Notes under the pieces: model-generated
Database searches by the model: none
Told to the model about the DNA's origin: nothing
What the model saw: only the letters and a program-made list of their open reading frames with translations
Position numbers and translations under genes: made by a program
NCBI RefSeq assembly: GCF_012290005.1
Contig: NZ_JAAXMS010000012.1
Location: 62,001 to 126,000, forward strand
Origin: Crateriforma spongiae
Lineage (GTDB): Bacteria; Planctomycetota; Planctomycetia; Pirellulales; Pirellulaceae
Direction of reading: 5' to 3'
DNA length: 64,000 nucleotides
Shown here: piece by piece, positions 1 to 64,000 of the stretch
Layout: every line of letters begins with the position of its first letter
Position numbering within the stretch: the stretch's first letter is position 1

Positions 1-1437
1 GGCCTGGCATGGCTACCCAAGCTGGCCGCCGACGAAGTGGCCGTTGCCCCGGAACACGTTCGCTTTCATAACGATATTGAACCACTGGTCCGGCTGCTCG
101 AAGACACACCGCGTCGCCAAATCGTCGATCGAGTTTTCGGCGAAATACACAGCGGTCGCAGCTATCAAGAACTCCTTGCCGCACTTTTCCTGGCCGGGAT
201 CCGAAACGTCCAGCCTCGTCCGGCGGTTGGTTTCAAGTTCCACAGCGTGTTGGTCGTCTACTCGGCGCACCAAGCGTCCTTGGCCGCCGTCGACCAACAT
301 CGCTGGACGCCGCTGTTGTGGAGCATCGATTACTTCAAACGTGCCCAACAAACCGACGTTCGCGAAGGCGACTGGACCATGGCCGCCGCGCCGTCATCCA
401 ATCTGCCCGATCCGCAAAAGGCCCTTCAGTCGTTGGACGATGCGTTGACGCAATGGGATGTCGAAGCTGCCGACGCGGCGGCCACCGCGGTCGCACGAAC
501 CGCATCAGCCGCCCAGATTCTGAACCTGTTGTCCAAACACGCCGCCCGTGATTACCGCAGCATTGGTCACAAATCCATTTATCTGGCCAACGCTTTCCGG
601 ACGCTCGGTGTCATCGGCTGGCAACACGCTGAACCAGTCGTGCGTTCCCTGTGTTATGCGATCCTGAATCATACGGGTGATCCGAATCCGGCAACGAGTG
701 ATTTGGAAGTCGATCGAGTCGGGCGATCCAACTGGAAACTTGCCGAACAGTTCTCCGCTGGGTGGTTGTCATCCGAGCGAAAACCGATCGAATCGGCAAC
801 CGTTGCCAAGGAGTTACGAACGGCTTCACCGGAGCAAGCCAGTGAGTTTGTGCTGCAACTGATTCAATCGGGTTGTCATCCCGACAGCGTATACGACGGG
901 ATCATGGTCGCCGCGGCAGAAATGGTTTCTCGTCAAGCGGCCATCGTCCCGCTTCACGCCGTGACAACGTCCAATGCGATGCGTTTCCTGTATCGCACGG
1001 TGCAAGACAACCGCACGCGGCAATGGCTGTTGCTGCAAAACGCAGCGTTCATTCCTCACTTTCGTCGTTCGGCCGAAGACCGTGGAAAGCTGAACGACAC
1101 GGACCTGCTTCAACTCGCCCCGTCGGAAGACGACAGCACAAATTTGGATTCCGTATTTGATCTCGTTCGCAAAGATCGGCCCGAAGCCGCCCGATCCGTT
1201 TTGAAGCTGGCGTCGCAACCACAAGTGACGCATCGCCTGATCGGACAGGCACGCGAGCTGGTTTTTCTGAAAGGAAACGACGCCCACGACTACAAGTTCA
1301 GTTCTGCGGCACTGGAGGATTACCAACAGATTGCCCCCATGTGGCGAGCCCGCTATCTGGCCGGCTGTTCGTATCTGCTTCACGGCCACAGCGAAAGAAC
1401 GACAGACTTAGCAAAACGAGTGCTTCAGTTCGGCTAA
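1..1437 (+). CDS. Alpha-helical protein of unknown function, C-terminal part (cut by window edge)
   Basis: The reading frame is open from base 1, so the true start lies to the left; a GTG at 37 is only an internal in-frame codon. About 478 residues are visible. They are rich in predicted helices with scattered conserved-looking His and Trp residues (for example FKFHSVLVVYSAHQ near residue 82 and YRSIGHKSIYLANAF near 185) and show no membrane segment or classical motif. I do not recognise the family; the helical repeats faintly resemble those of the Tat lipoprotein at 53126-54220, which is an impression only. The gene is followed by 176 bases without a gene and then a decayed DUF1254 gene. That it is real is well supported by the long frame; its function is unknown. 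Confidence 0.75.
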   Translation, partial: GLAWLPKLAADEVAVAPEHVRFHNDIEPLVRLLEDTPRRQIVDRVFGEIHSGRSYQELLAALFLAGIRNVQPRPAVGFKFHSVLVVYSAHQASLAAVDQHRWTPLLWSIDYFKRAQQTDVREGDWTMAAAPSSNLPDPQKALQSLDDALTQWDVEAADAAATAVARTASAAQILNLLSKHAARDYRSIGHKSIYLANAFRTLGVIGWQHAEPVVRSLCYAILNHTGDPNPATSDLEVDRVGRSNWKLAEQFSAGWLSSERKPIESATVAKELRTASPEQASEFVLQLIQSGCHPDSVYDGIMVAAAEMVSRQAAIVPLHAVTTSNAMRFLYRTVQDNRTRQWLLLQNAAFIPHFRRSAEDRGKLNDTDLLQLAPSEDDSTNLDSVFDLVRKDRPEAARSVLKLASQPQVTHRLIGQARELVFLKGNDAHDYKFSSAALEDYQQIAPMWRARYLAGCSYLLHGHSERTTDLAKRVLQFG

Positions 1438-1613
1438 CCGCAATCATTCCGCGTGATTCCTGAGCGCGATGGATGGTCTTCCGCCAAACGGGCAACCGTT
1501 TGATTACACGGTTCGAGACTATGGCGTCAGCGAGATTGTCCTGGATGGGGCATGGCGACCGCTTGAACCAACCCTCTGCCAATAGGGCACACTCTTTTCA
1601 CAATCCACCAACG

Positions 1614-2093
1614 ATGAAACGTCCGATGAGAACCAGTTTTTCGATCCTTCTGCTGATAGTCGCATGGCTCGCCACCGCTCACGCGGAACCGCCCAAGATG
1701 AAGATGACCACCGAAGTCCCGAGTGGCATTGCGACCCCCGACAAGTTGTAAACGAGTATCGGGACGCTGACATCATTTGACGGCGTCCCTGGCGACGGAA
1801 CAACCCAAATGGTCTACAACAACTTAGCGCTGCAACGCGCCCAACACGCGCACCTTTCGTCGATCCAGATTTCGTCCATGTATGCGATGGAACAGGGACT
1901 GCGGAAATTTGGGCCGCCCAACACAACGGCCTAGCTGTTCGAAGATCTGATGGATTCCAAAGCGCTGTTGCTGACCCCCAACACCGTATCGGTTTACATG
2001 GCAACGTGGATGGAAATGGATGATGAGCCCATGGTTTTGGAAACACCACCAAACGTTCGGTTCCACGCGAGATTGATTGAGACATTGGATTGA
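1614..2093 (+). pseudogene. Decayed DUF1254-family secreted protein gene
   Basis: One frame starting at ATG 1614 gives a clear signal peptide (MKRPMRTSFSILLLIVAWLA, then THAEP) and, continuing in the same frame, the order of motifs of DUF1254 proteins: GTLTSFDGVPGDG, YNNLALQRA, SMYAMEQGLRKFG, LFEDLMDSKALLLTPNTVSVY, MVLETPPNV. The frame is interrupted by TAA at 1749-1751 and TAG at 1932-1934, and similarity ends about 12 codons before the TGA at 2091-2093, where a normal family member (roughly 450 residues, DUF1254 plus DUF1214) would continue for another 300. So there are two in-frame nonsense changes plus a large 3' deletion, without frameshifts, which suggests recent decay. The 3' end overlaps the start of the next gene. 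Intact relatives are periplasmic proteins of unclear function. Confidence 0.85.
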
Positions 2094-2581
2094 GTTCTGA
2101 AGACCACCCGTCACCGAAAATCTTGGTCGACGCAGACGCATGCCCGGTTGCCATCAAAGAGATCGTTTACCGGACAGCCAAGCGGCGTGAAATCGAAGCC
2201 ATTGTCGTTGCAAACGAGCCGATCGGGGTGCCGGATTCGCCGTGGGTTCGTCGCGTTGTGGTCAGCAGCGGTGCGGACCAAGCCGATCATGCGATCGTCA
2301 AGATGGTCAACGATGGGGACATCGTGATCGCAGACGACATTCCCTTGGCGGCACGCGTCGTTCAGAAAGGCGGGCTGGTCGTCGGAAGTCGCGGCGACAA
2401 ATACGACGAGAAAACGATTCACAGCCGCCTTGCGACACGTGACCTCATGGAACAACTTCGTTCGGCCGGCGTGGATACCGAAGGGCCCAAACCGTTGAAG
2501 CCGAAGGACGTCCAGGCGTTCGCCAATCAATTGGACCGAGTGCTGACCCGGCGACTAAAGAACTCGCCCGGTGAAGCGTGA
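2090..2581 (+). CDS. YaiI/YqxD family protein (UPF0178, DUF188)
   Basis: A 163-residue protein with the family signature at the N-terminus (ILVDADACPVAIKEIVYR), then DSPWVRRVVV, GADQADHAIV, GDIVIADDIPLAARVV and KGGLVVGSRG. The acidic residues (DAD, DQAD, ADD) are those of a PIN/NYN-like nuclease fold, so metal-dependent nucleic-acid processing is plausible, but the biochemical role of the family is not settled. Full length for the family (about 150). No ATG is available upstream of the conserved part: the frame is closed by a stop at 2078, so the TTG at 2090 is the best start; it overlaps the end of the decayed DUF1254 gene, suggesting the deletion there may have brought this gene close to a foreign upstream region. 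Confidence 0.85.
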   Translation: MSSEDHPSPKILVDADACPVAIKEIVYRTAKRREIEAIVVANEPIGVPDSPWVRRVVVSSGADQADHAIVKMVNDGDIVIADDIPLAARVVQKGGLVVGSRGDKYDEKTIHSRLATRDLMEQLRSAGVDTEGPKPLKPKDVQAFANQLDRVLTRRLKNSPGEA

Positions 2582-2623
2582 TGCGGCGAACCGCTCCCTG
2601 ATCGCCTTCGGCGTTCCGGTGGT

Positions 2624-3538
2624 CTAGTAGATCGACGGAACGAAGACTTCTTTTGGTATCGGATTGCGTTGATAGTCGTCGCTGCGTCGCCGTTCAGGGA
2701 GCTTGACCGAATCTTGTTCGACTTCCTGATAGGGAATCTGCTGCAACAGATGGTGGATGCAATTCAAACGGGCTCGCTTCTTGTTGTTGCCGTCCACGAT
2801 CCACCACGGGGCGCCTTCCAAGTTGGTTTTCTCCAACATGATTTCTTTGGCAACGGTGTACTGTTCCCACCGACGGCGTGATTCCAAGTCCATCGGACTC
2901 AGCTTCCACTGCTTCAGCGGGTCATCAATGCGGCACTGAAATCGAAACGCCTGTTCTTCGTCGGAGATCGAAAACCAATACTTCAACAAGTGGGTTCCCG
3001 ACGAAACGATCATCCGTTCGAAATCTGGGACGGTCCGAAAAAACTCCTGATACTCTTCTTCGGTGCAAAATCCCATGACGCGTTCCACACCGGCGCGGTT
3101 GTACCAACTGCGGTCGAACAGCACGATTTCGCCGCCGGCGGGAAGATGCGGTACATAGCGTTGAAAGTACCACTGCGTCTTTTCGCGCTCATTGGGTGCC
3201 GGCAGAGCGGCGACGCGACAAACACGCGGATTCAGCCGCTGGGTGATGCGTTTGATCACGCCGCCTTTTCCCGCCGCGTCGCGGCCTTCGAAGATGACCG
3301 CAATCTTTGATTTCGTGGCAACCACCCATTCCTGCAACTTGACCAATTCGATCTGCAGTCGCAGCAGGTGGCGAAAATACTGGGTGCGTGTCAGTTTCGG
3401 TTGCCTGCCATCGTCGTTGCGTTTCTCCTCGGTCTGATCAAGCAGCAGATCACGCAGTTCGGCTTCGACTTCTTCGTCGATCGAATCCAACACTTCCTCG
3501 CGGATACGTTGATAGTCATCCATCTTTATTCTTGTCAC
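2624..3538 (-). CDS. ppk2: PPK2-family polyphosphate kinase
   Basis: PPK2 enzymes transfer phosphate between polyphosphate and nucleoside di- or monophosphates in the cytoplasm. The 304-residue protein has a Walker A loop GRDAAGKGG (residues 85-93), the lid and Walker B region FDRSWYNRAGVERVMGF (from about 141), and the family's R-x-A-A-L-P-A-P stretch after the P-loop. Its single-domain length fits class I or III PPK2; substrate class cannot be told by eye. An N-terminal charged helix (residues 1-45) precedes the kinase domain. A second ATG at codon 6 is an alternative start. It is the last gene of a minus-strand operon after a Na/Pi transporter gene and a small coiled-coil gene (gaps of 9 and 25 bases), coupling phosphate uptake with polyphosphate use. 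Confidence 0.93.
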   Translation of the reverse strand: MTRIKMDDYQRIREEVLDSIDEEVEAELRDLLLDQTEEKRNDDGRQPKLTRTQYFRHLLRLQIELVKLQEWVVATKSKIAVIFEGRDAAGKGGVIKRITQRLNPRVCRVAALPAPNEREKTQWYFQRYVPHLPAGGEIVLFDRSWYNRAGVERVMGFCTEEEYQEFFRTVPDFERMIVSSGTHLLKYWFSISDEEQAFRFQCRIDDPLKQWKLSPMDLESRRRWEQYTVAKEIMLEKTNLEGAPWWIVDGNNKKRARLNCIHHLLQQIPYQEVEQDSVKLPERRRSDDYQRNPIPKEVFVPSIY

Positions 3539-3564
3539 GTCGCCGTCTTCGGTTTGCTTGGTGA

Positions 3565-3789
3565 TCAGTCCTTGGAACGGTATTCGGCCAGCAGCGCCGC
3601 AAGGAATTCCTTGATCGTATTCAGTGACAGTTCGGCACCGCGCATGTGTTCTTCCAGATGGTCGATTTGAATCTGTTGAGCCTGACTCTCACGCCGCGCC
3701 AGTTCGGATTCCAATTCGACCAATGTTTTCTCGGTATCGGCGATCAGCCTGCGAATGCTGTGCGTCGAAATCTTCTTGATATCCGTCAC
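3565..3789 (-). CDS. Small coiled-coil protein in the phosphate operon
   Basis: A 74-residue soluble protein that is almost entirely one or two charged amphipathic helices (LIADTEKTLVELESELARRE, then AQQIQIDHLEEHMRGAELSL), so a coiled coil or helical hairpin is likely. No cysteines, no signal, no recognised domain. It sits 9 bases downstream of the Na/Pi transporter gene and 25 bases upstream of ppk2, on the same strand. The transporter here is short and lacks the cytoplasmic PhoU-like helical tail that many of its relatives carry, so this mini-protein could serve as a detached regulator; this is inference from position and helix content only. Confidence 0.7.
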   Translation of the reverse strand: MTDIKKISTHSIRRLIADTEKTLVELESELARRESQAQQIQIDHLEEHMRGAELSLNTIKEFLAALLAEYRSKD

Positions 3790-3798
3790 AGTGATCTC

Positions 3799-5004
3799 CT
3801 AAACGATGCTGGAAACACCGAGGCAGATCCCCGGAATGATGAAAAAGACGCCCAAAATATACGCCAGGGCGACAAACTTGTTCTCGGCCGCGGTCACCCC
3901 CATCCATTCCGCCGCACGAACCGGCATGAATCGTAGCAGGGGGATTCCGTAAATGATCAGCACGCCCAGAACGTTGTACGTCAAGTGAATGAATGCGATC
4001 TGCAGCGCTGCATTCGCGTTGCCATCGACGGCCGTCGCCGCCAGCAACGCCGTGATGCAAGTTCCGATGTTCGCCCCCAGTGTGAACGGATAGATCTGTT
4101 TGAGACCAAAGGCTCCTGATCCAGCCAACGGGACCATCAAAGATGTGGTGGTGGATGATGACTGGACGAAAACAGTGACGATGGTTCCTGAAACGATTCC
4201 CGATATCGGTCCTTTGCCGATCGCGGCGTGCATGATCTCTTTGGCTTTACCCACCATCAATTGCTTCAACAGTTTGCCGACGTAGTGGATGGTAATAAAA
4301 ATCAATACCACCCCGCCAACAATCAGCAGTACGCCGCCCACTTGGTCACCCAATTCCAATGCGTAATGCTTCGCATTGCCGACCACGGGTTTGGTCGCGG
4401 CTTTAACAAAATTTAAATTCCCCATCGACGCGTCTTCGACCACAAACAACCCGGCCAAAGCACTACCGATCTTTTCAAGAAATCCGAACGCCATCTCCAA
4501 GGGCAGGAAGATGACCACCGACAGCAAATTGAAAAAGTCGTGTACCGTCGCCGCAGAAAACGCGCGAGCGAATTCCTTCTTTTCACGGACATGCCCCAGC
4601 GAAACAATGGTGTTAGTGATCGAGGTTCCGATGTTCGCCCCCATCACCATTGGCACCGCAACAGAAACGGGCAGCCCGCCGGCAACCAACCCGACGATGA
4701 TCGATGTCACCGTCGATGACGATTGAATCAACGCGGTCGCAACGGTCCCCACCACCAAGCCGGCGAACGGGTTGGTGGCGAAGGCAAACATTTCTTTGGC
4801 TTCGTCGCCGGTGGCGGCCTTGAATCCCGAACCGATCAGACCGACGGCACAGATCAAGAAATAGACCAACATCGCCACGGCCAGCCACTGGATCAAATTG
4901 GACTTTGACGAAGTGGCTTCCAACAGTTGCGGATCGGGTTCCAGCAACGATTCGCCAACGATTTCGTTGCCTTTTACGCCCGTCGCTGCCGTGGCGTCGC
5001 TCAT
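3799..5004 (-). CDS. Na/Pi cotransporter family protein (NptA/PNaS type)
   Basis: This inner-membrane protein should import phosphate with sodium. It is 401 residues long with the duplicated QSSS signature of the family: ALIQSSSTVTSIIVGLVAGG in the first half and FVQSSSTTTSLMVPLAGSG in the second, each followed by a GANIGT motif (MGANIGTSITNTIVSLGHV; LGANIGTCITALLAATAV). About eight to ten membrane segments are visible. The start was set at the ATG ending at 5004 (MSDATAATGVKGNE); the frame is open further upstream, but that stretch reads like noncoding sequence. There is no PhoU-like tail. It heads an operon with a coiled-coil mini-protein and ppk2. Regulation by phosphate is likely but no Pho box was identified. 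Confidence 0.92.
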   Translation of the reverse strand: MSDATAATGVKGNEIVGESLLEPDPQLLEATSSKSNLIQWLAVAMLVYFLICAVGLIGSGFKAATGDEAKEMFAFATNPFAGLVVGTVATALIQSSSTVTSIIVGLVAGGLPVSVAVPMVMGANIGTSITNTIVSLGHVREKKEFARAFSAATVHDFFNLLSVVIFLPLEMAFGFLEKIGSALAGLFVVEDASMGNLNFVKAATKPVVGNAKHYALELGDQVGGVLLIVGGVVLIFITIHYVGKLLKQLMVGKAKEIMHAAIGKGPISGIVSGTIVTVFVQSSSTTTSLMVPLAGSGAFGLKQIYPFTLGANIGTCITALLAATAVDGNANAALQIAFIHLTYNVLGVLIIYGIPLLRFMPVRAAEWMGVTAAENKFVALAYILGVFFIIPGICLGVSSIV

Positions 5005-5282
5005 GATTTTTCTCAATAGATTCGCATCGAAAAGATAGATCGGTGGACCACGGGACGCCTCGCAAACGGCACCTGTCAGAGGGATGTCATCACCTAACCA
5101 CACGCCAGGCTCAGCCTGAGCATTCGGGTCGGGTTTGCCTAGACATCGTGCCACCGATTCGCCGAATCTTAACAAAGCGAAAACGAATCGGGCGACTTAC
5201 AGGGTGCGACAGCTCTGGAGTTGCCCCCCCCGCGGCCGATCACAACTCTGTGTTCGCTTGCCAGCGGGCGGTCCGCCGACCG

Positions 5283-5621
5283 TTACGATTTCGTTGCATC
5301 ACGGTTGCCCATCCTCGCCGGTGGACTGGTCGCTTCAATGGCCACCAGTTTTTCCAGTATTCGATAGCGGTGTGGGGCTCCTTCAGGCACCATCCACGAA
5401 TCGCCACGGTGCAGCGTGGCGGTTTCGCCATCCAGATCGATCTCCAACCGGCCCTGGATCACATAGCCGACGGTTTCGTACTTTCGCGTCCGCATGTCCG
5501 CCCAACCGCAGGGCGATGCTTCCCAGCGTCGCATCGCGACTTGTTTGCCCGTCGCCAAATAGTCTTGGCCCATATCACCGGACGGTGCAGTTTCAGTGGG
5601 AGTGACTTGAGGAATATCCAT
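5283..5621 (-). CDS. Single-domain cupin protein
   Basis: A 112-residue protein with a cupin beta-barrel pattern: YETVGYVIQGRLEIDLDGE (first cupin motif region, glycine-rich turn) and HRGDSWMVPEGAPHRYRILE (second motif with PxGxPH). The usual metal-binding His pair of motif 1 is not obvious, while the His residues of motif 2 are present, so metal binding is uncertain. Such stand-alone cupins act as small-molecule binding or isomerase-type proteins; no substrate can be assigned. It is monocistronic, divergent from the transporter gene downstream at 5999 with about 380 bases between. Confidence 0.82.
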   Translation of the reverse strand: MDIPQVTPTETAPSGDMGQDYLATGKQVAMRRWEASPCGWADMRTRKYETVGYVIQGRLEIDLDGETATLHRGDSWMVPEGAPHRYRILEKLVAIEATSPPARMGNRDATKS

Positions 5622-5998
5622 CAGCGTTTGCTTTCACTTTCAAAGGATCGTCTTGATTGTGTTGGTGCGTTCAGGCCACCACGTCTTCGCGTTAACGATG
5701 TTGCAAAAGCCGGACCCTATTGACGATCCCAAAGAAAACGCTTCGGCCAGTGACGTGACCTCCACAACATCATGCGTTTCGCTGAATGGTCGTGGGCTCG
5801 GCAAGGGCTTGGCAAGTCGGTGATTTTTCTTTCCAGCGCGTGCTCAATCGCGTGGGCCGACGGGTTCAACAAGATCGGCCGAAACACTGTTCGGTCAGCG
5901 TGCAGCAGTGCCAACGGCACAAGGTTTGCGAATCAGAGGATGCCTCGGTCATCTTCAGACCGTTCCGCACGCCCCCCTTACACGGCCAAAGCCCACGC
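5622..5998. other. Intergenic region between divergent cupin and AI-2E transporter genes
   Basis: The 377 bases hold the upstream regions of two divergent genes. The frame of the AI-2E gene is open across part of it, but the residues there lack the pattern of a conserved protein, so I treat it as noncoding. No repeat, RNA gene or clear operator was recognised. Confidence 0.5.
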
Positions 5999-7975
5999 AT
6001 GGCAAAAGCGAAATCGGACCTTGCGACCATCGCCGCAGTCGCTCAGTTGCTAGGCGTCGTGGTCGCCGTGGCAGCTTTGTTTTTTGCTCGCGAAGTCTTC
6101 ATTCCGCTCGCCCTTGGGTTGCTGCTTTCGTTCCTGCTCAGCCCTATCGTCGACCGCCTGCATCGTTGGGGCGTTCCCAATGTCGCGGCGGTCGTTGCAA
6201 CAGCCGCCCTGGCATTTCTGTTCTTGGCGGGGCTTTTCAGTTTACTCGGTCGCGAACTGACCACCTTGGTCGGTCAACTGCCGGAATACCGCCATGAATT
6301 GATCGACAAGGCTCGTGGCGTTGCCGGCCTGACCGGTGGTGTGGGCGGGTCGCTGGATGAATTGGCGGAAGACGTCAGCGAGGCGATCGAAGAGGGCACC
6401 GAACTGGAACCGGGCGAATCCGAAGCCGACGACGCAGAAGATCCGAGCGCGGAAGCAGCGTCGTCGCCGACTCTGATTCAAAAGTGGACCGATCGCCTGT
6501 TGCCGGAACCCTTGACCCAAGAAAAGCCGGACAACGATGGTTCGTCCTTGAAGCGGCCGCTGTATGTCAAAACCGTTCAACCAAACGCGCCCCTGGCGTC
6601 CTGGGCGACGACCGCGGGCACCGTTCTGGGGCCCTTGGCAACCGCGGGACTGGTCAGCGTGTTTGCATTGTTCCTATTGATTTACCGTGATGACTTACGA
6701 GACCGAATCATCGCGGTGGTCAGCCACGGCGACTATGTGACCACCACCGAAGCGATGAATGAAGCGGGCGAACGAATCAGCCGCTACTTGATCGCGCAAA
6801 CCATGATCAACGTGGTCTATGGAATCCTGCTAGCAGTCGGGCTGTCTTTGATCGGCGCGTTGATGACGGACGATGGTTTTCCAAACGCAGTATTGTGGGG
6901 CGTCCTTGCCATCTTCTTGCGCTACATTCCCTATATTGGCCCCACGGCCGCCGCGATATTTCCATCGGCCATCGCGTTAGCGGTGTTCCCAGGCTACAGC
7001 GTTTTTCTGACCGTGGTCGTGCTGATCGCCACGATGGAACTGATCTGCAACAACATCGTCGAACCATGGTTGTACGGCAGCAGTACGGGGATTTCCGCCA
7101 TCGCCGTGATCACGGCCGCAGTGTTCTGGGGCTGGTTGTGGGGCCCCGTCGGACTGTTGCTGTCCACGCCCTTGACGGTCTGTTTGGTGGTCGCCGGCCG
7201 GTACGTGCCAAGCTTTCGTATTTTGACGACGCTGTTGGGTGAAGACGTTCAAATCAAACCTGGAATGAGGTTTTATCAGCGTCTGTTGGCCGGCGATGAA
7301 CTACGCGCCAGTGAACTGTTGCGTGAACGCATCGAATCCCAGGGTTTCCCCGCCACGTGCGACGATGTCATCGTGCCGGCATTGAAGCGCATTCGCCTGG
7401 ACCACGATGCCGATCATTTAAACGAGGCGGATGCGAATCGTTTGTTCGCACTCGCAGGCGGCTTGATCGCCGATTGCAAAACCATGACAGGCGATCCAGC
7501 AGATGAAGTCGACGCGTCATTGGACGACGCACCGGGGCTTCCCACAATGATCGGCTGCACGTCGCATCATTTCAGCGAAACTTTGGTGTTGAATCTTTTG
7601 CGGATCGGCGGCGGCGGAACGTACCACTTGAATGTCATTGATGACGACGTCATGCCAGACGACGCCGGACGCACCATCAAGGATCATGATCCGCCCTTGG
7701 TGGTGATCGCATTGCTTCCCAAAGGCGGCTTCCCACAAACGCGTTACCTTTGCCAGGCGATCCGTGATGAAGGCTACACCGGTCCAATCATTGTGTCGGC
7801 TCTGGGACGATTCAAGAATTACGATCGGCTGTTCGTCGGGCTACGAAAAGCGGGCGCGACTTACATGACAACGACTTTCACCCAGACACAGAACAAAATG
7901 GAAAGCCTTCTAAGGCGACACGCACGGCCGGCCTGCCACATGTCGTCGGTCGCTGCGGCCGAAACGTCCCCATGA
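5999..7975 (+). CDS. AI-2E family transporter (PerM/YdiK type) with extra C-terminal Rossmann-like domain
   Basis: The first ~415 residues are a PF01594-type permease: paired N-terminal helices (FIPLALGLLLSFLLSPIVD), a long acidic loop (about residues 100-190, many Glu and Asp), then the conserved C-terminal helices with RYIPYIGPTAAAIFP, IVEPWLYGSSTGISAIAVI and WGPVGLLLSTPLTVCLVV. Relatives export small molecules or ions. After residue ~417 follows a soluble region of ~240 residues. Its last 120 residues (GCTSHHFSETLVLNLLRIGG, then DPPLVVIALLPKG, GPIIVSALG, LRKAGATYMTTTF) have the spacing of a B12-binding-type Rossmann fold, but the cobalamin-binding DxHxxG is not visible. The start was set at ATG 5999 (MAKAKSDLATIAA), directly ahead of the first hydrophobic helix; the frame extends upstream without coding character. 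A response regulator gene follows after 46 bases. Confidence 0.88.
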   Translation: MAKAKSDLATIAAVAQLLGVVVAVAALFFAREVFIPLALGLLLSFLLSPIVDRLHRWGVPNVAAVVATAALAFLFLAGLFSLLGRELTTLVGQLPEYRHELIDKARGVAGLTGGVGGSLDELAEDVSEAIEEGTELEPGESEADDAEDPSAEAASSPTLIQKWTDRLLPEPLTQEKPDNDGSSLKRPLYVKTVQPNAPLASWATTAGTVLGPLATAGLVSVFALFLLIYRDDLRDRIIAVVSHGDYVTTTEAMNEAGERISRYLIAQTMINVVYGILLAVGLSLIGALMTDDGFPNAVLWGVLAIFLRYIPYIGPTAAAIFPSAIALAVFPGYSVFLTVVVLIATMELICNNIVEPWLYGSSTGISAIAVITAAVFWGWLWGPVGLLLSTPLTVCLVVAGRYVPSFRILTTLLGEDVQIKPGMRFYQRLLAGDELRASELLRERIESQGFPATCDDVIVPALKRIRLDHDADHLNEADANRLFALAGGLIADCKTMTGDPADEVDASLDDAPGLPTMIGCTSHHFSETLVLNLLRIGGGGTYHLNVIDDDVMPDDAGRTIKDHDPPLVVIALLPKGGFPQTRYLCQAIRDEGYTGPIIVSALGRFKNYDRLFVGLRKAGATYMTTTFTQTQNKMESLLRRHARPACHMSSVAAAETSP

Positions 7976-8021
7976 ATGCACCATCCCTGACAGGAGCCGT
8001 GGGCACTGCCTACGAATCACC

Positions 8022-8414
8022 ATGCCCACCATTTTGATTGTGGAAGATCACGATGACATCCGTGATATGATCGCCCGCCGTATGGAGAAGCATGGCTTTT
8101 CCGTGGTTACCGCTGGCAACGGCGTCGAAGGAGTGCTGGCGGCGGCCCAGTCGGCCCCGGCGCTGATCTTGATGGACATCAATATGCCCGAACTTGATGG
8201 CATCGAAGCCACGATGCAAATCCGCGCCGCTGCCCCGAACCAGCAAACCCCGGTGATTGCGCTGACGGCGTACGCCTTGCCAGGCGATGCCGCACGCGCC
8301 AAAGCCGCGGGGTGTGATGATTTTCATCCCAAGCCCGTGGACTTCGATCGACTGTTTCAACAGATCGAACACCTGATCGGACAGACGACTAGCGGCTTGG
8401 ATCCGTCATCCTGA
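8022..8414 (+). CDS. Stand-alone response regulator receiver domain (CheY-like)
   Basis: A 130-residue single receiver domain. The acidic pocket (E8, D9), phosphoacceptor D52 (ILMDINMPELDG), T82 (ALTAYA) and K104 (FHPKPV) are all present, so it should be phosphorylatable. There is no output domain; such proteins act by protein contact. It is 46 bases downstream of the AI-2E-type transporter gene, whose C-terminal soluble domain is a conceivable partner, and 77 bases upstream of a GH13 enzyme gene. No histidine kinase is adjacent on the same strand; the nearest is at 11884-13101 with its own NtrC partner. Confidence 0.93.
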   Translation: MPTILIVEDHDDIRDMIARRMEKHGFSVVTAGNGVEGVLAAAQSAPALILMDINMPELDGIEATMQIRAAAPNQQTPVIALTAYALPGDAARAKAAGCDDFHPKPVDFDRLFQQIEHLIGQTTSGLDPSS

Positions 8415-8491
8415 CGCCTTGCCCCTGATTTGATTCATCCCCCCGGTCCAACGTCGCTCCCTTCTCTCAATCGTCGTATTGATCAAAAACC

Positions 8492-10297
8492 ATGACAACT
8501 ACTGAACCGACCGTCGCGGGCATGGGTCCGATCATCCTGGATCACGGTGTGGCCTTTCGCGTGTGGGCTCCGCACGCCGATGCGGTCAGCGTGATCGGTG
8601 ACTTCAACGACTGGAATCCCGATGCGACGCCGATGGTCGGGGAAGACGCAGGAAACTGGTTTGCCATCGTCGAAAATGCGAAGCCCGGTGACCAATACAA
8701 GTATGCGATCACACACGGCGACACGACGATGCAACGCATCGACCCGAGAGTCCGCCAGGTAACCAACAGCGTCGGAAACGGTGTGGTGCATGATCCATAC
8801 TTCGACTGGCAGGGCGACGATTTTTCGATGCCCAATTGGAACGAGTTGGTCATCTATGAAACGCACATCGGTTCGTTTCACCGCGACGGCGATGGGGATG
8901 TGGGGACGTTTGACGACTACCGAAAACGTTTCGACCATCTGCGCGGCCTGGGCGTCAACGCCCTGCAAATCATGCCGATTGCGGAGTTCGCCGGTGATCT
9001 TTCTTGGGGATACAACCCTGCCCATCCCTATGCGATCGAATCAGCTTATGGTGGCCCCGATGGTTTTAAAGTCTTTGTCCGCGAAGCCCATAAAGCCGGA
9101 TTTGCGATCATCTTGGACGTGGTATACAACCACTTTGGTCCCAGCGATCTGGACCTGTGGCAGTTCGATGGTTGGAATGAAAACGAAAAGGGCGGAATCT
9201 ACTTTTACAACGACCATCGTTCCAAAACGCCCTGGGGCGACACTCGACCGGACTATGGTCGCGGAGAAGTACGGTCCTACATCCGCGACAATGCCATGAT
9301 GTGGCTGGAAGACTATCACGTCGATGGTCTGCGATACGACATGACGTTGTACATTCGCAGCGTCGATGGCAGCCCTCATACCGAGATCCCCGAAGGCTGG
9401 GGCTTGACCCAATGGATCAACCGCGAAGTCCATGGCTTCAAGCCTTCGGCGATCACCATAGCCGAAGACCTGCAGAACAACGATTACTTGACCAAGTCGG
9501 ATGCCGATGGCGGTGCCGGGTTTTCCACGCAATGGGACGCGCGTTTTGTCCATCCGATACGGGACGTGCTGACCCAACCTGACGATGCCAGCCGTGACAT
9601 GCACAAGGTCATTCATGCGATCAACCATCGCTACAACGGTGACGCGATCCAACGAGTGATCTACACCGAATCACATGACGAAGTGGCCAACGGGAAAGCC
9701 AGGATCCCCAGCGAAATTGACCATGCCGACACGGATGCCTGGCACGCCCAAAAACGGTCGACCCTCGGGATTGCCCTTGTGATGACCACACCCGGAATCC
9801 CGATGTTGTTTCAAGGGCAAGAATTTTTGGAAGACGGTTGGTTTCAAGATCACGAGGAATTGGATTGGAACCAAGCCGACGACCATACCGGCATCATTCG
9901 CCTGACGTCGAAACTGATTCGGTTGCGAAAGAATATCGACGGGTTCACTCGCGGCTTGACCGGCAATCATGTCGACATTTTCCATGTCAATCACGGCGAT
10001 AAAGTGGTTGCGTTCCGACGTTGGCTCGACGGCGGACCGAATGATGAATGCGTGGTCATCATCAATTTTGCCAACCGACATTTCAGCCAGTATGAATTCG
10101 GCCTGCCACAAAGCGGCACGTGGCAACGTCGATTCAGTAGCGATCGAAAACAGTGGAGCGATGACTTCGCGGGCGCCGCCAGCGGCGACATTGTGGCGAC
10201 CGACGCACCCTATGACGGCCAACCATTTAGGGCCAGCATCGAATTGCCGCCGTACACCGCGCTGATTTACAGCCAATCGGCTTCTGCATCCGCGTAA
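8492..10297 (+). CDS. GH13 alpha-glucan branching-type enzyme (CBM48 plus alpha-amylase domain)
   Basis: A 601-residue enzyme with an N-terminal CBM48 module (AFRVWAPHADAVSVIGDFND, from residue 20) and a GH13 barrel. Region motifs are complete: DVVYNHFGPSD, DGLRYDMT with the nucleophile D283, ITIAEDLQ with the acid E325, and ESHDEVAN with D396. A C-terminal beta domain follows (about residues 480-600). The module order fits 1,4-alpha-glucan branching enzymes and maltooligosyltrehalose trehalohydrolases; the presence of HDE and GHPI-like sequence (MTTPGIPMLFQGQEFLEDGW) favours a branching enzyme of the shorter kind. It would act in the cytoplasm on glycogen-like glucan. There is no glycogen operon around it; it follows the receiver-domain gene. 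Confidence 0.88.
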   Translation: MTTTEPTVAGMGPIILDHGVAFRVWAPHADAVSVIGDFNDWNPDATPMVGEDAGNWFAIVENAKPGDQYKYAITHGDTTMQRIDPRVRQVTNSVGNGVVHDPYFDWQGDDFSMPNWNELVIYETHIGSFHRDGDGDVGTFDDYRKRFDHLRGLGVNALQIMPIAEFAGDLSWGYNPAHPYAIESAYGGPDGFKVFVREAHKAGFAIILDVVYNHFGPSDLDLWQFDGWNENEKGGIYFYNDHRSKTPWGDTRPDYGRGEVRSYIRDNAMMWLEDYHVDGLRYDMTLYIRSVDGSPHTEIPEGWGLTQWINREVHGFKPSAITIAEDLQNNDYLTKSDADGGAGFSTQWDARFVHPIRDVLTQPDDASRDMHKVIHAINHRYNGDAIQRVIYTESHDEVANGKARIPSEIDHADTDAWHAQKRSTLGIALVMTTPGIPMLFQGQEFLEDGWFQDHEELDWNQADDHTGIIRLTSKLIRLRKNIDGFTRGLTGNHVDIFHVNHGDKVVAFRRWLDGGPNDECVVIINFANRHFSQYEFGLPQSGTWQRRFSSDRKQWSDDFAGAASGDIVATDAPYDGQPFRASIELPPYTALIYSQSASASA

Positions 10298-10383
10298 CAA
10301 TGCCTAGCGGATGATCGGCGAACGGAGTGCCCCCGCGGTGACGGTCAACCGGCATCGCAGTCGGTATGTCACCCGACAACGTT

Positions 10384-11862
10384 TCATTTTCGATACGGAG
10401 CAACGTCAATATCGTGGCGTTTCAACAGCTTATTCATTCCCTGTCGTGACAAGCCCGCCTGACGTGCCGCGGCGGCAATGTTTCCGCCGTGTCGCTGCAA
10501 CAAGACGTCCAGATAAGCACGGTCCGCACGATCCAACGCTTCGTCGCGTGAGATCTCCGCCAGATCATCAACAAGCCCCTGTGATTCTGTTTCGGCAACC
10601 GCAGTGGTCAGCGTTGTGGGCAAATCAGCCGGCTCGATCCACTGCCCATCCGCCAGTGTCAGAGAACGCTCGACCACGTTTCGAAGCTCACGAATATTCC
10701 CAGGCCAACGATACCTGCGAAAGCAATCAAGCGTCGCATCGGAAAACCCAAGGGCCGGTGAATCCGGGGCACGCAATCGATGCAGAAAAGACTCGGCCAG
10801 CAAAACGATGTCTTCCTGTCGCTGTCGCAACGGAGGCAAATCGATGTGGATCACCGCCAGGCGATAGAACAAATCGCGACGGAAACGATCTGCATCCACT
10901 TCGGTTTGCAGGTCGCGGTTGGTTGCACAAATGAATCTCGTGTCCACCCGGACCACCGTATCGCGACCGACGGGCGTGAAGGTTTGTTCCTGGACCACAC
11001 GCAACAGTTTCGCTTGCGAAACCAGCGGCAATTCCCCCAATTCGTCGAAAAAGGCCGTGCCCCCATCGGCCGCTTGCAACAAACCGGATTGATCACTGAC
11101 GGCACCGGTGAATGCACCTTTGACGTGTCCGAACAGGGTGGATTCAAACAATGATTCCGGGATGGCGGTGCAATCGATCACTTGCAACGGCCGCCCAGAT
11201 CGCGGGCTACGCCGATGAATCGCCCGAGCAATGACTTCCTTGCCGGTGCCACTTTCGCCTGTAATCAAGACGCTTGTATTGCTGGCCGCAACACGATCGA
11301 CGATTTCCATCACCTCCCGCATCTGCTGGCTTTGGCCGACCACATCAATGCCAAATGAATCCTTCCCCTTACCGGTCGTTTCGCCGCGTGTGTTCGTGTC
11401 TGAATCGTTGGGGTCTGTCCTACCCGCGACCTGTGAATCGGACTTGGCCGCCGATCCATCACGCTGACGACTTTCGTTCAGCGATTGTTTTCCATGGGCC
11501 AAAGCACGTCGCACGGCCACCAACAGTTCATCCAGCTTCACCGGCTTCAGCAAATAGTCGGCGACTCCCAACCGCACACTTTCGATGGCCGACGAGGTCG
11601 ATGGGACCCCCGTAACAATGATCATCGGTGTGTCGCTGTATTTCGTCCGCCCTTCGTTCAACAGTTCAAGCTTCAAATTTCCCGGCATATTCAGATCGGA
11701 CAAAATCAAATCGAACCGATGGTTGTTTAAAGCGTCCAAAGCGTCGTTGGCGTCCTCCACACAGACACACTGATAGCCTTCCTCGCGCAGGAACTCCGCT
11801 GTCGTTTCGCGGTACAACGGCTCATCGTCAGCAATCAAAATTTTGGGTGTCGGTTCGGTCAT
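10384..11862 (-). CDS. NtrC-family sigma-54-dependent response regulator
   Basis: The 492 residues comprise a receiver domain (D12, D13, phosphoacceptor D56 in LSDLNMPG, lysine in YLLKPVKL), a linker of about 45 polar residues, an AAA+ domain with Walker A GESGTGKE, the sigma-54 contact loop GAFTGA, a Walker B region [15 protein letters not shown] and arginine-finger region [11 protein letters not shown], and a C-terminal Fis-type helix-turn-helix ([20 protein letters not shown]). It should activate sigma-54 promoters when phosphorylated. It lies 21 bases downstream of a PAS histidine kinase gene on the same strand, its obvious partner. The target genes are not evident from the window; no convincing sigma-54 promoter was found nearby. 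Confidence 0.96.
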
Positions 11863-11883
11863 ACAGGTGCGATCGCTCGGTTC

Positions 11884-13101
11884 CTACAGCGTCCTTGGCA
11901 GATCAACGGTAAACACGGCCCCTCGGCCCACCTGGCTTTCGACGCGAATGTCCCCACGCATGCCCTCGACCAGGCCACGCGTGACGGACAAGCCCAACCC
12001 CATCCCTTGGCCGACCTTTGCCACCTTGGTGCTGACGAATGGATCAAAGATTCGGTCGATCAGATCTTCGGGGATACCGGACCCCGAATCGGAGACAACG
12101 ATTTGAAATCGTTCGCCATGCGGTTGAATACTCACGTGGACCTCTTGGCCTCGCTCCGACGCCTGTATCGCATTGTGAATCAGGTTGATCAAGACCTGCT
12201 TCAGCTCACCACGACGCAACTGAATTTGATCCTTCCCCAGCGTCACCCGTGATGGCAGCGGTTCGAAATGCCATTGCACCGCAACCCCATGTTTGCGAGA
12301 GGTTGGCAGTGTCAACGATTCCACGTGCCGCTGTGTTTCGTGGATGGAAAACGTCGATGCCGACTGTTCGCTTGGACGATACAGTCGATGCATTTGATGC
12401 GTGATGCTGCTGATCCGTTCAATCTCATCATCGATCAAACTTAACTTGTCATAATGCTTGACCGTGTCGGGCAAATGCCGTTTCAGCAAAGCGAAAGCAT
12501 TCCGAATTCCCGCGAGCGGATTGTTGATTTCATGAGCAACCCCGGCCGCCAGTTCTCCGATCGCCGCCAGCTTTTCCATCTTCAGTCGGTGTTCTTCCAG
12601 CTGCGCGATCTTTGCCGTCCGTTCTTGAACCAACTGTTCCAGATGCTCGTTCTGCAGTCGTAGTTTTTCGCGCAATTCGCGGATCTCCGTCACGTCACGC
12701 ACGCTGACGCGAAACCCTAACGATTGTCCATCGTCGTCACGAAGCGGTTGCCAGGACATGGCCATCCAAGGTGTCGATCCGTCACGATGCGCGACCCGGA
12801 ATTCAACATTGTTTTCGGTGCTACCCGCGACAGCATTCCGCAGGTGCGCCGCCATTCGCTGTCGATCCTCTTCGACAATCAGCGGCAATGGAAAGGCATC
12901 CATCGCGGAACATTCCTGGGGCGTGTAACCGGTAAACCGGCGGACGGCATCGTTCACCCACAGCAGGTCCCCGGTGGTTGAAAACCAGATTTCCCAGTCG
13001 ACCGTACCCTCGGCGATCGCGCGAAAATACTCCGGTGCAATGGGCTGACCGGGATTATGAGGGACCGGTTTTTGGGAAGCAGAGCGTGACGGTGCGTTCA
13101 T
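11884..13101 (-). CDS. PAS-domain sensor histidine kinase (NtrB-like)
   Basis: A soluble 405-residue kinase without membrane segments. Residues 22-140 form a PAS domain (EYFRAIAEGTVDWEIWF; RDGSTPWMAMSWQPL; FRVSVRDVTE), followed by a coiled coil (140-175), a dimerisation and phosphotransfer domain with the H-box GVAHEINNPLAG (His190), and an HATPase domain with N-box LINLIHNAIQAS, G1 SDSGSGIP and G2 GMGLGLSV. It should sense a cytoplasmic or small-molecule cue and phosphorylate the NtrC-type regulator encoded immediately downstream. No transmembrane anchor argues against direct sensing of the outside. Its promoter lies in the 319-base region shared with a small membrane-protein gene. Confidence 0.95.
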   Translation of the reverse strand: MNAPSRSASQKPVPHNPGQPIAPEYFRAIAEGTVDWEIWFSTTGDLLWVNDAVRRFTGYTPQECSAMDAFPLPLIVEEDRQRMAAHLRNAVAGSTENNVEFRVAHRDGSTPWMAMSWQPLRDDDGQSLGFRVSVRDVTEIRELREKLRLQNEHLEQLVQERTAKIAQLEEHRLKMEKLAAIGELAAGVAHEINNPLAGIRNAFALLKRHLPDTVKHYDKLSLIDDEIERISSITHQMHRLYRPSEQSASTFSIHETQRHVESLTLPTSRKHGVAVQWHFEPLPSRVTLGKDQIQLRRGELKQVLINLIHNAIQASERGQEVHVSIQPHGERFQIVVSDSGSGIPEDLIDRIFDPFVSTKVAKVGQGMGLGLSVTRGLVEGMRGDIRVESQVGRGAVFTVDLPRTL

Positions 13102-13420
13102 CCCAAAATTCTAAATCAGGTCGCCCGTCGGTCGTAGCCAGTGCCCGCCGAACGCGGCCATGAAAAACCCGTTCAAACCGTTGACTAGAATCCCCAGGAA
13201 CGTCAACGTCGGTTGACGGTGCGACAACGCCAGTCGACACGATCGCCATGAAAAGAGGGCGTTTCCCGCGATATCGGGCCGTTTTTTGGCTTTGGCCTGC
13301 TGCTTGCTTCCTTCATTCAATGACCAACGCCGACTTCAGCGGTGGGACAAACTTGTTCGCGATGAACGGATGATTTGAACCAGGTTGTCTCTGCCGGAAT
13401 CTCTTTCCAGAGGCCGCAAC
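13102..13420. other. Divergent upstream region of the histidine kinase and a small membrane-protein gene
   Basis: The 319 bases contain a perfect 7-base inverted repeat with a 4-base loop (CGTCAAC-GTCG-GTTGACG) near 13199-13217 and a weak palindrome with a T-run near 13264-13287. Either could be an operator or terminator, but there is nothing to decide. No gene was recognised. Confidence 0.4.
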
Positions 13421-13750
13421 ATGGCTACCATTTTTATCCCCGAGTCGCAACATGTGACCCCCGTACCGACGGCCCGACACGCCGGCCGCCGTCAACGTGA
13501 AAGCGAATCGTACTTTCACAATGAAAAATCCGCGGACACTTACCGGGATCCCAGCGAAACAACCTTCGCTATGGAATCCAGCGATACCGAAGCGCGTCAT
13601 TTATTGGGAATGTTTTTGTTGATGTTCGCGTTGATGGTGCTTCCGGCTTTGCTTTTGATCGTTTACCTCGTCATGAACCCCGATGCGTTCATGTACGAGA
13701 TTGCTCCGCAAAGGGATTTGTCATCATGGCATCCAGGAAAATCGTTGTGA
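13421..13750 (+). CDS. Small single-pass membrane protein of unknown function
   Basis: A 109-residue protein with a polar, charged N-terminal half (residues 1-60, with an Arg/Glu/Ser-rich stretch) and one strong hydrophobic segment (about 63-87, HLLGMFLLMFALMVLPALLL) followed by a short tail. The ATG at 13421 is preceded by AGAGG at suitable distance; the frame is open for 12 more codons upstream without features. It looks like a tail-anchored or single-span protein with a cytoplasmic N-terminus. No family was recognised and the neighbours give no clue. Confidence 0.55.
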   Translation: MATIFIPESQHVTPVPTARHAGRRQRESESYFHNEKSADTYRDPSETTFAMESSDTEARHLLGMFLLMFALMVLPALLLIVYLVMNPDAFMYEIAPQRDLSSWHPGKSL

Positions 13751-13926
13751 CGTGCGAGGATCATGCACGCTATCGATGAAGTCCTCTTTCAACCCGAACG
13801 AGATTCGATCTCCGCGTGAATGCTGTCCGACGCCGACGCCCGATTTGTGGTCGGCATGCTCTGACGAAAACGCACTGACGTCGAAAATTCAAAATGCTTG
13901 AGCCAATCGCATTTGCCCCCCAGCGG

Positions 13927-14217
13927 TCATGCGATGTGCGTCATCTCGTACACGGCAAAGTCTTCAATCATGCCCTCGGTCGCGGCCTGGTAGTCCTTCA
14001 GATGCTGGTTGTTCATATGCTTCTGCCAGGCCTCGCGAGACTCCCAGTTTTCAAAGAACAGGAAGTGTGCTGGGTTGTCATTGTCTTGGTGCAAGTCGTA
14101 CTGCTGGCAACCTTCTTCGGCACGCGTGGTCGGGACTAGTTTTTCAAGTTCCGCTTTGACAATGTCGATCTTGTCAGACTTCGCGGTGATGTCGGCAACG
14201 ATGGTCAGTTTGGCCAT
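13927..14217 (-). CDS. Antibiotic biosynthesis monooxygenase (ABM/YgiN-like) domain protein
   Basis: A 96-residue single-domain protein with the ABM ferredoxin-like fold signature: AKLTIVADITAKSDKIDIVK, then VPTTRAEEGCQQYDLHQDND, FLFFENWESREAWQKHMN and YQAATEGMIEDFAVYEM. Relatives (YgiN, LsrG) are dimeric cofactor-free oxygenases or quinone-acting proteins; many are of unknown substrate. The start at the ATG ending at 14217 matches the family's N-terminus exactly, while the frame extends upstream by 35 codons without conservation. It is monocistronic and convergent with the small membrane-protein gene at 13421. Confidence 0.9.
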   Translation of the reverse strand: MAKLTIVADITAKSDKIDIVKAELEKLVPTTRAEEGCQQYDLHQDNDNPAHFLFFENWESREAWQKHMNNQHLKDYQAATEGMIEDFAVYEMTHIA

Positions 14218-14602
14218 GTAAAGATTTGATATCGAGCGCAGGAAACGAATTTTCGACGGCCCGGATCGGCTGTCGGTGATGACCCCATCACGTCCAGGTT
14301 GTACCTGATCGTTGTCTCCCACAACATCCGCCGCCTCTTGGCGCTCTCATCCTCGCGGTTGTCAACCCCACGGCCTTGCCGCTCTCAACCACAGCGTCGC
14401 TGAACGCAGGGGACCTCCGTTTCACTGGTTTGTGCTTGAACAACCAGACTGGCCGATGAACGACCGCAGCGACTCCCAAACCGTTGCCGGCTGGGCCGTC
14501 TTCCGTGCATGAAAGGGCCTCCCAGGATTGCGGCACGGGCTTTGCGAAAATTTTCGGTCGTAACGAGCAGCAACAAAATGACTTCAACAAAGGATGATTT
14601 CC
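14218..14602. other. Intergenic region ahead of the DUF442 gene
   Basis: The 385 bases separate the ABM gene from the DUF442 gene in divergent orientation. No coding pattern, repeat or RNA gene could be recognised. The last bases supply an AAAGGA ribosome-binding site for the DUF442 gene. Confidence 0.45.
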
Positions 14603-14656
14603 ATGTCCAATCGAAAAGCCATGTCCAATCGAAAAGCCATGTCCAATCGAAAAGCA
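14603..14656 (+). repeat. Three tandem 18-bp repeats, each beginning with a start codon
   Basis: The unit ATGTCCAATCGAAAAGC(C/A) occurs three times head to tail at 14603-14620, 14621-14638 and 14639-14656; only the last base of the third copy differs. Being a multiple of three, it adds MSNRKA blocks to the N-terminus of the DUF442 protein and gives it three equivalent in-frame ATGs. The ribosome-binding site AGGA at 14591-14594 serves the first. Confidence 0.95.
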
Positions 14657-15121
14657 CTGAACGATCAAATCACGGTCAGTGGTCAACCCTCGGAATCTGA
14701 AATCTTGGGCCTTCCCGACGATGGCTTTCGCTCCGTCATCAATTTTCGCACTACTGGCGAAGACGACCAACCGATCGGTCCGGACCAGGAACGCAAGTTG
14801 GTGGAATCAGCGGGCATGAAGTACGTCCATGTGCCTGTTTCGATGGATACCATCAGCCACGATACCGTCGACCAGTTTCGACAACAGTTGGAAGCATTAC
14901 CTAAACCGGTCTTTGCACACTGCAAGTCAGGCAAACGTGCCGGCGCCATGACAATGATGCATGTCGCGGTTGAGAACGACATGTCGGGCGAGGAAACACT
15001 GTCCAAAGCCGAACAGATGGGCTTCGAATGCGACGTCCCCGAATTGAAAGATTTGGTGAAGTCCTACGTCGACCAACGTAGCGATGCATCGACGGTTCAA
15101 AGTGGCAACGCCAGAGACTGA
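14603..15121 (+). CDS. DUF442 / beta-lactamase hydrolase-like phosphatase-fold protein
   Basis: A ~172-residue protein of the TIGR01244/DUF442 family, a dual-specificity-phosphatase-like fold often linked to sulfide oxidation. Seen motifs are VSGQPSESEILGLPDDGFRS, VINFRTTGED, VHVPVSMDTI and the phosphate-binding loop FAHCKSGKRAGAM (HCxxGxR). In Xylella and Agrobacterium the same domain is fused in front of a metallo-beta-lactamase domain in Blh, the sulfide-detoxifying enzyme of the bigR operon; here the two halves are neighbouring genes in the same order (the MBL gene starts 50 bases downstream). The N-terminus consists of three copies of MSNRKA. The ATG at 14603 has the best-spaced ribosome-binding site; an ATG at 14594 is too near it. 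Confidence 0.88.
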   Translation: MSNRKAMSNRKAMSNRKALNDQITVSGQPSESEILGLPDDGFRSVINFRTTGEDDQPIGPDQERKLVESAGMKYVHVPVSMDTISHDTVDQFRQQLEALPKPVFAHCKSGKRAGAMTMMHVAVENDMSGEETLSKAEQMGFECDVPELKDLVKSYVDQRSDASTVQSGNARD

Positions 15122-15171
15122 TTGATTCGGTCACTGGCAATCGATATTCGGCATCAGACAACGGTCCAACC

Positions 15172-16575
15172 ATGATTTTCGAACAGCACTTCGTTCCCGG
15201 TCTTGCAATCGCGTCCTATCTGGTCGGTGACGAAAAGACGTCACAGGCTGCCGTCATCGATCCCACACGTGACGTCGAAACCTACGTCCAGTTTGCGAAA
15301 CGGAACGGCCTGCACATCAAGTACATCTTGGAAACTCATGTGCACGCAGATTTCGTCTGTGGTTCCATGGAATTGAAAGCACGGCTGAACGGCGACGCCG
15401 AGATCATCACCAGCGGGTACGGCGGCGATGACTGGGCACAGGCGTTTGCAGATCGCCATGTCCAAGCGAACGAGACCGTGGAGTTTGGTGATATCAAACT
15501 TGGGTTCGAGCATGTCCCTGGGCACACACCCGAACACATCGCAATCACTCTGTACGATCGCTCCCGCAGCGACGATACCCCATGGGTGCTGTTCAGCGGT
15601 GACTTTTTGTTTGTCGGCGATGTCGGCCGGCCTGACTTGCTGGGCGACGATCAGAAACAAAAGTTGGCCCGCGAACTGTATCAAAGCGTTTTTCAGCGAC
15701 TGGATGACATCCCCGACATCACGGAGATCTTTCCTGCTCATGGGGCAGGCTCTCTGTGTGGCAAAGCGATCGGATCACGAAGATCGTCGACCGTCGGATT
15801 CGAACGCAAGTTCAATGAATCTTTGCGACCGCTGCCGGAGGAGCGTTGGGTCCGCAAACTGTTGGACCAGATGCCGATGTCGCCTCCCTATTTCAAGAGG
15901 ATGAAGGCGATCAACCGTGATGGGGCACCGATCATCGGCCCCGAATTGCCGGGCCAGATTCGACAAACCGCAAAGGCAGTCCGCGACCGTGTGTGTGAAA
16001 ACTGTTTGATCGTCGACACGCGATCCAAAGAAGCCTTTGCCGCGGCGCACATCCCAGGATCGATCAGCATTCCCAACGGCCAAAACTTGCCCACATGGGC
16101 GGGATGGGTTTTGCCCTACGACCGTCCGGTGATGATCGTCGTCGACGATCCCAATGACATGTCCGAGGTCACGACTCACTTGCTGCGGGTTGGCTTCGAC
16201 GACGTCTGCGGTTACTTGGAGGGTGGTATCGACGCCTGGGAAGGTGCGGGATATCCGATCGCACGTCTGCAGACGATGTCCGTCCACGACCTGAACCGAA
16301 AATTAGACTCCGAAAAACGCTTAACCGTTCTGGACGTTCGTACGGAAAAGGAATGGAACGGCGGGCATATCGATGGTGCCATTCATATCCACGGCGGCCA
16401 GTTGCAAGATCGCATTGATGAAGTCCCTAAAGACGGGCCCATCGCGGTGGTCTGCGGTTCCGGCTATCGCGCGTCGATCGCCGCGTCATTCTTGCTTCGA
16501 CACGGTTTTGATGACGTGACCAACGTGATCGGCGGCATGTCAGCCTGGAAAGCGGCCGACTTGGCCACGACGTGA
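15172..16575 (+). CDS. Persulfide dioxygenase-like MBL-fold hydrolase with two rhodanese domains
   Basis: The 467 residues begin with an ETHE1/glyoxalase II-like metallo-beta-lactamase domain: THVHADF (H56, H58, D60), GHTPEHIAI, SGDFLFVGDVGRPDL and PAHGAGSLCG supply the metal ligands expected of iron persulfide dioxygenases. Two rhodanese domains follow (about residues 275-365 and 375-465). The first has Asp instead of the catalytic Cys in its loop (VVDDPND) and is probably inactive; the second keeps C428 in VVCGSGYRAS. The enzyme should oxidise glutathione or protein persulfide and transfer sulfane sulfur in the cytoplasm. With the DUF442 gene upstream it makes a two-gene sulfide-detoxification unit. 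Confidence 0.93.
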   Translation: MIFEQHFVPGLAIASYLVGDEKTSQAAVIDPTRDVETYVQFAKRNGLHIKYILETHVHADFVCGSMELKARLNGDAEIITSGYGGDDWAQAFADRHVQANETVEFGDIKLGFEHVPGHTPEHIAITLYDRSRSDDTPWVLFSGDFLFVGDVGRPDLLGDDQKQKLARELYQSVFQRLDDIPDITEIFPAHGAGSLCGKAIGSRRSSTVGFERKFNESLRPLPEERWVRKLLDQMPMSPPYFKRMKAINRDGAPIIGPELPGQIRQTAKAVRDRVCENCLIVDTRSKEAFAAAHIPGSISIPNGQNLPTWAGWVLPYDRPVMIVVDDPNDMSEVTTHLLRVGFDDVCGYLEGGIDAWEGAGYPIARLQTMSVHDLNRKLDSEKRLTVLDVRTEKEWNGGHIDGAIHIHGGQLQDRIDEVPKDGPIAVVCGSGYRASIAASFLLRHGFDDVTNVIGGMSAWKAADLATT

Positions 16576-16611
16576 TCCATCACTGCGTTTCCTGACTAGC
16601 GACGCATGTGA

Positions 16612-18408
16612 TCACCGGATCCCCAAGGATCGACATTCATCCAACAGCTTGGCCGCATTGCGAAAACTGTTCCCGGCAAATTTGTCTTTCCAGAGTTCGG
16701 CGTTTTTGCTTCCGGGCCTTTGGACTCGCACATACAACCAATACGAGAACAGCATTCCCACCAGGCCGATGGTCAATGACGGAACCAAGACGTTCGGATG
16801 CAAGACTTGATCCAGTCCAGCGGCGACACCGGCGGGGATCCACATCAGCCACCAAGGAAAACCAATCAACGGTGTCAATCGCAGGTACAAATCACGAACG
16901 CGGGTGATACTGGATCGTACATCGTCGACCGATTGCGAATAATCGATTCGTTTCATCCGTGTCATCACGGCGATGGCGGCTGCGATGAACACCACACCGT
17001 AGACATGAACGATGATGCCTATGGCCACGCGGGTTGGATTCCCGATGTTCTGCGACCACCCGAAAGCCCCCAGTCCGATCAACAGCACGCCGACGATGAT
17101 CTGAACGGCCTGCCAGCGAAACAACGGTTTCAGTGCCGATTGCACTTGATTCATCAAGTCGCGACGGGTCAACAACCAACGTGTGGCGGACTCTTGCTGT
17201 TGCACACCACCGCGATCGACATCGACAGGAATGCGCTGGCCGGGATGATCAGCCATCGATTCCACAGGGATCTCGCCCGCGACCAATGTAGCCGCCAAAC
17301 CGGAATCGTTGCTGTCAGCGATTGACTTCAAGTCCGACTTGATCTCGCTGGCCGCCTGATAACGCTGGCTTGGTTCTTTTTCCAAAGTTCGCAAAACGAC
17401 CTCATCCAGCCGAACATCGATGGCAACCTTTTGGGACGGTGCCGCGAAACGCCCCATGGGCAACTCACCAGTCAGCATCTCGTAGAACACCACCCCCAGC
17501 GAATAGATATCGGCGCGATGATCCACCTGGTGCGTTCCTTCGAATTGTTCGGGTGCCATATAGCGGGGCGTTCCCATCACCTGATGGGTTCCGGTCAGGT
17601 CAGTCGCCTGGCTGGGGCTGTCCAACAGTCGCGACAACCCAAAGTCGACGATTTTGACGGTGCCCTGATGTGTCAGCAAAATGTTTTCCGGCTTGATGTC
17701 GCGGTGGATCACCCCGTTGTCGTGCGCGTACTGCAAAGCGTCACACAGATGAGGAATGATTTCCAAGGCATGCTTGGGTGACAGGCCGCCGGCGCGGACG
17801 ACGTCACGCAACGTCGGTCCATCAACGAACTCCATCAGAAAGAAGAACGTGTCCTGGACGTTTCCGAATTCGAAGACCGACACGATGTTGGGATGATTTA
17901 ACTTGGCCAACGTGCGTGCTTCGCGAGTGAACCGCAACGAGAACTTGGCGTCGTGGGCAAATTCCGCCGGCAGAATCTTCAATGCCACGACGCGATCGAG
18001 CCCTTCTTGTTTGGCCTTATAGACGGCTCCCATGCCGCCGGCCCCCAACAGTTCGATCACCTGCAAATTGGGAAACATGTCCGCGACACGCTGGACCGGC
18101 GGCGGAACAAAACCACTGGACGGCCGATCGCCTTCGTTCAAGGCATCCCGAATGTCATCGGCATGGTCGGGAAAACGATCCAGATACTGGCTCGCTTCGG
18201 GCGATTCGCCGCGTCGACGTCGATAATCGGCATCCAAAACAATCAACTCGGCCAGCAGAACGTCACGTTCCTGATCGGAAACCCCTTCGGATAAAACAGA
18301 TTCAATCGACGGAGGATTGCCGGTCTGCCAAGCCTTTTCGAAGGCGGCACAGCGATCATCGATTTGCTCCAGAATCTGGATCGGCAATTTCTGTTGACGG
18401 ATGTTCAT
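16612..18408 (-). CDS. PknB-type Ser/Thr protein kinase with membrane C-terminus
   Basis: A 598-residue planctomycete-style kinase. Residues 1-100 are a helical N-terminal region typical of kinases paired with ECF sigma factors (QYLDRFPDHADDIRDAL). The kinase domain (about 118-375) has the glycine loop LGAGGMGAVYK, the catalytic lysine K144 (VALKIL), HRDIKPENIL (D237) and DFGLSR (from 255), so it should be active. Four hydrophobic segments in the C-terminal third (for example VQIIVGVLLIGLGAFGW, GIIVHVYGVVFIAAAIAVM) place it in the membrane. It begins inside the end of the ECF sigma gene (53-base overlap), so the two are translationally linked, and the kinase may control that sigma factor. Confidence 0.94.
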   Translation of the reverse strand: MNIRQQKLPIQILEQIDDRCAAFEKAWQTGNPPSIESVLSEGVSDQERDVLLAELIVLDADYRRRRGESPEASQYLDRFPDHADDIRDALNEGDRPSSGFVPPPVQRVADMFPNLQVIELLGAGGMGAVYKAKQEGLDRVVALKILPAEFAHDAKFSLRFTREARTLAKLNHPNIVSVFEFGNVQDTFFFLMEFVDGPTLRDVVRAGGLSPKHALEIIPHLCDALQYAHDNGVIHRDIKPENILLTHQGTVKIVDFGLSRLLDSPSQATDLTGTHQVMGTPRYMAPEQFEGTHQVDHRADIYSLGVVFYEMLTGELPMGRFAAPSQKVAIDVRLDEVVLRTLEKEPSQRYQAASEIKSDLKSIADSNDSGLAATLVAGEIPVESMADHPGQRIPVDVDRGGVQQQESATRWLLTRRDLMNQVQSALKPLFRWQAVQIIVGVLLIGLGAFGWSQNIGNPTRVAIGIIVHVYGVVFIAAAIAVMTRMKRIDYSQSVDDVRSSITRVRDLYLRLTPLIGFPWWLMWIPAGVAAGLDQVLHPNVLVPSLTIGLVGMLFSYWLYVRVQRPGSKNAELWKDKFAGNSFRNAAKLLDECRSLGIR

Positions 18409-19006
18409 CGGTGGCGAGCAATTCCTGTTGGCATTTCTGTCGAATCAAATGCAGACGACGTTCGATCGTCCGTTCGGAACACCCAAAACGCTCGGCCATT
18501 TCCGCGTTCGAGTAGCCCTCTAACTTGGCACCCGCCAAATCGCGAAGCTGCCCGACACCCAAATGCGAAAAAAAACGCTCGACCGTCTCTCGCATCATCA
18601 GAACCATCTCCGGCGAAGGTTCATCACCGATGATCTCAATCGTTTGATCGTCGTCCGCCGCCGCGTCGATCGAACCGACGGTGGCCCGACCGCCGCGTCG
18701 CCGCCGCGAATCGTGCCGCCGCTTATCCACGACTTTGCGGGCCGACATCCGCAACAACAAGTACCACAGGTCATCGCGGTCTGCCAAATTTGGAAACCTT
18801 CCTTGCTCGGCCGCCTCATAGAAGCTGTCAAAGACGCTTAGCACCACGTCTTCTTCATCGCTGACCGCTCGGTTTTGTCCCAGCAATTGCCGCCGCACGA
18901 CGCGAACAAGTCGGTCAAAGTATCGGTGCCAAATTTGATTGGCTGCCAACGAATCGCCCGCCTTGACCTGATCAATCCAATGGCTGACCTCGTGAGTGTC
19001 GGACAT
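18356..19006 (-). CDS. ECF-family RNA polymerase sigma factor
   Basis: A 216-residue protein with region 2 (IWHRYFDRLVRVVRRQL; DEEDVVLSVFDSFYEAAEQG; DLWYLLLRMSARKVVDKRRH) and region 4 with a helix-turn-helix (GYSNAEMAERFGCSERTIERR). The linker is Arg-rich with a predicted disordered stretch. It belongs to the planctomycete ECF groups encoded next to Ser/Thr kinases instead of anti-sigma factors. Its 3' end overlaps the kinase gene by 53 bases on the same strand. Target genes cannot be inferred from the window. Confidence 0.92.
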   Translation of the reverse strand: MSDTHEVSHWIDQVKAGDSLAANQIWHRYFDRLVRVVRRQLLGQNRAVSDEEDVVLSVFDSFYEAAEQGRFPNLADRDDLWYLLLRMSARKVVDKRRHDSRRRRGGRATVGSIDAAADDDQTIEIIGDEPSPEMVLMMRETVERFFSHLGVGQLRDLAGAKLEGYSNAEMAERFGCSERTIERRLHLIRQKCQQELLATDEHPSTEIADPDSGANR

Positions 19007-19092
19007 GTCGTCAGGTTCGCCGATTGGGATGCGGGACGATGGAAGGATTGGACAGTGGATGGGTCCACAGCATAACCCACGTGCACGATGGG

Positions 19093-20118
19093 TCAGCGCG
19101 GCATCGTCGGCTGGACCATCATCAACGGCCGCTTGGACGTCGGAACCGCCGGATGGTCGGTGTACAACAGCGGGCCGATTTCCCGAGGCAGGTCAGTTTC
19201 GATCATATCAGCGCCCCGACGCAACAATTGCCGATAATCACGCCGAAGCGATTCGTCATCCGCGACTGCACGGGTGAAAAACTGACGATCCAGATTCCTT
19301 GATGTCCCGACCATCGCCAGCGTTCCCTTTTGATGAACGGCTTCGTACAGCGATGGGTCCGTGGGAGGCTGATGTCCCAGAAAGGCAATCACGTTTTCCC
19401 AGGGGACTCCCGATGCGTCAAAGGCCTTCAGCTTTTCGTGACTGGGAATCATGACCTCCATCATGATGTCGGGGTTCATGGCGTGACAGGCACGCACATC
19501 TTTCAAGCTGCCGACGATCATCATCGCGTAGGATTCGGCGTGGTGTTTGGTAATGATGTTCACGCGTGTTTCCAGCGGCACATCCTTTTGATCCAACACC
19601 AGCACAGTCTTTCCCTTGGCCCAATGCAGCACTTCATCCAACGTTGGAATGACATGATTCGTGACCACGCCATCGATGTCTTTCAATCGGTACTGTTTCA
19701 ATTCCGACAGCGTCTTTTCGACCACCTTTCCCGTACCCGTCGTCGTTCGATCCAGCGTCGCATCATGGTGAACGATCACTTCGCCGTCTTTGGTCATCCG
19801 CGGATCGATTTCCAAGAGCGCAAAGCATTTTGACAATGTGTGTTCAAAGGTCGCGATACAGTTTTCGGGATATCCGCTGGCCGCGCCGCCGCGATGAGCA
19901 CTGACCACGGGCAAACGATGACCGGTGTAGCGAAACAGTTCTCGCAGTTGCCGGGGTGTTTCGGCAGAAATCCGGTGCATCACCGCAGCCGAATGCGGGT
20001 CGCGAGGGCGAGGATCGTCGGCAAGCGACGATGATGGTCCCAGCATGGTGGCGGCCAACAGCCCATACAGAAGCCCACTGATCAATGAATCAGAAACGTC
20101 TTTCACAAAGCACGCCAT
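19093..20118 (-). CDS. Secreted glycerophosphodiester phosphodiesterase
   Basis: The enzyme cleaves glycerophosphodiesters to glycerol 3-phosphate and alcohol. Seen motifs are VVSAHRGGAASGYPENCIAT (the conserved HRG and PEN), LLEIDPRMTKDGEVIVHHD (ED-type metal ligands and catalytic HHD) and a terminal GADMIETDLP. A signal peptide is present when translation starts at the ATG ending at 20118 (DSLISGLLYGLLAATMLG then SSLADDP); upstream codons in the frame look noncoding. Mature protein about 310 residues, periplasmic. It is close to the DUF4956 / VTC / CotH operon on the same strand (286 bases apart), so a link with phosphate recovery is possible. Confidence 0.9.
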   Translation of the reverse strand: MACFVKDVSDSLISGLLYGLLAATMLGPSSSLADDPRPRDPHSAAVMHRISAETPRQLRELFRYTGHRLPVVSAHRGGAASGYPENCIATFEHTLSKCFALLEIDPRMTKDGEVIVHHDATLDRTTTGTGKVVEKTLSELKQYRLKDIDGVVTNHVIPTLDEVLHWAKGKTVLVLDQKDVPLETRVNIITKHHAESYAMMIVGSLKDVRACHAMNPDIMMEVMIPSHEKLKAFDASGVPWENVIAFLGHQPPTDPSLYEAVHQKGTLAMVGTSRNLDRQFFTRAVADDESLRRDYRQLLRRGADMIETDLPREIGPLLYTDHPAVPTSKRPLMMVQPTMPR

Positions 20119-20404
20119 TGCAATTTCTAAACCTGATGGGCCAACGATTGGCCGAATGCAAAATGGTCCAACCGTCATGAACCACTGCCACCGGCCGGGA
20201 TCACGATGGCAGATTGCCATCATGTGGCCTTGCATGATAACCGGTAGGGCGCCTGCACGGTTAGCACGCGGCGGCCTCCATGCATCGCATGTCGATGGAT
20301 GAAACCGAATGAAGAAAGCGGTGACGATTGCAACAGGGCAAACGGCACCGCGGCAGCGGACTGCCGGCAAGCAAGATTCCGGTCCGCACAAACGCAAGGG
20401 CGGT

Positions 20405-21088
20405 TCACGTCATCTTGGCCGAGACCGATTCGACGCTGGGGACGCCGTTCAGTGCGGCGATCATTTCCACCGCGTTGCTGTTGGCTGAAGGAGTGACACG
20501 GTACAGCATCTCCATCGCGGCCCCACGACGTGTGGTTTCCGCTGACAGCAATTCATAGCTGTCGGCGAAGCGACTGATCTCGCTTTCCCAACCGTCGGTC
20601 GCGCTTAAACCGACCTGCAAAGTCAAACGCCACGCTTTGGTCTTCTTTTCACCCTTGTTCGATTCGGCCTTGCCAGAAGGCGGTTTGGATGAGTTCAGGA
20701 ACGTCGCAACTGCAACGACCGAAAGCCCGAGGCCGACGACCCAGTACTGGCCGGCCCCCACTGCCATGCCGGCCACAACGGCGGCCAACACAAAGGCAAC
20801 GTCGCGGGTCGCCGGAACGGCGGTGCGAAAACGCACGATCGAAAGGGCGCCGACAAGACTGAACGCTCGCGCAATATTGTCACCGATGATCTGTGTCGCC
20901 ATCGCGATCAAGATGCTCATCAGAATCAATGTCAGCGACAACGTATCCGGTTCCCCCGCCGGACGACGACTGCGGGCGATCCAGGCGACGACCATGCCAC
21001 ACAGCCAAGCCAAGACCAATCGCATGCCCAAGGTCGTCACCGTCGGATCGACCTCCGACGCATTCACATTCATCATCCATTCAGGCAT
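20405..21088 (-). CDS. DUF4956 membrane protein
   Basis: A 227-residue protein with four hydrophobic segments in the first 130 residues (LVLAWLCGMVVAWIA, LTLILMSILIAMATQIIG, DVAFVLAAVVAGMAVG, WVVGLGLSVVAVATFL), the family motif ARAFSLVGALSIVRFRTAV and an extra soluble C-terminal domain of ~90 residues that looks like an ACT/PII-like ferredoxin fold (LTLQVGLSATDGWESEISRF, EMLYRVTPS). DUF4956 proteins are nearly always encoded with VTC-domain and CotH-domain proteins. Here the ATG ending at 21088 overlaps the VTC gene stop by 8 bases, a sign of translational coupling. Function is unknown; a membrane channel or anchor for the VTC partner is a guess. Confidence 0.9.
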   Translation of the reverse strand: MPEWMMNVNASEVDPTVTTLGMRLVLAWLCGMVVAWIARSRRPAGEPDTLSLTLILMSILIAMATQIIGDNIARAFSLVGALSIVRFRTAVPATRDVAFVLAAVVAGMAVGAGQYWVVGLGLSVVAVATFLNSSKPPSGKAESNKGEKKTKAWRLTLQVGLSATDGWESEISRFADSYELLSAETTRRGAAMEMLYRVTPSANSNAVEMIAALNGVPSVESVSAKMT

Positions 21089-21893
21089 AACAAAGCGACT
21101 CCACCTGGGAATCCATCGAGCCTTCCCCACGGCTCGCGGCAAGGGCTTGCATCGCGTGCCGGTACTTCGAAAACCCGGACGCAGGGATCGTGAAGGTTCG
21201 CAACAGGTCTTTGAACATCAGTGGCAGGATGCCATGGAACTTCAGTTCCAAAACCTTGCCATTGCCAAACCGGACGTCCGGGCGAAATCCCGACGCGTGT
21301 GGAACGGTCCAACCGTCCGCCGGGGACGCAGTCATGCCATCATCGATCGTCAGCCGAACGGTCTGACCGTCGATCTGTGCGGTACGAGCGAAGCGGCGAT
21401 AGGCGATGTGCACCGTCGGCTGAAGCCCGCGCCGGAACACTCGGCGAGAGAACCAATGATCCCCCACCGCATCGACCGCTGATTCACCGCGGAAGACCGA
21501 AAGCCCGCCTGACGCCCCATACGCTGCGGCACCGCAGCAAGCGTAGAAGTCCGCTTCGACAACCGACGACCGTCGCTTTTTGACCACCATTCGCTTCTTG
21601 CGTTTGGTTTCCAACCACAGCGACGATTCGTTTCCGTAACGTCGAATGCGGTGCTTGGTCCGTCCCACCCGACCAGTCGCACGCAACAGATCCAACTCGG
21701 GCGAATCCAAATACAGATTGCAGACCTGATACCGATCGTCATCGTCACAGTGGCAATTCGGATCCACATCCATGTGTTCACGAGCCCACTGGGCGACCTG
21801 GTCAGCGATGCAATCATCAAGACGGAATTTCATCTCGATGCGTTTCATCGTGGGACGTTTCTGGTCCGGAATCTGGGTACTTGGCTGGTTCAT
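21081..21893 (-). CDS. VTC-domain protein (polyphosphate polymerase-like)
   Basis: The VTC domain in yeast Vtc4 makes polyphosphate from ATP; bacterial homologues are single-domain and mostly untested. The 270-residue protein shows the tunnel-fold elements: an N-terminal EMKFRLDD strand, NLYLDSPELDLL, HRIRRYG (basic residues), LWLETKRKKRMVVKKRR (the E-x-K of triphosphate-tunnel enzymes and a basic cluster), PTVHIAYRRFA, RLTIDDGM and the C-terminal LELKFHGILP. All the expected strands of a tunnel enzyme are present, so activity is likely. The ATG ending at 21893 is preceded by GGAAG; a GTG three codons earlier is possible. It lies between the CotH and DUF4956 genes in one operon. Confidence 0.92.
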   Translation of the reverse strand: MNQPSTQIPDQKRPTMKRIEMKFRLDDCIADQVAQWAREHMDVDPNCHCDDDDRYQVCNLYLDSPELDLLRATGRVGRTKHRIRRYGNESSLWLETKRKKRMVVKKRRSSVVEADFYACCGAAAYGASGGLSVFRGESAVDAVGDHWFSRRVFRRGLQPTVHIAYRRFARTAQIDGQTVRLTIDDGMTASPADGWTVPHASGFRPDVRFGNGKVLELKFHGILPLMFKDLLRTFTIPASGFSKYRHAMQALAASRGEGSMDSQVESLCYA

Positions 21894-21980
21894 TGAATCC
21901 ACTTCCCTGGCGTTCGAAAGTTCATCGGCGTTGCGACCGAGCGGTCAACAACGCCACACACACACGGTCGCGATCGGCTG

Positions 21981-23636
21981 TCATTCGCCCGCCGGGCTTT
22001 CGACTTTGACGCGATCGGCCACATATCGCTTCAAGTACTCGCTTCTACCTTGGACAAAGTCCTTCAACGGCGGACGATTTCGCGGTCCACGTTGCTCCGG
22101 TTCGAACTCCTGCTTTCCATTGGCATCACCTGATGTAGTGGCAATGAAACGCTCGTAAGTCGTCAGAGCATGAGTTTCGGTCTTCACCACCGGCGCAATC
22201 AGTTGCAACTGCGACTGGACAAAGGGTTCCAGTGTTTCCCAGTCCAGTGATTCATTGGCCAAAGTCTTCAGGTTCGCCAAAAACTGATCGCGATACGCGG
22301 GCACGGCCAACACTTTGCTGTACAGCGGCTTGTCCGCATCATTCATCGCGGTGAAAGGATCCAAGCCCACCGGCGACGATTCGCCGTCCGCCTGACGTCT
22401 GCCGCCCGGTCCGTGCTCGGATCGATCATCCCGACGGGGCGGGCCACCAAAACCGAAGCTGGGAAGGTCGAAACCGCCGAATCCAAAACCTCCACGCCCG
22501 CCGGGTCCTCCCGGACCGCCGCGTGCCGGGCGGAATGCTTCATTCATGTCGTGGGGAATGAAGTGAAACTTGTCATCTTTGCCCAAGTAGATGCTGTAGT
22601 CGCTGGCACGTACCCAGTAACCATCACCGTTGATCAAACCGACGTCCAAGGCAAGGAACCAAAGCAGACCATCGACGTCACAGATCGCTTCCAACTTTTC
22701 GGGCAACTGTTCGGTGGAGGTTTCGTTCAAGACTTTGCAAAACTGCATCAGCTTGGCGGTCGCTTTTTCACCACCGGATTTGATCTCGTAGGGATGCCCG
22801 TACGCTTTCAGATCATCGCCGCGGTAATCCAAACCGCCTCCACCGCGCGGTGATCCATGGACCTTCCATCGTGCACCTTTCTTGGTGTCGTAGTTCTCTT
22901 TCAGGAAGTCTTTGTTGTACTGTTGCGCGTTCGTGTAGATCCCCCAGTCTTCACCATTGATCACAACGCGAACAAAGTTGGCCTTCGGAGCCGGGATGTA
23001 TTGACGGGCGATGTGAGAATACAACACGGTGCTCATCATTGAATCATCACCGTGGGCGTTCAACAGATTCAGCGTCTTGTAACCCATCAACCGCTGCTTC
23101 GGGTCGGCCATGTCCATGGCAATGTTGAAGGACCGCTTGTATCCGGTGCCGACATGATCATAGGAAGAGGCCCCACGGAATCGGATGCCGCACCCCGGAT
23201 ACGTTTGCCCATCAACGGTCAATTCGGCGGCCAGATCGACATCGGTATTGTGAAAATCTTCCAGTTCGGCTTCCCAATCGTCGGTATCAAAGTCGATGAA
23301 GATCGTCCGCAAGACACTGGTATCGTACAGATCGCCTTGCTGAGCTGGCGTTTCGGATTTGGCGACTTGACCACCGGTGGAAACAGCCGGCATGCCACCG
23401 GCGTGACTGAAGCGTGCGGCGATCGTGCGAACGTCAAACTGAAATGCCCGGCTGGAACGGACTTCGTCACGAGCTCGGCTGCGCTCGTCATCGTCCAGCC
23501 ACCCGTTTTCATCGGTATCAAAGGCATCGACCAATTCGATGCTTTCCTGTTTGCCTGGCCCCACGGACGCGTAGGCCACAGCCATGACGCCGCCAACGGC
23601 AACCAGTGCGATCAACAACAAACGTTTCTTTTTCAT
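21981..23636 (-). CDS. Secreted CotH-family kinase-like protein with EF-hand
   Basis: The 551-residue protein has an N-terminal signal or anchor (KKKRLLLIALVAVGGVMAVA), a canonical EF-hand loop at residues 40-51 (DTDENGWLDDDE pattern) and a CotH domain: RFRGASSYDHVGTGYKRSFN, KTLNLLNAHGDDSMMSTVLY, FVRVVINGEDWGIYTNAQQY, WFLALDVGLINGDGY and FIPHDMNEAFRP (the HDxN-type metal-binding site). CotH proteins are atypical kinases that phosphorylate exported proteins. A Gly/Pro/Arg-rich insert (about residues 380-430) follows the catalytic site. It is the first gene of the operon CotH, VTC, DUF4956 and is divergent from the NCS1-like gene. Confidence 0.92.
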   Translation of the reverse strand: MKKKRLLLIALVAVGGVMAVAYASVGPGKQESIELVDAFDTDENGWLDDDERSRARDEVRSSRAFQFDVRTIAARFSHAGGMPAVSTGGQVAKSETPAQQGDLYDTSVLRTIFIDFDTDDWEAELEDFHNTDVDLAAELTVDGQTYPGCGIRFRGASSYDHVGTGYKRSFNIAMDMADPKQRLMGYKTLNLLNAHGDDSMMSTVLYSHIARQYIPAPKANFVRVVINGEDWGIYTNAQQYNKDFLKENYDTKKGARWKVHGSPRGGGGLDYRGDDLKAYGHPYEIKSGGEKATAKLMQFCKVLNETSTEQLPEKLEAICDVDGLLWFLALDVGLINGDGYWVRASDYSIYLGKDDKFHFIPHDMNEAFRPARGGPGGPGGRGGFGFGGFDLPSFGFGGPPRRDDRSEHGPGGRRQADGESSPVGLDPFTAMNDADKPLYSKVLAVPAYRDQFLANLKTLANESLDWETLEPFVQSQLQLIAPVVKTETHALTTYERFIATTSGDANGKQEFEPEQRGPRNRPPLKDFVQGRSEYLKRYVADRVKVESPAGE

Positions 23637-23894
23637 TCCCGTGGATCCGACGAGTGGAGGAATAGGGGGGACTCGTCATTCCATGCGCCATCGAGCCGCA
23701 AATGGTGCCAATCTTTTCGTATGCCGCCCGAGACGAATCACGAGAGATCTCCGCGATTTGGCCCGCAGGTACGGCCAAAGACGCATTAAACGCAGGGCCA
23801 CGTTGTTTCACCCCAGACCATGAAAGCGAACTGGCCCGGTACACTGCGAACCCTTTACCGCACGATTCCCCCGCATTCGGTCGCCCCACGCCCC

Positions 23895-25643
23895 ATGTCT
23901 GTCGCCACGCCAAGCCCCCCTCGCGCTGTTGCGAATCTGACGCCGGAACAGATGCCCGTCCCGGACGAACAGCTTCACAGCTGGCCCCACTTTTTGGGGC
24001 TGTACGCCGGTGAACATGTTGCCGCAACGGAATTTGTGATCGGTGCAACCTTCGTCGCGTTGGGGGCAACGACCCAGGACATTCTTTGGGGACTGTTGAT
24101 CGGCAATGTTTTGGCGATCGCCAGTTGGACCCTGATCACCGCTCCGATCGCGGTGCAAACTCGGCTGAGTCTTTACACCTATCTGCACAAGATCGCCGGC
24201 GACCGGATGGCCGATCTTTACAACGGTGCGAACGTGCTGATCTTCACCGTCATCTCCGCTGCCATGATCACGGTGTCCAGTACCGCGGTGCGACTGCTAT
24301 TTGGAATCCCTGCCCAGTTGCAGTGGTTTCCCACCAGCGGGCTGTTCGTCTTGGTCGTTTTGGGTGTCGGAGTCATCGTCGTGTTGATAGCGATGTACGG
24401 GTTCAATGCCGTCGCGGAATTTTCAAGCATTTGCGGTCCATGGCTGGTCGTCATGTTCACCTGCGGTGCTTTGGTACTGATGCCCGCGTTGGCCGAGTCC
24501 GTTTTGGGGCGTACGGAACTGATGGGCATGAATGACTTCATCACCATCGGTGACCACTCAATCTGGACTGGTACCGCGGCCGACGGATCGCCGGGTATTG
24601 GATTGTGGGAAGTGATCGGATTCGCTTGGGCAGCCAACACGATCACTCATTTTGGCTTGATCGACATGGCGTTGTTGCGATACGCCAAGCGATCCATCTA
24701 TGGCTTGTGCACCAGCGCGGGAATGTTGTTCGGCCACTATGTCGCGTGGATCGCTGCTGGCATCATGGGTGCGGGCACGGCAGCCCTGGTGCAAAAATCG
24801 ATCGCTGAATTGGACCCCGGCGATGTGGCCTATCAAGCATTGGGCCTGTCGGGATACGTGATCGTCATTGTCGCCGGATGGACGACCGCGAACGCCAACC
24901 TCTATCGCGCTGGCCTGGCGGCCCAGGCCATTTTTCATCACCACTCACGACGGAAAGTGACATTAACGGTCGGCTGTGTCACCGTCTTGATCGCATGTTT
25001 TCCGTTTGTGTTTAGCAAAATGCTGCCCTTGCTGACGTACGCGGGATTGTTGGTCGTTCCGGTGGGAGGCATCGTGTTCGCCGAACACTTTCTGTTTCCG
25101 ATTCTGGGTTGGACTCGCTATTGGTCGAAATACCGAGATCTTGAAACCAGCGTCCCAGCCATCGCGTCTTGGGCGGCTGGACTGGTCTTCGGCTTCGGGA
25201 TGAATGCCGCAAACGTGATGTCCTTTTTCTACTTATTCTTACCCACGTGGGCGTTCACAATCGTCGTTTACTGTGTACTGGCTCGGTTCTACGGAGCTGC
25301 CGATTCGTATGAAGACCAAATTCAGCAGGAACAGAACGACATGGCTGCGATTCGTCAGTGGCAACAGGAACAAGCCGCAATTCATCACCATGTACCACTG
25401 CCCAAATCAACACCAACGAAAGTCTTGCGTACGGTCGCTTGGCTGTGCCTGTTGATCACCATGATCTTGGCGCTGCGAGTGATGTTTGCCAGCCCCGACA
25501 TGTCGGTTTACGAATCCCATGTCACGGATTTTCACCGTTGGGGTTTCTTGATGACGGTGGGATACTTTGGCACCGCCTACGCCGCGTTACGTATCGAAAA
25601 AGCAAGAAATTTGAATCTCTCACAAGAAGTGAAGGCGAGCTAG
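23895..25643 (+). CDS. NCS1-like permease (purine/cytosine-permease superfamily)
   Basis: An inner-membrane protein of about 582 residues with 12 or more hydrophobic segments. The N-terminal part (LGLYAGEHVAATEFVIGATF; LGATTQDILWGLLIGNVLAI; LYTYLHKIAGDRMADLYNGA) follows the pattern of NCS1 uracil/cytosine/allantoin permeases, though helix-1 and helix-6 motifs are divergent, so substrate is open. The start was set at ATG 23895; an upstream in-frame ATG at 23820 would add 25 unconserved residues. It is followed after 4 bases by a mannitol-type dehydrogenase gene, so it may import a polyol, uronate or related compound rather than a nucleobase. That reassignment is inference. Confidence 0.8.
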   Translation: MSVATPSPPRAVANLTPEQMPVPDEQLHSWPHFLGLYAGEHVAATEFVIGATFVALGATTQDILWGLLIGNVLAIASWTLITAPIAVQTRLSLYTYLHKIAGDRMADLYNGANVLIFTVISAAMITVSSTAVRLLFGIPAQLQWFPTSGLFVLVVLGVGVIVVLIAMYGFNAVAEFSSICGPWLVVMFTCGALVLMPALAESVLGRTELMGMNDFITIGDHSIWTGTAADGSPGIGLWEVIGFAWAANTITHFGLIDMALLRYAKRSIYGLCTSAGMLFGHYVAWIAAGIMGAGTAALVQKSIAELDPGDVAYQALGLSGYVIVIVAGWTTANANLYRAGLAAQAIFHHHSRRKVTLTVGCVTVLIACFPFVFSKMLPLLTYAGLLVVPVGGIVFAEHFLFPILGWTRYWSKYRDLETSVPAIASWAAGLVFGFGMNAANVMSFFYLFLPTWAFTIVVYCVLARFYGAADSYEDQIQQEQNDMAAIRQWQQEQAAIHHHVPLPKSTPTKVLRTVAWLCLLITMILALRVMFASPDMSVYESHVTDFHRWGFLMTVGYFGTAYAALRIEKARNLNLSQEVKAS

Positions 25644-25647
25644 AACC

Positions 25648-27192
25648 ATGAGCCTCAATGATCATTTGAACGAAGCCAATCTGCCCCACTTGCCTTCCTC
25701 CATCGGGCGTCCAACCTACGACCGATCCTCCATCACCTCGGGCATCGTCCACATCGGAGTCGGCGGGTTCTTTCGCTCCCACTTGGCTTCCTATACCGAT
25801 GAACTGTTGAACTGCAAACTGTCGGATGGGGAACAACGGCAACAGGACAAATCAAGCCAGCAAGACACGTCATGCTGGGGCATCTGCGGGGTCGGCATCC
25901 GTGAAGACGATGCTCGCATGGCCGCAGCCATGGGGCCACAAGACTGTCTGTACTCGCTGATCGTCAAGCACCCGAATGGTTTGGTCGAAAGCTCCGTCAT
26001 CGGATCGATGATCGACTTTATTTTGGGAACCGATGATCCGTCGGTGGTAATTTCCAAGATGGCATCGCCCGAAACTCGAATCGTGTCTCTGACGATCACC
26101 GAAGGTGGATATAATTTGTCGCCAGCCACCGGCGATTTTGATTTTGACAATCCCGATGTGGTGCATGATCTGGAGCATCCCGACCAACCAAAATCCGTAT
26201 TCGGATACCTGACCGCCGCGTTGAAAATGCGACGCGATGCGGGGGCCGCCCCCGTGACGGTTTTGTCATGCGACAACATCCAGCACAACGGCGACTTGGC
26301 TCGGCGAATGCTGCTACGCTTTGCCCAGCGTCAGTCGCCCGAGTTGGCATCCTGGATCGAAGACCAAGTCACCTTCCCCAATTCAATGGTCGACCGGATC
26401 ACCCCGGTAACCTCCGAAGCCGATATCGAATACTTTCGCGTTCAATCCGGTCTAGTGGATCAATGGCCGGTCACCAGTGAACCGTTTCGACAATGGGTGA
26501 TCGAAGACCGCTTTGCCAACGGGCGTCCCGCGTGGGAACAAGTCGGCGCACAGTTTGTTCCCGACGTCTCTCCCTACGAAACGATGAAACTTCGTCTGCT
26601 GAACGCAGGTCACTCGGTGCTGGGGATTTTTGGCGCGCTACACGGCTATGAAACGATCAACGATTGCATTGCCGACGATCGTTTCGCGACTTACCTGCGA
26701 TCCTTCTTTGATCGGGAAGCAACCCCGACGCTCGATCCGGTTCCCGGGATCAATCTGGACGACTACAAAGATTCTCTGATCGAACGGTTTGGCAACCCGA
26801 GCATCCGTGACAGTGTCAGTCGGATCTGTCTGCAGAGTTCCAGTAAGTTGCCGGTCTTTTTGATCCCCACGATCACCGACAATCTGAAAGCGGGTCGTTC
26901 GATCCATCTTGCCACCCTGGTGATCGCCGCATGGTGCCTGTATTGCGACCGACAAGTCGACCAAAACGGTAAACCATTGGATATTGTCGACGACATGAAG
27001 GAACCGCTGCACCAAGCGGCGAAGAAAACCGCTGATGACAAGCGCGCCTTCATTCGATACACCCCAGTCTTTGGTGAACTTGCACAGAACGAAGACTTCG
27101 CCACCACCTACGAAACGCTTGTCGACGACGTTTATCGCAGTGGGAATGTCACGCAAAGCATGCAGCGTCTATTGGACGACACTGCCGATTAA
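25648..27192 (+). CDS. Mannitol dehydrogenase family oxidoreductase
   Basis: The 514-residue protein belongs to the long-chain polyol dehydrogenases (mannitol 2-dehydrogenase, fructuronate reductase, tagaturonate reductase). The NAD-binding N-terminus IVHIGVGGFFRSHLASYTDE and TITEGGYNLSP are present, as is the catalytic K-x4-N-x2-H signature (KLRLLNAGHSVLG: K314, N319, H322). It oxidises a sugar alcohol or reduces a ketose or ketouronate with NAD(H) in the cytoplasm. A 30-residue low-complexity Gln/Ser/Asp insert lies near residues 58-73. It is four bases downstream of the NCS1-like gene; its stop codon overlaps the stop of the convergent DUF4832 gene (27189-27192). Confidence 0.93.
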   Translation: MSLNDHLNEANLPHLPSSIGRPTYDRSSITSGIVHIGVGGFFRSHLASYTDELLNCKLSDGEQRQQDKSSQQDTSCWGICGVGIREDDARMAAAMGPQDCLYSLIVKHPNGLVESSVIGSMIDFILGTDDPSVVISKMASPETRIVSLTITEGGYNLSPATGDFDFDNPDVVHDLEHPDQPKSVFGYLTAALKMRRDAGAAPVTVLSCDNIQHNGDLARRMLLRFAQRQSPELASWIEDQVTFPNSMVDRITPVTSEADIEYFRVQSGLVDQWPVTSEPFRQWVIEDRFANGRPAWEQVGAQFVPDVSPYETMKLRLLNAGHSVLGIFGALHGYETINDCIADDRFATYLRSFFDREATPTLDPVPGINLDDYKDSLIERFGNPSIRDSVSRICLQSSSKLPVFLIPTITDNLKAGRSIHLATLVIAAWCLYCDRQVDQNGKPLDIVDDMKEPLHQAAKKTADDKRAFIRYTPVFGELAQNEDFATTYETLVDDVYRSGNVTQSMQRLLDDTAD

Positions 27193-28463
27193 AGATCCGC
27201 AGCGAACTGAATGACTTGCGTCGGCAGAATCGCATCGGAACGGATGGAAATCGATTCGATATCGGCCGTGGTCACCCCGTTGATTTCGCAGGCCAGCGTC
27301 TGTCCGGGCAGCAGACCACGCAGCGATCGCTTCGCCATCTTTCCGCCGGCGTTGAAATAGGCATCACGATAAATCGGCGCTACGCCTTCGTTGACCACAC
27401 GCAAACGCAACCGGCCATCCGCCAGCGTGGCTTCGGTGACACGAAACCGATACCCGGTTGACGATGCCGCCTCGCGCAGTCGTTCGGCAGGTTGGAATCG
27501 CAATTGGTCGTTGCCAATCATGTACGAAATATGGAACTGTTCCGCCGCCTGTTCGAACGAAACGCCATGGGGTCCCTGATCGGCTAGCGCAAGCTTTTGA
27601 TCCATGCGAGTGTAATAGCTAAACTCGCCGCCCGCCGGATGTTGACGCCAGCGTTGGGGCCCCAGTATGCGCCAGTTCACGGCGTTTTCACGTGCGTGCG
27701 GCTTACACAAAAACGAATCGTCGAACACACCAAACGAAAGCGACAGCAAATCCGCATTGTCTTCCAGCGGCGAATACGCTGAATCGGCCGCGTCGATACT
27801 GATTGACCAGGGCAGATGTCGAAACGACGCACTCATGTGCCGCAGGAATCGATCCTGAAACGCTTTGCTCGGGAACGTCTTTCCCAACTTTCGAGGGCCG
27901 CTGTAGATGTGATACTCCGCCCACAACCCGAACCCTGTCTGCAGAAAGGCAATCCGAGGATCGGAATCGTATCGCTGTGCAAAGCGGCTGTAGAACTGCA
28001 GTGTGAATTCCTGTAACGCTTGATTGCTCCAATCACAGAAATGCGTCGTCTTCTTCTCGCTCTTGCCAACCGTTTCCTGATAGTCGGACCGTGATCGAAT
28101 GAATTCCGGTACCGTTGTTTCTTTGCCAACGTAGCAAAAGTGGAATCGCAAAACGGCTTGATGGTTTCGCGATGCGATGTCATCCAACACTTGATCGATC
28201 TTCGAAAAATCGTATCGCCCATGGGCATCGACGACTTCATCGTATCCGCAATACCGAAACTCTAGCGCGATCGAATCGGCCTGCTTAATCGCTTTGGGAT
28301 TATCCGACCACAAGACGATGCCGGTCATCGGCTGGACTTTCGTGATCTGTGATCGCAGCCGGATTGGTTCGGACGAAACAGGCACCGGCGACAGAAATGC
28401 TAAAACGGACAAGAACCATCCAAACGGAACAAGGTTTCCCGCTGGAAATCGAAAAGAAAGCAT
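27189..28463 (-). CDS. Secreted DUF4832-domain, glycosidase-like protein
   Basis: A 424-residue exported protein (signal VPFGWFLSVLAFLSPVPVSS). The N-terminal two thirds read like a clan-A TIM-barrel glycosidase (GIVLWSDNPKAIKQADSIAL; ALEFRYCGYDEVVDAHGRYD; VLRFHFCYVGKE; IAFLQTGFGLWAEYHIYSG), and the C-terminus is the beta-sandwich DUF4832 region (FRVTEATLADGRLRLRVVNE). Whether the Glu residues are catalytic cannot be seen. Such proteins occur in polysaccharide loci of Bacteroidota and Planctomycetota. It is convergent with the dehydrogenase gene and has no close operon partner. Confidence 0.75.
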   Translation of the reverse strand: MLSFRFPAGNLVPFGWFLSVLAFLSPVPVSSEPIRLRSQITKVQPMTGIVLWSDNPKAIKQADSIALEFRYCGYDEVVDAHGRYDFSKIDQVLDDIASRNHQAVLRFHFCYVGKETTVPEFIRSRSDYQETVGKSEKKTTHFCDWSNQALQEFTLQFYSRFAQRYDSDPRIAFLQTGFGLWAEYHIYSGPRKLGKTFPSKAFQDRFLRHMSASFRHLPWSISIDAADSAYSPLEDNADLLSLSFGVFDDSFLCKPHARENAVNWRILGPQRWRQHPAGGEFSYYTRMDQKLALADQGPHGVSFEQAAEQFHISYMIGNDQLRFQPAERLREAASSTGYRFRVTEATLADGRLRLRVVNEGVAPIYRDAYFNAGGKMAKRSLRGLLPGQTLACEINGVTTADIESISIRSDAILPTQVIQFAADL

Positions 28464-28735
28464 CCAAGGACAACCACACGAACAGACATTAAAAACGCAT
28501 TCACGATCGACGCGACGAAACCGCGGCGATCACCGGCGCGGTCATCATAGTCGGTGGTCCAGCGACCTGTGAATGTTTGATCGTGAACTGTCGGTCCGCG
28601 GAAGAATTGCCGTGATCCCACGACGTTTGGCATGCAGACGGCGATGCCCCGCGTTGAATCAAAAGATCAACAGCCAGCTAGCTGCCGGCGCACCCCCGCT
28701 GGATGCGACCGGCAGCAAGGCGAGACTCAATCGCC

Positions 28736-29770
28736 TTAAAAGCTTTTGGACCAACTGGCCACGATTGCCCAATCGGTTTCCAGCTGAATGCCGTCAAGAT
28801 CCTGATGCAACATCGGAACGATTTCGACATTCAACAAGTGTCCATTCAGTAACGCCGCGGCCCCCACGCCCAAATTCAGCGTGTATCCGCCGCGAAAGCT
28901 TTCCACATTGGTGCTGATCAACGCGTCGGGACTCATCGGATCGGCACCACCGTAATTGGTTCGCCAAAGATTCTCGATTCGCAGGCTGGTCGAAAAATGG
29001 TCTGTCAGAACGTGGCTGTACCAGGTGTTCAATCGAAACTCGTCTCCCACGCTGTAGTCGCGGTAGTTCCGACCGATGGGCAGGTCGGTTTGAAACTGGG
29101 TGCCGAAGGAACCGTGATCAAAGTATCGTTTCCACGTGATACCGGGACGAGCGTTGAACGTTCCAGACCCCAATCGCATCGGGTACGGCAGCGGTTGCTC
29201 CATCATTCCGCCGGTGGGCTCGCGGGTCGTTCGAAAGATGTCCGCGGTGGGAAGCGAACCGCCCAAGTTCAAGATCAAATCATCATCGGCGTCGCTGTAC
29301 AAACGCAACAACGCACCGATCGTCGTGTCGCCAAACCCGCTGTTGTGCGTGGTGAAATAGCTACCCGCACCGGCGGGATTCATTGGCCCGCGGATGTGGT
29401 CCATCGTGATCGATGGCAACATGATCATCGTGTACAACGTGATGTCATCGGTCATTCCACGCATGACGTGCAACATGTGCATCTCATGTGTCATGCTGGA
29501 GGGCGACGCACCACGGTTGGTGACCGGATCACTGGTCGCGCCGAATGCAATGGATTCGGCATCGCTCAGCCGTCGTGTCCCGGCTCGGTTTCCGTCCATG
29601 TACATGTTCATGTACCTGTACTCCACCATCCATTCGCCGGGTTCATGGACGTGGTCGCCCATCAATCCCGCCGGTGCGTGTTTGTCGGCACGCGATCGCA
29701 GGTCGCCGTGGCCAAAGGCTTGGCTTCCGAAGGCGACCACACATCCGACCCATAACAGCTTTCGAATCAT
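28736..29770 (-). CDS. Outer-membrane beta-barrel protein of the 'transporter' (Phenol_MetA_deg-like) family
   Basis: A 344-residue exported protein: signal MIRKLLWVGCVVAFGSQAFG then GHGDLRSRADKHAPAG. The rest alternates polar and hydrophobic residues typical of beta strands and ends in a barrel-like Phe (VASWSKSF). A Met- and His-rich stretch (SSMTHEMHMLHVMRGM and MNMYMD, about residues 42-110) is often found in members of this family next to metal or copper genes and could bind Cu(I), but no copper gene is adjacent here. The ATG at 29770 gives the proper signal peptide; the frame begins 18 codons earlier. Confidence 0.82.
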   Translation of the reverse strand: MIRKLLWVGCVVAFGSQAFGHGDLRSRADKHAPAGLMGDHVHEPGEWMVEYRYMNMYMDGNRAGTRRLSDAESIAFGATSDPVTNRGASPSSMTHEMHMLHVMRGMTDDITLYTMIMLPSITMDHIRGPMNPAGAGSYFTTHNSGFGDTTIGALLRLYSDADDDLILNLGGSLPTADIFRTTREPTGGMMEQPLPYPMRLGSGTFNARPGITWKRYFDHGSFGTQFQTDLPIGRNYRDYSVGDEFRLNTWYSHVLTDHFSTSLRIENLWRTNYGGADPMSPDALISTNVESFRGGYTLNLGVGAAALLNGHLLNVEIVPMLHQDLDGIQLETDWAIVASWSKSF

Positions 29771-30085
29771 CCGCTTGTCCTTGCTGAACTTAGTTTCCAG
29801 CTCGTTCCTCACAAGCCTAAACAATCGTCAAAATCGGCGAGACGTTTGCTTCATTGCTCAGCTTGATCGGAAGCCAGGCATGAAACACGCGTTTGTCTTA
29901 GCATGATCGGCACAATCGGAAACATTTCACGATGCCATTGGCCACGCTGACGCGTGCGTCAGCCAGTGGTCGTCAAGCAGCTTTGCGGCACCCCGTCGGC
30001 GGGACAGCTATATTGGCATCACCACCCGCCCGACGATGCGATCGTCGATCCTTCCTTGTCCTCCTACCCAGCGCAGGTTCTTTCG
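29771..30085. other. Divergent upstream region of the beta-barrel and the DUF1080 fusion genes
   Basis: The 315 bases hold the promoters of two divergent genes. The frame of the plus-strand gene is open through part of it but has no coding features before the signal peptide at 30086. No operator was recognised. Confidence 0.4.
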
Positions 30086-33000
30086 ATGGTCTCATTCGAT
30101 CTTTCTGGTGCGCACGCCGCTGCCATGACTGCCTTACTGGTCGTCGCACCGATGGCCGCCGCAGACGAGCCGAGTGACACGGAACCGTTCCATTCATTGT
30201 TCGATGGCCAAACCTTGGACGGATGGGAAGGCGACGGTCGGTTTTGGCGAGTCGAAGATGGTGCGATCGTTGGCCAGACAACGACTGAAGTCGCCGCGGA
30301 ACAAAACACATTTTTGATTTATCGTGGCGGTTCCTTCAGTGACTTTGAACTGCGGTTGTCGTATCAAGTCCAGGGATACAATTCCGGCGTCCAATATCGC
30401 AGTGTCGACGAAGGCGACTATGTGGTGTCGGGCTACCAGTGTGATTTCGAAGCCCAATGGCATCCGGTCAAAGGAAAGCCCGGTGCCGCCCCGGTCGATC
30501 AGTTCACCGGGATGTTCTTCGAAGAAAAAGGCCGAATGTTTTTGGGGCAACGCGGCGACGCCGTGATCGTTCGCGAAAACAAGGACAACGCCAAGAAGCC
30601 GCATATCGAAAAGATCGGCTCGGTGGGCGATCCGGTGGAATTGGAAACCCACATTCGCCGTGACGACTGGAACGAACTGATCGTCATCGCCAACGGCAAC
30701 CAGTTCACGCACATCATCAATGGCCAAGTGATGGCGATTGGGATCGACGAAGACGCCGCCAACCGCCGCGATTCGGGACTGTTCGCTTTCCAGTTGCACA
30801 AAGGGCCGCCGATGATGATTCGCGTCAAAGACATCCGCGTCCGTCGGCTGAACGAAGCCGGCCAGAACACCAACAATGCCGACGACGAATCCGCCGCCAA
30901 CCACAATGATGGTGCAAAAGTTGACCTGGATGCGTTGGAACAATTCGCACTGACGCATGCCGGAAACGCCGCAAAGGGCAAGCAAATCTTTTTGGATGCC
31001 AGGACGAAATGCTCGGTCTGTCATACGATTGATGGACGCGGTGGCCAAGTCGGCGTGGATCTGTCGCGAATCGGTGGCAAATTCGATCGGCCGCATTTGA
31101 TTGAATCGGTGTTGGAACCGTCGCGACAAATCGTCGAAGGTTATCGAACGAGTAACGTGCTGACCGTTGACGGACGCGTGATCAGCGGGATCATGATGCG
31201 GCAATCCGATGAAGCATTAACGTTGATCGATGCCAACGCAAAGACACACTTCATTGCGAAAGATGATGTCGAGGAAATCAGCCATAGCATCGCGTCGATC
31301 ATGCCCGAAGGTTTGGCGGACGAACTAACGCCGGACGAATTCACCGACTTGATCGCCTATCTGGAAAGCTTGCGATCGGGAGTGAAGACCAAAATGGGCT
31401 CGGGGGTTGCCGGTCCGATCAGCGTTCCGGACGGCTTCACTGTTGAAACGATCGCCACGGGGATCGATGGTGCCACCGCGCTGGACGTGCTTCCCGATGG
31501 TCGCGTTTTGGTGTGCGAACAAACCGGACAAATCCGTGTCATCGACGACGGCAAACTGATGCCCGAACCGCTGGCCACCTTTCCCGTGGATTCGACATGG
31601 GAACGTGGCGTGATCGGCGTAACGCACGCACCGAGTTTCCCCAAAGAACCCTACATCTACGTTTGCTGGGTGGCCAAAGATCCCTATCCGCACCACCGAA
31701 TCAGTCGTCTGACCGTCGACGCAAACGCCACAATTGCCAACAGTGAAACCGTGCTGCTGATCGGCGATGACCAAACGAAAATGGGTGGCAAAGTCCCCGC
31801 GGGTCATCAAGGCGGTGGAATCCACTTCGGAAAGGACGGCAAGCTTTACATCGGCATCGGAGAACAAACCGCCGGCACGCCGTCGCAAGAGCTGGATACG
31901 TTTCTGGGCAAGATCCTGCGAATCAATCCCGACGGATCCATCCCCGACGACAACCCATTGCTTGATCGCACTGCTGGAAAGTACCAAGCGATCTGGGCAC
32001 TTGGGTGCCGCAATCCGTTCACTTTCGCGGTGCGTGATTCCGACGGATTGATGCTGATCAACGATGTCGGCGGCAAGTCCGAAGAAATCAACGTCGGCCG
32101 TGCGGGCGCCAACTATGGTTGGCCGGTCGTCGAACACGGTGATTTTCCCGAGTACGACGACGCCCAATACGACGGTCCGATCCATTGGTACCCGCAATCA
32201 TCCGTCAACGGTGGTGACTTTTGTCCTTCCGATTCGGCGTGGCCGACCTCATGGCAGGGACGCTACTTCTTTGCCGATTTCGTCCATGGCTGGATCCACA
32301 CATTGGATCCCGATCATCCGGCAGACGTGAACACGTTTATCGAGGGCATCCGGCGTCCCGTCGATCTGCGTTTTTCGAATGACGGATCTCTGTACGTTCT
32401 GCTTCGTAACGCTTGGGTGATCGACGACAAGTTCCAGGGCGGAACAGGATCGCTGTTGCGCGTGCGACCGACGTCAGCGGCATCCAAGCAGAAGGTCGTG
32501 TTGACCACCGGCGACCGGCCCAGACCAACCGGCGTCCACGTCATCGAGGATGCGGTGGATGCATCCGCCGGAGACCTACCCGCGTTCAAGATCCAGACGC
32601 CAACGGCAACCTACTACCTGGAGAAATCGGGCGGAGGACTTAGCAGTTTGGTCGACAACGACGGCAATGATTGGCTGGGCTTTCACCCCGGCAAGGGCAG
32701 TGGTGCGGCCGGCGAATACCGCGGCTTTCCCAACGCGGTGTTCCATCAAGGCGGCAACTATTTCCACGCGAGAAATTCGCAAAGCGATCCGATGCAAACA
32801 CGACTCGTACATGCCGGTCCAGACTATGCAGCAGTCACCACAGAGTCTTTGGACGGCCGGTGGCAAGGACGCTATGAGTTCTATCCCACCCACTGCACCT
32901 TTTCGATCACGCGGATGCCCAACGACAAGCACTATTGGATCTTGTATGAAGGCACGCCCGGCGGCCGGTTAGATCCTGATGATTGGTGGATGACCTCGTC

Positions 33001-34579
33001 GACGCCTGCCCCCAAACCCATTGACCAAAAGCACGACGGCGATCTTGATGCGCCGGAATGGATCGCGTTTGGGGATGCCAGTCACCGGCAATGCATCGTT
33101 CTGCACAGCCATGATGACGACCGCTGGCACGATTCGTTCTATGCCATGGATGACCAAATGACCGTGTTTGGTTTCGGACGCCAGAAATTGAACGCCTACC
33201 TGAACACACCTGGACGACGCTTTTCGATCGGGTTGGCCGATGGCAAGGCTCCGAGGGATGTAAGCCGACTGGTCGATTCCATGCAGCAGTCGAAGTCGTC
33301 AGATCACCCTACCGACTCCACCGCACCGAACGATTCCGCGGCAGCCGAAAACGTGATCGCGGCCGTCCAACAACCAGGGCCGAAACCCGGCGATGTCTAT
33401 CGTGAATACGCGATTCACAATGGTGGCAATTTCGACTGGCGAGTGACCGACCCGAATGCTTCGGCCGAAGGTGCGAAGAAGTTTCTGCCAAATCCCGTTT
33501 TGATGCTTGCAGTAAAAGACTTGGAACATGCCATCGCCGCCGAAGTCGTTTTGGATCGTTGGGGCGGTCACGCCGGAACAACGGACAAGCGGATTCGGTT
33601 CAACGGGAACACTTGGATTCGATTGCCGGAACTGTCGACCACGCCCAAGGGTCATTCGCCGGAAATGTATCATTCGCAAGACAATCCCGTCGTTACCCTT
33701 CCGCTGGATCATTTGGTTCAAGGGGAAAACCGTGTCGAGGCAACGGTGGGTCCGAGCAATCAGAATCATTGGGGCCAGTGGGGTCTTTATTCGCTGATCC
33801 TGCGTGTCTACTACGATCCGGCTGCGAAGTCACATGCCACTGGACGGATTGCTTCACCCGCCACGGGATCAATCATTTCGGATGATCCGCTAATCAGAGT
33901 CGACGCAACGAAGGACGCCGAACGAGTGGACGTCTTGGCTTGGTATGACGGCTATGACGAAAACGGCGATGGAATCTACCAAGACTGGCACGTGTCGCGT
34001 TTCCAGCCTTGGCGTGGCCAGGCCGCGGATCTGCAAAATCATGTGGGCACCATCGATCCGTCGATCGGACAACACGAACTGCGATGGGACACGCATTGGG
34101 TCCCCGACCAAACGCCGGAATCCATCAAGCTGGTGGCTCGCATCCATGATGACGACGGAACAATTTTCGTCACCGACGTCGTTGATGGACTGACCCTAAG
34201 TCGTGAATCGGTTTCGGTGCGTCAGTATCGCGCCAGTGATGTTCCGGAATCCTTCAGCGTGCGTGTCGGAAAAGAAAAGTCGTGTCGAATTTCTATCGAT
34301 CCGACGGCGCCGATCGAACGTGCGGAAGAAGCCGTGTTGCACTACCGCACTTGGGAAGCCTCTGACGCGCACCACGAGCCACTGCGTCTGAATGGTCATC
34401 CCCACCGCCACGAAGGTAAGAATCATCATTACGACTATGACCTATTGCCGATCCCCGTGGGGCAACTTCGTCGCGGGGACAATCGCTTCACCATTCGGTC
34501 CGAAACACAGCATCACATGGTGGAAGTTCTATGGCCCGGGCCGGCGATCACCGTTCGGTACGCCGCACCGTTACAATAG
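30086..34579 (+). CDS. Giant secreted DUF1080 / cytochrome c / PQQ-type sugar dehydrogenase fusion
   Basis: About 1,497 residues, exported (signal AAAMTALLVVAPMAAADEP). In order: a 3-keto-disaccharide hydrolase (DUF1080) domain (about 35-240; SLFDGQTLDGWEG, GYQCDFEAQWHP); a PVC-type cytochrome c with heme site CSVCH near residue 309; a glucose/sorbosone dehydrogenase-like beta-propeller (about 445-800; VPAGHQGGGIHFGKDGKLYI, WALGCRNPFTFAV, EEINVGRAGANYGWP); a galactose-mutarotase-like beta region (about 815-1,060; YYLEKSGGGLSSLVDNDGND); and C-terminal beta-sandwich domains (LILRVYYDP; HRHEGKNHHYDYDLLPI). It could oxidise a glycoside via PQQ, pass electrons to the attached heme and hydrolyse the keto product. 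It heads a four-gene locus with DUF6786, an agarase-like hydrolase and an epimerase-like barrel. Confidence 0.88.
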   Translation: MVSFDLSGAHAAAMTALLVVAPMAAADEPSDTEPFHSLFDGQTLDGWEGDGRFWRVEDGAIVGQTTTEVAAEQNTFLIYRGGSFSDFELRLSYQVQGYNSGVQYRSVDEGDYVVSGYQCDFEAQWHPVKGKPGAAPVDQFTGMFFEEKGRMFLGQRGDAVIVRENKDNAKKPHIEKIGSVGDPVELETHIRRDDWNELIVIANGNQFTHIINGQVMAIGIDEDAANRRDSGLFAFQLHKGPPMMIRVKDIRVRRLNEAGQNTNNADDESAANHNDGAKVDLDALEQFALTHAGNAAKGKQIFLDARTKCSVCHTIDGRGGQVGVDLSRIGGKFDRPHLIESVLEPSRQIVEGYRTSNVLTVDGRVISGIMMRQSDEALTLIDANAKTHFIAKDDVEEISHSIASIMPEGLADELTPDEFTDLIAYLESLRSGVKTKMGSGVAGPISVPDGFTVETIATGIDGATALDVLPDGRVLVCEQTGQIRVIDDGKLMPEPLATFPVDSTWERGVIGVTHAPSFPKEPYIYVCWVAKDPYPHHRISRLTVDANATIANSETVLLIGDDQTKMGGKVPAGHQGGGIHFGKDGKLYIGIGEQTAGTPSQELDTFLGKILRINPDGSIPDDNPLLDRTAGKYQAIWALGCRNPFTFAVRDSDGLMLINDVGGKSEEINVGRAGANYGWPVVEHGDFPEYDDAQYDGPIHWYPQSSVNGGDFCPSDSAWPTSWQGRYFFADFVHGWIHTLDPDHPADVNTFIEGIRRPVDLRFSNDGSLYVLLRNAWVIDDKFQGGTGSLLRVRPTSAASKQKVVLTTGDRPRPTGVHVIEDAVDASAGDLPAFKIQTPTATYYLEKSGGGLSSLVDNDGNDWLGFHPGKGSGAAGEYRGFPNAVFHQGGNYFHARNSQSDPMQTRLVHAGPDYAAVTTESLDGRWQGRYEFYPTHCTFSITRMPNDKHYWILYEGTPGGRLDPDDWWMTSSTPAPKPIDQKHDGDLDAPEWIAFGDASHRQCIVLHSHDDDRWHDSFYAMDDQMTVFGFGRQKLNAYLNTPGRRFSIGLADGKAPRDVSRLVDSMQQSKSSDHPTDSTAPNDSAAAENVIAAVQQPGPKPGDVYREYAIHNGGNFDWRVTDPNASAEGAKKFLPNPVLMLAVKDLEHAIAAEVVLDRWGGHAGTTDKRIRFNGNTWIRLPELSTTPKGHSPEMYHSQDNPVVTLPLDHLVQGENRVEATVGPSNQNHWGQWGLYSLILRVYYDPAAKSHATGRIASPATGSIISDDPLIRVDATKDAERVDVLAWYDGYDENGDGIYQDWHVSRFQPWRGQAADLQNHVGTIDPSIGQHELRWDTHWVPDQTPESIKLVARIHDDDGTIFVTDVVDGLTLSRESVSVRQYRASDVPESFSVRVGKEKSCRISIDPTAPIERAEEAVLHYRTWEASDAHHEPLRLNGHPHRHEGKNHHYDYDLLPIPVGQLRRGDNRFTIRSETQHHMVEVLWPGPAITVRYAAPLQ

Positions 34580-34706
34580 CGAACGGATCAAGCAGCATTG
34601 ATTCTGCTAGGCGACCGCGATCGACACGTACGAACGCGACAGACATCACGGTTGCCGGATCGACCCTCCATCCAAACTCGGCATCGTCCGTCAAAAGAGC
34701 AACTTG

Positions 34707-35942
34707 ATGAATTGGTCTCTTGTATTTTTTTCCACCGCGTTTCTTGCGTCGCTGGCGTGTCTGTTCAGTTTTCCTGTCGGTGCAGCACAACCCTCCGCCG
34801 AACCCGGAACCTTCGGCCACGACGTCGATTTTCTTCGCAAGCACGGTGACGTCATTGTCTTGAAAGGCGATTCCGATTCCAGCCAAATCGCCGTGGTCGC
34901 CGACTATCAGGGCCGGGTGATGACCAGCACAGCCAACGGTGAAGCGGGGACCAGTTTCGGATGGCTGAATCACGACCTGATCGCTTCGGGCGAAACGCGT
35001 CCCCACATCAACGTGTTCGGCGGCGAAGACCGTTTCTGGATGGGCCCGGAAGGCGGTCAGTTTTCAATCTTTTTCAAAGGCGGCGATGAATTCACTTTGG
35101 AAAACTGGCAGACGCCGGCGGCGATCGATACCGAACCGTTTTCGGTCGTGTCCAAGGATCAATCCAGCGTTTCGTTTCAGCGGAAAATCAGCCTGACAAA
35201 CTACAGCGGTTTTCCGTTTGATCTTCAAGTCGATCGCGACATTTCGGTGCTGTCGTCCGAACAAATGGAATCGGCACTGAACGTCCAACTTGGTGACGCA
35301 GTCAAATCGGTCGGCTTTCAATCCGACAACCGAATCACCAACATCGGATCACATGCTTGGCACAAAGATACCGGTCTGTTGTCGATCTGGATTTTGGGCA
35401 TGTTCAACCCATCGGACCAAGCAACCATCATCGTCCCGTACAAAAAGCCTTTGACGCTGAACAGTGACTACTTCGGCGACGTTCCAGCCGATCGATTGGT
35501 GACAACGGAAGCCGCCGTTCTGTTCAAAGGCGACGGACGATTCCGATCGAAAATTGGATTGCCGCCCGAATCGATCGTTCCGGTGTGCGGCAGCTACGAC
35601 GCCCAGCAACAAGTCCTAACGATCGTCCAGTACTCGTTTGCTGGTGATCGTGACTATGTAAATTCTCAGTGGAAGATTCAAGACAATCCGTACGGTGGCG
35701 ATGTTGTCAATTCGTACAACGACGGTCCGGTCGATGACGGTACCCAGCTGGGCCCTTTTTACGAATTGGAATCATCATCGCCCGCAAAACCACTGGCACC
35801 CGGTGAAAGCATTCAACATGTCCACAAAACCTTCCATATCGAAGGCGAATACCAGGATCTGAATCGAATCGCCAAGACGGTTTTAGGCGTCGACCTGGAT
35901 GACACAACCATCCTTTCGCAAACGCAGCCGACGAAGCAATGA
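34707..35942 (+). CDS. Secreted DUF6786 protein (mutarotase-like fold)
   Basis: A 411-residue exported protein (signal LVFFSTAFLASLACLFSFPV then GAAQPSAEPG). The body is beta-rich with the DUF6786 pattern (VVADYQGRVMTSTANGEAG, SFGWLNHDLIASGE, INVFGGEDRFWMGPEGGQFS), resembling a galactose-mutarotase-like sandwich that binds sugars; no enzymatic residues can be assigned. The start is the ATG at 34707; a TTG lies just before it. Its stop overlaps the start of the agarase-like gene by four bases (ATGA), so the two are translationally coupled. Confidence 0.8.
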   Translation: MNWSLVFFSTAFLASLACLFSFPVGAAQPSAEPGTFGHDVDFLRKHGDVIVLKGDSDSSQIAVVADYQGRVMTSTANGEAGTSFGWLNHDLIASGETRPHINVFGGEDRFWMGPEGGQFSIFFKGGDEFTLENWQTPAAIDTEPFSVVSKDQSSVSFQRKISLTNYSGFPFDLQVDRDISVLSSEQMESALNVQLGDAVKSVGFQSDNRITNIGSHAWHKDTGLLSIWILGMFNPSDQATIIVPYKKPLTLNSDYFGDVPADRLVTTEAAVLFKGDGRFRSKIGLPPESIVPVCGSYDAQQQVLTIVQYSFAGDRDYVNSQWKIQDNPYGGDVVNSYNDGPVDDGTQLGPFYELESSSPAKPLAPGESIQHVHKTFHIEGEYQDLNRIAKTVLGVDLDDTTILSQTQPTKQ

Positions 35943-37198
35943 CCGCCAACCGCACGGTTGAATCGAAAGGAAATGACCGCGACACGACGAGCGGTCGAAG
36001 GGACACGACAAAGAGCCGATTGGCCAAACGACGTTGTTTCATCAAACAATTGATTGCCGCCGGCGCCGGGTTGACGATCAACGCCACGGCCCGGTCTGTC
36101 AGTGCCGCACCTGTCAAAACGACTCAACCGGCCCCCGACGGTTTCTTTACGCTGGGAAGACAAGACGATCACTGGTGGCTGATCTCACCCGACGGCCAGC
36201 CGTTCTTTACGGTGGGGATCAATCACATCGACCCGGCGACGCTGCGGTACCCGGAAAACATCGATCTGTGGCGTGACAAGTACGGCGGCAGCACGATTCG
36301 TTGGATCCAAGAATCCGTGACACCCAACTTGCATGACTGGGGGTTCAATTCGGTCGGCTGGGTCCAAGAAGTGACCGTTCGGAAATGGCAACATTCACGC
36401 AGCTTTACCATCGATGAATACCGGGCACTGGACATGCCCTATTGTCATTTGCTGCCGTTCACCGAATCACATCAATGGGAAAAGCACACCGTCCACTATG
36501 ATTTCCGCAGCGATGACTGGAAAGATTGGTGTGACTATGTGGCACGTGCTCATTGCGGCGAACTTGCCGAGGAACGCAACCTGATCGGATACTTCTATAG
36601 TGATTGTCCGACATGGATTCACAGCCGACCAGACAATCAATGGCGCGGGCCCATCTTTGATCCCGATCGTCTGGAATCCGAGGCCGGCCGCAAAGAACTG
36701 ATCGAGTTGGCGACCCTTTATTACGAAACCACTCACGATGCGATTCGACGTTATGACAAGCATCACCTGATCTTCGGCGACCGATACGAAGCCAACGCGC
36801 CGATCGCCAAGCAAGTCATCGACGCCGCGCTTCCGTACGTCGACGTGCTATCGTTTCAGGACTTTCGTGATCCGGTCACCCACCTGCCGGAATATCATCG
36901 ACAGACGGGCAAGCCGGTGCTTTTGGCGGACGCGGCCCGCATGCGATGGCAGACGGCACCAGGCGAATTCACCCATAACGAAGGTGAGTGGTACGCGGCC
37001 ACACTGCAACAGCTGTTTCAAACCCCAGGCTGTATCGGATTCCATCTGTGCGGTGCCTATCAACGCAATCGCGCCCGACGCTATGGCCTGTTGGATGAGC
37101 AAGAGATTCCCGATTCCGAGAACGTGCCACTGATCCGCCAAGCCAATCATCGCATCACGCAGCAGATGAATCAGCGATTCCCGCAAGTGCAACAGTGA
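35939..37198 (+). CDS. Tat-exported agarase-like clan-A glycoside hydrolase
   Basis: The 419 residues begin with a twin-arginine signal (KRRCFIKQLIAAGAGL) and continue as an alpha/beta-barrel hydrolase of the beta-agarase-like type: GRQDDHWWLISPDGQPFFTV, GINHIDPATLRYPEN, NLHDWGFNSVGWVQE, IGYFYSDCPTWIHS, HLIFGDRYEANAPI and VLSFQDFRDPVT. The Glu/Asp at the ends of barrel strands would be the catalytic pair, but the exact residues cannot be fixed by eye. Substrate unknown; the neighbours suggest a marine polysaccharide or its oligosaccharides. It overlaps DUF6786 by four bases and is followed by the epimerase-like gene after 32 bases. Confidence 0.78.
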   Translation: MTANRTVESKGNDRDTTSGRRDTTKSRLAKRRCFIKQLIAAGAGLTINATARSVSAAPVKTTQPAPDGFFTLGRQDDHWWLISPDGQPFFTVGINHIDPATLRYPENIDLWRDKYGGSTIRWIQESVTPNLHDWGFNSVGWVQEVTVRKWQHSRSFTIDEYRALDMPYCHLLPFTESHQWEKHTVHYDFRSDDWKDWCDYVARAHCGELAEERNLIGYFYSDCPTWIHSRPDNQWRGPIFDPDRLESEAGRKELIELATLYYETTHDAIRRYDKHHLIFGDRYEANAPIAKQVIDAALPYVDVLSFQDFRDPVTHLPEYHRQTGKPVLLADAARMRWQTAPGEFTHNEGEWYAATLQQLFQTPGCIGFHLCGAYQRNRARRYGLLDEQEIPDSENVPLIRQANHRITQQMNQRFPQVQQ

Positions 37199-37230
37199 TT
37201 CCCCCCCATCATTCCACCAGGACATCATCG

Positions 37231-38181
37231 ATGAACCACCAACGACGCCGTTTTCTTACTTCCTCCGCCGGTTTCCTTGCGGCAAGTGCGCTGACCAAGT
37301 CCGTGCTTGCCCAGCCGTCAGGGCAACGTCGTTTTACCGTGGATTTGCGTTGGGGCAGCATTGGCGTCAAAGCCAGCCAGCGGGAAGCGATCATATTGGC
37401 CGCCAAGCATGGATTCGAATCCGTGGCGGCGTCGCCGGCAGAGTTGGCCAAGTTGTCCGATAGCGAAAACCAGGACTTGCTGGGCGAACTGGCCGACGCC
37501 GGATTGGTCTGGGGTTCCAGCGGCTTGCCACTGGACTTTCGCAAGGACGAGGCGCGTTTCCAGGAAGGATTGCGTCAGTTGCCAACGCTCGCGGCCGCCG
37601 CGAAACGAGCAGGTGTGACGCGAATGGGGACTTGGATCACTCCCGGCAGCGACGAATTGACTTACGTCGCCAATTTCCGCCAGCACGCCCAACGCCTTCG
37701 CCAGTGCGCCAAAGTGTTGCAAGACCACGGTCTTCGGTTTGGCTTGGAATATGTGGGCACACCATCCTTGCGAAATTCCAAACGCTATCCGTTTATCCAT
37801 ACCATGCGTGAAACGGCTGATTTGCATGCCGAAATCGGCGTCAACAACATGGGATTTGTCTTGGATTCGTGGCACTGGTACACCGCTCGCGAAACCGCGG
37901 ACGACATTCGTGCATTGGATTCAAAACAAGTGGTCGGGTGCGATCTGAATGACGCGCCGGCGGGGCTGGACATCGACCAGCAACAAGACAACCAGCGGGA
38001 ATTGCCGATGGCCACGGGCGTCATCGATGTTCAATCCTTTTTGGAAGCTTTGGTCGACATCGGGTACGACGGTCCCGTTCGCGCTGAACCGTTCAACAAG
38101 CCGCTGAATCAATTGGACAATGACGCGGCATGCGCCAAGACGTCTGCAGCGATCCACCAGGCGTTTGCCTTGCTGGATTGA
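37231..38181 (+). CDS. Tat-exported sugar phosphate isomerase/epimerase-like TIM barrel (AP endonuclease 2 family)
   Basis: A 316-residue protein with a Tat signal (QRRRFLTSSAGFLAASALTK) and the xylose-isomerase-like barrel: LGLEYVGT-type metal site (GLEYVGTPS), VLDSWHWYTA, VVGCDLNDAPAG and GPVRAEPFNK provide the Glu, Asp, His and Glu ligands expected of this fold. Recently described relatives act on 3-keto-glycosides (elimination and hydration), which fits an operon with a DUF1080 and sugar-dehydrogenase fusion. The start at ATG 37231 gives the Tat motif directly; the frame is open 12 codons upstream. It ends the locus. Confidence 0.85.
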   Translation: MNHQRRRFLTSSAGFLAASALTKSVLAQPSGQRRFTVDLRWGSIGVKASQREAIILAAKHGFESVAASPAELAKLSDSENQDLLGELADAGLVWGSSGLPLDFRKDEARFQEGLRQLPTLAAAAKRAGVTRMGTWITPGSDELTYVANFRQHAQRLRQCAKVLQDHGLRFGLEYVGTPSLRNSKRYPFIHTMRETADLHAEIGVNNMGFVLDSWHWYTARETADDIRALDSKQVVGCDLNDAPAGLDIDQQQDNQRELPMATGVIDVQSFLEALVDIGYDGPVRAEPFNKPLNQLDNDAACAKTSAAIHQAFALLD

Positions 38182-38523
38182 TCCACCCCCAGGGTTTGCC
38201 CTTCCCACTCTTTTCTTCATGCCAGCGGAGTCCCCGACGCCGCTTCTTTGGCGCGAAAGCTGCATCCCATTGCGATGTCGCTCAGCAGTAAAGCGCCCCT
38301 GTGGTTGGTTCCCACCTGCCGAAGATGTCACCAACACTTGCGTGGTGGATCTGCCTGTGATGTGGATCTGATTGAGCGGCAAACGATCGCGTTGACCGAT
38401 GAAGTACTGGTCGGCGTTCGACTGACCGTCGCTTGTCGGACGAAGATCGCGTTTCCCCATCGCATCTATTGTCCGTCCAAGGCGACCAATCGCAGAACTC
38501 GTATTTTGGGAAGCCCCACAGCA
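38182..38523. other. Intergenic region before the dehalogenase-like gene
   Basis: The 342 bases have an open frame joined to the downstream gene, but its residues (Arg, Cys and Pro rich, with no hydrophobic pattern) look like noncoding sequence. A Cys pair (LVPTCRRCHQHL) gives a faint zinc-ribbon impression that I do not trust. No repeats or RNA genes were recognised. Confidence 0.35.
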
Positions 38524-39384
38524 ATGAAGATCCAAGACTTTCGCAAACGTCAGCAAATGCATTCTCTGGAAGGTTTGATTGACACCCCGCTGCAAATCGC
38601 GGCGACCGATGTCGGCGACGGGGACGCAGTGGTGTTGCTGCATGGCATACCGACTTGGTCGTTTTTGTTTCACGAGGTCATTGATCCGCTGGCCGAGCAT
38701 TTTCGTGTTGTTGCCCCCGACATGGCGGGCTATGGCTATTCCGACCGTCGGGATCGTTTTGATCGTTCGATCGAGTTTCAAGCGGACGTGATCGAAAGCC
38801 TCCTTGATGAAATGGGCGTTGATCGGGCGCACTTCGTTGCCCATGACATCGGCGGTGGCGTTGCTCTGATCCTGGCAGATCGTCGTCCCGAATTGGTGCG
38901 TTCGATGGTGCTGTCCAACAGTGTTGCCTATGACAGTTGGCCGGTGGACGAAATGCTGGCTCTAGGACACCCGCGTAACGCACAATTGAGCCGTGAAGAG
39001 ATGACCGACAAACTGGTCGAGAGTTTCCAATTTGGGCTTTCAAGAAAAGAACGATTGACCGACGAGTTCAAGGAGGGAATCATCGCGCCTTACCAAGAAC
39101 CTGAAGGAATCGTCAGCCTAGTACGTAACGCGGCAAGTTTGAACACCAACCACACGACACCCCTAACGCATCGCCTGCACAAGATGCAGCAGTCGACGCT
39201 TTTGCTGTGGGGTGAAGACGATCGCTGGCAACCTATCGACACTGCCGAGCGTTTGGTCAAAGACCTGCCCAACGCGGAACTTCACCCGATGCGGAATTGT
39301 TCGCACTGGACACCGCAAGACAATCCGGACGAATTCGTCAGTGAAACACTGCGATTCTTGCAAGCGACCCCCGTCGCGGTCTGA
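38524..39384 (+). CDS. Alpha/beta hydrolase, haloalkane-dehalogenase or epoxide-hydrolase type
   Basis: A 286-residue single-domain hydrolase. The oxyanion region LLHGIPTWSFLFHE, the nucleophile elbow AHDIGGGVAL with Asp (not Ser) as nucleophile, the acid in LLWGEDDRWQP and the histidine in RNCSHWTPQDNP make a complete Asp-Asp-His triad as in haloacetate and haloalkane dehalogenases and epoxide hydrolases. Which reaction applies is not decidable without the halide-binding Trp pattern (Trp follows the HG-IP motif; a second is not obvious). The start was set at ATG 38524 (MKIQDFRKRQQ). Cytoplasmic, monocistronic. Confidence 0.88.
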   Translation: MKIQDFRKRQQMHSLEGLIDTPLQIAATDVGDGDAVVLLHGIPTWSFLFHEVIDPLAEHFRVVAPDMAGYGYSDRRDRFDRSIEFQADVIESLLDEMGVDRAHFVAHDIGGGVALILADRRPELVRSMVLSNSVAYDSWPVDEMLALGHPRNAQLSREEMTDKLVESFQFGLSRKERLTDEFKEGIIAPYQEPEGIVSLVRNAASLNTNHTTPLTHRLHKMQQSTLLLWGEDDRWQPIDTAERLVKDLPNAELHPMRNCSHWTPQDNPDEFVSETLRFLQATPVAV

Positions 39385-39434
39385 TTCGGCCGCTGGACGT
39401 GACATCGTTTTCGTCCGTTTGGTGCGTTTGCCGG

Positions 39435-39947
39435 TCAGCTCGACATGCGCACCTGGTACGAATCCGGAACTTTGAACAATCGCCAGTACGGATGCACGTC
39501 GGTCGTCGGCCGGCCATCCGCCTTCACCAAAGGCAAACCGGCATTGCACCATCCCAGAATGCTGTCGCGATAATTGACCGCGTCCACCCCCGAATCGACC
39601 AACTTGGCGGCGAAAAGATAGCTGCGACCGCCGACGGTGCAGTACGCCACCACAGGCCGGCCGGAATACGACCGCGGGTCCGATTCGAATTGCTTGCGAG
39701 TGATTGCACCGGAGATCCGTGAAATGGCAAGTTCTGCATCGCTGCGGACATCCACCAAGACCGGCGATCGTTCATCAGATTCCAACCAATGAACCAAGTC
39801 GTTTGTCGTGATGGTCCGCACCGGCGTCCGCCCCAATCGACACCGCCCTGATTCGACAACTGCGAACGCAAAATTGCATAGTCGTATGATGCCAGCGCCT
39901 AAATGATCTGCACAGCAATCCGCCAGCGACATGGTGCCCTTCTTCAT
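39435..39947 (-). CDS. Single-domain rhodanese
   Basis: A 170-residue protein with a rhodanese domain: LVDVRSDAELAISRISGAIT, the active loop VVAYCTVGGRSYLFA with catalytic Cys, and GVDAVNYRDSILGWCNAGLP. A N-terminal segment of ~45 residues contains Cys (ADCCADHLGAG). The start was taken at the ATG ending at 39947 (MKKGTMSLADCC); the next ATG, five codons on, is possible. It transfers sulfane sulfur or acts as a cysteine-based sensor; partners are unknown. It converges with the dehalogenase-like gene and is divergent from the DUF4010 gene. Confidence 0.85.
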   Translation of the reverse strand: MKKGTMSLADCCADHLGAGIIRLCNFAFAVVESGRCRLGRTPVRTITTNDLVHWLESDERSPVLVDVRSDAELAISRISGAITRKQFESDPRSYSGRPVVAYCTVGGRSYLFAAKLVDSGVDAVNYRDSILGWCNAGLPLVKADGRPTTDVHPYWRLFKVPDSYQVRMSS

Positions 39948-40219
39948 GCTTGTGTTGACTGGTGTTCGGCCTTGGCGGTCGCGACGGGCCAAAGCGGTGC
40001 TCCAATCCCCCGCGTTTCATACGACTCGGCCGCGACCTGCCAACCTCATCTTATCCTAACCTCGGATTGCCGCTTTGAAATCGGGCGTTTGGTCGCCGCA
40101 ATGCCACATCGCCCCAGGTTTGCTGTTTGGAGGAAACGTCCGCCGAGTAGAATGGGGGATTGGCCTGCGGCCGATGCAGCTTGTTGATGCACCCGTTCGA
40201 GTTTGAAAGTCTGACGTCT

Positions 40220-41515
40220 ATGGAATCCTTCCAGTCACTTGCGATTTCTCTCGGCCTGGGGCTATTGGTCGGCCTGCAGCGTGAGTGGAAGGAGTCGGAC
40301 ATCGCGGGAATTCGCACGTTTCCGCTGATCACCATGCTGGGGACATTGTGCGTGATTGCGTCGGACGGTGTCGGCTGGCTCAGTGCAGCGGGCCTGCTAT
40401 CCGTGGCGGCCATGCTTGCCATCGCTAACATCGCGAAACTACGGTCCGGCGTGAACAGCTCGGGGATGACTACCGAGGTCGCCGTGCTGTTGATGTATGT
40501 CGTCGGCAGTGCCTTGGCGGTCAACCAAACGGGGCCGGCGATTGTGACGGCCGGGGTCGCCGCAGTCCTGCTGCACTGGAAAGCTCGACTGCACGGTGTC
40601 GTCGATGCCATGACAGCGAAAGACTTGCGCGCGGTGATGAATCTTGCGTTGATCGGGCTGATCATTCTGCCACTTCTGCCAGACGAGACCTACGGCCCCT
40701 ACAACGTCCTGAACCCGTTTAGCATCTGGCGGATGGTGGTGCTGATCGTCGGAATTAGCATGGCCGCATACGTCGCGCAAAAGCTGCTGGGTGCCAAAGC
40801 CGGTGCGGTCCTTGGCGGCATTTTCGGCGGACTGATCTCTAGCACCGCGACCACCGTCAGCTACGCCCGTCAAACCAAAGACACACCCAATATCAGTGCG
40901 ATCGCGGCTCTGGTGATCATGATCGCGTCGACGATTGTCAACATACGCGTGTTGATCGAAATCGGCGCGGTGGCGCCGGCTCTGCTCGATGTTGCGTTTC
41001 CGCCGATCGCTGCGATGTTGGTGTTGATGGTTCTGGAGTGTGCCCTGCTATACATGCCCGTCCGAAAGCAAGACACCACCGCACCGGACTATGACAACCC
41101 GGCTCAGCTGAAACCGGCCATTATCTTCGGCGCGCTGTACGCCGTCGTGCTGTTCATCGTTGCAGCCGCCAAGGATATGTTCGGCGAACAGGCCTTGTAC
41201 TGGATTGCCGGCATTTCGGGGCTGACCGACGTGGATGCGATCACGCTTTCGACGGCCAAGATGTTTAGCGAAGATCGCGTCGATTCACAAACCGCTTGGC
41301 GAGTGATCCTGATCGCCACACTGTCCAACCTCATCTTCAAAGCCGGAATCGTAGCGGTACTCGGAAGCCGTCGAACGTTTCTATACGTGTGCGTTGCCTT
41401 CGGAATTGCAATTGCCGGTGGAATCTTGCTGCTGGTGTTTTGGCCTGGATGGGATGTCACCGAATTGGGCCGTTTGTCCGGTGTCTCGCATTTGCTGAAC
41501 AGCGGTACGAAATAG
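40220..41515 (+). CDS. MgtC/SapB family DUF4010 membrane protein
   Basis: A 431-residue inner-membrane protein with about twelve hydrophobic segments. The N-terminal MgtC region shows LGLGLLVGLQREW and GIRTFPLITMLG; the DUF4010 part shows GLISSTATTVSYARQ and GLTDVDAITLSTAKM. The QRE and the polar residues of TDVDA are the family's probable ion-site residues. MgtC homologues are linked to magnesium and acid tolerance; full-length DUF4010 members are unassigned. The ATG at 40220 is adopted because it is immediately before the first helix; ATG 40187 is possible. Monocistronic. Confidence 0.9.
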   Translation: MESFQSLAISLGLGLLVGLQREWKESDIAGIRTFPLITMLGTLCVIASDGVGWLSAAGLLSVAAMLAIANIAKLRSGVNSSGMTTEVAVLLMYVVGSALAVNQTGPAIVTAGVAAVLLHWKARLHGVVDAMTAKDLRAVMNLALIGLIILPLLPDETYGPYNVLNPFSIWRMVVLIVGISMAAYVAQKLLGAKAGAVLGGIFGGLISSTATTVSYARQTKDTPNISAIAALVIMIASTIVNIRVLIEIGAVAPALLDVAFPPIAAMLVLMVLECALLYMPVRKQDTTAPDYDNPAQLKPAIIFGALYAVVLFIVAAAKDMFGEQALYWIAGISGLTDVDAITLSTAKMFSEDRVDSQTAWRVILIATLSNLIFKAGIVAVLGSRRTFLYVCVAFGIAIAGGILLLVFWPGWDVTELGRLSGVSHLLNSGTK

Positions 41516-41565
41516 CCGCATCGCGCAACGCAAGATCACCGTCACCCCATGGGGGTCGATCACCA

Positions 41566-42312
41566 TCAGGGCCCTTCGGAGGTGCCATCGATCGGCATCA
41601 CAAGCGTGATATTGTGCCGAATCTTTTCATAGGCTTCGCCGTTGTCCTTGCCGGGCGTTGAAAATTCGACGCTGCTTCGCAAGGTCAGTCTGCCGGACGC
41701 CGGACGCTGCAATTCGATTCTGCCGTCGACGTCGGTCTTCACATTCAGCCGAAGACCGTCCGGCCCACGCACAAAGACCATTCGATCAGCGACCGGCTTG
41801 CCCTTCCACAGCAGCGTGAACTCCAGAAGTTCACCCACATCGTGCGGTACAAGATCCAGGTCCATCTGCTCCGCTCGCCCGAGTTCATGCATGGCATCAT
41901 GCGATTGGACCGACAAATTGCGTGCGTAATAGTGAAGCAACACATTGGTTTGACCGTAGGCGTAAACGCCAAACTTTCCGTAAGCGTCCACGCTGTATTC
42001 GTCGGCCGGCGGCACCGTCACTCGCATCCACCGGTTTTCGCCGTCCTTGACTTCATCCGCTTTGATCGCATCCGGCGAGGGATTTTCGATCGTGCGAATC
42101 CATACATCGCTGCTGCCAAGAAAGTGGTCCAGGTAAAATCCATCGCCCGGGCGCGCAGCTTCTTCGAAGTAAATGTTGGCCCCGGTACGGCTGTCGGCTT
42201 CGCGGTCAACGGCGATCCACAAGTAGTGGGCGTTCACTGACGCCGCGATGCCCAGCCAGGCGATGACGGTGGCGGAACGAAAAATGATCTGATTCACGAG
42301 GCGAACTCCCAT
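41566..42312 (-). CDS. Secreted DUF4198-type protein
   Basis: A 248-residue exported protein: signal QIIFRSATVIAWLGIAASVN then AHYLWIAVDRE, the typical AHxLWL start of DUF4198 (cobalt/nickel-associated periplasmic proteins). A beta-rich body follows (VTVPPADEYSVDAYGKFGVY) and a C-terminal Ig-like region with GRIELQRPASGRLTLRSSVE. Function not established; the family is often encoded near metal transporters but not here. The ATG ending at 42312 is preferred over the more distal start. It is divergent from the YqgV-type gene. Confidence 0.78.
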   Translation of the reverse strand: MGVRLVNQIIFRSATVIAWLGIAASVNAHYLWIAVDREADSRTGANIYFEEAARPGDGFYLDHFLGSSDVWIRTIENPSPDAIKADEVKDGENRWMRVTVPPADEYSVDAYGKFGVYAYGQTNVLLHYYARNLSVQSHDAMHELGRAEQMDLDLVPHDVGELLEFTLLWKGKPVADRMVFVRGPDGLRLNVKTDVDGRIELQRPASGRLTLRSSVEFSTPGKDNGEAYEKIRHNITLVMPIDGTSEGP

Positions 42313-42517
42313 CGCTTTCAATCGGTGGATTCTCTTGAGGCATACGTCCGGTTTGGTCGGCGGCATTCTAACCAGCCCTCAAACGCGGCACCACGTTTTT
42401 CGATCTGATGTCGCCAAGGTCGTGAAACCATCACCCTAGACACACGTTCAACCGCCGGCAACGATCAAGGGTGAACACGTCGAATGCGAGCTCGAATCTG
42501 CAAAGGAACCGATCGGC

Positions 42518-42811
42518 ATGAAAGTCATCATGGATCTGTGCATCGTCCCGATGGGCGTCGGTGTCTCGGTCAGCAAGTACGTCGCCGAGTGCCAAAAGGT
42601 ACTGCAGGAAGCGGGGTTGGATCACCAGCTTCACGCCTACGGAACGAATATCGAAGGCGATTGGGATGAAGTCTTCGCCGCGGTGAAACAATGCCACGAG
42701 CGGGTCCACGCGATGGGCGCACCTCGCATCACGACAAGCATCAAAGTGGGCACGCGAACCGACCGCAACCAAACAATGCAGGACAAAATCGACAGCGTCC
42801 AAACGCCGTAG
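42518..42811 (+). CDS. MTH1187/YqgV family thiamine-binding protein (DUF77)
   Basis: A 97-residue ferredoxin-fold protein, matching the family end to end: MKVIMDLCIVPMGVGVSVSK, LHAYGTNIEGDWDEVFAAVK, MGAPRITTSIKVGTRTD. Homologues form tetramers and bind thiamine or related compounds. There is no TPP riboswitch motif in the 150 bases upstream. The stop codon's last base is the first base of a tandem 40-bp repeat (42811-42890). Confidence 0.93.
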   Translation: MKVIMDLCIVPMGVGVSVSKYVAECQKVLQEAGLDHQLHAYGTNIEGDWDEVFAAVKQCHERVHAMGAPRITTSIKVGTRTDRNQTMQDKIDSVQTP

Positions 42812-42890
42812 TGGACGAGGTCACGAGTCTCTTGCCGCCGGTACGCACTCGTGGACGAGGTCACGAGTCCCTGGCCGCCGGTACGCCTCT
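42811..42890 (+). repeat. Two tandem 40-bp copies of a dispersed repeat (family A)
   Basis: Units at 42811-42850 and 42851-42890 begin GTGGACGAGGTCACGAGTC and end in TTGCCGCCGGTACGCACTC or a close variant; they differ at only a few positions. Related copies lie at 44884-44943 (pair), 54271-54290 and 57209-57256 (degenerate inverted pair). They occupy intergenic DNA only. Confidence 0.9.
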
Positions 42891-42902
42891 TCATTGCGAT
42901 TT

Positions 42903-43481
42903 TCAACTTTGCCCACGACCAAAGTAACTGGCCATATCAACCGACTGAACGGCCTTCCGCGGCGTCGACACATACATGATGGCTTCCTGGCCCGCTAATC
43001 CAGACTCCTGCAGCAACACAAAATGATCATACCGCTCCACTTGGAATGGATGATCGCCGATACAAAAGTACCGGTGCACTAGCTTTTCGCTGCGTTTGGT
43101 GTATAGCCGGATCTTGCCCTTCACCGGGAACGTTCTTCCATCCCGAAGCGTTCGCTTCATCTGATGCCGGTGATAAAGAATGAATCCCCAAAGGATCAGG
43201 GCGAAAAGCATCGTGACACCGGCATACGCCGCCAACGCTCTCGCCCCGAAGGTATCCCTGCGAAGCATGTCGGCACAGAAGCCAAAGAAAGCGACGCCGA
43301 ACACAATCAAAAAGGCAATCCAAGCGAAACGCGAGTTGGCGTAGTGTGCACGTGCGATCTGATCCTTCTGAGTCGCCGAAAGTTCACCCAAGCGATTGAC
43401 TGCCAGGTCGTCTTGCGAAAAACCAAAGACCGTTTCCAGGGCGGCCTGCCCTTTGGATCCGGCATCCTCCGCCATGTGCAT
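42903..43481 (-). CDS. Two-span membrane protein of unknown function
   Basis: The 192-residue protein has a polar helical N-terminus (LETVFGFSQDDLAVNRLGEL), two adjacent hydrophobic segments (FAWIAFLIVFGVAFFGFCAD and AYAGVTMLFALILWGFILY, residues 56-110) and a ~80-residue C-terminal soluble domain of beta type (IRLYTKRSEKLVHRYFCIGD, FQVERYDHFVLLQESG) ending MYVSTPRKAVQSVD. No family was recognised. It is preceded (10 bases) by a short frame at 43491-43718 and by the degenerate M48 gene, all on the minus strand and together bracketed by family A repeats. Confidence 0.7.
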   Translation of the reverse strand: MHMAEDAGSKGQAALETVFGFSQDDLAVNRLGELSATQKDQIARAHYANSRFAWIAFLIVFGVAFFGFCADMLRRDTFGARALAAYAGVTMLFALILWGFILYHRHQMKRTLRDGRTFPVKGKIRLYTKRSEKLVHRYFCIGDHPFQVERYDHFVLLQESGLAGQEAIMYVSTPRKAVQSVDMASYFGRGQS

Positions 43482-43490
43482 GCCTTCGAC

Positions 43491-43718
43491 TTACCTTCCG
43501 CTCACGTTTCCCACATCTGAAATACGACCGCTTCGCAAGTCGAATTGTAGTTTGCAGGAGGCAATCGGTGATAGCGAAAAGGTTCCACCCCAATCAAGCG
43601 ACGTGGAATCACCGGGTGTCACAGGATCGACGATCCAGATCGAATCCACTTCGTCTGCGAAGACGATTTCGGCATGCATCAACATGCCCGGATTCAATCG
43701 GTCGGCAACATCACCCAC
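43491..43718 (-). CDS. Short possible gene between the M48-like and two-span genes
   Basis: A 75-residue frame overlapping the end of the M48-like gene by 25 bases and stopping 10 bases before the next gene, on the same strand. It contains a beta-like stretch (MHAEIVFADEVDSIWIVDPV) but no signal, membrane segment or known motif. The tight packing suggests a real member of a three-gene unit; the alternative is that it is noncoding spacer. No close family was recognised. Confidence 0.35.
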   Translation of the reverse strand: MGDVADRLNPGMLMHAEIVFADEVDSIWIVDPVTPGDSTSLDWGGTFSLSPIASCKLQFDLRSGRISDVGNVSGR

Positions 43719-44857
43719 AGTTCAGGTCGGCCGACGTTACAGTGAACGGCTCGGACCAGCATCCCCATGCAAGCCCAGGAAACGAACAGTGTGATGCGAG
43801 CGGCATGCCACGCGATCGGCGCGCCACCGGGCGTCGGGGAACGACGATTATGGACGCTGGGTACGGGATGAAAGATCGTTTCAATCAATGCGGATCGACG
43901 TGGTTCATCGTCCTGCAGAACGTCAAACGCCTTCACGGTTTGCTGCAGAACCTCCGGCGATGCGCCGGACTGCAAAACCTTTCCGTCGATCGCGTACGAC
44001 GCTTGGCGACTGAGTGTCGGTAACGTCAGCAACCCGAAAAAGGTCCAAAGCGTAAATCCGAGACAGGTCATGGTCAGCCCCGCGACGCTGGTCACGCCGG
44101 CGGCTGGCAACAAGGTCGACAACGCGAACCCTACCACCACCCACACAAGTGCCAGCAACAGCCCACGTGTTCGGCTGCCGCTTTGAATTGCTTCCAGTCG
44201 TCGTGCGATGACGATCGCTAGCTGGTCTGGCGATAATTTTCTGATCGTCTCTGCCGGCAACACGACGGTCTCCATTCCGGGCAGACCCACAATGCCGCCG
44301 GTGAAGCCGGTGTCGCGATGCTGGAGTGCCGTGATCGGGCGCGGCTTCCAACCCCAGGTCGAAACGATCGACTGAGCTCTTTCAAGCTTCGCGTCGATGT
44401 CCCCGTCATCTGCCGCGCGATTCCTCAGTGCTCCCACAAACTTGGCGATCGGTAGCTGTACACCGACAAGAAGGATCGCGAAGCCCGCGATCGCCACCAC
44501 TGCACCCGTGGTCCCGAGCCAACGCCCCATCAACAGGATCAACAGGCTGGCCGCAACAAAAAGCGTCCCCTGGACGAGCACGCCGCGGAGCCATCCTGCC
44601 GCGAACATCTTCAGCGAGATCGTGTTTGGCCTCCAACGGTTCGGTAACAAGTAACCGCCCAGCAAGTCCAGTGGGAATAACACCGCGGCCAGACAACCGA
44701 ACACTAAAGCAAGTGCGGTCAAATCATCGCTGCTCCAAGACTCCGAATCGGGAAGGATTTCAAGCGGGTATCGGGCCAGAAGCAGAAAGGCGCTTAGCAC
44801 GACGATCAAACCAACACCGAACATGCCGAGTAGCAAGCGAGCACGGGCATATGTCAT
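43694..44857 (-). CDS. Degenerate M48-family membrane peptidase homologue lacking the zinc site
   Basis: The 387 residues look like a Zn-dependent M48 (HtpX/Ste24-like) protease: N-terminal helices (LLLGMFGVGLIVVLSAFLLL), a substrate-side stretch ITALQHRDTGFTGGIVGLPG METVVLPAETIRKLSPDQL (split here into two pieces; it precedes the zinc helix in active members), then helices and a C-terminal YAIDGKVLQSGASPEVLQQT. Active M48 enzymes read AHELGH after LSPDEL; here the same place is LAIVIARRLEAIQSGSRTRG, with no HExxH. The zinc ligands are therefore gone and the protein is probably a catalytically dead relative, with conserved overall frame and no stops. It is flanked upstream by repeat copies at 44884-44943. 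Confidence 0.72.
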   Translation of the reverse strand: MTYARARLLLGMFGVGLIVVLSAFLLLARYPLEILPDSESWSSDDLTALALVFGCLAAVLFPLDLLGGYLLPNRWRPNTISLKMFAAGWLRGVLVQGTLFVAASLLILLMGRWLGTTGAVVAIAGFAILLVGVQLPIAKFVGALRNRAADDGDIDAKLERAQSIVSTWGWKPRPITALQHRDTGFTGGIVGLPGMETVVLPAETIRKLSPDQLAIVIARRLEAIQSGSRTRGLLLALVWVVVGFALSTLLPAAGVTSVAGLTMTCLGFTLWTFFGLLTLPTLSRQASYAIDGKVLQSGASPEVLQQTVKAFDVLQDDEPRRSALIETIFHPVPSVHNRRSPTPGGAPIAWHAARITLFVSWACMGMLVRAVHCNVGRPELWVMLPTD

Positions 44858-44883
44858 TGATCAGTCCTCAATTGTCAAACGGG

Positions 44884-44943
44884 GTGGACGAGGTCTCGAG
44901 TCCCTTGCCGCCAATATGCACTGGCGGACCAGGTCACGAGCGC
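44884..44943 (+). repeat. Tandem 40-bp-periodic copies of family A repeat
   Basis: A copy starts at 44884 (GTGGACGAGGTCTCGAGTCC, then TTGCCGCC) and a more divergent one at 44924 (GCGGACCAGGTCACGAGCGC). The spacing of exactly 40 bases equals that of the pair at 42811. The two pairs bracket the two-span, short and M48-like genes. Confidence 0.8.
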
Positions 44944-45002
44944 TCAGTCCGACTCCACCAACTCACCGTTCCGCAAGCACACATAAGCTCGCCGCCACAG
45001 GA

Positions 45003-45161
45003 TTATGCTTGCTTCTCGAGTTCATCGATTTGTCGCCCAATCTCTTCGGCTTCGGCACGCTTTTCGTCGCTCTTTTTCCGATTCACGGTCGAGAGTTCAT
45101 ACGACTCTTGCATCAGCTTGTTGTACTTTGCCTGCAGCTTGTCTTTGCGATTTCCAAACAT
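45003..45161 (-). CDS. Lacal_2735 / DUF6435-type small protein
   Basis: A 52-residue, highly charged helical protein starting MFGNRKDKLQAKYNKLMQES and ending EEIGRQIDELEKQA. The start at the ATG ending at 45161 gives the typical MFG beginning of this widespread small-protein family of unknown function; the frame is open 23 codons upstream without conservation. It lies 65 bases downstream of the SOUL gene on the same strand. Confidence 0.75.
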   Translation of the reverse strand: MFGNRKDKLQAKYNKLMQESYELSTVNRKKSDEKRAEAEEIGRQIDELEKQA

Positions 45162-45226
45162 CGCTGGTGGTCTCCGTCGAGGGTTTTGAAAGAAGCAGGG
45201 ATTCAACCGAAGAAAATCAATTGACT

Positions 45227-45874
45227 TCACAGGTCCCCATGTCGCATCGACCCGTCCACCGAAGGCGTTTCGTCGCTGGATTGCTTTAACCGGATCAGGA
45301 TCTCGTTTCGGCCAAGCGGCCCTGGCGTGAACGGCGGATCGTACCCAGCGGCTTCCGCAGTCGTTTCTCCCTCAAGCCCACGGGACTTCATCCAATCCCG
45401 CAACCGTGCCTCTTGCTTCTTTGCGAGTTTCGAATCCATCCGCCCTGAAAATCGAATGACGGCAAAGCGGCCGCCTTCACGTCGGCGGATCTCGACCCCG
45501 TCGCTCTTGGGATCCGGCACACCTTTGACCGCAACTTCCTTGGGCATCACAAAACCCATCGAAACGTCCGACAAGCCGCTATCGCCCTCCATGAAAACCG
45601 GCGTCGTCATCGCGATCTTTTGGTCGCTTTCGTTGTTGCCGCTGATGTATCGAAACAGCCGCATGAAACTGCCATCCCGCCCCTGCGAATCCAGCTTCGA
45701 GCTTGTCGCCGCCAGCATCAGATCGGGGTATTCGCGGATTTCGATATCGCCATCGGTTTCAACGACCTTGTACTCCGCTGACTCGTATCCGGCTCTCGCC
45801 GTCATCGTCCACGCGGCGGTCCCGAGCACAGCGGCCCCCACGAGCACCCCCAGATGAAACATTTTGCGTGTCAT
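45227..45874 (-). CDS. SOUL-family heme-binding protein, exported
   Basis: A 215-residue protein with a signal peptide (HLGVLVGAAVLGTAAWTMTA then RAGYESAEYKVVE) and the SOUL domain: DGDIEIREYPDLMLAAT, FMRLFRYISGNNESDQKIAM, TTPVFME, GFVMPKEVAV and FAVIRFSGRMD. Bacterial SOUL proteins are thought to bind tetrapyrroles. It is placed upstream of the small DUF6435-type gene, with 65 bases between, possibly in one transcript. The adjacent upstream region (45875-46421) contains a repeat element. Confidence 0.9.
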   Translation of the reverse strand: MTRKMFHLGVLVGAAVLGTAAWTMTARAGYESAEYKVVETDGDIEIREYPDLMLAATSSKLDSQGRDGSFMRLFRYISGNNESDQKIAMTTPVFMEGDSGLSDVSMGFVMPKEVAVKGVPDPKSDGVEIRRREGGRFAVIRFSGRMDSKLAKKQEARLRDWMKSRGLEGETTAEAAGYDPPFTPGPLGRNEILIRLKQSSDETPSVDGSMRHGDL

Positions 45875-46421
45875 ACCTCAAACCCTTAATTGAATGTCCG
45901 TTGTCGCATTCTAGGTGCTTGGGAAGCAGACACCGTTTCGCGTCTGACAATGGGCAACGATGCCCCGGTCGGAACCGGACATGGAAGAGTCATTCGAGAC
46001 CGCAAAGCACCACTACCGGCGGCAAGATACATCCGTTGGATACACGCCCGTTCAACGCCCCACGTTGTCGATCGCGTCGACTGGGCAGGCAAATCTTGAA
46101 GTAGGCCGGCGGGAGGTGACGCGGTTCATGCTGCGGGGGCTATATCGCGTTAAGCAAGCGGACAGAATTTTTGCGACAAATGACAACCCGACGCATCGGC
46201 GAGAGACCGCGTTCTTCGCCGGTTCGTTCCTCGCTTTCGCGTTTTGAAGTTGCGATACTACCCGCGGCCTCCTTCTTTTCGGTAACCGAAGCGTGAGCGA
46301 ATCGATGCCAACAGCATTTCTTTCCCTCGCTCAAGCGTCGGGTTACCAGAAAAACGCGACTTCAAAACCTACGCGTCGGGTTACTGAACTTAGAAGAATC
46401 TATCCGCCTACTTAGCAACGA
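45875..46421. other. 547-base intergenic region with repeat element
   Basis: The space between the copper-storage gene (which ends at 46422) and the SOUL gene (which begins at 45874), both on the minus strand. It contains the family B inverted element at 46183-46385. No coding or RNA gene pattern was found elsewhere in it. Confidence 0.5.
46183..46385. repeat. Imperfect inverted repeat element (family B)
   Basis: Arms GGTAACCGAAGCGTGAGCGA (46281-46300) and TCGCTCAAGCGTCGGGTTACC (46327-46347, split copy of the reverse complement) face each other across 26 bases. Outside them, CGTTTTGAAGTTGCG (around 46240) faces CGCGACTTCAAAAC (around 46355), and AACCCGACGC (46185) faces GCGTCGGGTT (46373). 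The outer arms differ by a ~14-base gap. The whole structure lies between the SOUL and copper-storage genes. Confidence 0.75.
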
Positions 46422-46853
46422 TCACTGCTCTGCCTGGCACGCTTCGATGCATGCCCGACACGCTTTCGCACAAGCCTGGCATTCGGGATGGTCGTGCTTT
46501 TCGCACTCGGCGACACACCTTTGACAACTTTCGATGCACAGCTTCATGATCGATGCGGACATCGGACCGCCACGTGCATCGCTGGCCGCGCACGCTCGGC
46601 AGATGTCGGCACAGTCCTGGCAGATCTTGATGCAATCCATCATGTCGTCCATGCCATCAGCCAGAGCTTCCAGGCATGCCGCAACACAGTTTTCGCAGTG
46701 CGCGACGCAGTCGCTGCAAGTCAACGCGCAGCGGAGATCCAATCCGTCGGTGTGCGAATGACTGTGTTGCTGATCATCGGCTCGCACTGCGGTTGAGGCC
46801 ATCACGGCGGCGGGTGCAGCGGCAAGGGCGGAAATCACGCTTCGTCGGTCCAT
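46422..46853 (-). CDS. Csp-type four-helix-bundle copper storage protein (DUF326), exported
   Basis: The 143-residue protein begins with a likely Tat signal (DRRSVISALAAAPAAVMAST) and then a mature region of about 115 residues with about 20 cysteines in CxxC- and CxxxC-type spacings along helices (ALTCSDCVAHCENCVAACLE; DCIKICQDCADICRACAA; LCIESCQRCVAEC; ECQACAKACRACIEAC). This matches Csp1-type proteins, which fill a four-helix bundle with Cu(I) thiolates. The start at the ATG ending at 46853 gives the signal; the frame is open further but nonsensical. No copper ATPase or regulator is in the window. Copper from the terminal oxidase might be its context, though that gene set is 15 kb away. Confidence 0.92.
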   Translation of the reverse strand: MDRRSVISALAAAPAAVMASTAVRADDQQHSHSHTDGLDLRCALTCSDCVAHCENCVAACLEALADGMDDMMDCIKICQDCADICRACAASDARGGPMSASIMKLCIESCQRCVAECEKHDHPECQACAKACRACIEACQAEQ

Positions 46854-47234
46854 GTCAGGCTCCTTCGGGGAACAGTGGGTCTGGTGCATCGCACACGACG
46901 CCGATCGGGCATCGCAAGCGGGCGATCCTCCAGACGCAGAAAATCTGGCTTGCGCCAGATCGCGACAAGCTGCAAACTTCATGCCTGTCGGACCGCGGGT
47001 GATTCGGCGCCTGGCACGAAGGAGCCGATGCCCGACGGCGCGGCAATTTCGAAACCACATCCTCCAAAGAGAACGAAAATCCAACAATCAAACGTCGCGC
47101 CCTGTCGGACGCAGTCGGGATCCGTGGCGCATGAACCGATCGCGATCACTCTTCCCGCGGAAACCCCCGAAACCGGCCGGCCCGGCGCAGATGCGCAAGC
47201 GTTTTGAATCGACACCGACCTGAAAGCGAAACGG
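46854..47234. other. Intergenic region between copper-storage and diheme-protein genes
   Basis: The 381 bases hold the upstream region of the Csp-type gene. A minus-strand open frame (46979-47248) overlaps the diheme gene's end but has no conserved features, so it is not called. No repeat recognised. Confidence 0.4.
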
Positions 47235-48608
47235 CTACGGAATCTCAAGCGTCTCGATTACATCCGCATTCTTGAATCCGATTCCAAACACCGCATCGAA
47301 CACAGATGTGGCATCAGGGTCGCGATTGTTCAGCAGGCGGGTAGGCGATTCGGCGAGCGTGTTGTCGTGATCAAGAAAAAGACGTATTTGCACCTTGCTC
47401 GGTTCAAGCGTGACACCGGCTGGATCCAGCTGGTCGCGTTGTTCGGACTTTGCCAAGACGAAGAGTGATCCGTTGACGATTTTGCGCGGCGTGACCAGTG
47501 ACTGAGTGAATGCGATGGGTTCATCCGCCCAACGATCGGTCTTCTCGTCCCAACGGTGCACGAACACTTGAACGGTTGCCAGATTTGGCCACGATTCTGG
47601 AACGCCTTTGATACGTACAACGTGCTGGGTCGGATACCAATTGTCCTCGGGAAGTTCATCGTCGGACTCGTAGCCACCCGAAACGGAAGCTGCGTAATCC
47701 TCCAGCCAATGCAACCAAGCCTTGTATGACTGATCGCCTTTGTGCATCTTGATACCGCCCATGTGTGACACCGGAATTTGCGAAGACGGTTCGCCGATTT
47801 TTCCTTCCGAGGTCTTCGGCGGAAGTTTTGCTGTTGGCTTTTGGATCAACAAGCTCAAGGTGGGATTCTTAAGATTGATCAACGGCAGAACCGTGCCTTT
47901 GCGTTTCTGTTCGCTTCCAACGATCCGGCTGCTGGCAACCAACGAACGCATCGTCTCCCACGGCGTCTCCTTGAAGAGGTTCATGCGTGCTCCGTACTGC
48001 TTGACGAAGTCTCGATGCCTTTCGATGGGCTTTTGATGCATCGGATTGTCCGCGTCCAATTCGCCCGGCGTGTGGCAGGGGAAACATCGCATCCGCTGGG
48101 ACCAGACATTTCTGACGAATGAATCCAGAACACGATCTTTTCGTGTGTGGCGAATCAAATCATCTGAATGACTTGGCCCTGCCTTCTGATTGCCTGCGGA
48201 CGGGCGGGCCGAAAGCAGATCCTGGTCCTGACAACAAGCGACAATCCAATAGGAAAAGGCGTCGTACTCCGCCTTGCGATTCTTTGCGTGAATCCGCCGG
48301 GCTAGTGCATCGGGATCAGAATCGCCCATGGAAATCAGGTGCAGGATTTTGGATTCACTGGGGCGTTCGGTGTCGATCAGTCCTTGTTCTCGCAGCGACA
48401 AAAACGTTTCACGACTGGAGGGAAGGATGTAGTCCTTCAAGTCGACGGCGGAAAGATGGCACTGGACGCAGCTTGATGGGTTGGGCGAATCAAAAATCGG
48501 CTTCAAACGCGTCTCATATATCGACTCGGGCGTTGGTTCCTGAGCGGTCCCGGTCACTAGCATCCCCGCAAAAGTGATAACCGCGACCCAGCATCTGACG
48601 TCGTGCAT
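47235..48608 (-). CDS. Secreted diheme c-type cytochrome-like protein (planctomycete type)
   Basis: A 457-residue exported protein (signal RCWVAVITFAGMLVTGTAQE). Two c-heme motifs are visible: CVQCH near residue 47 (IFDSPNPSSCVQCHLSAVDL) and CFPCH near residue 177 (MRCFPCHTPGELDADNP). Between them is a helical region with conserved Ser and Arg; after residue ~280 comes a beta-sandwich domain (VVRIKGVPESWPNLATVQVF). Planctomycete genomes have many such large cytochrome-domain surface proteins of unknown electron partner. Monocistronic as seen, with 494 bases upstream. Confidence 0.8.
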   Translation of the reverse strand: MHDVRCWVAVITFAGMLVTGTAQEPTPESIYETRLKPIFDSPNPSSCVQCHLSAVDLKDYILPSSRETFLSLREQGLIDTERPSESKILHLISMGDSDPDALARRIHAKNRKAEYDAFSYWIVACCQDQDLLSARPSAGNQKAGPSHSDDLIRHTRKDRVLDSFVRNVWSQRMRCFPCHTPGELDADNPMHQKPIERHRDFVKQYGARMNLFKETPWETMRSLVASSRIVGSEQKRKGTVLPLINLKNPTLSLLIQKPTAKLPPKTSEGKIGEPSSQIPVSHMGGIKMHKGDQSYKAWLHWLEDYAASVSGGYESDDELPEDNWYPTQHVVRIKGVPESWPNLATVQVFVHRWDEKTDRWADEPIAFTQSLVTPRKIVNGSLFVLAKSEQRDQLDPAGVTLEPSKVQIRLFLDHDNTLAESPTRLLNNRDPDATSVFDAVFGIGFKNADVIETLEIP

Positions 48609-49102
48609 CTGACAAATCCATCACCCCGGCCCAAGCGTTTGTAAACGTGCAGCCTTCAATTGTATCGCACCCGCATTCGGCCCACCGACAAAAGCAAGTA
48701 CCGACAGATGGAAACCCCAATGGCTGGCGAATCCCATTGTGCATGCTCATCACGCTGCAATCGGTCATTCGCTCACCCGAGCCGATTTCCCGCAGCCATA
48801 CGGGTATTCCGGTGTCGCGAGGTAGACGACGTTGAAGCACTTTAACGAAATCGAAAGATCTAGAGGTTGTCGGCAGCGCCAGCACACCGCCGAAGCAGAC
48901 GTGATCCTGATGAGCGATCACCGATGCCCCGCATTGCCAGTCACATCACGGGGACCGGCCATCGTTCGCCGATGATGTCATGATCATGTGAAACGCGCAC
49001 ATCCACTACTTCATCCACGCCGAGGATCAACACGACAAATTGGGCAAGGCTTATCATGTGCGGTCCGAACAATGATCCGCACAGACCTCTGCAACAGAGC
49101 CG
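48609..49102. other. Intergenic region with a possible coding remnant
   Basis: The 494 bases separate the diheme gene from a divergent FAD oxidoreductase gene. On the minus strand (48921 to about 48640) an open frame has a stretch like the coils of a right-handed beta-helix protein (GERMTDCSVMSMHNGIR; CDTIEGCTFTNAWAGVM), with many Cys and Asn at ladder-like spacing; it overlaps the diheme gene start. This may be a gene remnant, or chance. No RNA gene recognised. Confidence 0.3.
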
Positions 49103-50998
49103 ATGAACGCGCAACATCTCTCGCTGTCTCACGTATTCCGACTCGCCTGCTTTTGCTCTCTGGTCTGCATGACTCCGCCAGCGTATCAAGCAAACGCAGC
49201 CGACAAATCCTATGACGTTGTTGTCTACGGGGGCACGCCGGCGGGGATCGCGGCGGCGGTTGAATCTGGTCGCGATGGTGCAACGGTATTGATTGTCGAA
49301 CCCAATCGCTATGTCGGCGGAATGCTCAGCAACGGTCTCTGCCACGCAGACTTCCGAACATTCGAGGGCCTTACCGGCAGCTATCTCGAGCTAACAAAGC
49401 GAATTCGCAAGTTTTATCGTGACCGGTACGGCGCAAATTCGGCACAGGCCCTGGGCAACTTTCGCGGCACCCATGCGGAACCATCCGTCAACCGCCAGAC
49501 GTTTGAAGGCTGGCTAAACGAAAGCCCGAACATCCAGGTCATGACGCAGACATCGTTGCATTCGGCGACGACGGATCGATCGTCCAGACGACTGTCCTTC
49601 GTCCAGATACGGTCCAGCGAAGGCAGGGACCTTCGAATCCACGCCCGTCACTGGATCGACGCAAGTTACGAGGGTGATTTGATGGCGGCATCGGGCTGCG
49701 CTTTTGATGTCGGTCAGGAAGCAACGGATACGTACGGCGAATCGTTGGCGCCCCAACAGGCGACCGAATCGGTGCAGGGATACAACTTTCGATTGGTTGT
49801 CACCAACGACGCCAAAAACCAGATCGAAACGCCAAGGCCGAAAGGCTACGATCGAAACGACTTCACGCCGCTTCTGGATCTGATTCAATCCGGCCGCATC
49901 GACAAACCGTTTTGCATGGCTAGCGGTGATCCGGCTGCAATCTTCAAAGCCCAGGAACCACCACTGCCAAATGCCAAGTACGACGTCAACGATGTTTCCA
50001 ACGGCCGCGTCCGCCTGTCGTTACCGCAGATCAGTGACACTTGGCCGGCAGACAATCGGGCCGAACGCGATCGATTGTTCGACGAACACCTGCGTCATCA
50101 AATCGGCTTGCTGTATTTCGTCCAGAATGATGTCGCGGTTCCTGATTTCTTTCGCAGGCAAGCGAATCAGTTCAAGCTGTGCGCGGATGAATTTACTGAA
50201 ACGAATGGCATTCCGGATCAACTGTACGTTCGGGAAGGCCGGCGGATGGTCGGCCGCTATATCTTCACCGAAAAAGATGTCCAGTGCGGGAGTGGTTTGC
50301 GGGCAAAATTTCAATCGGATGCCATCGCAATGGGCGACTACGGACCGAACTGTCACGGAACCGATCACGACGGTCCGCGAATCGGCGGCCGCCACCGCGG
50401 TGAATTTTATAAACGATGCCCGCCATATCAGATTCCTATCGGCGTTTTGCAGCCACGTGAACTGGACAACCTTTTGGTGCCCGTTGCCTGCAGCGCTTCG
50501 CACGTCGGCTTTTGTGCGTTGCGTTTAGAACCGATCTGGATGTCGCTTGGACAAGCTGCCGGCGTGGCAACGCGAATTGCTGTCGATCGAAACGTGGCGG
50601 CAACGACGATCGATGCGGTGACCGTTCGGAAACAACTCCATCGCAGCAAAGCGGCAACGATATACATCAGCGATGTACGCGAGGACGACGAAAATTTTGG
50701 AATCGTTCAAGCGTGGGGATCGATCGGTGGCTTTCACCACGACGATCATTCGCCGCAGCCGGCGGACACGTGCGGCACGCGAGGCGACAACATCATTGGA
50801 CAATACTACGAAGCATTCCCGGGACACACGGCTCGTTTGGACGAAACACTCAGTCGCCAAACACGCCAACGATGGGAGTCGCTGGCCAAGCGTCGCGGCA
50901 TCAAAGTCTCTGTCGTTACCGATTCGGTCACGCGAGGTGAATGGTTGCGTTTGACTCTGAATATGGGCCAGACCTCTGCAAAGACCGCAAGACAGTGA
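49103..50998 (+). CDS. Secreted FAD-dependent oxidoreductase (PF12831-type)
   Basis: The 631 residues have a signal peptide (HVFRLACFCSLVCMTPPAYQ then ANAADKSYD), an N-terminal dinucleotide fold VVVYGGTPAGIAAAVESGRD and the family's GGMLSNGLCHADFRTFEG and YEGDLMAASGC motifs, then CSASHVGFCALRLEPIWMSLG near the C-terminus, where FAD contacts lie. It should oxidise a carbohydrate or related compound outside the cytoplasm or in the periplasm; the PL11 lyase gene follows after 120 bases. A C-terminal domain of ~100 residues (DVREDDENFGIVQAWGSIGG) has no name. Probably pectin-linked by context. Confidence 0.86.
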   Translation: MNAQHLSLSHVFRLACFCSLVCMTPPAYQANAADKSYDVVVYGGTPAGIAAAVESGRDGATVLIVEPNRYVGGMLSNGLCHADFRTFEGLTGSYLELTKRIRKFYRDRYGANSAQALGNFRGTHAEPSVNRQTFEGWLNESPNIQVMTQTSLHSATTDRSSRRLSFVQIRSSEGRDLRIHARHWIDASYEGDLMAASGCAFDVGQEATDTYGESLAPQQATESVQGYNFRLVVTNDAKNQIETPRPKGYDRNDFTPLLDLIQSGRIDKPFCMASGDPAAIFKAQEPPLPNAKYDVNDVSNGRVRLSLPQISDTWPADNRAERDRLFDEHLRHQIGLLYFVQNDVAVPDFFRRQANQFKLCADEFTETNGIPDQLYVREGRRMVGRYIFTEKDVQCGSGLRAKFQSDAIAMGDYGPNCHGTDHDGPRIGGRHRGEFYKRCPPYQIPIGVLQPRELDNLLVPVACSASHVGFCALRLEPIWMSLGQAAGVATRIAVDRNVAATTIDAVTVRKQLHRSKAATIYISDVREDDENFGIVQAWGSIGGFHHDDHSPQPADTCGTRGDNIIGQYYEAFPGHTARLDETLSRQTRQRWESLAKRRGIKVSVVTDSVTRGEWLRLTLNMGQTSAKTARQ

Positions 50999-51118
50999 CC
51001 AATCGATTGCGTGACGTGATGGCGCCGGAGACCGCGATCGGTTGCGGCCGTCTCCGTTCCAAAGCCGAACAAACGCCACGCAACAATCGACACACCATTT
51101 TTCAGCGAGCATCCGACG

Positions 51119-53047
51119 ATGCAACGACACTTACAGCTCTTGACACTTTTCGTTGCGATCTGCGTCCTGAACCCGGCTTATGGACAGCCACTTGACTGGG
51201 AGGATCTTGACCGAGGCTTGGTAGCAATTCAGACCGATCAAGGCGTTTTTCTCAGTTGGCGTTTGCTTTTCGATGACGCCTCTGACGTTGCATTCGATTT
51301 GTGGCGTGGGGTCGGCACCGACAAAGTGAAGAAACTGAATGACCAACCGCTGCGTGGGTCGACCCACTTTCTGGACGCAGCACCTCCTGCATCGGGAAAG
51401 GTCACCTACGGCATCACCCGCACGAGCGCACCTGGGGGAATCACAGAACCGCAAGCCAAAAACCAAGTATCCATCGATCTTGACCATGCGCCGTTCGGCT
51501 ACCTGGAAATCCCGACGGAGATTCCATCTGGCTATCACGCCAACGACGCGTCGGCCGGCGACCTCGATGGTGACGGCCGTTATGAGTTGGTGGTTCACGT
51601 CGCCGGTCGCGGCCATGACAACTCTCGCGGTGGAATGACCGACCCACCATTGTTTCATGCGTACACCTTGGATGGTCAAAGATTGTGGCAGATCAATCTT
51701 GGCAAAAACGTCCGCGAGGGCGCACATTACAATCCGTTTCTAGTGTTTGATTTTGATGGGGACGGTCACGCTGAATTCGTTTGTCGAACAAGTGATGGAA
51801 CGGTGGATGGGCGTGGGCAGGCGATCGGTGACCCATCAGCTGATTGGCGAGTGCCATTGCCGGTCGCTTTGCGTGACGGCGAAGGTTCGACACACCGACG
51901 TCGCCTGCCGGGAGACGTGGGCAAGATCCTCTCGGGTCCTGAATACATGACCGTTTTTGATGGACGCACCGGCGCTGCATTGGATACAGTGACCTATCTT
52001 CCCCAACGTGCTCCCGACAACGACAACCCATCACGGGAACTGCAACAGCAGATTTGGGGCGATGACTATGGCAATCGAATGGATCGCTTTCTTGCGGCGG
52101 TCGCATTCTTGGATGGCAAACACCCGAGCATCGTGATGTCCCGGGGCTACTACACAAGAACAGTCATCGCCGCTTGGGATTTTCGCGACGGTCAAATTCA
52201 GAAACGCTGGCTGTTCGACAGCGACGAAGTCAATTTCGATGGCCACCGCAATCCTTGGGCGCGACAGGGGAACCACAGCATTTCGGTAGCCGATGTCGAC
52301 AACGACGGACGCGACGAGATCGTGTTTGGATCGATGGTGGTCGACGACGATGGCACGGGGCTTTACTCAACGAATCTCGGTCACGGAGATGCTCAGCACA
52401 CAGGAGACCTTGATCCACGGAGACCTGGCCTTGAGACTTGGAGCATTCACGAAAGCAATCGCCCCGAACCAGACTTTATCGGGTCCGAGTTGAGAGATGC
52501 CGAAACCGGCCGAATTCTTTTCGTTGGACGACGCGGTCGTGATGTGGCCAGAGGTATGGCAGCGGATATTGACCCACGTTATCCCGGCGCAGAACTGTGG
52601 GATGGGTCTCGAGATCTTTGGACGGCCAATGGCAAAGTGATCGGGCCAGCGCCACGGTCGACCAACATGGCCATCTGGTGGGACGGAGACAGGCTACGGG
52701 AACTGCTGGATGGAGTTCGAATCGAAAAGTGGGATCATTTGGCCCACGAGCAGAGACTCCTGTTCGACGGACCGCGGGCTGGCGTCGTCGCGAACAACGG
52801 TTCGAAGAACAATCCCTGCTTGGCCGCCGATCTGATCGGTGACTGGCGGGAAGAGTTGGTCGCCCGTTCCGCAGACAATCAAGCCCTGCGAATCTACGTT
52901 TCAACCATCCCAACACAGCACCGCCAGGTCACTTTGATGCAAGACCGTCAGTATCGACTCGGCGTCGCTTGGCAGAACGTTGGATACAATCAGCCGCCAC
53001 ACACGCGTGACTTCATCGGCGCGGTCGATCATTCGAAGCCCAAATGA
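51119..53047 (+). CDS. Rhamnogalacturonan endolyase, polysaccharide lyase family 11
   Basis: A 642-residue exported enzyme (signal LQLLTLFVAICVLNPAYG). It has the PL11 beta-propeller signature: EDLDRGLVAIQTDQGVFLSW at the start, ASAGDLDGDGRYELVV, FDFDGDGHAEFVCRTSDGTV, DVDNDGRDEIVFGSMVVDD, and ADIDPRYPGAELWD. The calcium-binding DxDxDG loops repeat between residues ~140 and ~480 as expected for this lyase, which cleaves the rhamnogalacturonan I backbone by beta-elimination. Gene order FAD oxidoreductase, PL11, Tat lipoprotein suggests a pectin-type operon. Confidence 0.93.
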   Translation: MQRHLQLLTLFVAICVLNPAYGQPLDWEDLDRGLVAIQTDQGVFLSWRLLFDDASDVAFDLWRGVGTDKVKKLNDQPLRGSTHFLDAAPPASGKVTYGITRTSAPGGITEPQAKNQVSIDLDHAPFGYLEIPTEIPSGYHANDASAGDLDGDGRYELVVHVAGRGHDNSRGGMTDPPLFHAYTLDGQRLWQINLGKNVREGAHYNPFLVFDFDGDGHAEFVCRTSDGTVDGRGQAIGDPSADWRVPLPVALRDGEGSTHRRRLPGDVGKILSGPEYMTVFDGRTGAALDTVTYLPQRAPDNDNPSRELQQQIWGDDYGNRMDRFLAAVAFLDGKHPSIVMSRGYYTRTVIAAWDFRDGQIQKRWLFDSDEVNFDGHRNPWARQGNHSISVADVDNDGRDEIVFGSMVVDDDGTGLYSTNLGHGDAQHTGDLDPRRPGLETWSIHESNRPEPDFIGSELRDAETGRILFVGRRGRDVARGMAADIDPRYPGAELWDGSRDLWTANGKVIGPAPRSTNMAIWWDGDRLRELLDGVRIEKWDHLAHEQRLLFDGPRAGVVANNGSKNNPCLAADLIGDWREELVARSADNQALRIYVSTIPTQHRQVTLMQDRQYRLGVAWQNVGYNQPPHTRDFIGAVDHSKPK

Positions 53048-53125
53048 ATCGTTCAGTATTCAAAAGCTCTGCTGAATCAACATCATCCGCTCTGAAAACC
53101 ACGCACCCGTGAAGACCGAGAGATC

Positions 53126-54220
53126 ATGGTCAACCAAACACGAACAGCGACGTCGCGAAGAACCTTCATCGAACTACTGGCTGGAACGTCCGCTGCCATG
53201 GGGCTTTTGACGGCCTGCAGCGTACGCACGCAAGCCAACGAAGACCTGGTTCAGCCGACGCCATCCGCCGACGAAGCCTACCTGCGACGGGGACTCAATG
53301 CACTCGCGCGGGCGCATCACATGAGTTCGATGGCGGGCCACTTGGGGGCGTCGATGATTGCGGGGTACTACATCCGCCGGCAACGCCCCAATCTGGCCCC
53401 ACAGGTTTACGACGGGATCCATGATGATTTGCAGCGGGTTCATGACGGTGGATCAGTCTTCGGAAAAAGGATGTCACGGAATGCAAGGCTGACGGATGCC
53501 GAGTTGTTTATGCCTTTTCCGAAACAGGCAGCCGACGAGACGCTGATCGATGGCATCGCCGAGGCACTAGCCAAGAGCATCGACCAACCGCGTCAATCCG
53601 GGCACAACGTCATTTTTGGTTCCTTCGCAATCCGAGCCCTCAAAGATCATCCGGAATATGCCACTCCGTCGATCGTCGACGGAATCTGCAAATTGATGGC
53701 GTTGTTCGAAGGACAGACGCCGGGCAACGGCTACTACGGAAAACAGAAAGGGCGAATCTACGGACACAAAATCAAGTTGCCTGACAACGATGGAACGCCC
53801 GTTTTTGACGACATCCCGGGGATGGTGGATGCGGTGCTTGACGAAGTCATTCACCAAGACCCGACGGTCCATCGCGTCGGCTTTGGCGGATTGGTTCACA
53901 TCATCAACCATGCCGCCGCAATCAGCGATCTGAATGACTGCGGCTACGGCGACTTGGCTTCGCGTGCGATTCGCTCCCATCGACAACACTTGCGTCTTTG
54001 GAGAAGCCTTCCCAACGTGGCCGACGAAAAAGGCCCCTTAGCGGTGTCAAGGTTCACTCCGTACAACGCGGCCTATTGGACGTCCGGCGAAATCCCCTAC
54101 GACCGAGCGTTGCTTACACATCGTGTCAAGACAATGTTTGGTTTTCACGAACTCGTCGAACCAGTCGACTTTCCGGAAAAGGAGACCGTTGCCCACGACA
54201 AGTTGCGTTATCTGATGTAG
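53126..54220 (+). CDS. Tat-type lipoprotein of unknown function
   Basis: A 364-residue protein. The N-terminus combines a twin-arginine motif (SRRTFIELLAG) with a lipobox (GLLTACSVRTQ; cysteine about residue 31), indicating Tat export and lipid anchoring. The mature part is alpha-helical, with a conserved-looking HHMSSMAGHLGASMIAGYYI near the start and NVIFGSFAIRALKDHPEYAT and FGGLVHIINHAAAISDLND further on. No family was recognised. It follows the PL11 gene after 78 bases on the same strand, so a role in pectin product handling is a reasonable guess only. Confidence 0.7.
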   Translation: MVNQTRTATSRRTFIELLAGTSAAMGLLTACSVRTQANEDLVQPTPSADEAYLRRGLNALARAHHMSSMAGHLGASMIAGYYIRRQRPNLAPQVYDGIHDDLQRVHDGGSVFGKRMSRNARLTDAELFMPFPKQAADETLIDGIAEALAKSIDQPRQSGHNVIFGSFAIRALKDHPEYATPSIVDGICKLMALFEGQTPGNGYYGKQKGRIYGHKIKLPDNDGTPVFDDIPGMVDAVLDEVIHQDPTVHRVGFGGLVHIINHAAAISDLNDCGYGDLASRAIRSHRQHLRLWRSLPNVADEKGPLAVSRFTPYNAAYWTSGEIPYDRALLTHRVKTMFGFHELVEPVDFPEKETVAHDKLRYLM

Positions 54221-54605
54221 CCCTTCAGCACGCACAACGCCCGACAACCTGGGCAGAGACCAAAGACATCGTTGACAAGGCAACGAGTCCCAGCAGCCCA
54301 TTTTTCCGCCCCCTGGAACTCCTCACGTTGCCCAACACAGCCCCGCCGGCGGCCTCGGCTTTCTATCACGTGAAAGTCAAATTTCTGACGTGCCGGAACT
54401 TTCCGCTATCGAACGCCTGCACGGCTTAGCAACCGAGAACAGCTTCAGCGGACATGCGGCTGAACCGCTGATGGAATCATCAACGCCATCCGCAAAGTAA
54501 GCGTGAGGATGGCTTTTGAAGAAAATCGCGGACTTTCTGTAAGGAACGAGGTCGAAGCACGCACTATCTACTGAAATCGCCCGGCCCATTGACCAGCAAG
54601 TTTGC
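54221..54605. other. Intergenic region before the second ECF sigma gene
   Basis: The 385 bases contain one degenerate family A repeat (54271-54290, GTTGACAAGGCAACGAGTCC) and a weak hairpin (CAGCGG to CCGCTG around 54450-54475). No coding pattern. Confidence 0.4.
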
Positions 54606-55112
54606 ATGAATATCCAGGAACAAACCGAGATCTTCGACGACTGGGTCCGACAGCATCGCGGTTTGTTATTCAAGATCGTGCGTTCGTATTCCCGCGATCG
54701 CCATGATCAAGAAGACCTCATGCAGGAATTGTTGGTTCAGGTCTGGAGATCGGTCCCTGGTTTCAAAGGACAGTCCGCGGTTTCGACCTGGCTCTACCGA
54801 GTCGGGCTGTACTCCGCGATCGCGTGGTCAAAACGCGACGCGAAACAGCGATTCAATACGAACGATCCAGCAGTTGCCAAGCACCTGATTCAGCTTGACG
54901 ACCAACCAAGCGATACCAGGTTGGAATGGATCTATGACCAGATCAATAAGCTCGATGAAATTGATCGATCCATCGCACTCATGTGGCTGGATGATCGCCC
55001 GTATCAGGAAATCGCAGGCACGCTTGGCATCACATCCACCCATGTCGGTGTGAAGCTGAACCGTATCAAACAAAAGCTTTCCGAAGCCCTTCAACGCGAG
55101 AGCCAAAGATGA
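54606..55112 (+). CDS. ECF-family RNA polymerase sigma factor
   Basis: A 168-residue sigma factor: region 2 (FDDWVRQHRGLLFKIVRSYS; HDQEDLMQELLVQVWRSVPG; STWLYRVGLYSAIAW) and region 4 (IALMWLDDRPYQEIAGTLGI TSTHVG, given in two parts; KLNRIKQKLSEAL). Its 3' end overlaps the membrane-protein gene by four bases (ATGA), so the partner is probably its regulator. No autoregulatory promoter was identified by eye. Confidence 0.93.
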   Translation: MNIQEQTEIFDDWVRQHRGLLFKIVRSYSRDRHDQEDLMQELLVQVWRSVPGFKGQSAVSTWLYRVGLYSAIAWSKRDAKQRFNTNDPAVAKHLIQLDDQPSDTRLEWIYDQINKLDEIDRSIALMWLDDRPYQEIAGTLGITSTHVGVKLNRIKQKLSEALQRESQR

Positions 55113-55729
55113 ACTTGGACGATCTAAAAGTGGTGTGGGACTCACAAGACGACAAGCCGATGTACGTCCTCGATGCCGACGCGGTGAACGCTTCGATCAA
55201 GGGGCAGACGGAATCGGTCCAGACCATGACGGACGTTTTCGACTTTGTTCACATCGGTGTTCTGCTGTTTGTCGCGATCATGTCATCGATCAAACGAATG
55301 GTGACATCAAACCATTTGGATGGATTGGACATCTTTACCGTGGTGGCAATGCCGGTCGTCGCGATCATTGCTTCCGTCGGACTCGTTCGTGTTCGCAGGA
55401 AACGCCAGAAGCAAGAATCTGCGTTTCCGGAAAGCATTTTGGGTGATTTGAATAAGGCGATTTTCCAGATCGATTACAAGCGAATTCGGTTCCAGCGTTT
55501 TCCCTATTGGTTCGGTGGCCCACTGGCGATCATCATGGTGCTCAATCTCGCAAGGACCGAGTTTCGTTTCGATGACTTGACCGGCAAAAACGCAATCGCA
55601 ATTGGTTTATCCTTTGTTCTTGCGATGGCCGTTTGTTACGTCGCCATGTGGTGGGAGAAGCGAAGTGTGATCGGGTCGCTCAGATCGAGCCTGGTCGGCG
55701 TCCGTGACAAGTTGATTGGTCAGGAGTAG
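55109..55729 (+). CDS. Membrane protein coupled to ECF sigma gene (candidate anti-sigma)
   Basis: A 206-residue protein with a soluble N-terminal part of ~45 residues (MNLDDLKVVWDSQDDKPMYV) and four hydrophobic segments (VFDFVHIGVLLFVAIMSS, IFTVVAMPVVAIIASVGLV, FGGPLAIIMVLNLA, AIGLSFVLAMAVCYVAMWW). No zinc-binding HxxxCxxC of the common anti-sigma factors is present. The ATGA overlap with the sigma gene and the cytoplasmic N-terminus argue for an anti-sigma role of another type. It is followed by a convergent gene after 28 bases. Confidence 0.72.
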   Translation: MNLDDLKVVWDSQDDKPMYVLDADAVNASIKGQTESVQTMTDVFDFVHIGVLLFVAIMSSIKRMVTSNHLDGLDIFTVVAMPVVAIIASVGLVRVRRKRQKQESAFPESILGDLNKAIFQIDYKRIRFQRFPYWFGGPLAIIMVLNLARTEFRFDDLTGKNAIAIGLSFVLAMAVCYVAMWWEKRSVIGSLRSSLVGVRDKLIGQE

Positions 55730-55757
55730 ATGCAAGGCGATCTCCGTTCGGTCGCAC

Positions 55758-57032
55758 CTACCTCTCGGACATCTGGTCCTTCGAAATTTCAATCGGCTCA
55801 TCGACACGTTTCAGCTTGACGCCATCGTCGAAGGTGATCGTGTCTTTCGATAGATGCTTGATCCGTGGATGGTAATACAACAGTCCCGGGGAACTTTGCT
55901 TGCGGAAGCGACCGCTAGATCCAACACGGAGACTCGTCCCCAAAAAACGCAGTCTGCCGTGATGAAGATTCCAACGCCCCTTGGCAATCCATTCGCGTTC
56001 GTGCTTACTGGGATTGGGGAAGGGCACGGGACGGCGGTGAACAATCAACTCGTGATGGTCCAACAGGTCGTACTGGACTTGTTGGCGGGCCGAATTCAGT
56101 ACCCAGCTGCCCATCAAGCGTCGGTCCTGTGGGTCGACCTCCGGTTCATAGAATCGTAAATACTGCAGAGCAGATCGGACATCAAATTCCAAATGATGAA
56201 CCGTCTGGATGCGTTCCAGAAGCCGTTCCGTTGGCTCGCCGGGATAGTTGATCAGTGCCAGAAGCGGGTAGCCGGGGGTCACCCTCCGTTTCTCCTCGTC
56301 CGGCTCGCCGATGAAGTTGATCCAGTAATCGAACAGTGCTTTGCGGTACGTTTTGTCGGCGGGAACCGTGATTCCGTCGACCCACAAGCTTTCGTTGAAT
56401 GAGCGTTCGTCATTCAGATCGTCCCAAATCCAAATATCAGCCGGGATTTGAAAACCGCCAAGCCACGGCGCGATGTCCTCTGGCATTCCGCTGCTGGGGC
56501 TCGGATGTCCCACGGGAAGCCTGCCTTTGTCCACCATTCGTCGTGCACTTCGTTGCGCCGCAGTCATTCGTCTGCCGTTGGCCAAGCGGTTTTTCACCAC
56601 GTTCAAGATGCGTTTCCTGTCCTCGAGAATCTCGCCCTTCGCCGTGACCGCACAGAAAGAAGAACCTAGACGGGGAGCATGCAGAAACACGGTATGGTCA
56701 ATCGTTGGTTCGCCTGTGTTCCAGCGACGCACGAACAACAGCCACTCCCCATCAGGCTTCCAATCATGCTGGTAGACGTAACGGATTGGGCGTTTCCAGG
56801 ACTTGGCGATGGAATCGGCGTCGGAAACTTCACTGCCATCCCTTGTGAAGACATCGACCAGCTTCGTCGTGGTTTCATCCGGCGAGGTCGATTCAACGGT
56901 GACAAGCAGTACAGAATCAGCGGAGTGGGTTTTCCATTCCAAGGACGCAACGTGTCCGGTGTACAGGTCCGCCGACGCAACCGAGCAAGATAGCACTACC
57001 GTAATCAACACGAGCTTGTTGGCGACGCTCAT
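55758..57032 (-). CDS. Secreted protein of unknown function
   Basis: A 424-residue exported protein (signal NKLVLITVVLSCSVASADLY). The body is mixed; SDADSIAKSWKRPIRYVYQH, WLLFVRRWNTGEPTIDHTVF, LALINYPGEPTERLLERIQT and TDHHELIVHRR-like strands are visible, but I recognise no domain. A C-terminal region (KRVDEPIEISKDQM) ends it. The start was set at the ATG ending at 57032 (MSVANKL). It faces the ECF pair tail to tail. The long frame with signal supports a real gene. Confidence 0.68.
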   Translation of the reverse strand: MSVANKLVLITVVLSCSVASADLYTGHVASLEWKTHSADSVLLVTVESTSPDETTTKLVDVFTRDGSEVSDADSIAKSWKRPIRYVYQHDWKPDGEWLLFVRRWNTGEPTIDHTVFLHAPRLGSSFCAVTAKGEILEDRKRILNVVKNRLANGRRMTAAQRSARRMVDKGRLPVGHPSPSSGMPEDIAPWLGGFQIPADIWIWDDLNDERSFNESLWVDGITVPADKTYRKALFDYWINFIGEPDEEKRRVTPGYPLLALINYPGEPTERLLERIQTVHHLEFDVRSALQYLRFYEPEVDPQDRRLMGSWVLNSARQQVQYDLLDHHELIVHRRPVPFPNPSKHEREWIAKGRWNLHHGRLRFLGTSLRVGSSGRFRKQSSPGLLYYHPRIKHLSKDTITFDDGVKLKRVDEPIEISKDQMSER

Positions 57033-57500
57033 CTGCTTTCCCCACTGATTCCCCATGCCACACCACCATTTCAAGAAGGCTCAATTCTACTTGATGAAAA
57101 TTTAGACGACCTTCGGCCTTACTTAGTTCAAGTCAGCGGGCCGGGACATGGAATCAGATCTGCATAGCCGTGGAGTGCACGCAGGAAGCTGAATGATTTC
57201 GGCTTGCAGTGGACAAGGTGACGATTCTCCAGATTTAGACTCGTCGCCACGTCCACCATGGTTTGACGTTGCCTGGCACTCTTGTCAGCAAGAGCCCTCC
57301 GGTGACGTTCATGAGCCGGTTGCCCGGCCATCTGCCTTCATCACTCTGTTTAATGATTGAGCTTTGTGGCCTATTCTGGGCGGCTCTGAAGGCAGTCGAC
57401 ACTTCGGATCCGAACGGCTTCGCCAGCGAAGTAAAAGAGTTCAAAATACCTCTTCGCCACCCCACGACCATCCGAACACCGGGTAACCCCCAAGGCACTC
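57033..57500. other. Intergenic region with an inverted family A repeat
   Basis: The 468 bases lie between divergent genes and include the hairpin at 57209-57256. On the minus strand an open frame from 57498 to 57235 (SFTSLAKPFGSEVSTAF and similar) is probably part of a degenerate dispersed element rather than a gene; it has no hydrophobic or domain pattern. Confidence 0.4.
57209..57256. repeat. Hairpin of two facing family A repeat copies
   Basis: GTGGACAAGGTGACGATTCT (57209-57228) and the reverse complement of GTGGACGTGGCGACGAGTCT (57237-57256) face each other across 8 bases; 16 of 20 positions can pair. This shows that the dispersed repeat can occur in inverted orientation, as in REP/BIME-type elements. 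Confidence 0.75.
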
Positions 57501-57899
57501 ATGAAGATGGATTCAATTCAACAATTCCTTGCCGCCGAAAGCTTTGCGGTCGCCGGTGCATCAGCGCGGACGCACAAGTACGGGTACAAAGTGTTCAAGA
57601 CCCTCGTCGCTTCAGGGCGCAGGACGTACCCGCTGAACCCGGTGACCGAACAGATTGAGGGGCACAAGGTGTATCCGAGGATCGCTGACCTGCCGGTTGT
57701 GCCGCAGGCGTTGTCGATCATCACGCCGCCTGAGGTGACTCAACGGGTCATCGCCGACGCGATTGAGGCCGGAGTGCAACACATTTGGATGCAACCCGGT
57801 GCGGAGCACGAGCAGGCCAGCGAATCGGCTCGCGAAGTCGGTATCAACGTGATCGATGACGGCAGCTGTATCCTGGTCCTGCTCGCCCGACAGTCATGA
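57501..57899 (+). CDS. CoA-binding domain protein (YccU type)
   Basis: A 132-residue Rossmann-fold protein: FAVAGASARTHKYGYKVFKT, RTYPLNPVTEQIEGHKVYPR, QALSIITPPEVTQRVIADAI, VQHIWMQPGAEHEQASESAR and VIDDGSCILV. This is the stand-alone CoA-binding domain family of unclear role, with the Cys near the C-terminus (DDGSCILV) usual for it. Its stop overlaps the start of the GNAT gene (ATGA), so they are co-translated. Confidence 0.93.
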   Translation: MKMDSIQQFLAAESFAVAGASARTHKYGYKVFKTLVASGRRTYPLNPVTEQIEGHKVYPRIADLPVVPQALSIITPPEVTQRVIADAIEAGVQHIWMQPGAEHEQASESAREVGINVIDDGSCILVLLARQS

Positions 57900-58456
57900 A
57901 TGCAAACCAGATCACGATCCGACAATCTGACGAACACGATCGTGACGAAATTCTCGCGGTGCACCTTGACGCTTTCGGCAACGACGAGGGTCCGGTGATC
58001 GCGACGCTCGTCGATCAAATGTTCGATGACGCGACCGGAAAGCCGATCTATTCGCTGGTCGCCGAAGCGGACGAACGAATCATCGGCCATGTGTTATTCA
58101 CGGCCGTCACGATGGAGCCTGCCGCAACGCCATTGAAACACCAGATTCTCGCCCCCTTGGCCGTTGTCAACGAACAACAGGGCCGGGGCATCGGTGGTCG
58201 TCTGGTTCGCGACGGTTTTCGGCGACTCGCCGACGACGGGGTGGATCTTGTCTTCGTTCTTGGCGATCCGGATTACTATTCGCGTTTTGGGTTCAAGCCG
58301 GCGGGCGTTCGCGGCTTTCAAGCCCCGCACCCGATCCCTGATCAGCATGCTGGTGCGTGGATGGTTCACGAGCTAGAGACCGGTGTCATCGATTCTTGTG
58401 GAGGAACCGTCAAGTGCTGCAACGCATTGAATGACCGGAAACACTGGATCGAGTGA
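57896..58456 (+). CDS. GNAT-family N-acetyltransferase (YhbS-like)
   Basis: A 186-residue GNAT enzyme. Motif A with the acetyl-CoA pyrophosphate loop is LAPLAVVNEQQGRGIGGRLV, followed by RRLADDGVDLVFVLGDPDYY and SRFGFKPAG (motif B). The pattern fits YhbS-like enzymes that may act on small molecules or proteins. Overlap with the CoA-binding gene by four bases suggests a functional pair using CoA. It converges with the transketolase gene after 7 bases. Confidence 0.92.
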   Translation: MNANQITIRQSDEHDRDEILAVHLDAFGNDEGPVIATLVDQMFDDATGKPIYSLVAEADERIIGHVLFTAVTMEPAATPLKHQILAPLAVVNEQQGRGIGGRLVRDGFRRLADDGVDLVFVLGDPDYYSRFGFKPAGVRGFQAPHPIPDQHAGAWMVHELETGVIDSCGGTVKCCNALNDRKHWIE

Positions 58457-58463
58457 TGCCAAT

Positions 58464-60383
58464 TCAGTTCAGAGCGTTTCGCTCAGGAGATGCCAAGTCG
58501 CGCTTCGATCTCTTTGATGAGACGTTTCGCCATCGCTCGACGGACTCGACAATCTTCGCAGCGGAGAGTCCTTGATCGCTGAGCAACTGCTCCGGAGATC
58601 CGCTGACCGGTCGGTTGCGGACGGCGAGACAGTGAACCGGCGTGGAATGATCGGACAAGCTGGTCAGGATTGCTTCACCAAGCCCGCCCTCGGGGAAATG
58701 GTCTTCCACCGTGAACACGACTTGCGTCTCATCCGCGGCTCTGCGAACAGTCGCGTGATCTAGCGGCTTGATGCTGTATAGATCGATCACGCGAGCGGAT
58801 ATGTCGCATTTCGACAAGGCGTCATGGGCACGTAGACATTCATGCAAAGTTATGCCGGCGGCGATCAGCGTCACTTGGTCGTTTTCGGTTTCTTTCAGTA
58901 CCTTGCATCCGCCGATCTGGAACGGTTCATCATTGTTGTAGATGACCGGTGTCTTGCCTCGCGTGGTTCGCAGGTAAGCGATGCCATCGTTCTCGGCCAT
59001 GCGATCAACCAAAGCTTCCGTCGAAACGGCGTCGGACGGATAGAGCACAACAGCGTCCTGCAGCGTACGGAACATGGCGATGTCTTCCAGGCCCATCTGC
59101 GATGGTCCGTCTTGTCCGATCGAGACGCCGCAATGGGAGCCGACGAATCTGACAGCCGCACCCGAGTACGGAGTCATGCGAATCTGGTCAAACGCTCGCG
59201 TAAGAAATGCCGCGAAGGTGGACACGAAAGGCGTTTTACCGCAAAGTGCCATGCCCGTCGCGACGCCGACCATGTTTTGTTCAGCGATGAACATCTCAAA
59301 GAAGCGATCTGGATATTCGTCTCGGAACCGCTTGGATCGGGTCGAATTGCAGACCTCGCCGTCGAGCGAAACCATCTGCGGGTACTTTGCGGCAAGCCTG
59401 TTTAATGCGTTTCCATAAGCGTCTCGGGTCGCCACTTCGTCGCCGATCGAATACTGGATCGTTTTGGACGCACGGATTGCCGGTGGATTGCACTGATAAG
59501 CACCTGGTCGGTTGATCTCGCCGCGAATACTGTCGTTGGACGAACCTAGTCTTTCCAGCGTGTCTGCCACCGCATCCTTTCCGACTGGCTTGCCGTGATG
59601 CCCGCCTTGGTCTTCAAGCGAACGGACTCCTTTGCCCTTCACGGTACGAGCAATCATCATGACCGGGCGCCCGAGTTGGTCGGAAGCCGCGTTAACGTCA
59701 GCATAGCCCTGCGCGAGTTGTTCAAGATCATGACCGTCATCGACCAGAATGCACCGCCAGCCGAACGGTTCGATCCGATCGCGATAAGCTTCCAGGTCGT
59801 GTCCATACATCGTCTCACCACGCTGCCCCAAACGATTGACATCCAATATCCCGATCAGGTTGTCCAACTTGTAGTGCGCGGCCAGTTGTATCGCTTCCCA
59901 CTGTGATCCTTCGGCGATTTCACTATCGCCAAGCAACACGAACGTACGACTCGGTGAACGGTCGAGGTAGCGAGCAGCCAAGGCCATCCCGAGACCGATC
60001 GACAGCCCTTGGCCCAGCGATCCCGTCGCGGCTTCGGTGAACGGAAATCGTTCAGTCGGGTGGCCTTCCAACCTGCTGCCGAACTCGCGATAGCTCATCA
60101 GTTCGTTCGGATCAATTTTCCCCGCGGCAGCCCACAACGAGTAGAACAAGGGTGATGCGTGGCCTTTGGAAAAGATCAGGCGATCATTGGCCGGATCCTC
60201 TGGTTGTTCGAAATTGAAACGGAATGTGCCGTCGAACATTAGCGCAACCATCAATTCCACTGCCGACAAGGACGACGTCGGGTGGCCCGAACCTGCTTCG
60301 GTCGTGCAGCGGAGAATCCACCTGCGAATTTGGTCGCAGATTTCTTGACTTCGCTCAGTTGTGACTTGGGTGTCGGCGTTCAT
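58464..60383 (-). CDS. tkt: Transketolase
   Basis: The enzyme moves two-carbon units between sugar phosphates with thiamine diphosphate. Seen elements: CTTEAGSGHPTSSLSAVELM, RLIFSKGHASPLFYSLWAAA, the TPP motif FVLLGDSEIAEGSQWEAIQL to DVNRLGQRGE, DQGGHHGKPVGKDA, the middle domain FIAEQNMVGVATGMALCGKT (catalytic Glu) and a C-terminal domain with EDHFPEGGLGEAI. Length 639 residues is usual. Three ATGs occur close together; GGAGG lies 8 bases from the one ending at 60383 (MNADTQVT), so this start is chosen. It is divergent from the rhodanese-oxidase cluster. No other pentose pathway gene is adjacent. Confidence 0.95.
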   Translation of the reverse strand: MNADTQVTTERSQEICDQIRRWILRCTTEAGSGHPTSSLSAVELMVALMFDGTFRFNFEQPEDPANDRLIFSKGHASPLFYSLWAAAGKIDPNELMSYREFGSRLEGHPTERFPFTEAATGSLGQGLSIGLGMALAARYLDRSPSRTFVLLGDSEIAEGSQWEAIQLAAHYKLDNLIGILDVNRLGQRGETMYGHDLEAYRDRIEPFGWRCILVDDGHDLEQLAQGYADVNAASDQLGRPVMMIARTVKGKGVRSLEDQGGHHGKPVGKDAVADTLERLGSSNDSIRGEINRPGAYQCNPPAIRASKTIQYSIGDEVATRDAYGNALNRLAAKYPQMVSLDGEVCNSTRSKRFRDEYPDRFFEMFIAEQNMVGVATGMALCGKTPFVSTFAAFLTRAFDQIRMTPYSGAAVRFVGSHCGVSIGQDGPSQMGLEDIAMFRTLQDAVVLYPSDAVSTEALVDRMAENDGIAYLRTTRGKTPVIYNNDEPFQIGGCKVLKETENDQVTLIAAGITLHECLRAHDALSKCDISARVIDLYSIKPLDHATVRRAADETQVVFTVEDHFPEGGLGEAILTSLSDHSTPVHCLAVRNRPVSGSPEQLLSDQGLSAAKIVESVERWRNVSSKRSKRDLASPERNALN

Positions 60384-60522
60384 CGACATCACCTCCATTG
60401 CTCGGTTCGTTTGTTCTGATCTTCACACGACAAGTGTTTGATCTTTGGTGCAAACACCGCGCCTTGAAGTATGGAGCCAAAGGTACAGATGCCCGTGCGA
60501 TGGAATGACGATTGCACTGAAG

Positions 60523-60559
60523 TTTCGTGAGAAGAAGTGAACGCATTTCACTCACGAAA
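60523..60559. promoter_or_regulatory. Hairpin over the leader of the rhodanese gene
   Basis: TTTCGTGA (60523-60530) pairs with TCACGAAA (60552-60559), and inside it GTGAA (60537-60541) pairs with TTCAC (60547-60551), with a 6-base bulge. The right arm ends at the AAAGGA ribosome-binding site (60557-60562) of the gene at 60570. It may be an operator of a symmetric regulator, or an RNA hairpin limiting translation. Confidence 0.55.
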
Positions 60560-60569
60560 GGACTGACTG

Positions 60570-60896
60570 ATGAAGACCATAACCACTGAACGTCTGCAAA
60601 CCTTGAAGTCCAAGAACGAAAACTTCGAACTGATCAACACGCTTGACGCCGAACATTTTGAGAAAGCGAAGATCCCCGATTCGATCAATATCCCTATCGC
60701 TCAAGGCAACTTCGCCGACAGAGTGCTGGAAGCGACGGGGACCAAACAAAAGCTGGTCGTCGTCTACTGCGCCAGTCACGATTGCGATTCTTCGACGAAG
60801 GCAGCGAAGTTGCTCGATGAGGCCGGCTTCGACGTAGCCGACTACGAAGGCGGTGCGGCGGCTTGGAAGGATGCTGGCCAGCCGTTGGCCGTTTGA
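60570..60896 (+). CDS. Single-domain rhodanese
   Basis: A 108-residue rhodanese: FELINTLDAEHFEKAKIPDS, SINIPIAQGNFADRVLEATG, the loop VVVYCASHDCDSSTKAAKLL with catalytic Cys, and GFDVADYEGGAAAWKDAG. Length and motifs fit small periplasmic or cytoplasmic GlpE-like sulfurtransferases; no signal is present. It heads the cluster leading to the terminal oxidase genes and is preceded by the hairpin at 60523-60559 and by a well placed ribosome-binding site. Confidence 0.93.
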   Translation: MKTITTERLQTLKSKNENFELINTLDAEHFEKAKIPDSINIPIAQGNFADRVLEATGTKQKLVVVYCASHDCDSSTKAAKLLDEAGFDVADYEGGAAAWKDAGQPLAV

Positions 60897-60908
60897 AGGA
60901 GAGCAGCC

Positions 60909-61121
60909 ATGTTTTTAAAAGAAAAGAAGTCCGGCGATCTGATCCAAATCCAAAGCGTTGAACAACTCTTTAGTCCCTTGATGTCGGAGGTCGTCGGACG
61001 AAGGCAAGCGGGAGAGGAGGAGCAAGAGGAACAACGATTCGGCAAATCGGATCTGGTTTTCCCCTCAGATGAGCTTCTGCCGAAGTGTTGGACCGACCCG
61101 GATTACCAGAAAGACGCGTGA
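60909..61121 (+). CDS. Small acidic conserved protein of the rhodanese-oxidase cluster
   Basis: A 70-residue protein with a mixed N-terminus (MFLKEKKSGDLIQIQSVEQL), an acidic stretch (AGEEEQEEQRFGKSDLV) and a C-terminal PSDELLPKCWTDPDYQKD. Similar short proteins, often labelled acetyltransferase without basis, occur near redox and stress genes. No catalytic motif is visible. It lies 12 bases after the rhodanese gene, so is probably in the same transcript. Confidence 0.7.
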   Translation: MFLKEKKSGDLIQIQSVEQLFSPLMSEVVGRRQAGEEEQEEQRFGKSDLVFPSDELLPKCWTDPDYQKDA

Positions 61122-61231
61122 TCGAAGATCGATCGCGTTTTGGTCAGCCAAAGCCACACCTGGATTCTTCTGTTGTGGGCCTTTGGCTGACGGATCAATG
61201 CTTCCCACACGCCCAACAACTCCGAACGGAT

Positions 61232-61621
61232 ATGTCAACTCAAGAAATCGCCAATCAATTCGCCGCCGCAGTTCAGGCTGCTGAGAAGGAACGATCGCCC
61301 GAGCCGTTGATGCCATACTTCGACGATGATTCAACGCTCATCAATCTTGGCTTGCAGCAACCCGTCAAAGGCAAAAAAGCGGCGAGGCAGTTCTGGACAA
61401 GTTACTTGAATCAATTCCGTTCCGTGCGTTCGGATTTCAGTCATCGGAATGCCTACGATGACAATGCCGTATTGGAATGGACTTCTTCGGGCGAGCTAAC
61501 TGACGGCACTTCGATCGGTTATCGAGGCGTCAGTCTGCTGAAGATCGAAGGCCAGACGGTGCGTGACTTTCGCACCTATTACGACAGTGCCGCGTTCGTC
61601 GAGACGGCGTCGCGGAGTTGA
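61232..61621 (+). CDS. NTF2-like (SnoaL/DUF4440-type) protein
   Basis: A 129-residue protein of the nuclear transport factor 2 fold: IANQFAAAVQAAEKERSPEP, LMPYFDDDSTLINLGLQQPV, KGKKAARQFWTSYLNQFRSV and GYRGVSLLKIEGQTVRDFRT. Family members bind small molecules or act as isomerases and hydrolases; the substrate is unknown. The ATG at 61232 begins at the first conserved helix; the frame is open upstream. Next gene (DedA) starts four bases after its stop. Confidence 0.85.
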   Translation: MSTQEIANQFAAAVQAAEKERSPEPLMPYFDDDSTLINLGLQQPVKGKKAARQFWTSYLNQFRSVRSDFSHRNAYDDNAVLEWTSSGELTDGTSIGYRGVSLLKIEGQTVRDFRTYYDSAAFVETASRS

Positions 61622-61625
61622 CCCG

Positions 61626-62237
61626 ATGGACCGGTGGATACAAGACTTCCTGGAACAGTTCGGAGCGATCGGTGTCGGCGTGCTGATGTTGGTGGAAAAC
61701 ATCCTTCCGCCGATTCCATCGGAGATCGTCATGCCTTGGGCGGGTTACTCTGTCAGCCAAGGCGACAATCCTTTTTGGGGCGTGCTGGTGGCTGGTAGTC
61801 TGGGCTCCTTCGCCGGTGCAATGTTTTGGTACTACCTTGCACGCTGGATCGGCAGACAGCGACTTGCGAATTGGGTTGCCGGTCATGGTGCCTGGTTGAC
61901 GATCACGCCGGAGGATCTGGACCGAGTTGATGCGTGGTTCGATCGCTGGGGAGCGTGGGCGGTCTTCGGATGTCGTATGGTGCCTGGCTTGCGGACTCTG
62001 ATCAGCGTGCCGGCCGGTTTCTCGGACATGCCGCCCGGAAAGTTTTCACTTTACACCGCCATCGGCGTGACCGCCTGGACCGCATTGCTGGCGGGCGTCG
62101 GCTGGTACCTGGGAGAAAACTATGCTGATCTGGCGGGACCTTTGGGATGGATCAGTACGCTGGTGATGGTCGTCTTGATCGCTTGGTGGTTGCTTCGGTT
62201 GGCAAAGCAGAACGCCGCGAGAAGGGAAGCATCATGA
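61626..62237 (+). CDS. DedA-family membrane protein
   Basis: A 203-residue inner-membrane protein. The N-terminal ENILPPIPSEIVMPWAGYSV and the G-x-x-x-x-x-x-x-W-Y-x-x-R pattern (GSFAGAMFWYYLARWIGRQR), then AVFGCRMVPGLRTLISVPAG, and the C-terminal GVTAWTALLAGVGWYLGENY are the hallmarks of DedA, which flips or recycles lipid carriers. The start ATG at 61626 is four bases after the NTF2-like stop. Its stop overlaps the subunit II gene by four bases (ATGA), an unusual coupling of DedA with a cytochrome oxidase. Confidence 0.93.
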   Translation: MDRWIQDFLEQFGAIGVGVLMLVENILPPIPSEIVMPWAGYSVSQGDNPFWGVLVAGSLGSFAGAMFWYYLARWIGRQRLANWVAGHGAWLTITPEDLDRVDAWFDRWGAWAVFGCRMVPGLRTLISVPAGFSDMPPGKFSLYTAIGVTAWTALLAGVGWYLGENYADLAGPLGWISTLVMVVLIAWWLLRLAKQNAARREAS

Positions 62238-63157
62238 ACGATCGCCCCTCTCAATCCGCGCTTGACCCGGCTGGTAGCGGTGCCGAGTCGATCGCTGAGC
62301 TTTTTTGGGTCATGGTCGCCGGCGGAGTCGGTATCTGGTTACTGGTCATCGGCTTGGCGGTGTACTCGATCATCCGCCCTGGCGAGCACAACGCCAGAAT
62401 GACTCGATTGATGGTGATCGGCGGCGGTGCTGTGTTTCCGACGATCGTGCTAACAGGGTTGCTAACGTACGGACTTTCAATCTTGCCGGAGTTGCAGCGA
62501 CCCGCTCCCGAGGGCAGCCAAGTCGTCGAAGTGGTTGGCGTCAGATGGTGGTGGCGAGTGCGTTATCGGCTCGAAGATGGTTCAACGATCGAGACGGCGA
62601 ACGAAATTCACCTGCCTGTCGATGAAGAAGTCGAATTCAAATTGACCAGCGAAGACGTGATCCATTCATTTTGGATTCCGGCACTTGGCGGGAAGACTGA
62701 CATGATTCCGGGGCGTGAAAACCGTTTGAAGCTATACCCGACGAAGCAAGGTGTTTACCGCGGCGTGTGCGCGGAATTTTGCGGTGCGGCTCACGCACAG
62801 ATGTCGTTCGACGTCGTGGTGCAGTCGAGGGAGGAATTCGACAGTTGGCTGGCAGAATTTCGCTTGCCAGGCACCGATCAAGATCATCCCGGCAAGGTCG
62901 TCTTTCGTCGCCGTGGATGTTCTGCATGTCACACGATCCGCGGAACTGATGATGACGGAATGGTCGGGCCGGATTTGACCCATTTTGGATCGCGACGAAC
63001 GATCGGTGCTGGGGTGATGAAGAATACGGCGGAGAACCTGGGCCGTTGGATCACCGCGACGCACGCGGTCAAACCCGGCGTTGAGATGCCGACGTTTGAT
63101 TCGATCGACGACGACGAACTCGATGCGTTGGTCGAGTATCTGGGGGAGCTTCGATGA
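62234..63157 (+). CDS. ctaC: Cytochrome c oxidase subunit II with fused cytochrome c (caa3 type)
   Basis: A 307-residue protein with two N-terminal helices (LFWVMVAGGVGIWLLVIGLA, GGAVFPTIVLTGLLTYGLSI), the aromatic electron-entry segment VVGVRWWWRVRY, the CuA site near residue 180 (VCAEFCGAAHAQM, with C-x3-C, H and M), and a C-terminal cytochrome c domain with heme site CSACH near residue 235 and the distal Met in GVEMPTFD. This lets it take electrons from soluble donors directly into the oxidase. It overlaps the DedA gene and the short frame before subunit I. Confidence 0.95.
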   Translation: MNDRPSQSALDPAGSGAESIAELFWVMVAGGVGIWLLVIGLAVYSIIRPGEHNARMTRLMVIGGGAVFPTIVLTGLLTYGLSILPELQRPAPEGSQVVEVVGVRWWWRVRYRLEDGSTIETANEIHLPVDEEVEFKLTSEDVIHSFWIPALGGKTDMIPGRENRLKLYPTKQGVYRGVCAEFCGAAHAQMSFDVVVQSREEFDSWLAEFRLPGTDQDHPGKVVFRRRGCSACHTIRGTDDDGMVGPDLTHFGSRRTIGAGVMKNTAENLGRWITATHAVKPGVEMPTFDSIDDDELDALVEYLGELR

Positions 63158-63195
63158 GCGGCATTGACAGCGGTAGTGGAGCCACCGATGGATGA
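63154..63195 (+). other. 13-codon mini-frame bridging subunit II and subunit I genes
   Basis: ATG at 63154 overlaps the subunit II stop (ATGA) and encodes MSGIDSGSGATDG, ending at TGA 63193-63195, which lies inside the start of the subunit I gene (ATG 63188). The mini-frame could link translation of the two subunits or be chance. Confidence 0.3.
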
Positions 63196-64000
63196 ACGTG
63201 CTATTCGCCTTCTCAAAGCATGGCAAACGCCGAAGGGTTGGCGGTACTGGTCGGCGGTAAATAACTCCGAAGTCGGTTTGTGGTACACGCTCGCGGCGTT
63301 CGCATTTTTTCTGTTCGGTGGTGTGCTGGCGCTCATCATGCGAATTCAGCTTGCCGTGCCCGACAACGATTGGTTGACGCCGGAGCAGTACAACCAAGTC
63401 TTCACGATGCACGGCAGCGTGATGATGTTCCTGTTCGCGGTGCCAATTCTGGAAGCGATCTCGATCATGCTTCTGCCCGAGATGATGGGCGCTCGTGATT
63501 TGCCGTTTCCAAGACTTTCGGCCTACGGGTTCTGGTGCTTCCTGATTGGCGGCATCTTCGTTTGTGGTTCGCTGTTCTTCGGCGTCGGACCTCGCGGTGG
63601 TTGGTTCATGTACCCGCCGATGACAACGGAATATCAAACCGATGTCGGGCCAGACATTTGGCTATTGGGTTTGTCATTCATTGAAATCGCATCGATCGCC
63701 GCGGCCGTGGAGTTGATTGTCGGAACGCTTAAATGTCGTCCCCCAGGAATGCGACTGAATCTGATCCCGCTTTATGCGTGGTACATCCTGGTCGTCGCGG
63801 TGATGATCCTGTTCGCGTTTCCGCCGCTGATCGCCGGTGATCTGCTGATGGAACTCGAGCGGGCGATGGATTGGCCGTTCTTTGATGCCGAGCGTGGCGG
63901 CGATCCGATGTTGTGGCAGCACCTATTTTGGATTTTCGGGCATCCGGAAGTCTATATCGTGTTCCTTCCCTCCATTGCACTGGTGGCAATGATCGTCCCG
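63188..64000 (+). CDS. ctaD: Cytochrome c oxidase subunit I, N-terminal part (cut by window edge)
   Basis: Frame from ATG 63188 (MDERAIRLLKAWQTPKGW) is open to the end of the window, about 271 residues. Visible: helix 1 (LAAFAFFLFGGVLALIMRIQ), the low-spin heme ligand region QVFTMHGSVMMFLFAVP, YGFWCFLIGGIFVCGSLFFG, an insert GPRGGWFMYPPMTTEYQTDV typical of caa3-type enzymes, and HLFWIFGHPEVYIVFLPSIA with the CuB ligand His and crosslinked Tyr. The full protein should be ~560 residues or more. It is in one operon with DedA and subunit II. The frame starts 31 bases after the subunit II stop. Confidence 0.95.
   Translation, partial: MDERAIRLLKAWQTPKGWRYWSAVNNSEVGLWYTLAAFAFFLFGGVLALIMRIQLAVPDNDWLTPEQYNQVFTMHGSVMMFLFAVPILEAISIMLLPEMMGARDLPFPRLSAYGFWCFLIGGIFVCGSLFFGVGPRGGWFMYPPMTTEYQTDVGPDIWLLGLSFIEIASIAAAVELIVGTLKCRPPGMRLNLIPLYAWYILVVAVMILFAFPPLIAGDLLMELERAMDWPFFDAERGGDPMLWQHLFWIFGHPEVYIVFLPSIALVAMIVP

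Follow-up and report, generated by a model that had tools for sequence, protein, structure and literature searches.

The locus described here raises the question of whether a bacterium may combine, within one exported polypeptide, the cleavage of a glycoside, the oxidation of a sugar and the transfer of electrons to a heme, and in which order these steps would take place. The window that was analysed, a stretch of 64,000 nucleotides from Crateriforma spongiae, was proposed in a preliminary description based upon the sequence alone to encode a 1,497-residue fusion of a DUF1080 hydrolase domain, a c-heme and a sorbosone-dehydrogenase-like propeller, followed by three further exported proteins. 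The positions of these features are summarized in Table 1.

Table 1. The fusion gene, its domains and the genes downstream of it, in positions of the window.
Feature	Position	Strand	Details
Fusion gene (DUF1080 / c-heme / GSDH propeller / domain X / C-terminal arm)	30086..34579	+	1,497 aa
3-keto-disaccharide hydrolase domain PF06439 (DUF1080)	30188..30844	+	residues 35-253
c-type heme domain TIGR02603	30962..31369	+	residues 293-428; CxxCH 309-313; candidate axial Met 406 (SIMP)
GSDH six-bladed propeller PF07995	31478..32404	+	residues 465-773
Unclassified domain X	32534..33241	+	residues about 817-1052
C-terminal arm	33380..34558	+	residues about 1099-1491; beta module, Ig-like module, jelly-roll-like module
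DUF6786 protein	34704..35942	+	547 bits; ATG alternative 34707
GH50-like protein (gene 3), exported-type leader	35939..37198	+	4-base overlap with DUF6786 gene
AP_endonuc_2 (xylose-isomerase-like TIM barrel) protein	37195..38181	+	twin-arginine-like leader from Met 37231

Intactness and domain composition of the fusion

The reading frame of the fusion could begin either at a GTG (29954) or at an ATG (30086). As indels between the window and a congener (G001) are present in the stretch upstream of 30086 and absent from the coding part, the ATG is the likelier start. The congener carries the same fusion on a single contig, with 0 gaps across 1,497 codons, and the fusion is thus real and intact; an assembly or annotation artefact, which had been named beforehand as a refuting outcome, is ruled out by this copy. 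In the comparison of the window with the congener, dN/dS values of 0.064-0.264 were observed for the domains of the fusion and of 0.466 and 0.714 for two linkers, which indicates that each of the domains is under purifying selection. The heme (0.064) and the propeller (0.114) are among the more constrained stretches, and the DUF1080 domain (0.103) is also strongly constrained. The other refuting outcome, a non-functional heme or propeller, did not come up, as far as constraint indicates, and decay of either domain is ruled out by these low values together with the kept motifs described below. The leader of the fusion has no K or R ahead of its hydrophobic stretch, which makes it a poor signal peptide; from the c-heme motif and the leaders of related proteins we infer that the protein is exported. 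A scan for promoters and terminators gave no excess over shuffled sequences.

The earlier domain calls were borne out by profile searches. The PF06439 match scored 109.2 bits (curated cut-off 26.8), and this domain is 56-65% identical to stand-alone DUF1080 proteins that adjoin a heme-propeller gene in three other genomes (G251, G195, and G364). The heme domain was matched by TIGR02603 (103.3 bits; cut-off 68.15) and by Cytochrom_C (residues 295-429, 36.1 bits; cut-off 21.3), and it is homologous to PDB 7zs0 (E 1.6e-24). The position of its candidate axial Met is occupied by Cys in the variant 7zs1 and by His in 7zs2, as would be expected of designs at an axial ligand. Seven heme-propeller genes were found to carry domain X, the window copy included, and in an alignment of all of them (A3) the CxxCH and SxMP motifs are present in every gene. 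The AA8 cytochrome b domain is absent from the fusion, the heme domain being of the c-type with CxxCH.

The GSDH match scored 174.7 bits (cut-off 25), and the score for the glucose/sorbosone PQQ-dependent subfamily TIGR03606 was 81.3 bits, below its curated cut-off of 434.55. In the HMMER alignment to 5min, His574, Arg642, and Asn643 of the fusion correspond to His144, Arg228, and Asn229 of sGDH; these equivalents and an NYGWP stretch are kept in 7/7 genes. However, the equivalent of Arg408, placed through 2g8s, is Val in all seven. In sGDH, Arg408 is the second PQQ-binding Arg (PMC6881789). The propeller is homologous to aldose sugar dehydrogenases (PDB 2ism, 2g8s, and 3a9g) and sGDH (1c9u), with E values as low as 1e-36 and a shared catalytic His and Arg, but these chains, of about 350-450 aa, have no room for a heme, a DUF1080 domain or an arm, and their Arg408 has no equivalent in the fusion. 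PVC-type heme proteins (TIGR02603 with a DUF7133/TIGR02604 propeller and HEAT repeats; e.g., L066 3712-7167) share their heme family with the fusion; however, its heme lies ahead of a GSDH propeller, and no TIGR02604 match was listed for the window protein. In a related phylum, proteins with a "Planctomycete-specific" cytochrome domain are described in one study as wholly unknown in function (PMC5615132). Beyond a weak NCBIfam ScyE match (residues 735-817), no Pfam or NCBIfam family could be placed on residues 820-1497.

The preliminary description had further suggested an assay of sugar oxidation with PQQ. The catalytic His and Arg equivalents are in agreement with PQQ as the cofactor, whereas the Val at the Arg408 position and the results for pqqC speak against it. 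A profile search detected pqqC in 0/7 carrier genomes; the same model scored above cut-off in 8/119 genomes of another phylum and in 0 of 14 control genomes. To judge from pqqC, PQQ is not synthesised by the host and would therefore need to be scavenged. Dependence upon outside PQQ is described for E. coli (PMC6881789).

Domain X, the C-terminal arm and the downstream genes

Domain X has 22 invariant columns in an alignment of 15 rows, of which no Pfam family matched more than 1/15 (best E 0.05), and a search of the PDB with its profile gave nothing at E values of up to 10. An AF2 model from two sequences reached a pLDDT of 41 only. It also occurs as a stand-alone protein (L028) and within PQQ_2 proteins, near the end in L067 and at residues 502-727 of 883 in L077. 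Stand-alone frames of the arm, 427-473 aa in length, are present in L028, L048, and L049. The AF2 model of the arm (mean pLDDT 63.7) is almost entirely beta and contains an Ig-like module and, at its end, a module resembling a jelly roll, so that the "several beta domains" noted previously are a reasonable account of the predicted structure. Big_7 matched the Ig-like module in 7/11 aligned members, the window's own copy not being among them. Searches of the arm sequence against the PDB gave nothing better than E 0.36, and Foldseek TM-scores were low (best 0.21 among the top rows by query length). Single modules matched GH86 (Z 12.3 over 113 residues) and the Ig-like 9kvu (Z 9.0 over 87), which we read as likeness of fold only. 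Alignment A2 omits the frame-broken arm of L045 and pieces in L083, and alignment A1 the broken pieces of L031.

The arm was found in 4/392 and domain X in 7/392 sampled genomes of the window's phylum, its own genome counted, and a combined X-arm query matched 3/297 genomes in the phylum of L028 and 5/288 in that of L029, these genomes again counted. Domain X and the arm are also present, in different contexts, in Acidobacteriota and Verrucomicrobiota MAGs. Near the arm in L028, L030, L031, and L083, genes for AP_endonuc_2, GFO_IDH_MocA, ThuA, and FG-GAP (weak AUDH matches) were observed; this proximity to keto-sugar families is only a lead.

All three downstream genes accompany the fusion in the congener, where the neighbouring DUF6786 gene is 94% identical. 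The product of gene 3 is weakly GH50-agarase-like (phmmer E 3.7e-5 to 4bq4; no Pfam match) and appears to have Asp at the expected GH50 catalytic Glu pair. PVLxAD and GYFYxD are found in 6/6 rows, the count being taken over all six close rows; the former lies within the HMMER-aligned stretch and the latter was assigned by eye. Inspection by eye also suggests leaders of the twin-arginine type for genes 3 and 4. The four-base overlap reported previously is confirmed for the DUF6786 and agarase-like genes, and it holds for the agarase-like and epimerase-like genes only with a GTG start of the latter, whereas a start at Met 37231 would give it a better leader of the twin-arginine type. The conserved linkage for which a check had been suggested was seen for these genes only in the congener: in the 20-34 kb read around each of four gene-3 relatives in other genera (56-75% identity), neither the fusion nor a DUF6786 or epimerase gene was matched, and a conserved four-gene operon was not found beyond the congener. 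Lying 12 kb from one of these relatives in G251 is a 1,720-aa protein that combines a heme domain with an agarase-like stretch.

Split and permuted counterparts of the fusion

The DUF1080 domain, c-heme and GSDH propeller are fused in one genus (G000 and G001), are encoded by adjoining genes in a second, and occur as a gene beside a permuted fusion in a third. In the second genus (G251 and G195), neighbouring genes encode the arm, an alpha/beta-hydrolase, DUF1080 and a heme-propeller-X protein, with the DUF1080 frame 77 bases ahead of the heme-propeller-X frame on the same strand. In the third (G364), a DUF1080 frame lies 37 bases upstream of a fusion in the order esterase-like/arm/X/heme/propeller. 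Each of the seven carrier genomes contains 23-44 matches to PF06439, and the frames that hold them vary in length; based upon the 32-44 matches per genome in G251, G195, and G364 and assuming uniform placement, the chance of a same-strand DUF1080 gene just upstream is ~0.003 per genome. No DUF1080 was found in the flanks fetched for two other carriers, G039 and G123, the contig of the latter ending just past the gene.

As some relatives encode the same parts as separate adjoining genes, the fusion is a "Rosetta stone", and DUF1080, the c-heme and the propeller very probably work together and serve one job. The earlier suggestion that cleavage, oxidation and heme belong to one process is thus supported by the gene arrangements of two further genera. 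Three lineages combine the system with a serine hydrolase, each time of a different family: G251 has Abhydrolase_3, G364 a Beta-lactamase-family domain, and the window Abhydrolase_1 at 38536. In G039, the first Met of the heme-propeller-X gene lies 74 bases past the end of a gene for GFO_IDH_MocA, a family that includes glycoside C3-oxidisers. Both are raw, tentative linkages.

Proposed order of cleavage and oxidation

We tentatively favour, at somewhat less than an even chance, an exported single-chain redox glycosidase in which splitting would precede oxidation. The arm, and possibly domain X as well, would hold a glycan or glycoside, the DUF1080 domain would cleave a 3-keto-glycoside supplied by another enzyme, the propeller with scavenged PQQ would turn the reducing sugar thus released into a lactone by oxidation at C1, and the neighbouring c-heme would receive the electrons from PQQ and hand them to a respiratory-chain acceptor in the periplasm. 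For characterised members of the GSDH propeller fold, C1 of a free sugar is understood to be the site of action. This order is supported by the linkage of the three functions, the kept heme and propeller motifs and the low dN/dS of the domains, by the accompanying serine hydrolase, as a lactonase would suit C1 oxidation, and by the GFO_IDH_MocA gene in G039. Additional support comes from CcPDH of Coprinopsis cinerea (AA8-AA12-CBM1), which has a similar build of N-terminal heme, six-bladed PQQ propeller and C-terminal carbohydrate-binding module, and for which PQQ-to-heme electron transfer is described (PMC4332668, PMC6881789), the counterpart of the step proposed here. However, CcPDH is fungal, has a b-type heme and neither DUF1080 nor domain X, and carries a different Arg at the sGDH Arg408 position, where the fusion has Val. 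C-1 "may" be its oxidation site, other sites not being excluded (PMC4332668). The proposed order is weakened by the pqqC result and the Val in 7/7 genes, the flanks of G039 and G123, the weak signal peptide, and the tentative nature of the serine-hydrolase and GFO_IDH_MocA linkages. Additionally, a DUF1080 protein is listed in one source as an endo-xanthanase/lichenase (PMC9007349), an activity that would need no 3-keto substrate, and for the LacABC-DUF1080 system of Caulobacter the opposite order has been proposed.

The choice against that opposite order is a close call. We regard it as somewhat unlikely that the propeller oxidises the intact glycoside at C3, with the heme taking the electrons and DUF1080 then cleaving the 3-keto-glycoside, which would make the fusion a one-chain counterpart of the Caulobacter system with a quinoprotein replacing the flavoprotein. 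This sequence of steps requires no further enzyme, accounts for the joining of dehydrogenase, cytochrome and DUF1080, and is in accord with the linkage of the three. To our knowledge, however, no characterised member of the GSDH propeller fold oxidises C3 of a glycoside, and the lack of pqqC also counts against it. The LacABC dehydrogenase is reportedly a flavoprotein complex with a GMC subunit; no GMC flavoprotein match was found among eight proteins scanned (the fusion and seven neighbours). The pathway proposed for Caulobacter similarly ties periplasmic sugar oxidation to a DUF1080 protein (CCNA_01705, a proposed 3'-ketolactose hydrolase; PMC9007349), but the proteins are separate and the dehydrogenase is not a GSDH propeller, and the CcPDH study favours C-1, without proof (PMC4332668). 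The preliminary description, in which a glycoside is oxidised, then split and its electrons passed to respiration, was therefore correct in linking the functions, but its order is one of two and seems to us nearly as probable as the other; passage of electrons "without carriers" is unsupported. A self-contained electron-yielding glycosidase, in which the propeller oxidises the intact glycoside, DUF1080 cleaves it, the c-heme takes the electrons, and X and the arm form a glycan-handling core, appears unlikely.

It is improbable, in our view, that DUF1080 only binds sugar, as a concanavalin-like module, or is a glycosidase of the ordinary kind with no need of a keto-sugar; the protein would then be an aldose dehydrogenase using PQQ, joined to a c-heme and to domains that handle glycans. 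The many PF06439 matches per carrier and the endo-xanthanase/lichenase would fit this, as would an overlap of DUF1080 and CBM66 models on one stretch (PMC5673643), but DUF1080 is a gene of its own beside the heme-propeller gene in two genera, its dN/dS points to strong constraint, and BT2157 of this family is cited as a characterised 3-ketotrehalose hydrolase (PMC9007349). Still less probable is a propeller that is not an enzyme and, without PQQ, binds sugar or protein, the heme having another redox role. Hedgehog-interacting protein, a related propeller with a binding function rather than an enzymatic one, offers a parallel, and its chains match the same profile (E 1e-11). The lack of pqqC and the replaced Arg408 equivalent agree with such a role, whereas retention of the His144, Arg228, and Asn229 equivalents and of NYGWP in all seven genes, and the use of outside PQQ by E. 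coli (PMC6881789), argue against it.

No description of this fusion architecture was found in the literature, as judged from titles, abstract starts and passages, most subscription papers lying outside this scope. What is new here, on the evidence of gene arrangement, is the fusion as a Rosetta stone with split and permuted counterparts, which together indicate that DUF1080, the c-heme and the GSDH propeller are cooperating parts. Domain X and the arm are two conserved domains, neither of which has a Pfam family of its own. The fusion thus provides a concrete protein for asking whether the breakdown of glycosides supplies such bacteria with electrons for respiration.

Integrity, constraint and distribution of the fusion

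The fusion lies in a plus-strand frame that is open from a GTG at 29954 and ends at 34579, and from the ATG at 30086 it comprises 1,497 residues. This ATG is the likelier start, because the comparison of the window with the congener (G001) has indels before 30086 and none across the 1,497 codons. The congener carries the complete fusion on a single contig, with 91-95% identity by part and flanked by the same genes in unchanged order, which sets aside the assembly or annotation artefact that the preliminary description had allowed for. A match to the whole second half of the fusion was observed only in these two genomes among the 60 searched (both included), with partial matches in three others (G039, G024, and G010); among 392 genomes sampled evenly across the phylum, own genome included, the arm was matched in four and domain X in seven. 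The fusion is real and rare. Pfam and NCBIfam place no domain in it beyond residue 817; its dN/dS is 0.157 as a whole, and the pattern along its length (see table) agrees with the proposed domain borders.

Coordinates of the features discussed, with Nei-Gojobori dN/dS for the window versus the congener (two genomes only)
Feature	Location	Basis or remark	dN/dS
Leader			0.375
DUF1080 (PF06439)	fusion residues 35-253	Pfam, above curated cut-off	0.103
Linker	fusion residues 258-292		0.466
c-heme (TIGR02603)	fusion residues 293-428	NCBIfam, above curated cut-off	0.064
GSDH propeller	fusion residues 465-773	Pfam, above curated cut-off	0.114
Stretch after propeller	fusion residues 774-830		0.247
Domain X	fusion residues about 817-1052	border from relatives	0.234
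Linker	fusion residues 1057-1095		0.714
C-terminal arm	fusion residues about 1099-1491	border from relatives	0.08, 0.264, 0.10 (modules)
Mannitol dehydrogenase family gene	window 25648-27192 (+)	nearest models fructuronate reductase and D-arabinitol dehydrogenase, below their cut-offs	
Gene 3, GH50-like	window 35939-37198		
Gene 4, AP_endonuc_2 TIM barrel	window 37195-38181		
Rhamnogalacturonan lyase family 11 gene	window 51119-53047 (+)	RGL11_C, 637 bits; preceded by FAD-dependent oxidoreductase gene	
COX2 gene with C-terminal cytochrome c domain	window 62147-63157 (+)	about 24-28 kb away	
Arm beside or behind FG-GAP repeats	L028 8491-11305; L030 9920-13338; L083 5710-8904	weak aldos-2-ulose dehydratase propeller matches	
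X within PQQ_2-type propeller proteins	L067 9905-13192; L077 5198-7846		
Esterase-like/arm/X/heme/propeller fusion (G364)	L050 6650-11602	1,651 aa; unusual architecture in its own right	
Heme domain like the fusion's plus agarase-like stretch (G251, contig C1)	L114 2436-7595 (-)	1,720 aa	

In the arm, whose model has a mean pLDDT of 63.7, an Ig-like module resembles 9kvu over 87 residues (Z 9.0) and is matched by Big_7 in 7 of 11 members, whereas the last module resembles both a module of GH86 enzymes (Z 12.3, 113 residues) and one of BcsB (Z 10.2, 114 residues); by fold alone, the arm may be read as glycan-holding. Domain X has 22 invariant columns in 15 rows, Arg, Glu, and Asp residues among them, and structure prediction gave no usable fold for it. 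In a Luteitalea MAG (L028) each of the two forms a gene of its own, 5.5 kb from the other; the arm adjoins FG-GAP genes there and in locus L030, and follows FG-GAP repeats in L083, where its last part is in another frame. Because X also sits inside PQQ_2-type proteins, it is associated with propellers of two types.

Split and permuted counterparts and the downstream genes

Conserved linkage, which the preliminary description had proposed to look for, was found in other genera. In G251 and G195, which form one genus in a different family of the same class, one strand carries frames for the arm (427 and 473 aa, respectively), an alpha/beta-hydrolase (assigned by a Pfam scan in G251 only), DUF1080 (282 and 261 aa) and heme-propeller-X (826 and 827 aa), the last two separated by 77 bases, or 86 to the first Met. 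In G364, a DUF1080 frame ends 37 bases upstream of a permuted fusion with the order Beta-lactamase-family domain (best NCBIfam match the methyl acetate hydrolase AcmB, below cut-off), arm, X, heme, and propeller. The fetched flanks of the heme-propeller-X genes of G039 and G123 (12 and 10.6 kb, the G123 contig ending just past the gene) contained no DUF1080; in G039 the first Met lies 74 bases past the end of a GFO_IDH_MocA gene, whose product has a twin-arginine-like leader. Four genera other than that of the fusion thus carry heme-propeller-X, and two of them have an upstream DUF1080 gene. Carrier genomes have 23-44 PF06439 matches each, and under uniform placement the probability that a same-strand DUF1080 gene lies directly upstream is about 0.002-0.003 per genome; coincidence hardly accounts for the linkage.

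The DUF6786, GH50-like and TIM-barrel genes, which had been proposed to act with the fusion, follow it in the same orientation and are retained in the congener. However, although gene 3 was matched in 18 of 199 sampled genomes (own genome included), with four others at 62-76% identity, the 20-34 kb around these four relatives held no match to DUF6786, the epimerase or the fusion, and one other heme-domain protein (G251). Co-function of the three genes with the fusion may therefore be suggested only at the level of the genus. Whether gene 3 is an active hydrolase is uncertain, since it reads PVLxAD and GYFYxD, with Asp where the catalytic Glu is expected, in 6 of 6 rows (the window gene and relatives in G001, G251, G195, G107, and G128). 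The best alignment of gene 4 is to 3u0h, and by eye it has Asp at a position where 3u0h has a His, which we take to be a metal ligand in this TIM-barrel fold.

Heme, propeller and PQQ

In all seven heme-propeller genes, CxxCH and a candidate axial Met in SxMP are kept, as are a GHQGG stretch, with the equivalent of sGDH His144, and an RNP stretch, with the equivalents of Arg228 and Asn229. The equivalent of Arg408, placed through 2g8s, is Val in all seven, within RRPVD. A homologue of the heme domain is PDB 7zs0, a 'Hypothetical (Diheme) protein' (E 1.6e-24), and the position of the candidate axial Met is Cys in the variant 7zs1 and His in 7zs2. The retained motifs and the dN/dS values of the heme and GSDH domains argue against decay of either; loss of their function was an outcome that the preliminary description had named as refuting. 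The sGDH numbering comes in part from PMC6881789.

The pqqC model TIGR02111 matched none of the seven carrier genomes and likewise none of 14 control genomes in that search; the search itself works, because 8 of 119 genomes from the phylum of the Luteitalea MAG match above cut-off. The missing pqqC is the most telling observation for the PQQ idea, which it modifies and does not kill, because E. coli depends on PQQ from outside (PMC6881789). For the PQQ-linked propeller proposed earlier, the first three sGDH equivalents speak in favor, whereas the lack of pqqC and the Val in all seven genes speak against it.

Order of cleavage and oxidation

We tentatively prefer an order in which the DUF1080 domain would cleave first and the propeller would oxidise afterwards, because the chemistry of the propeller family appears to be at C1, a C3-oxidoreductase-type gene adjoins the G039 gene, and serine hydrolases from three families occur near or inside the system in three lineages; these hydrolases could serve in lactone opening. 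The order proposed in the preliminary description, with the propeller acting before DUF1080 cleavage, appears only slightly less probable to us; it has economy in its favor, and also the LacABC-DUF1080 pathway proposed for Caulobacter in PMC9007349. A DUF1080 protein is listed there also as an endo-xanthanase/lichenase, so that cleavage may not need a keto-sugar at all. For electron transfer from propeller to heme, CcPDH provides a precedent (PMC4332668). The COX2-cytochrome c protein encoded in the window is a possible terminal acceptor of periplasmic electrons; it proves nothing on the carrier-free transfer to respiration that had been suggested.

CcPDH is closest to the fusion in build, whereas LacABC with DUF1080 is closest in logic. 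In the accessible parts of the literature surveyed, we found no description of the chain, of its shuffled counterparts, or of domains X and arm; the catalytic domains are each already known. The fusion joins an architecture of the quinohemoprotein kind with a DUF1080 domain, and the pattern of linkage indicates that DUF1080, oxidation by the propeller and electron transfer by the heme belong together.
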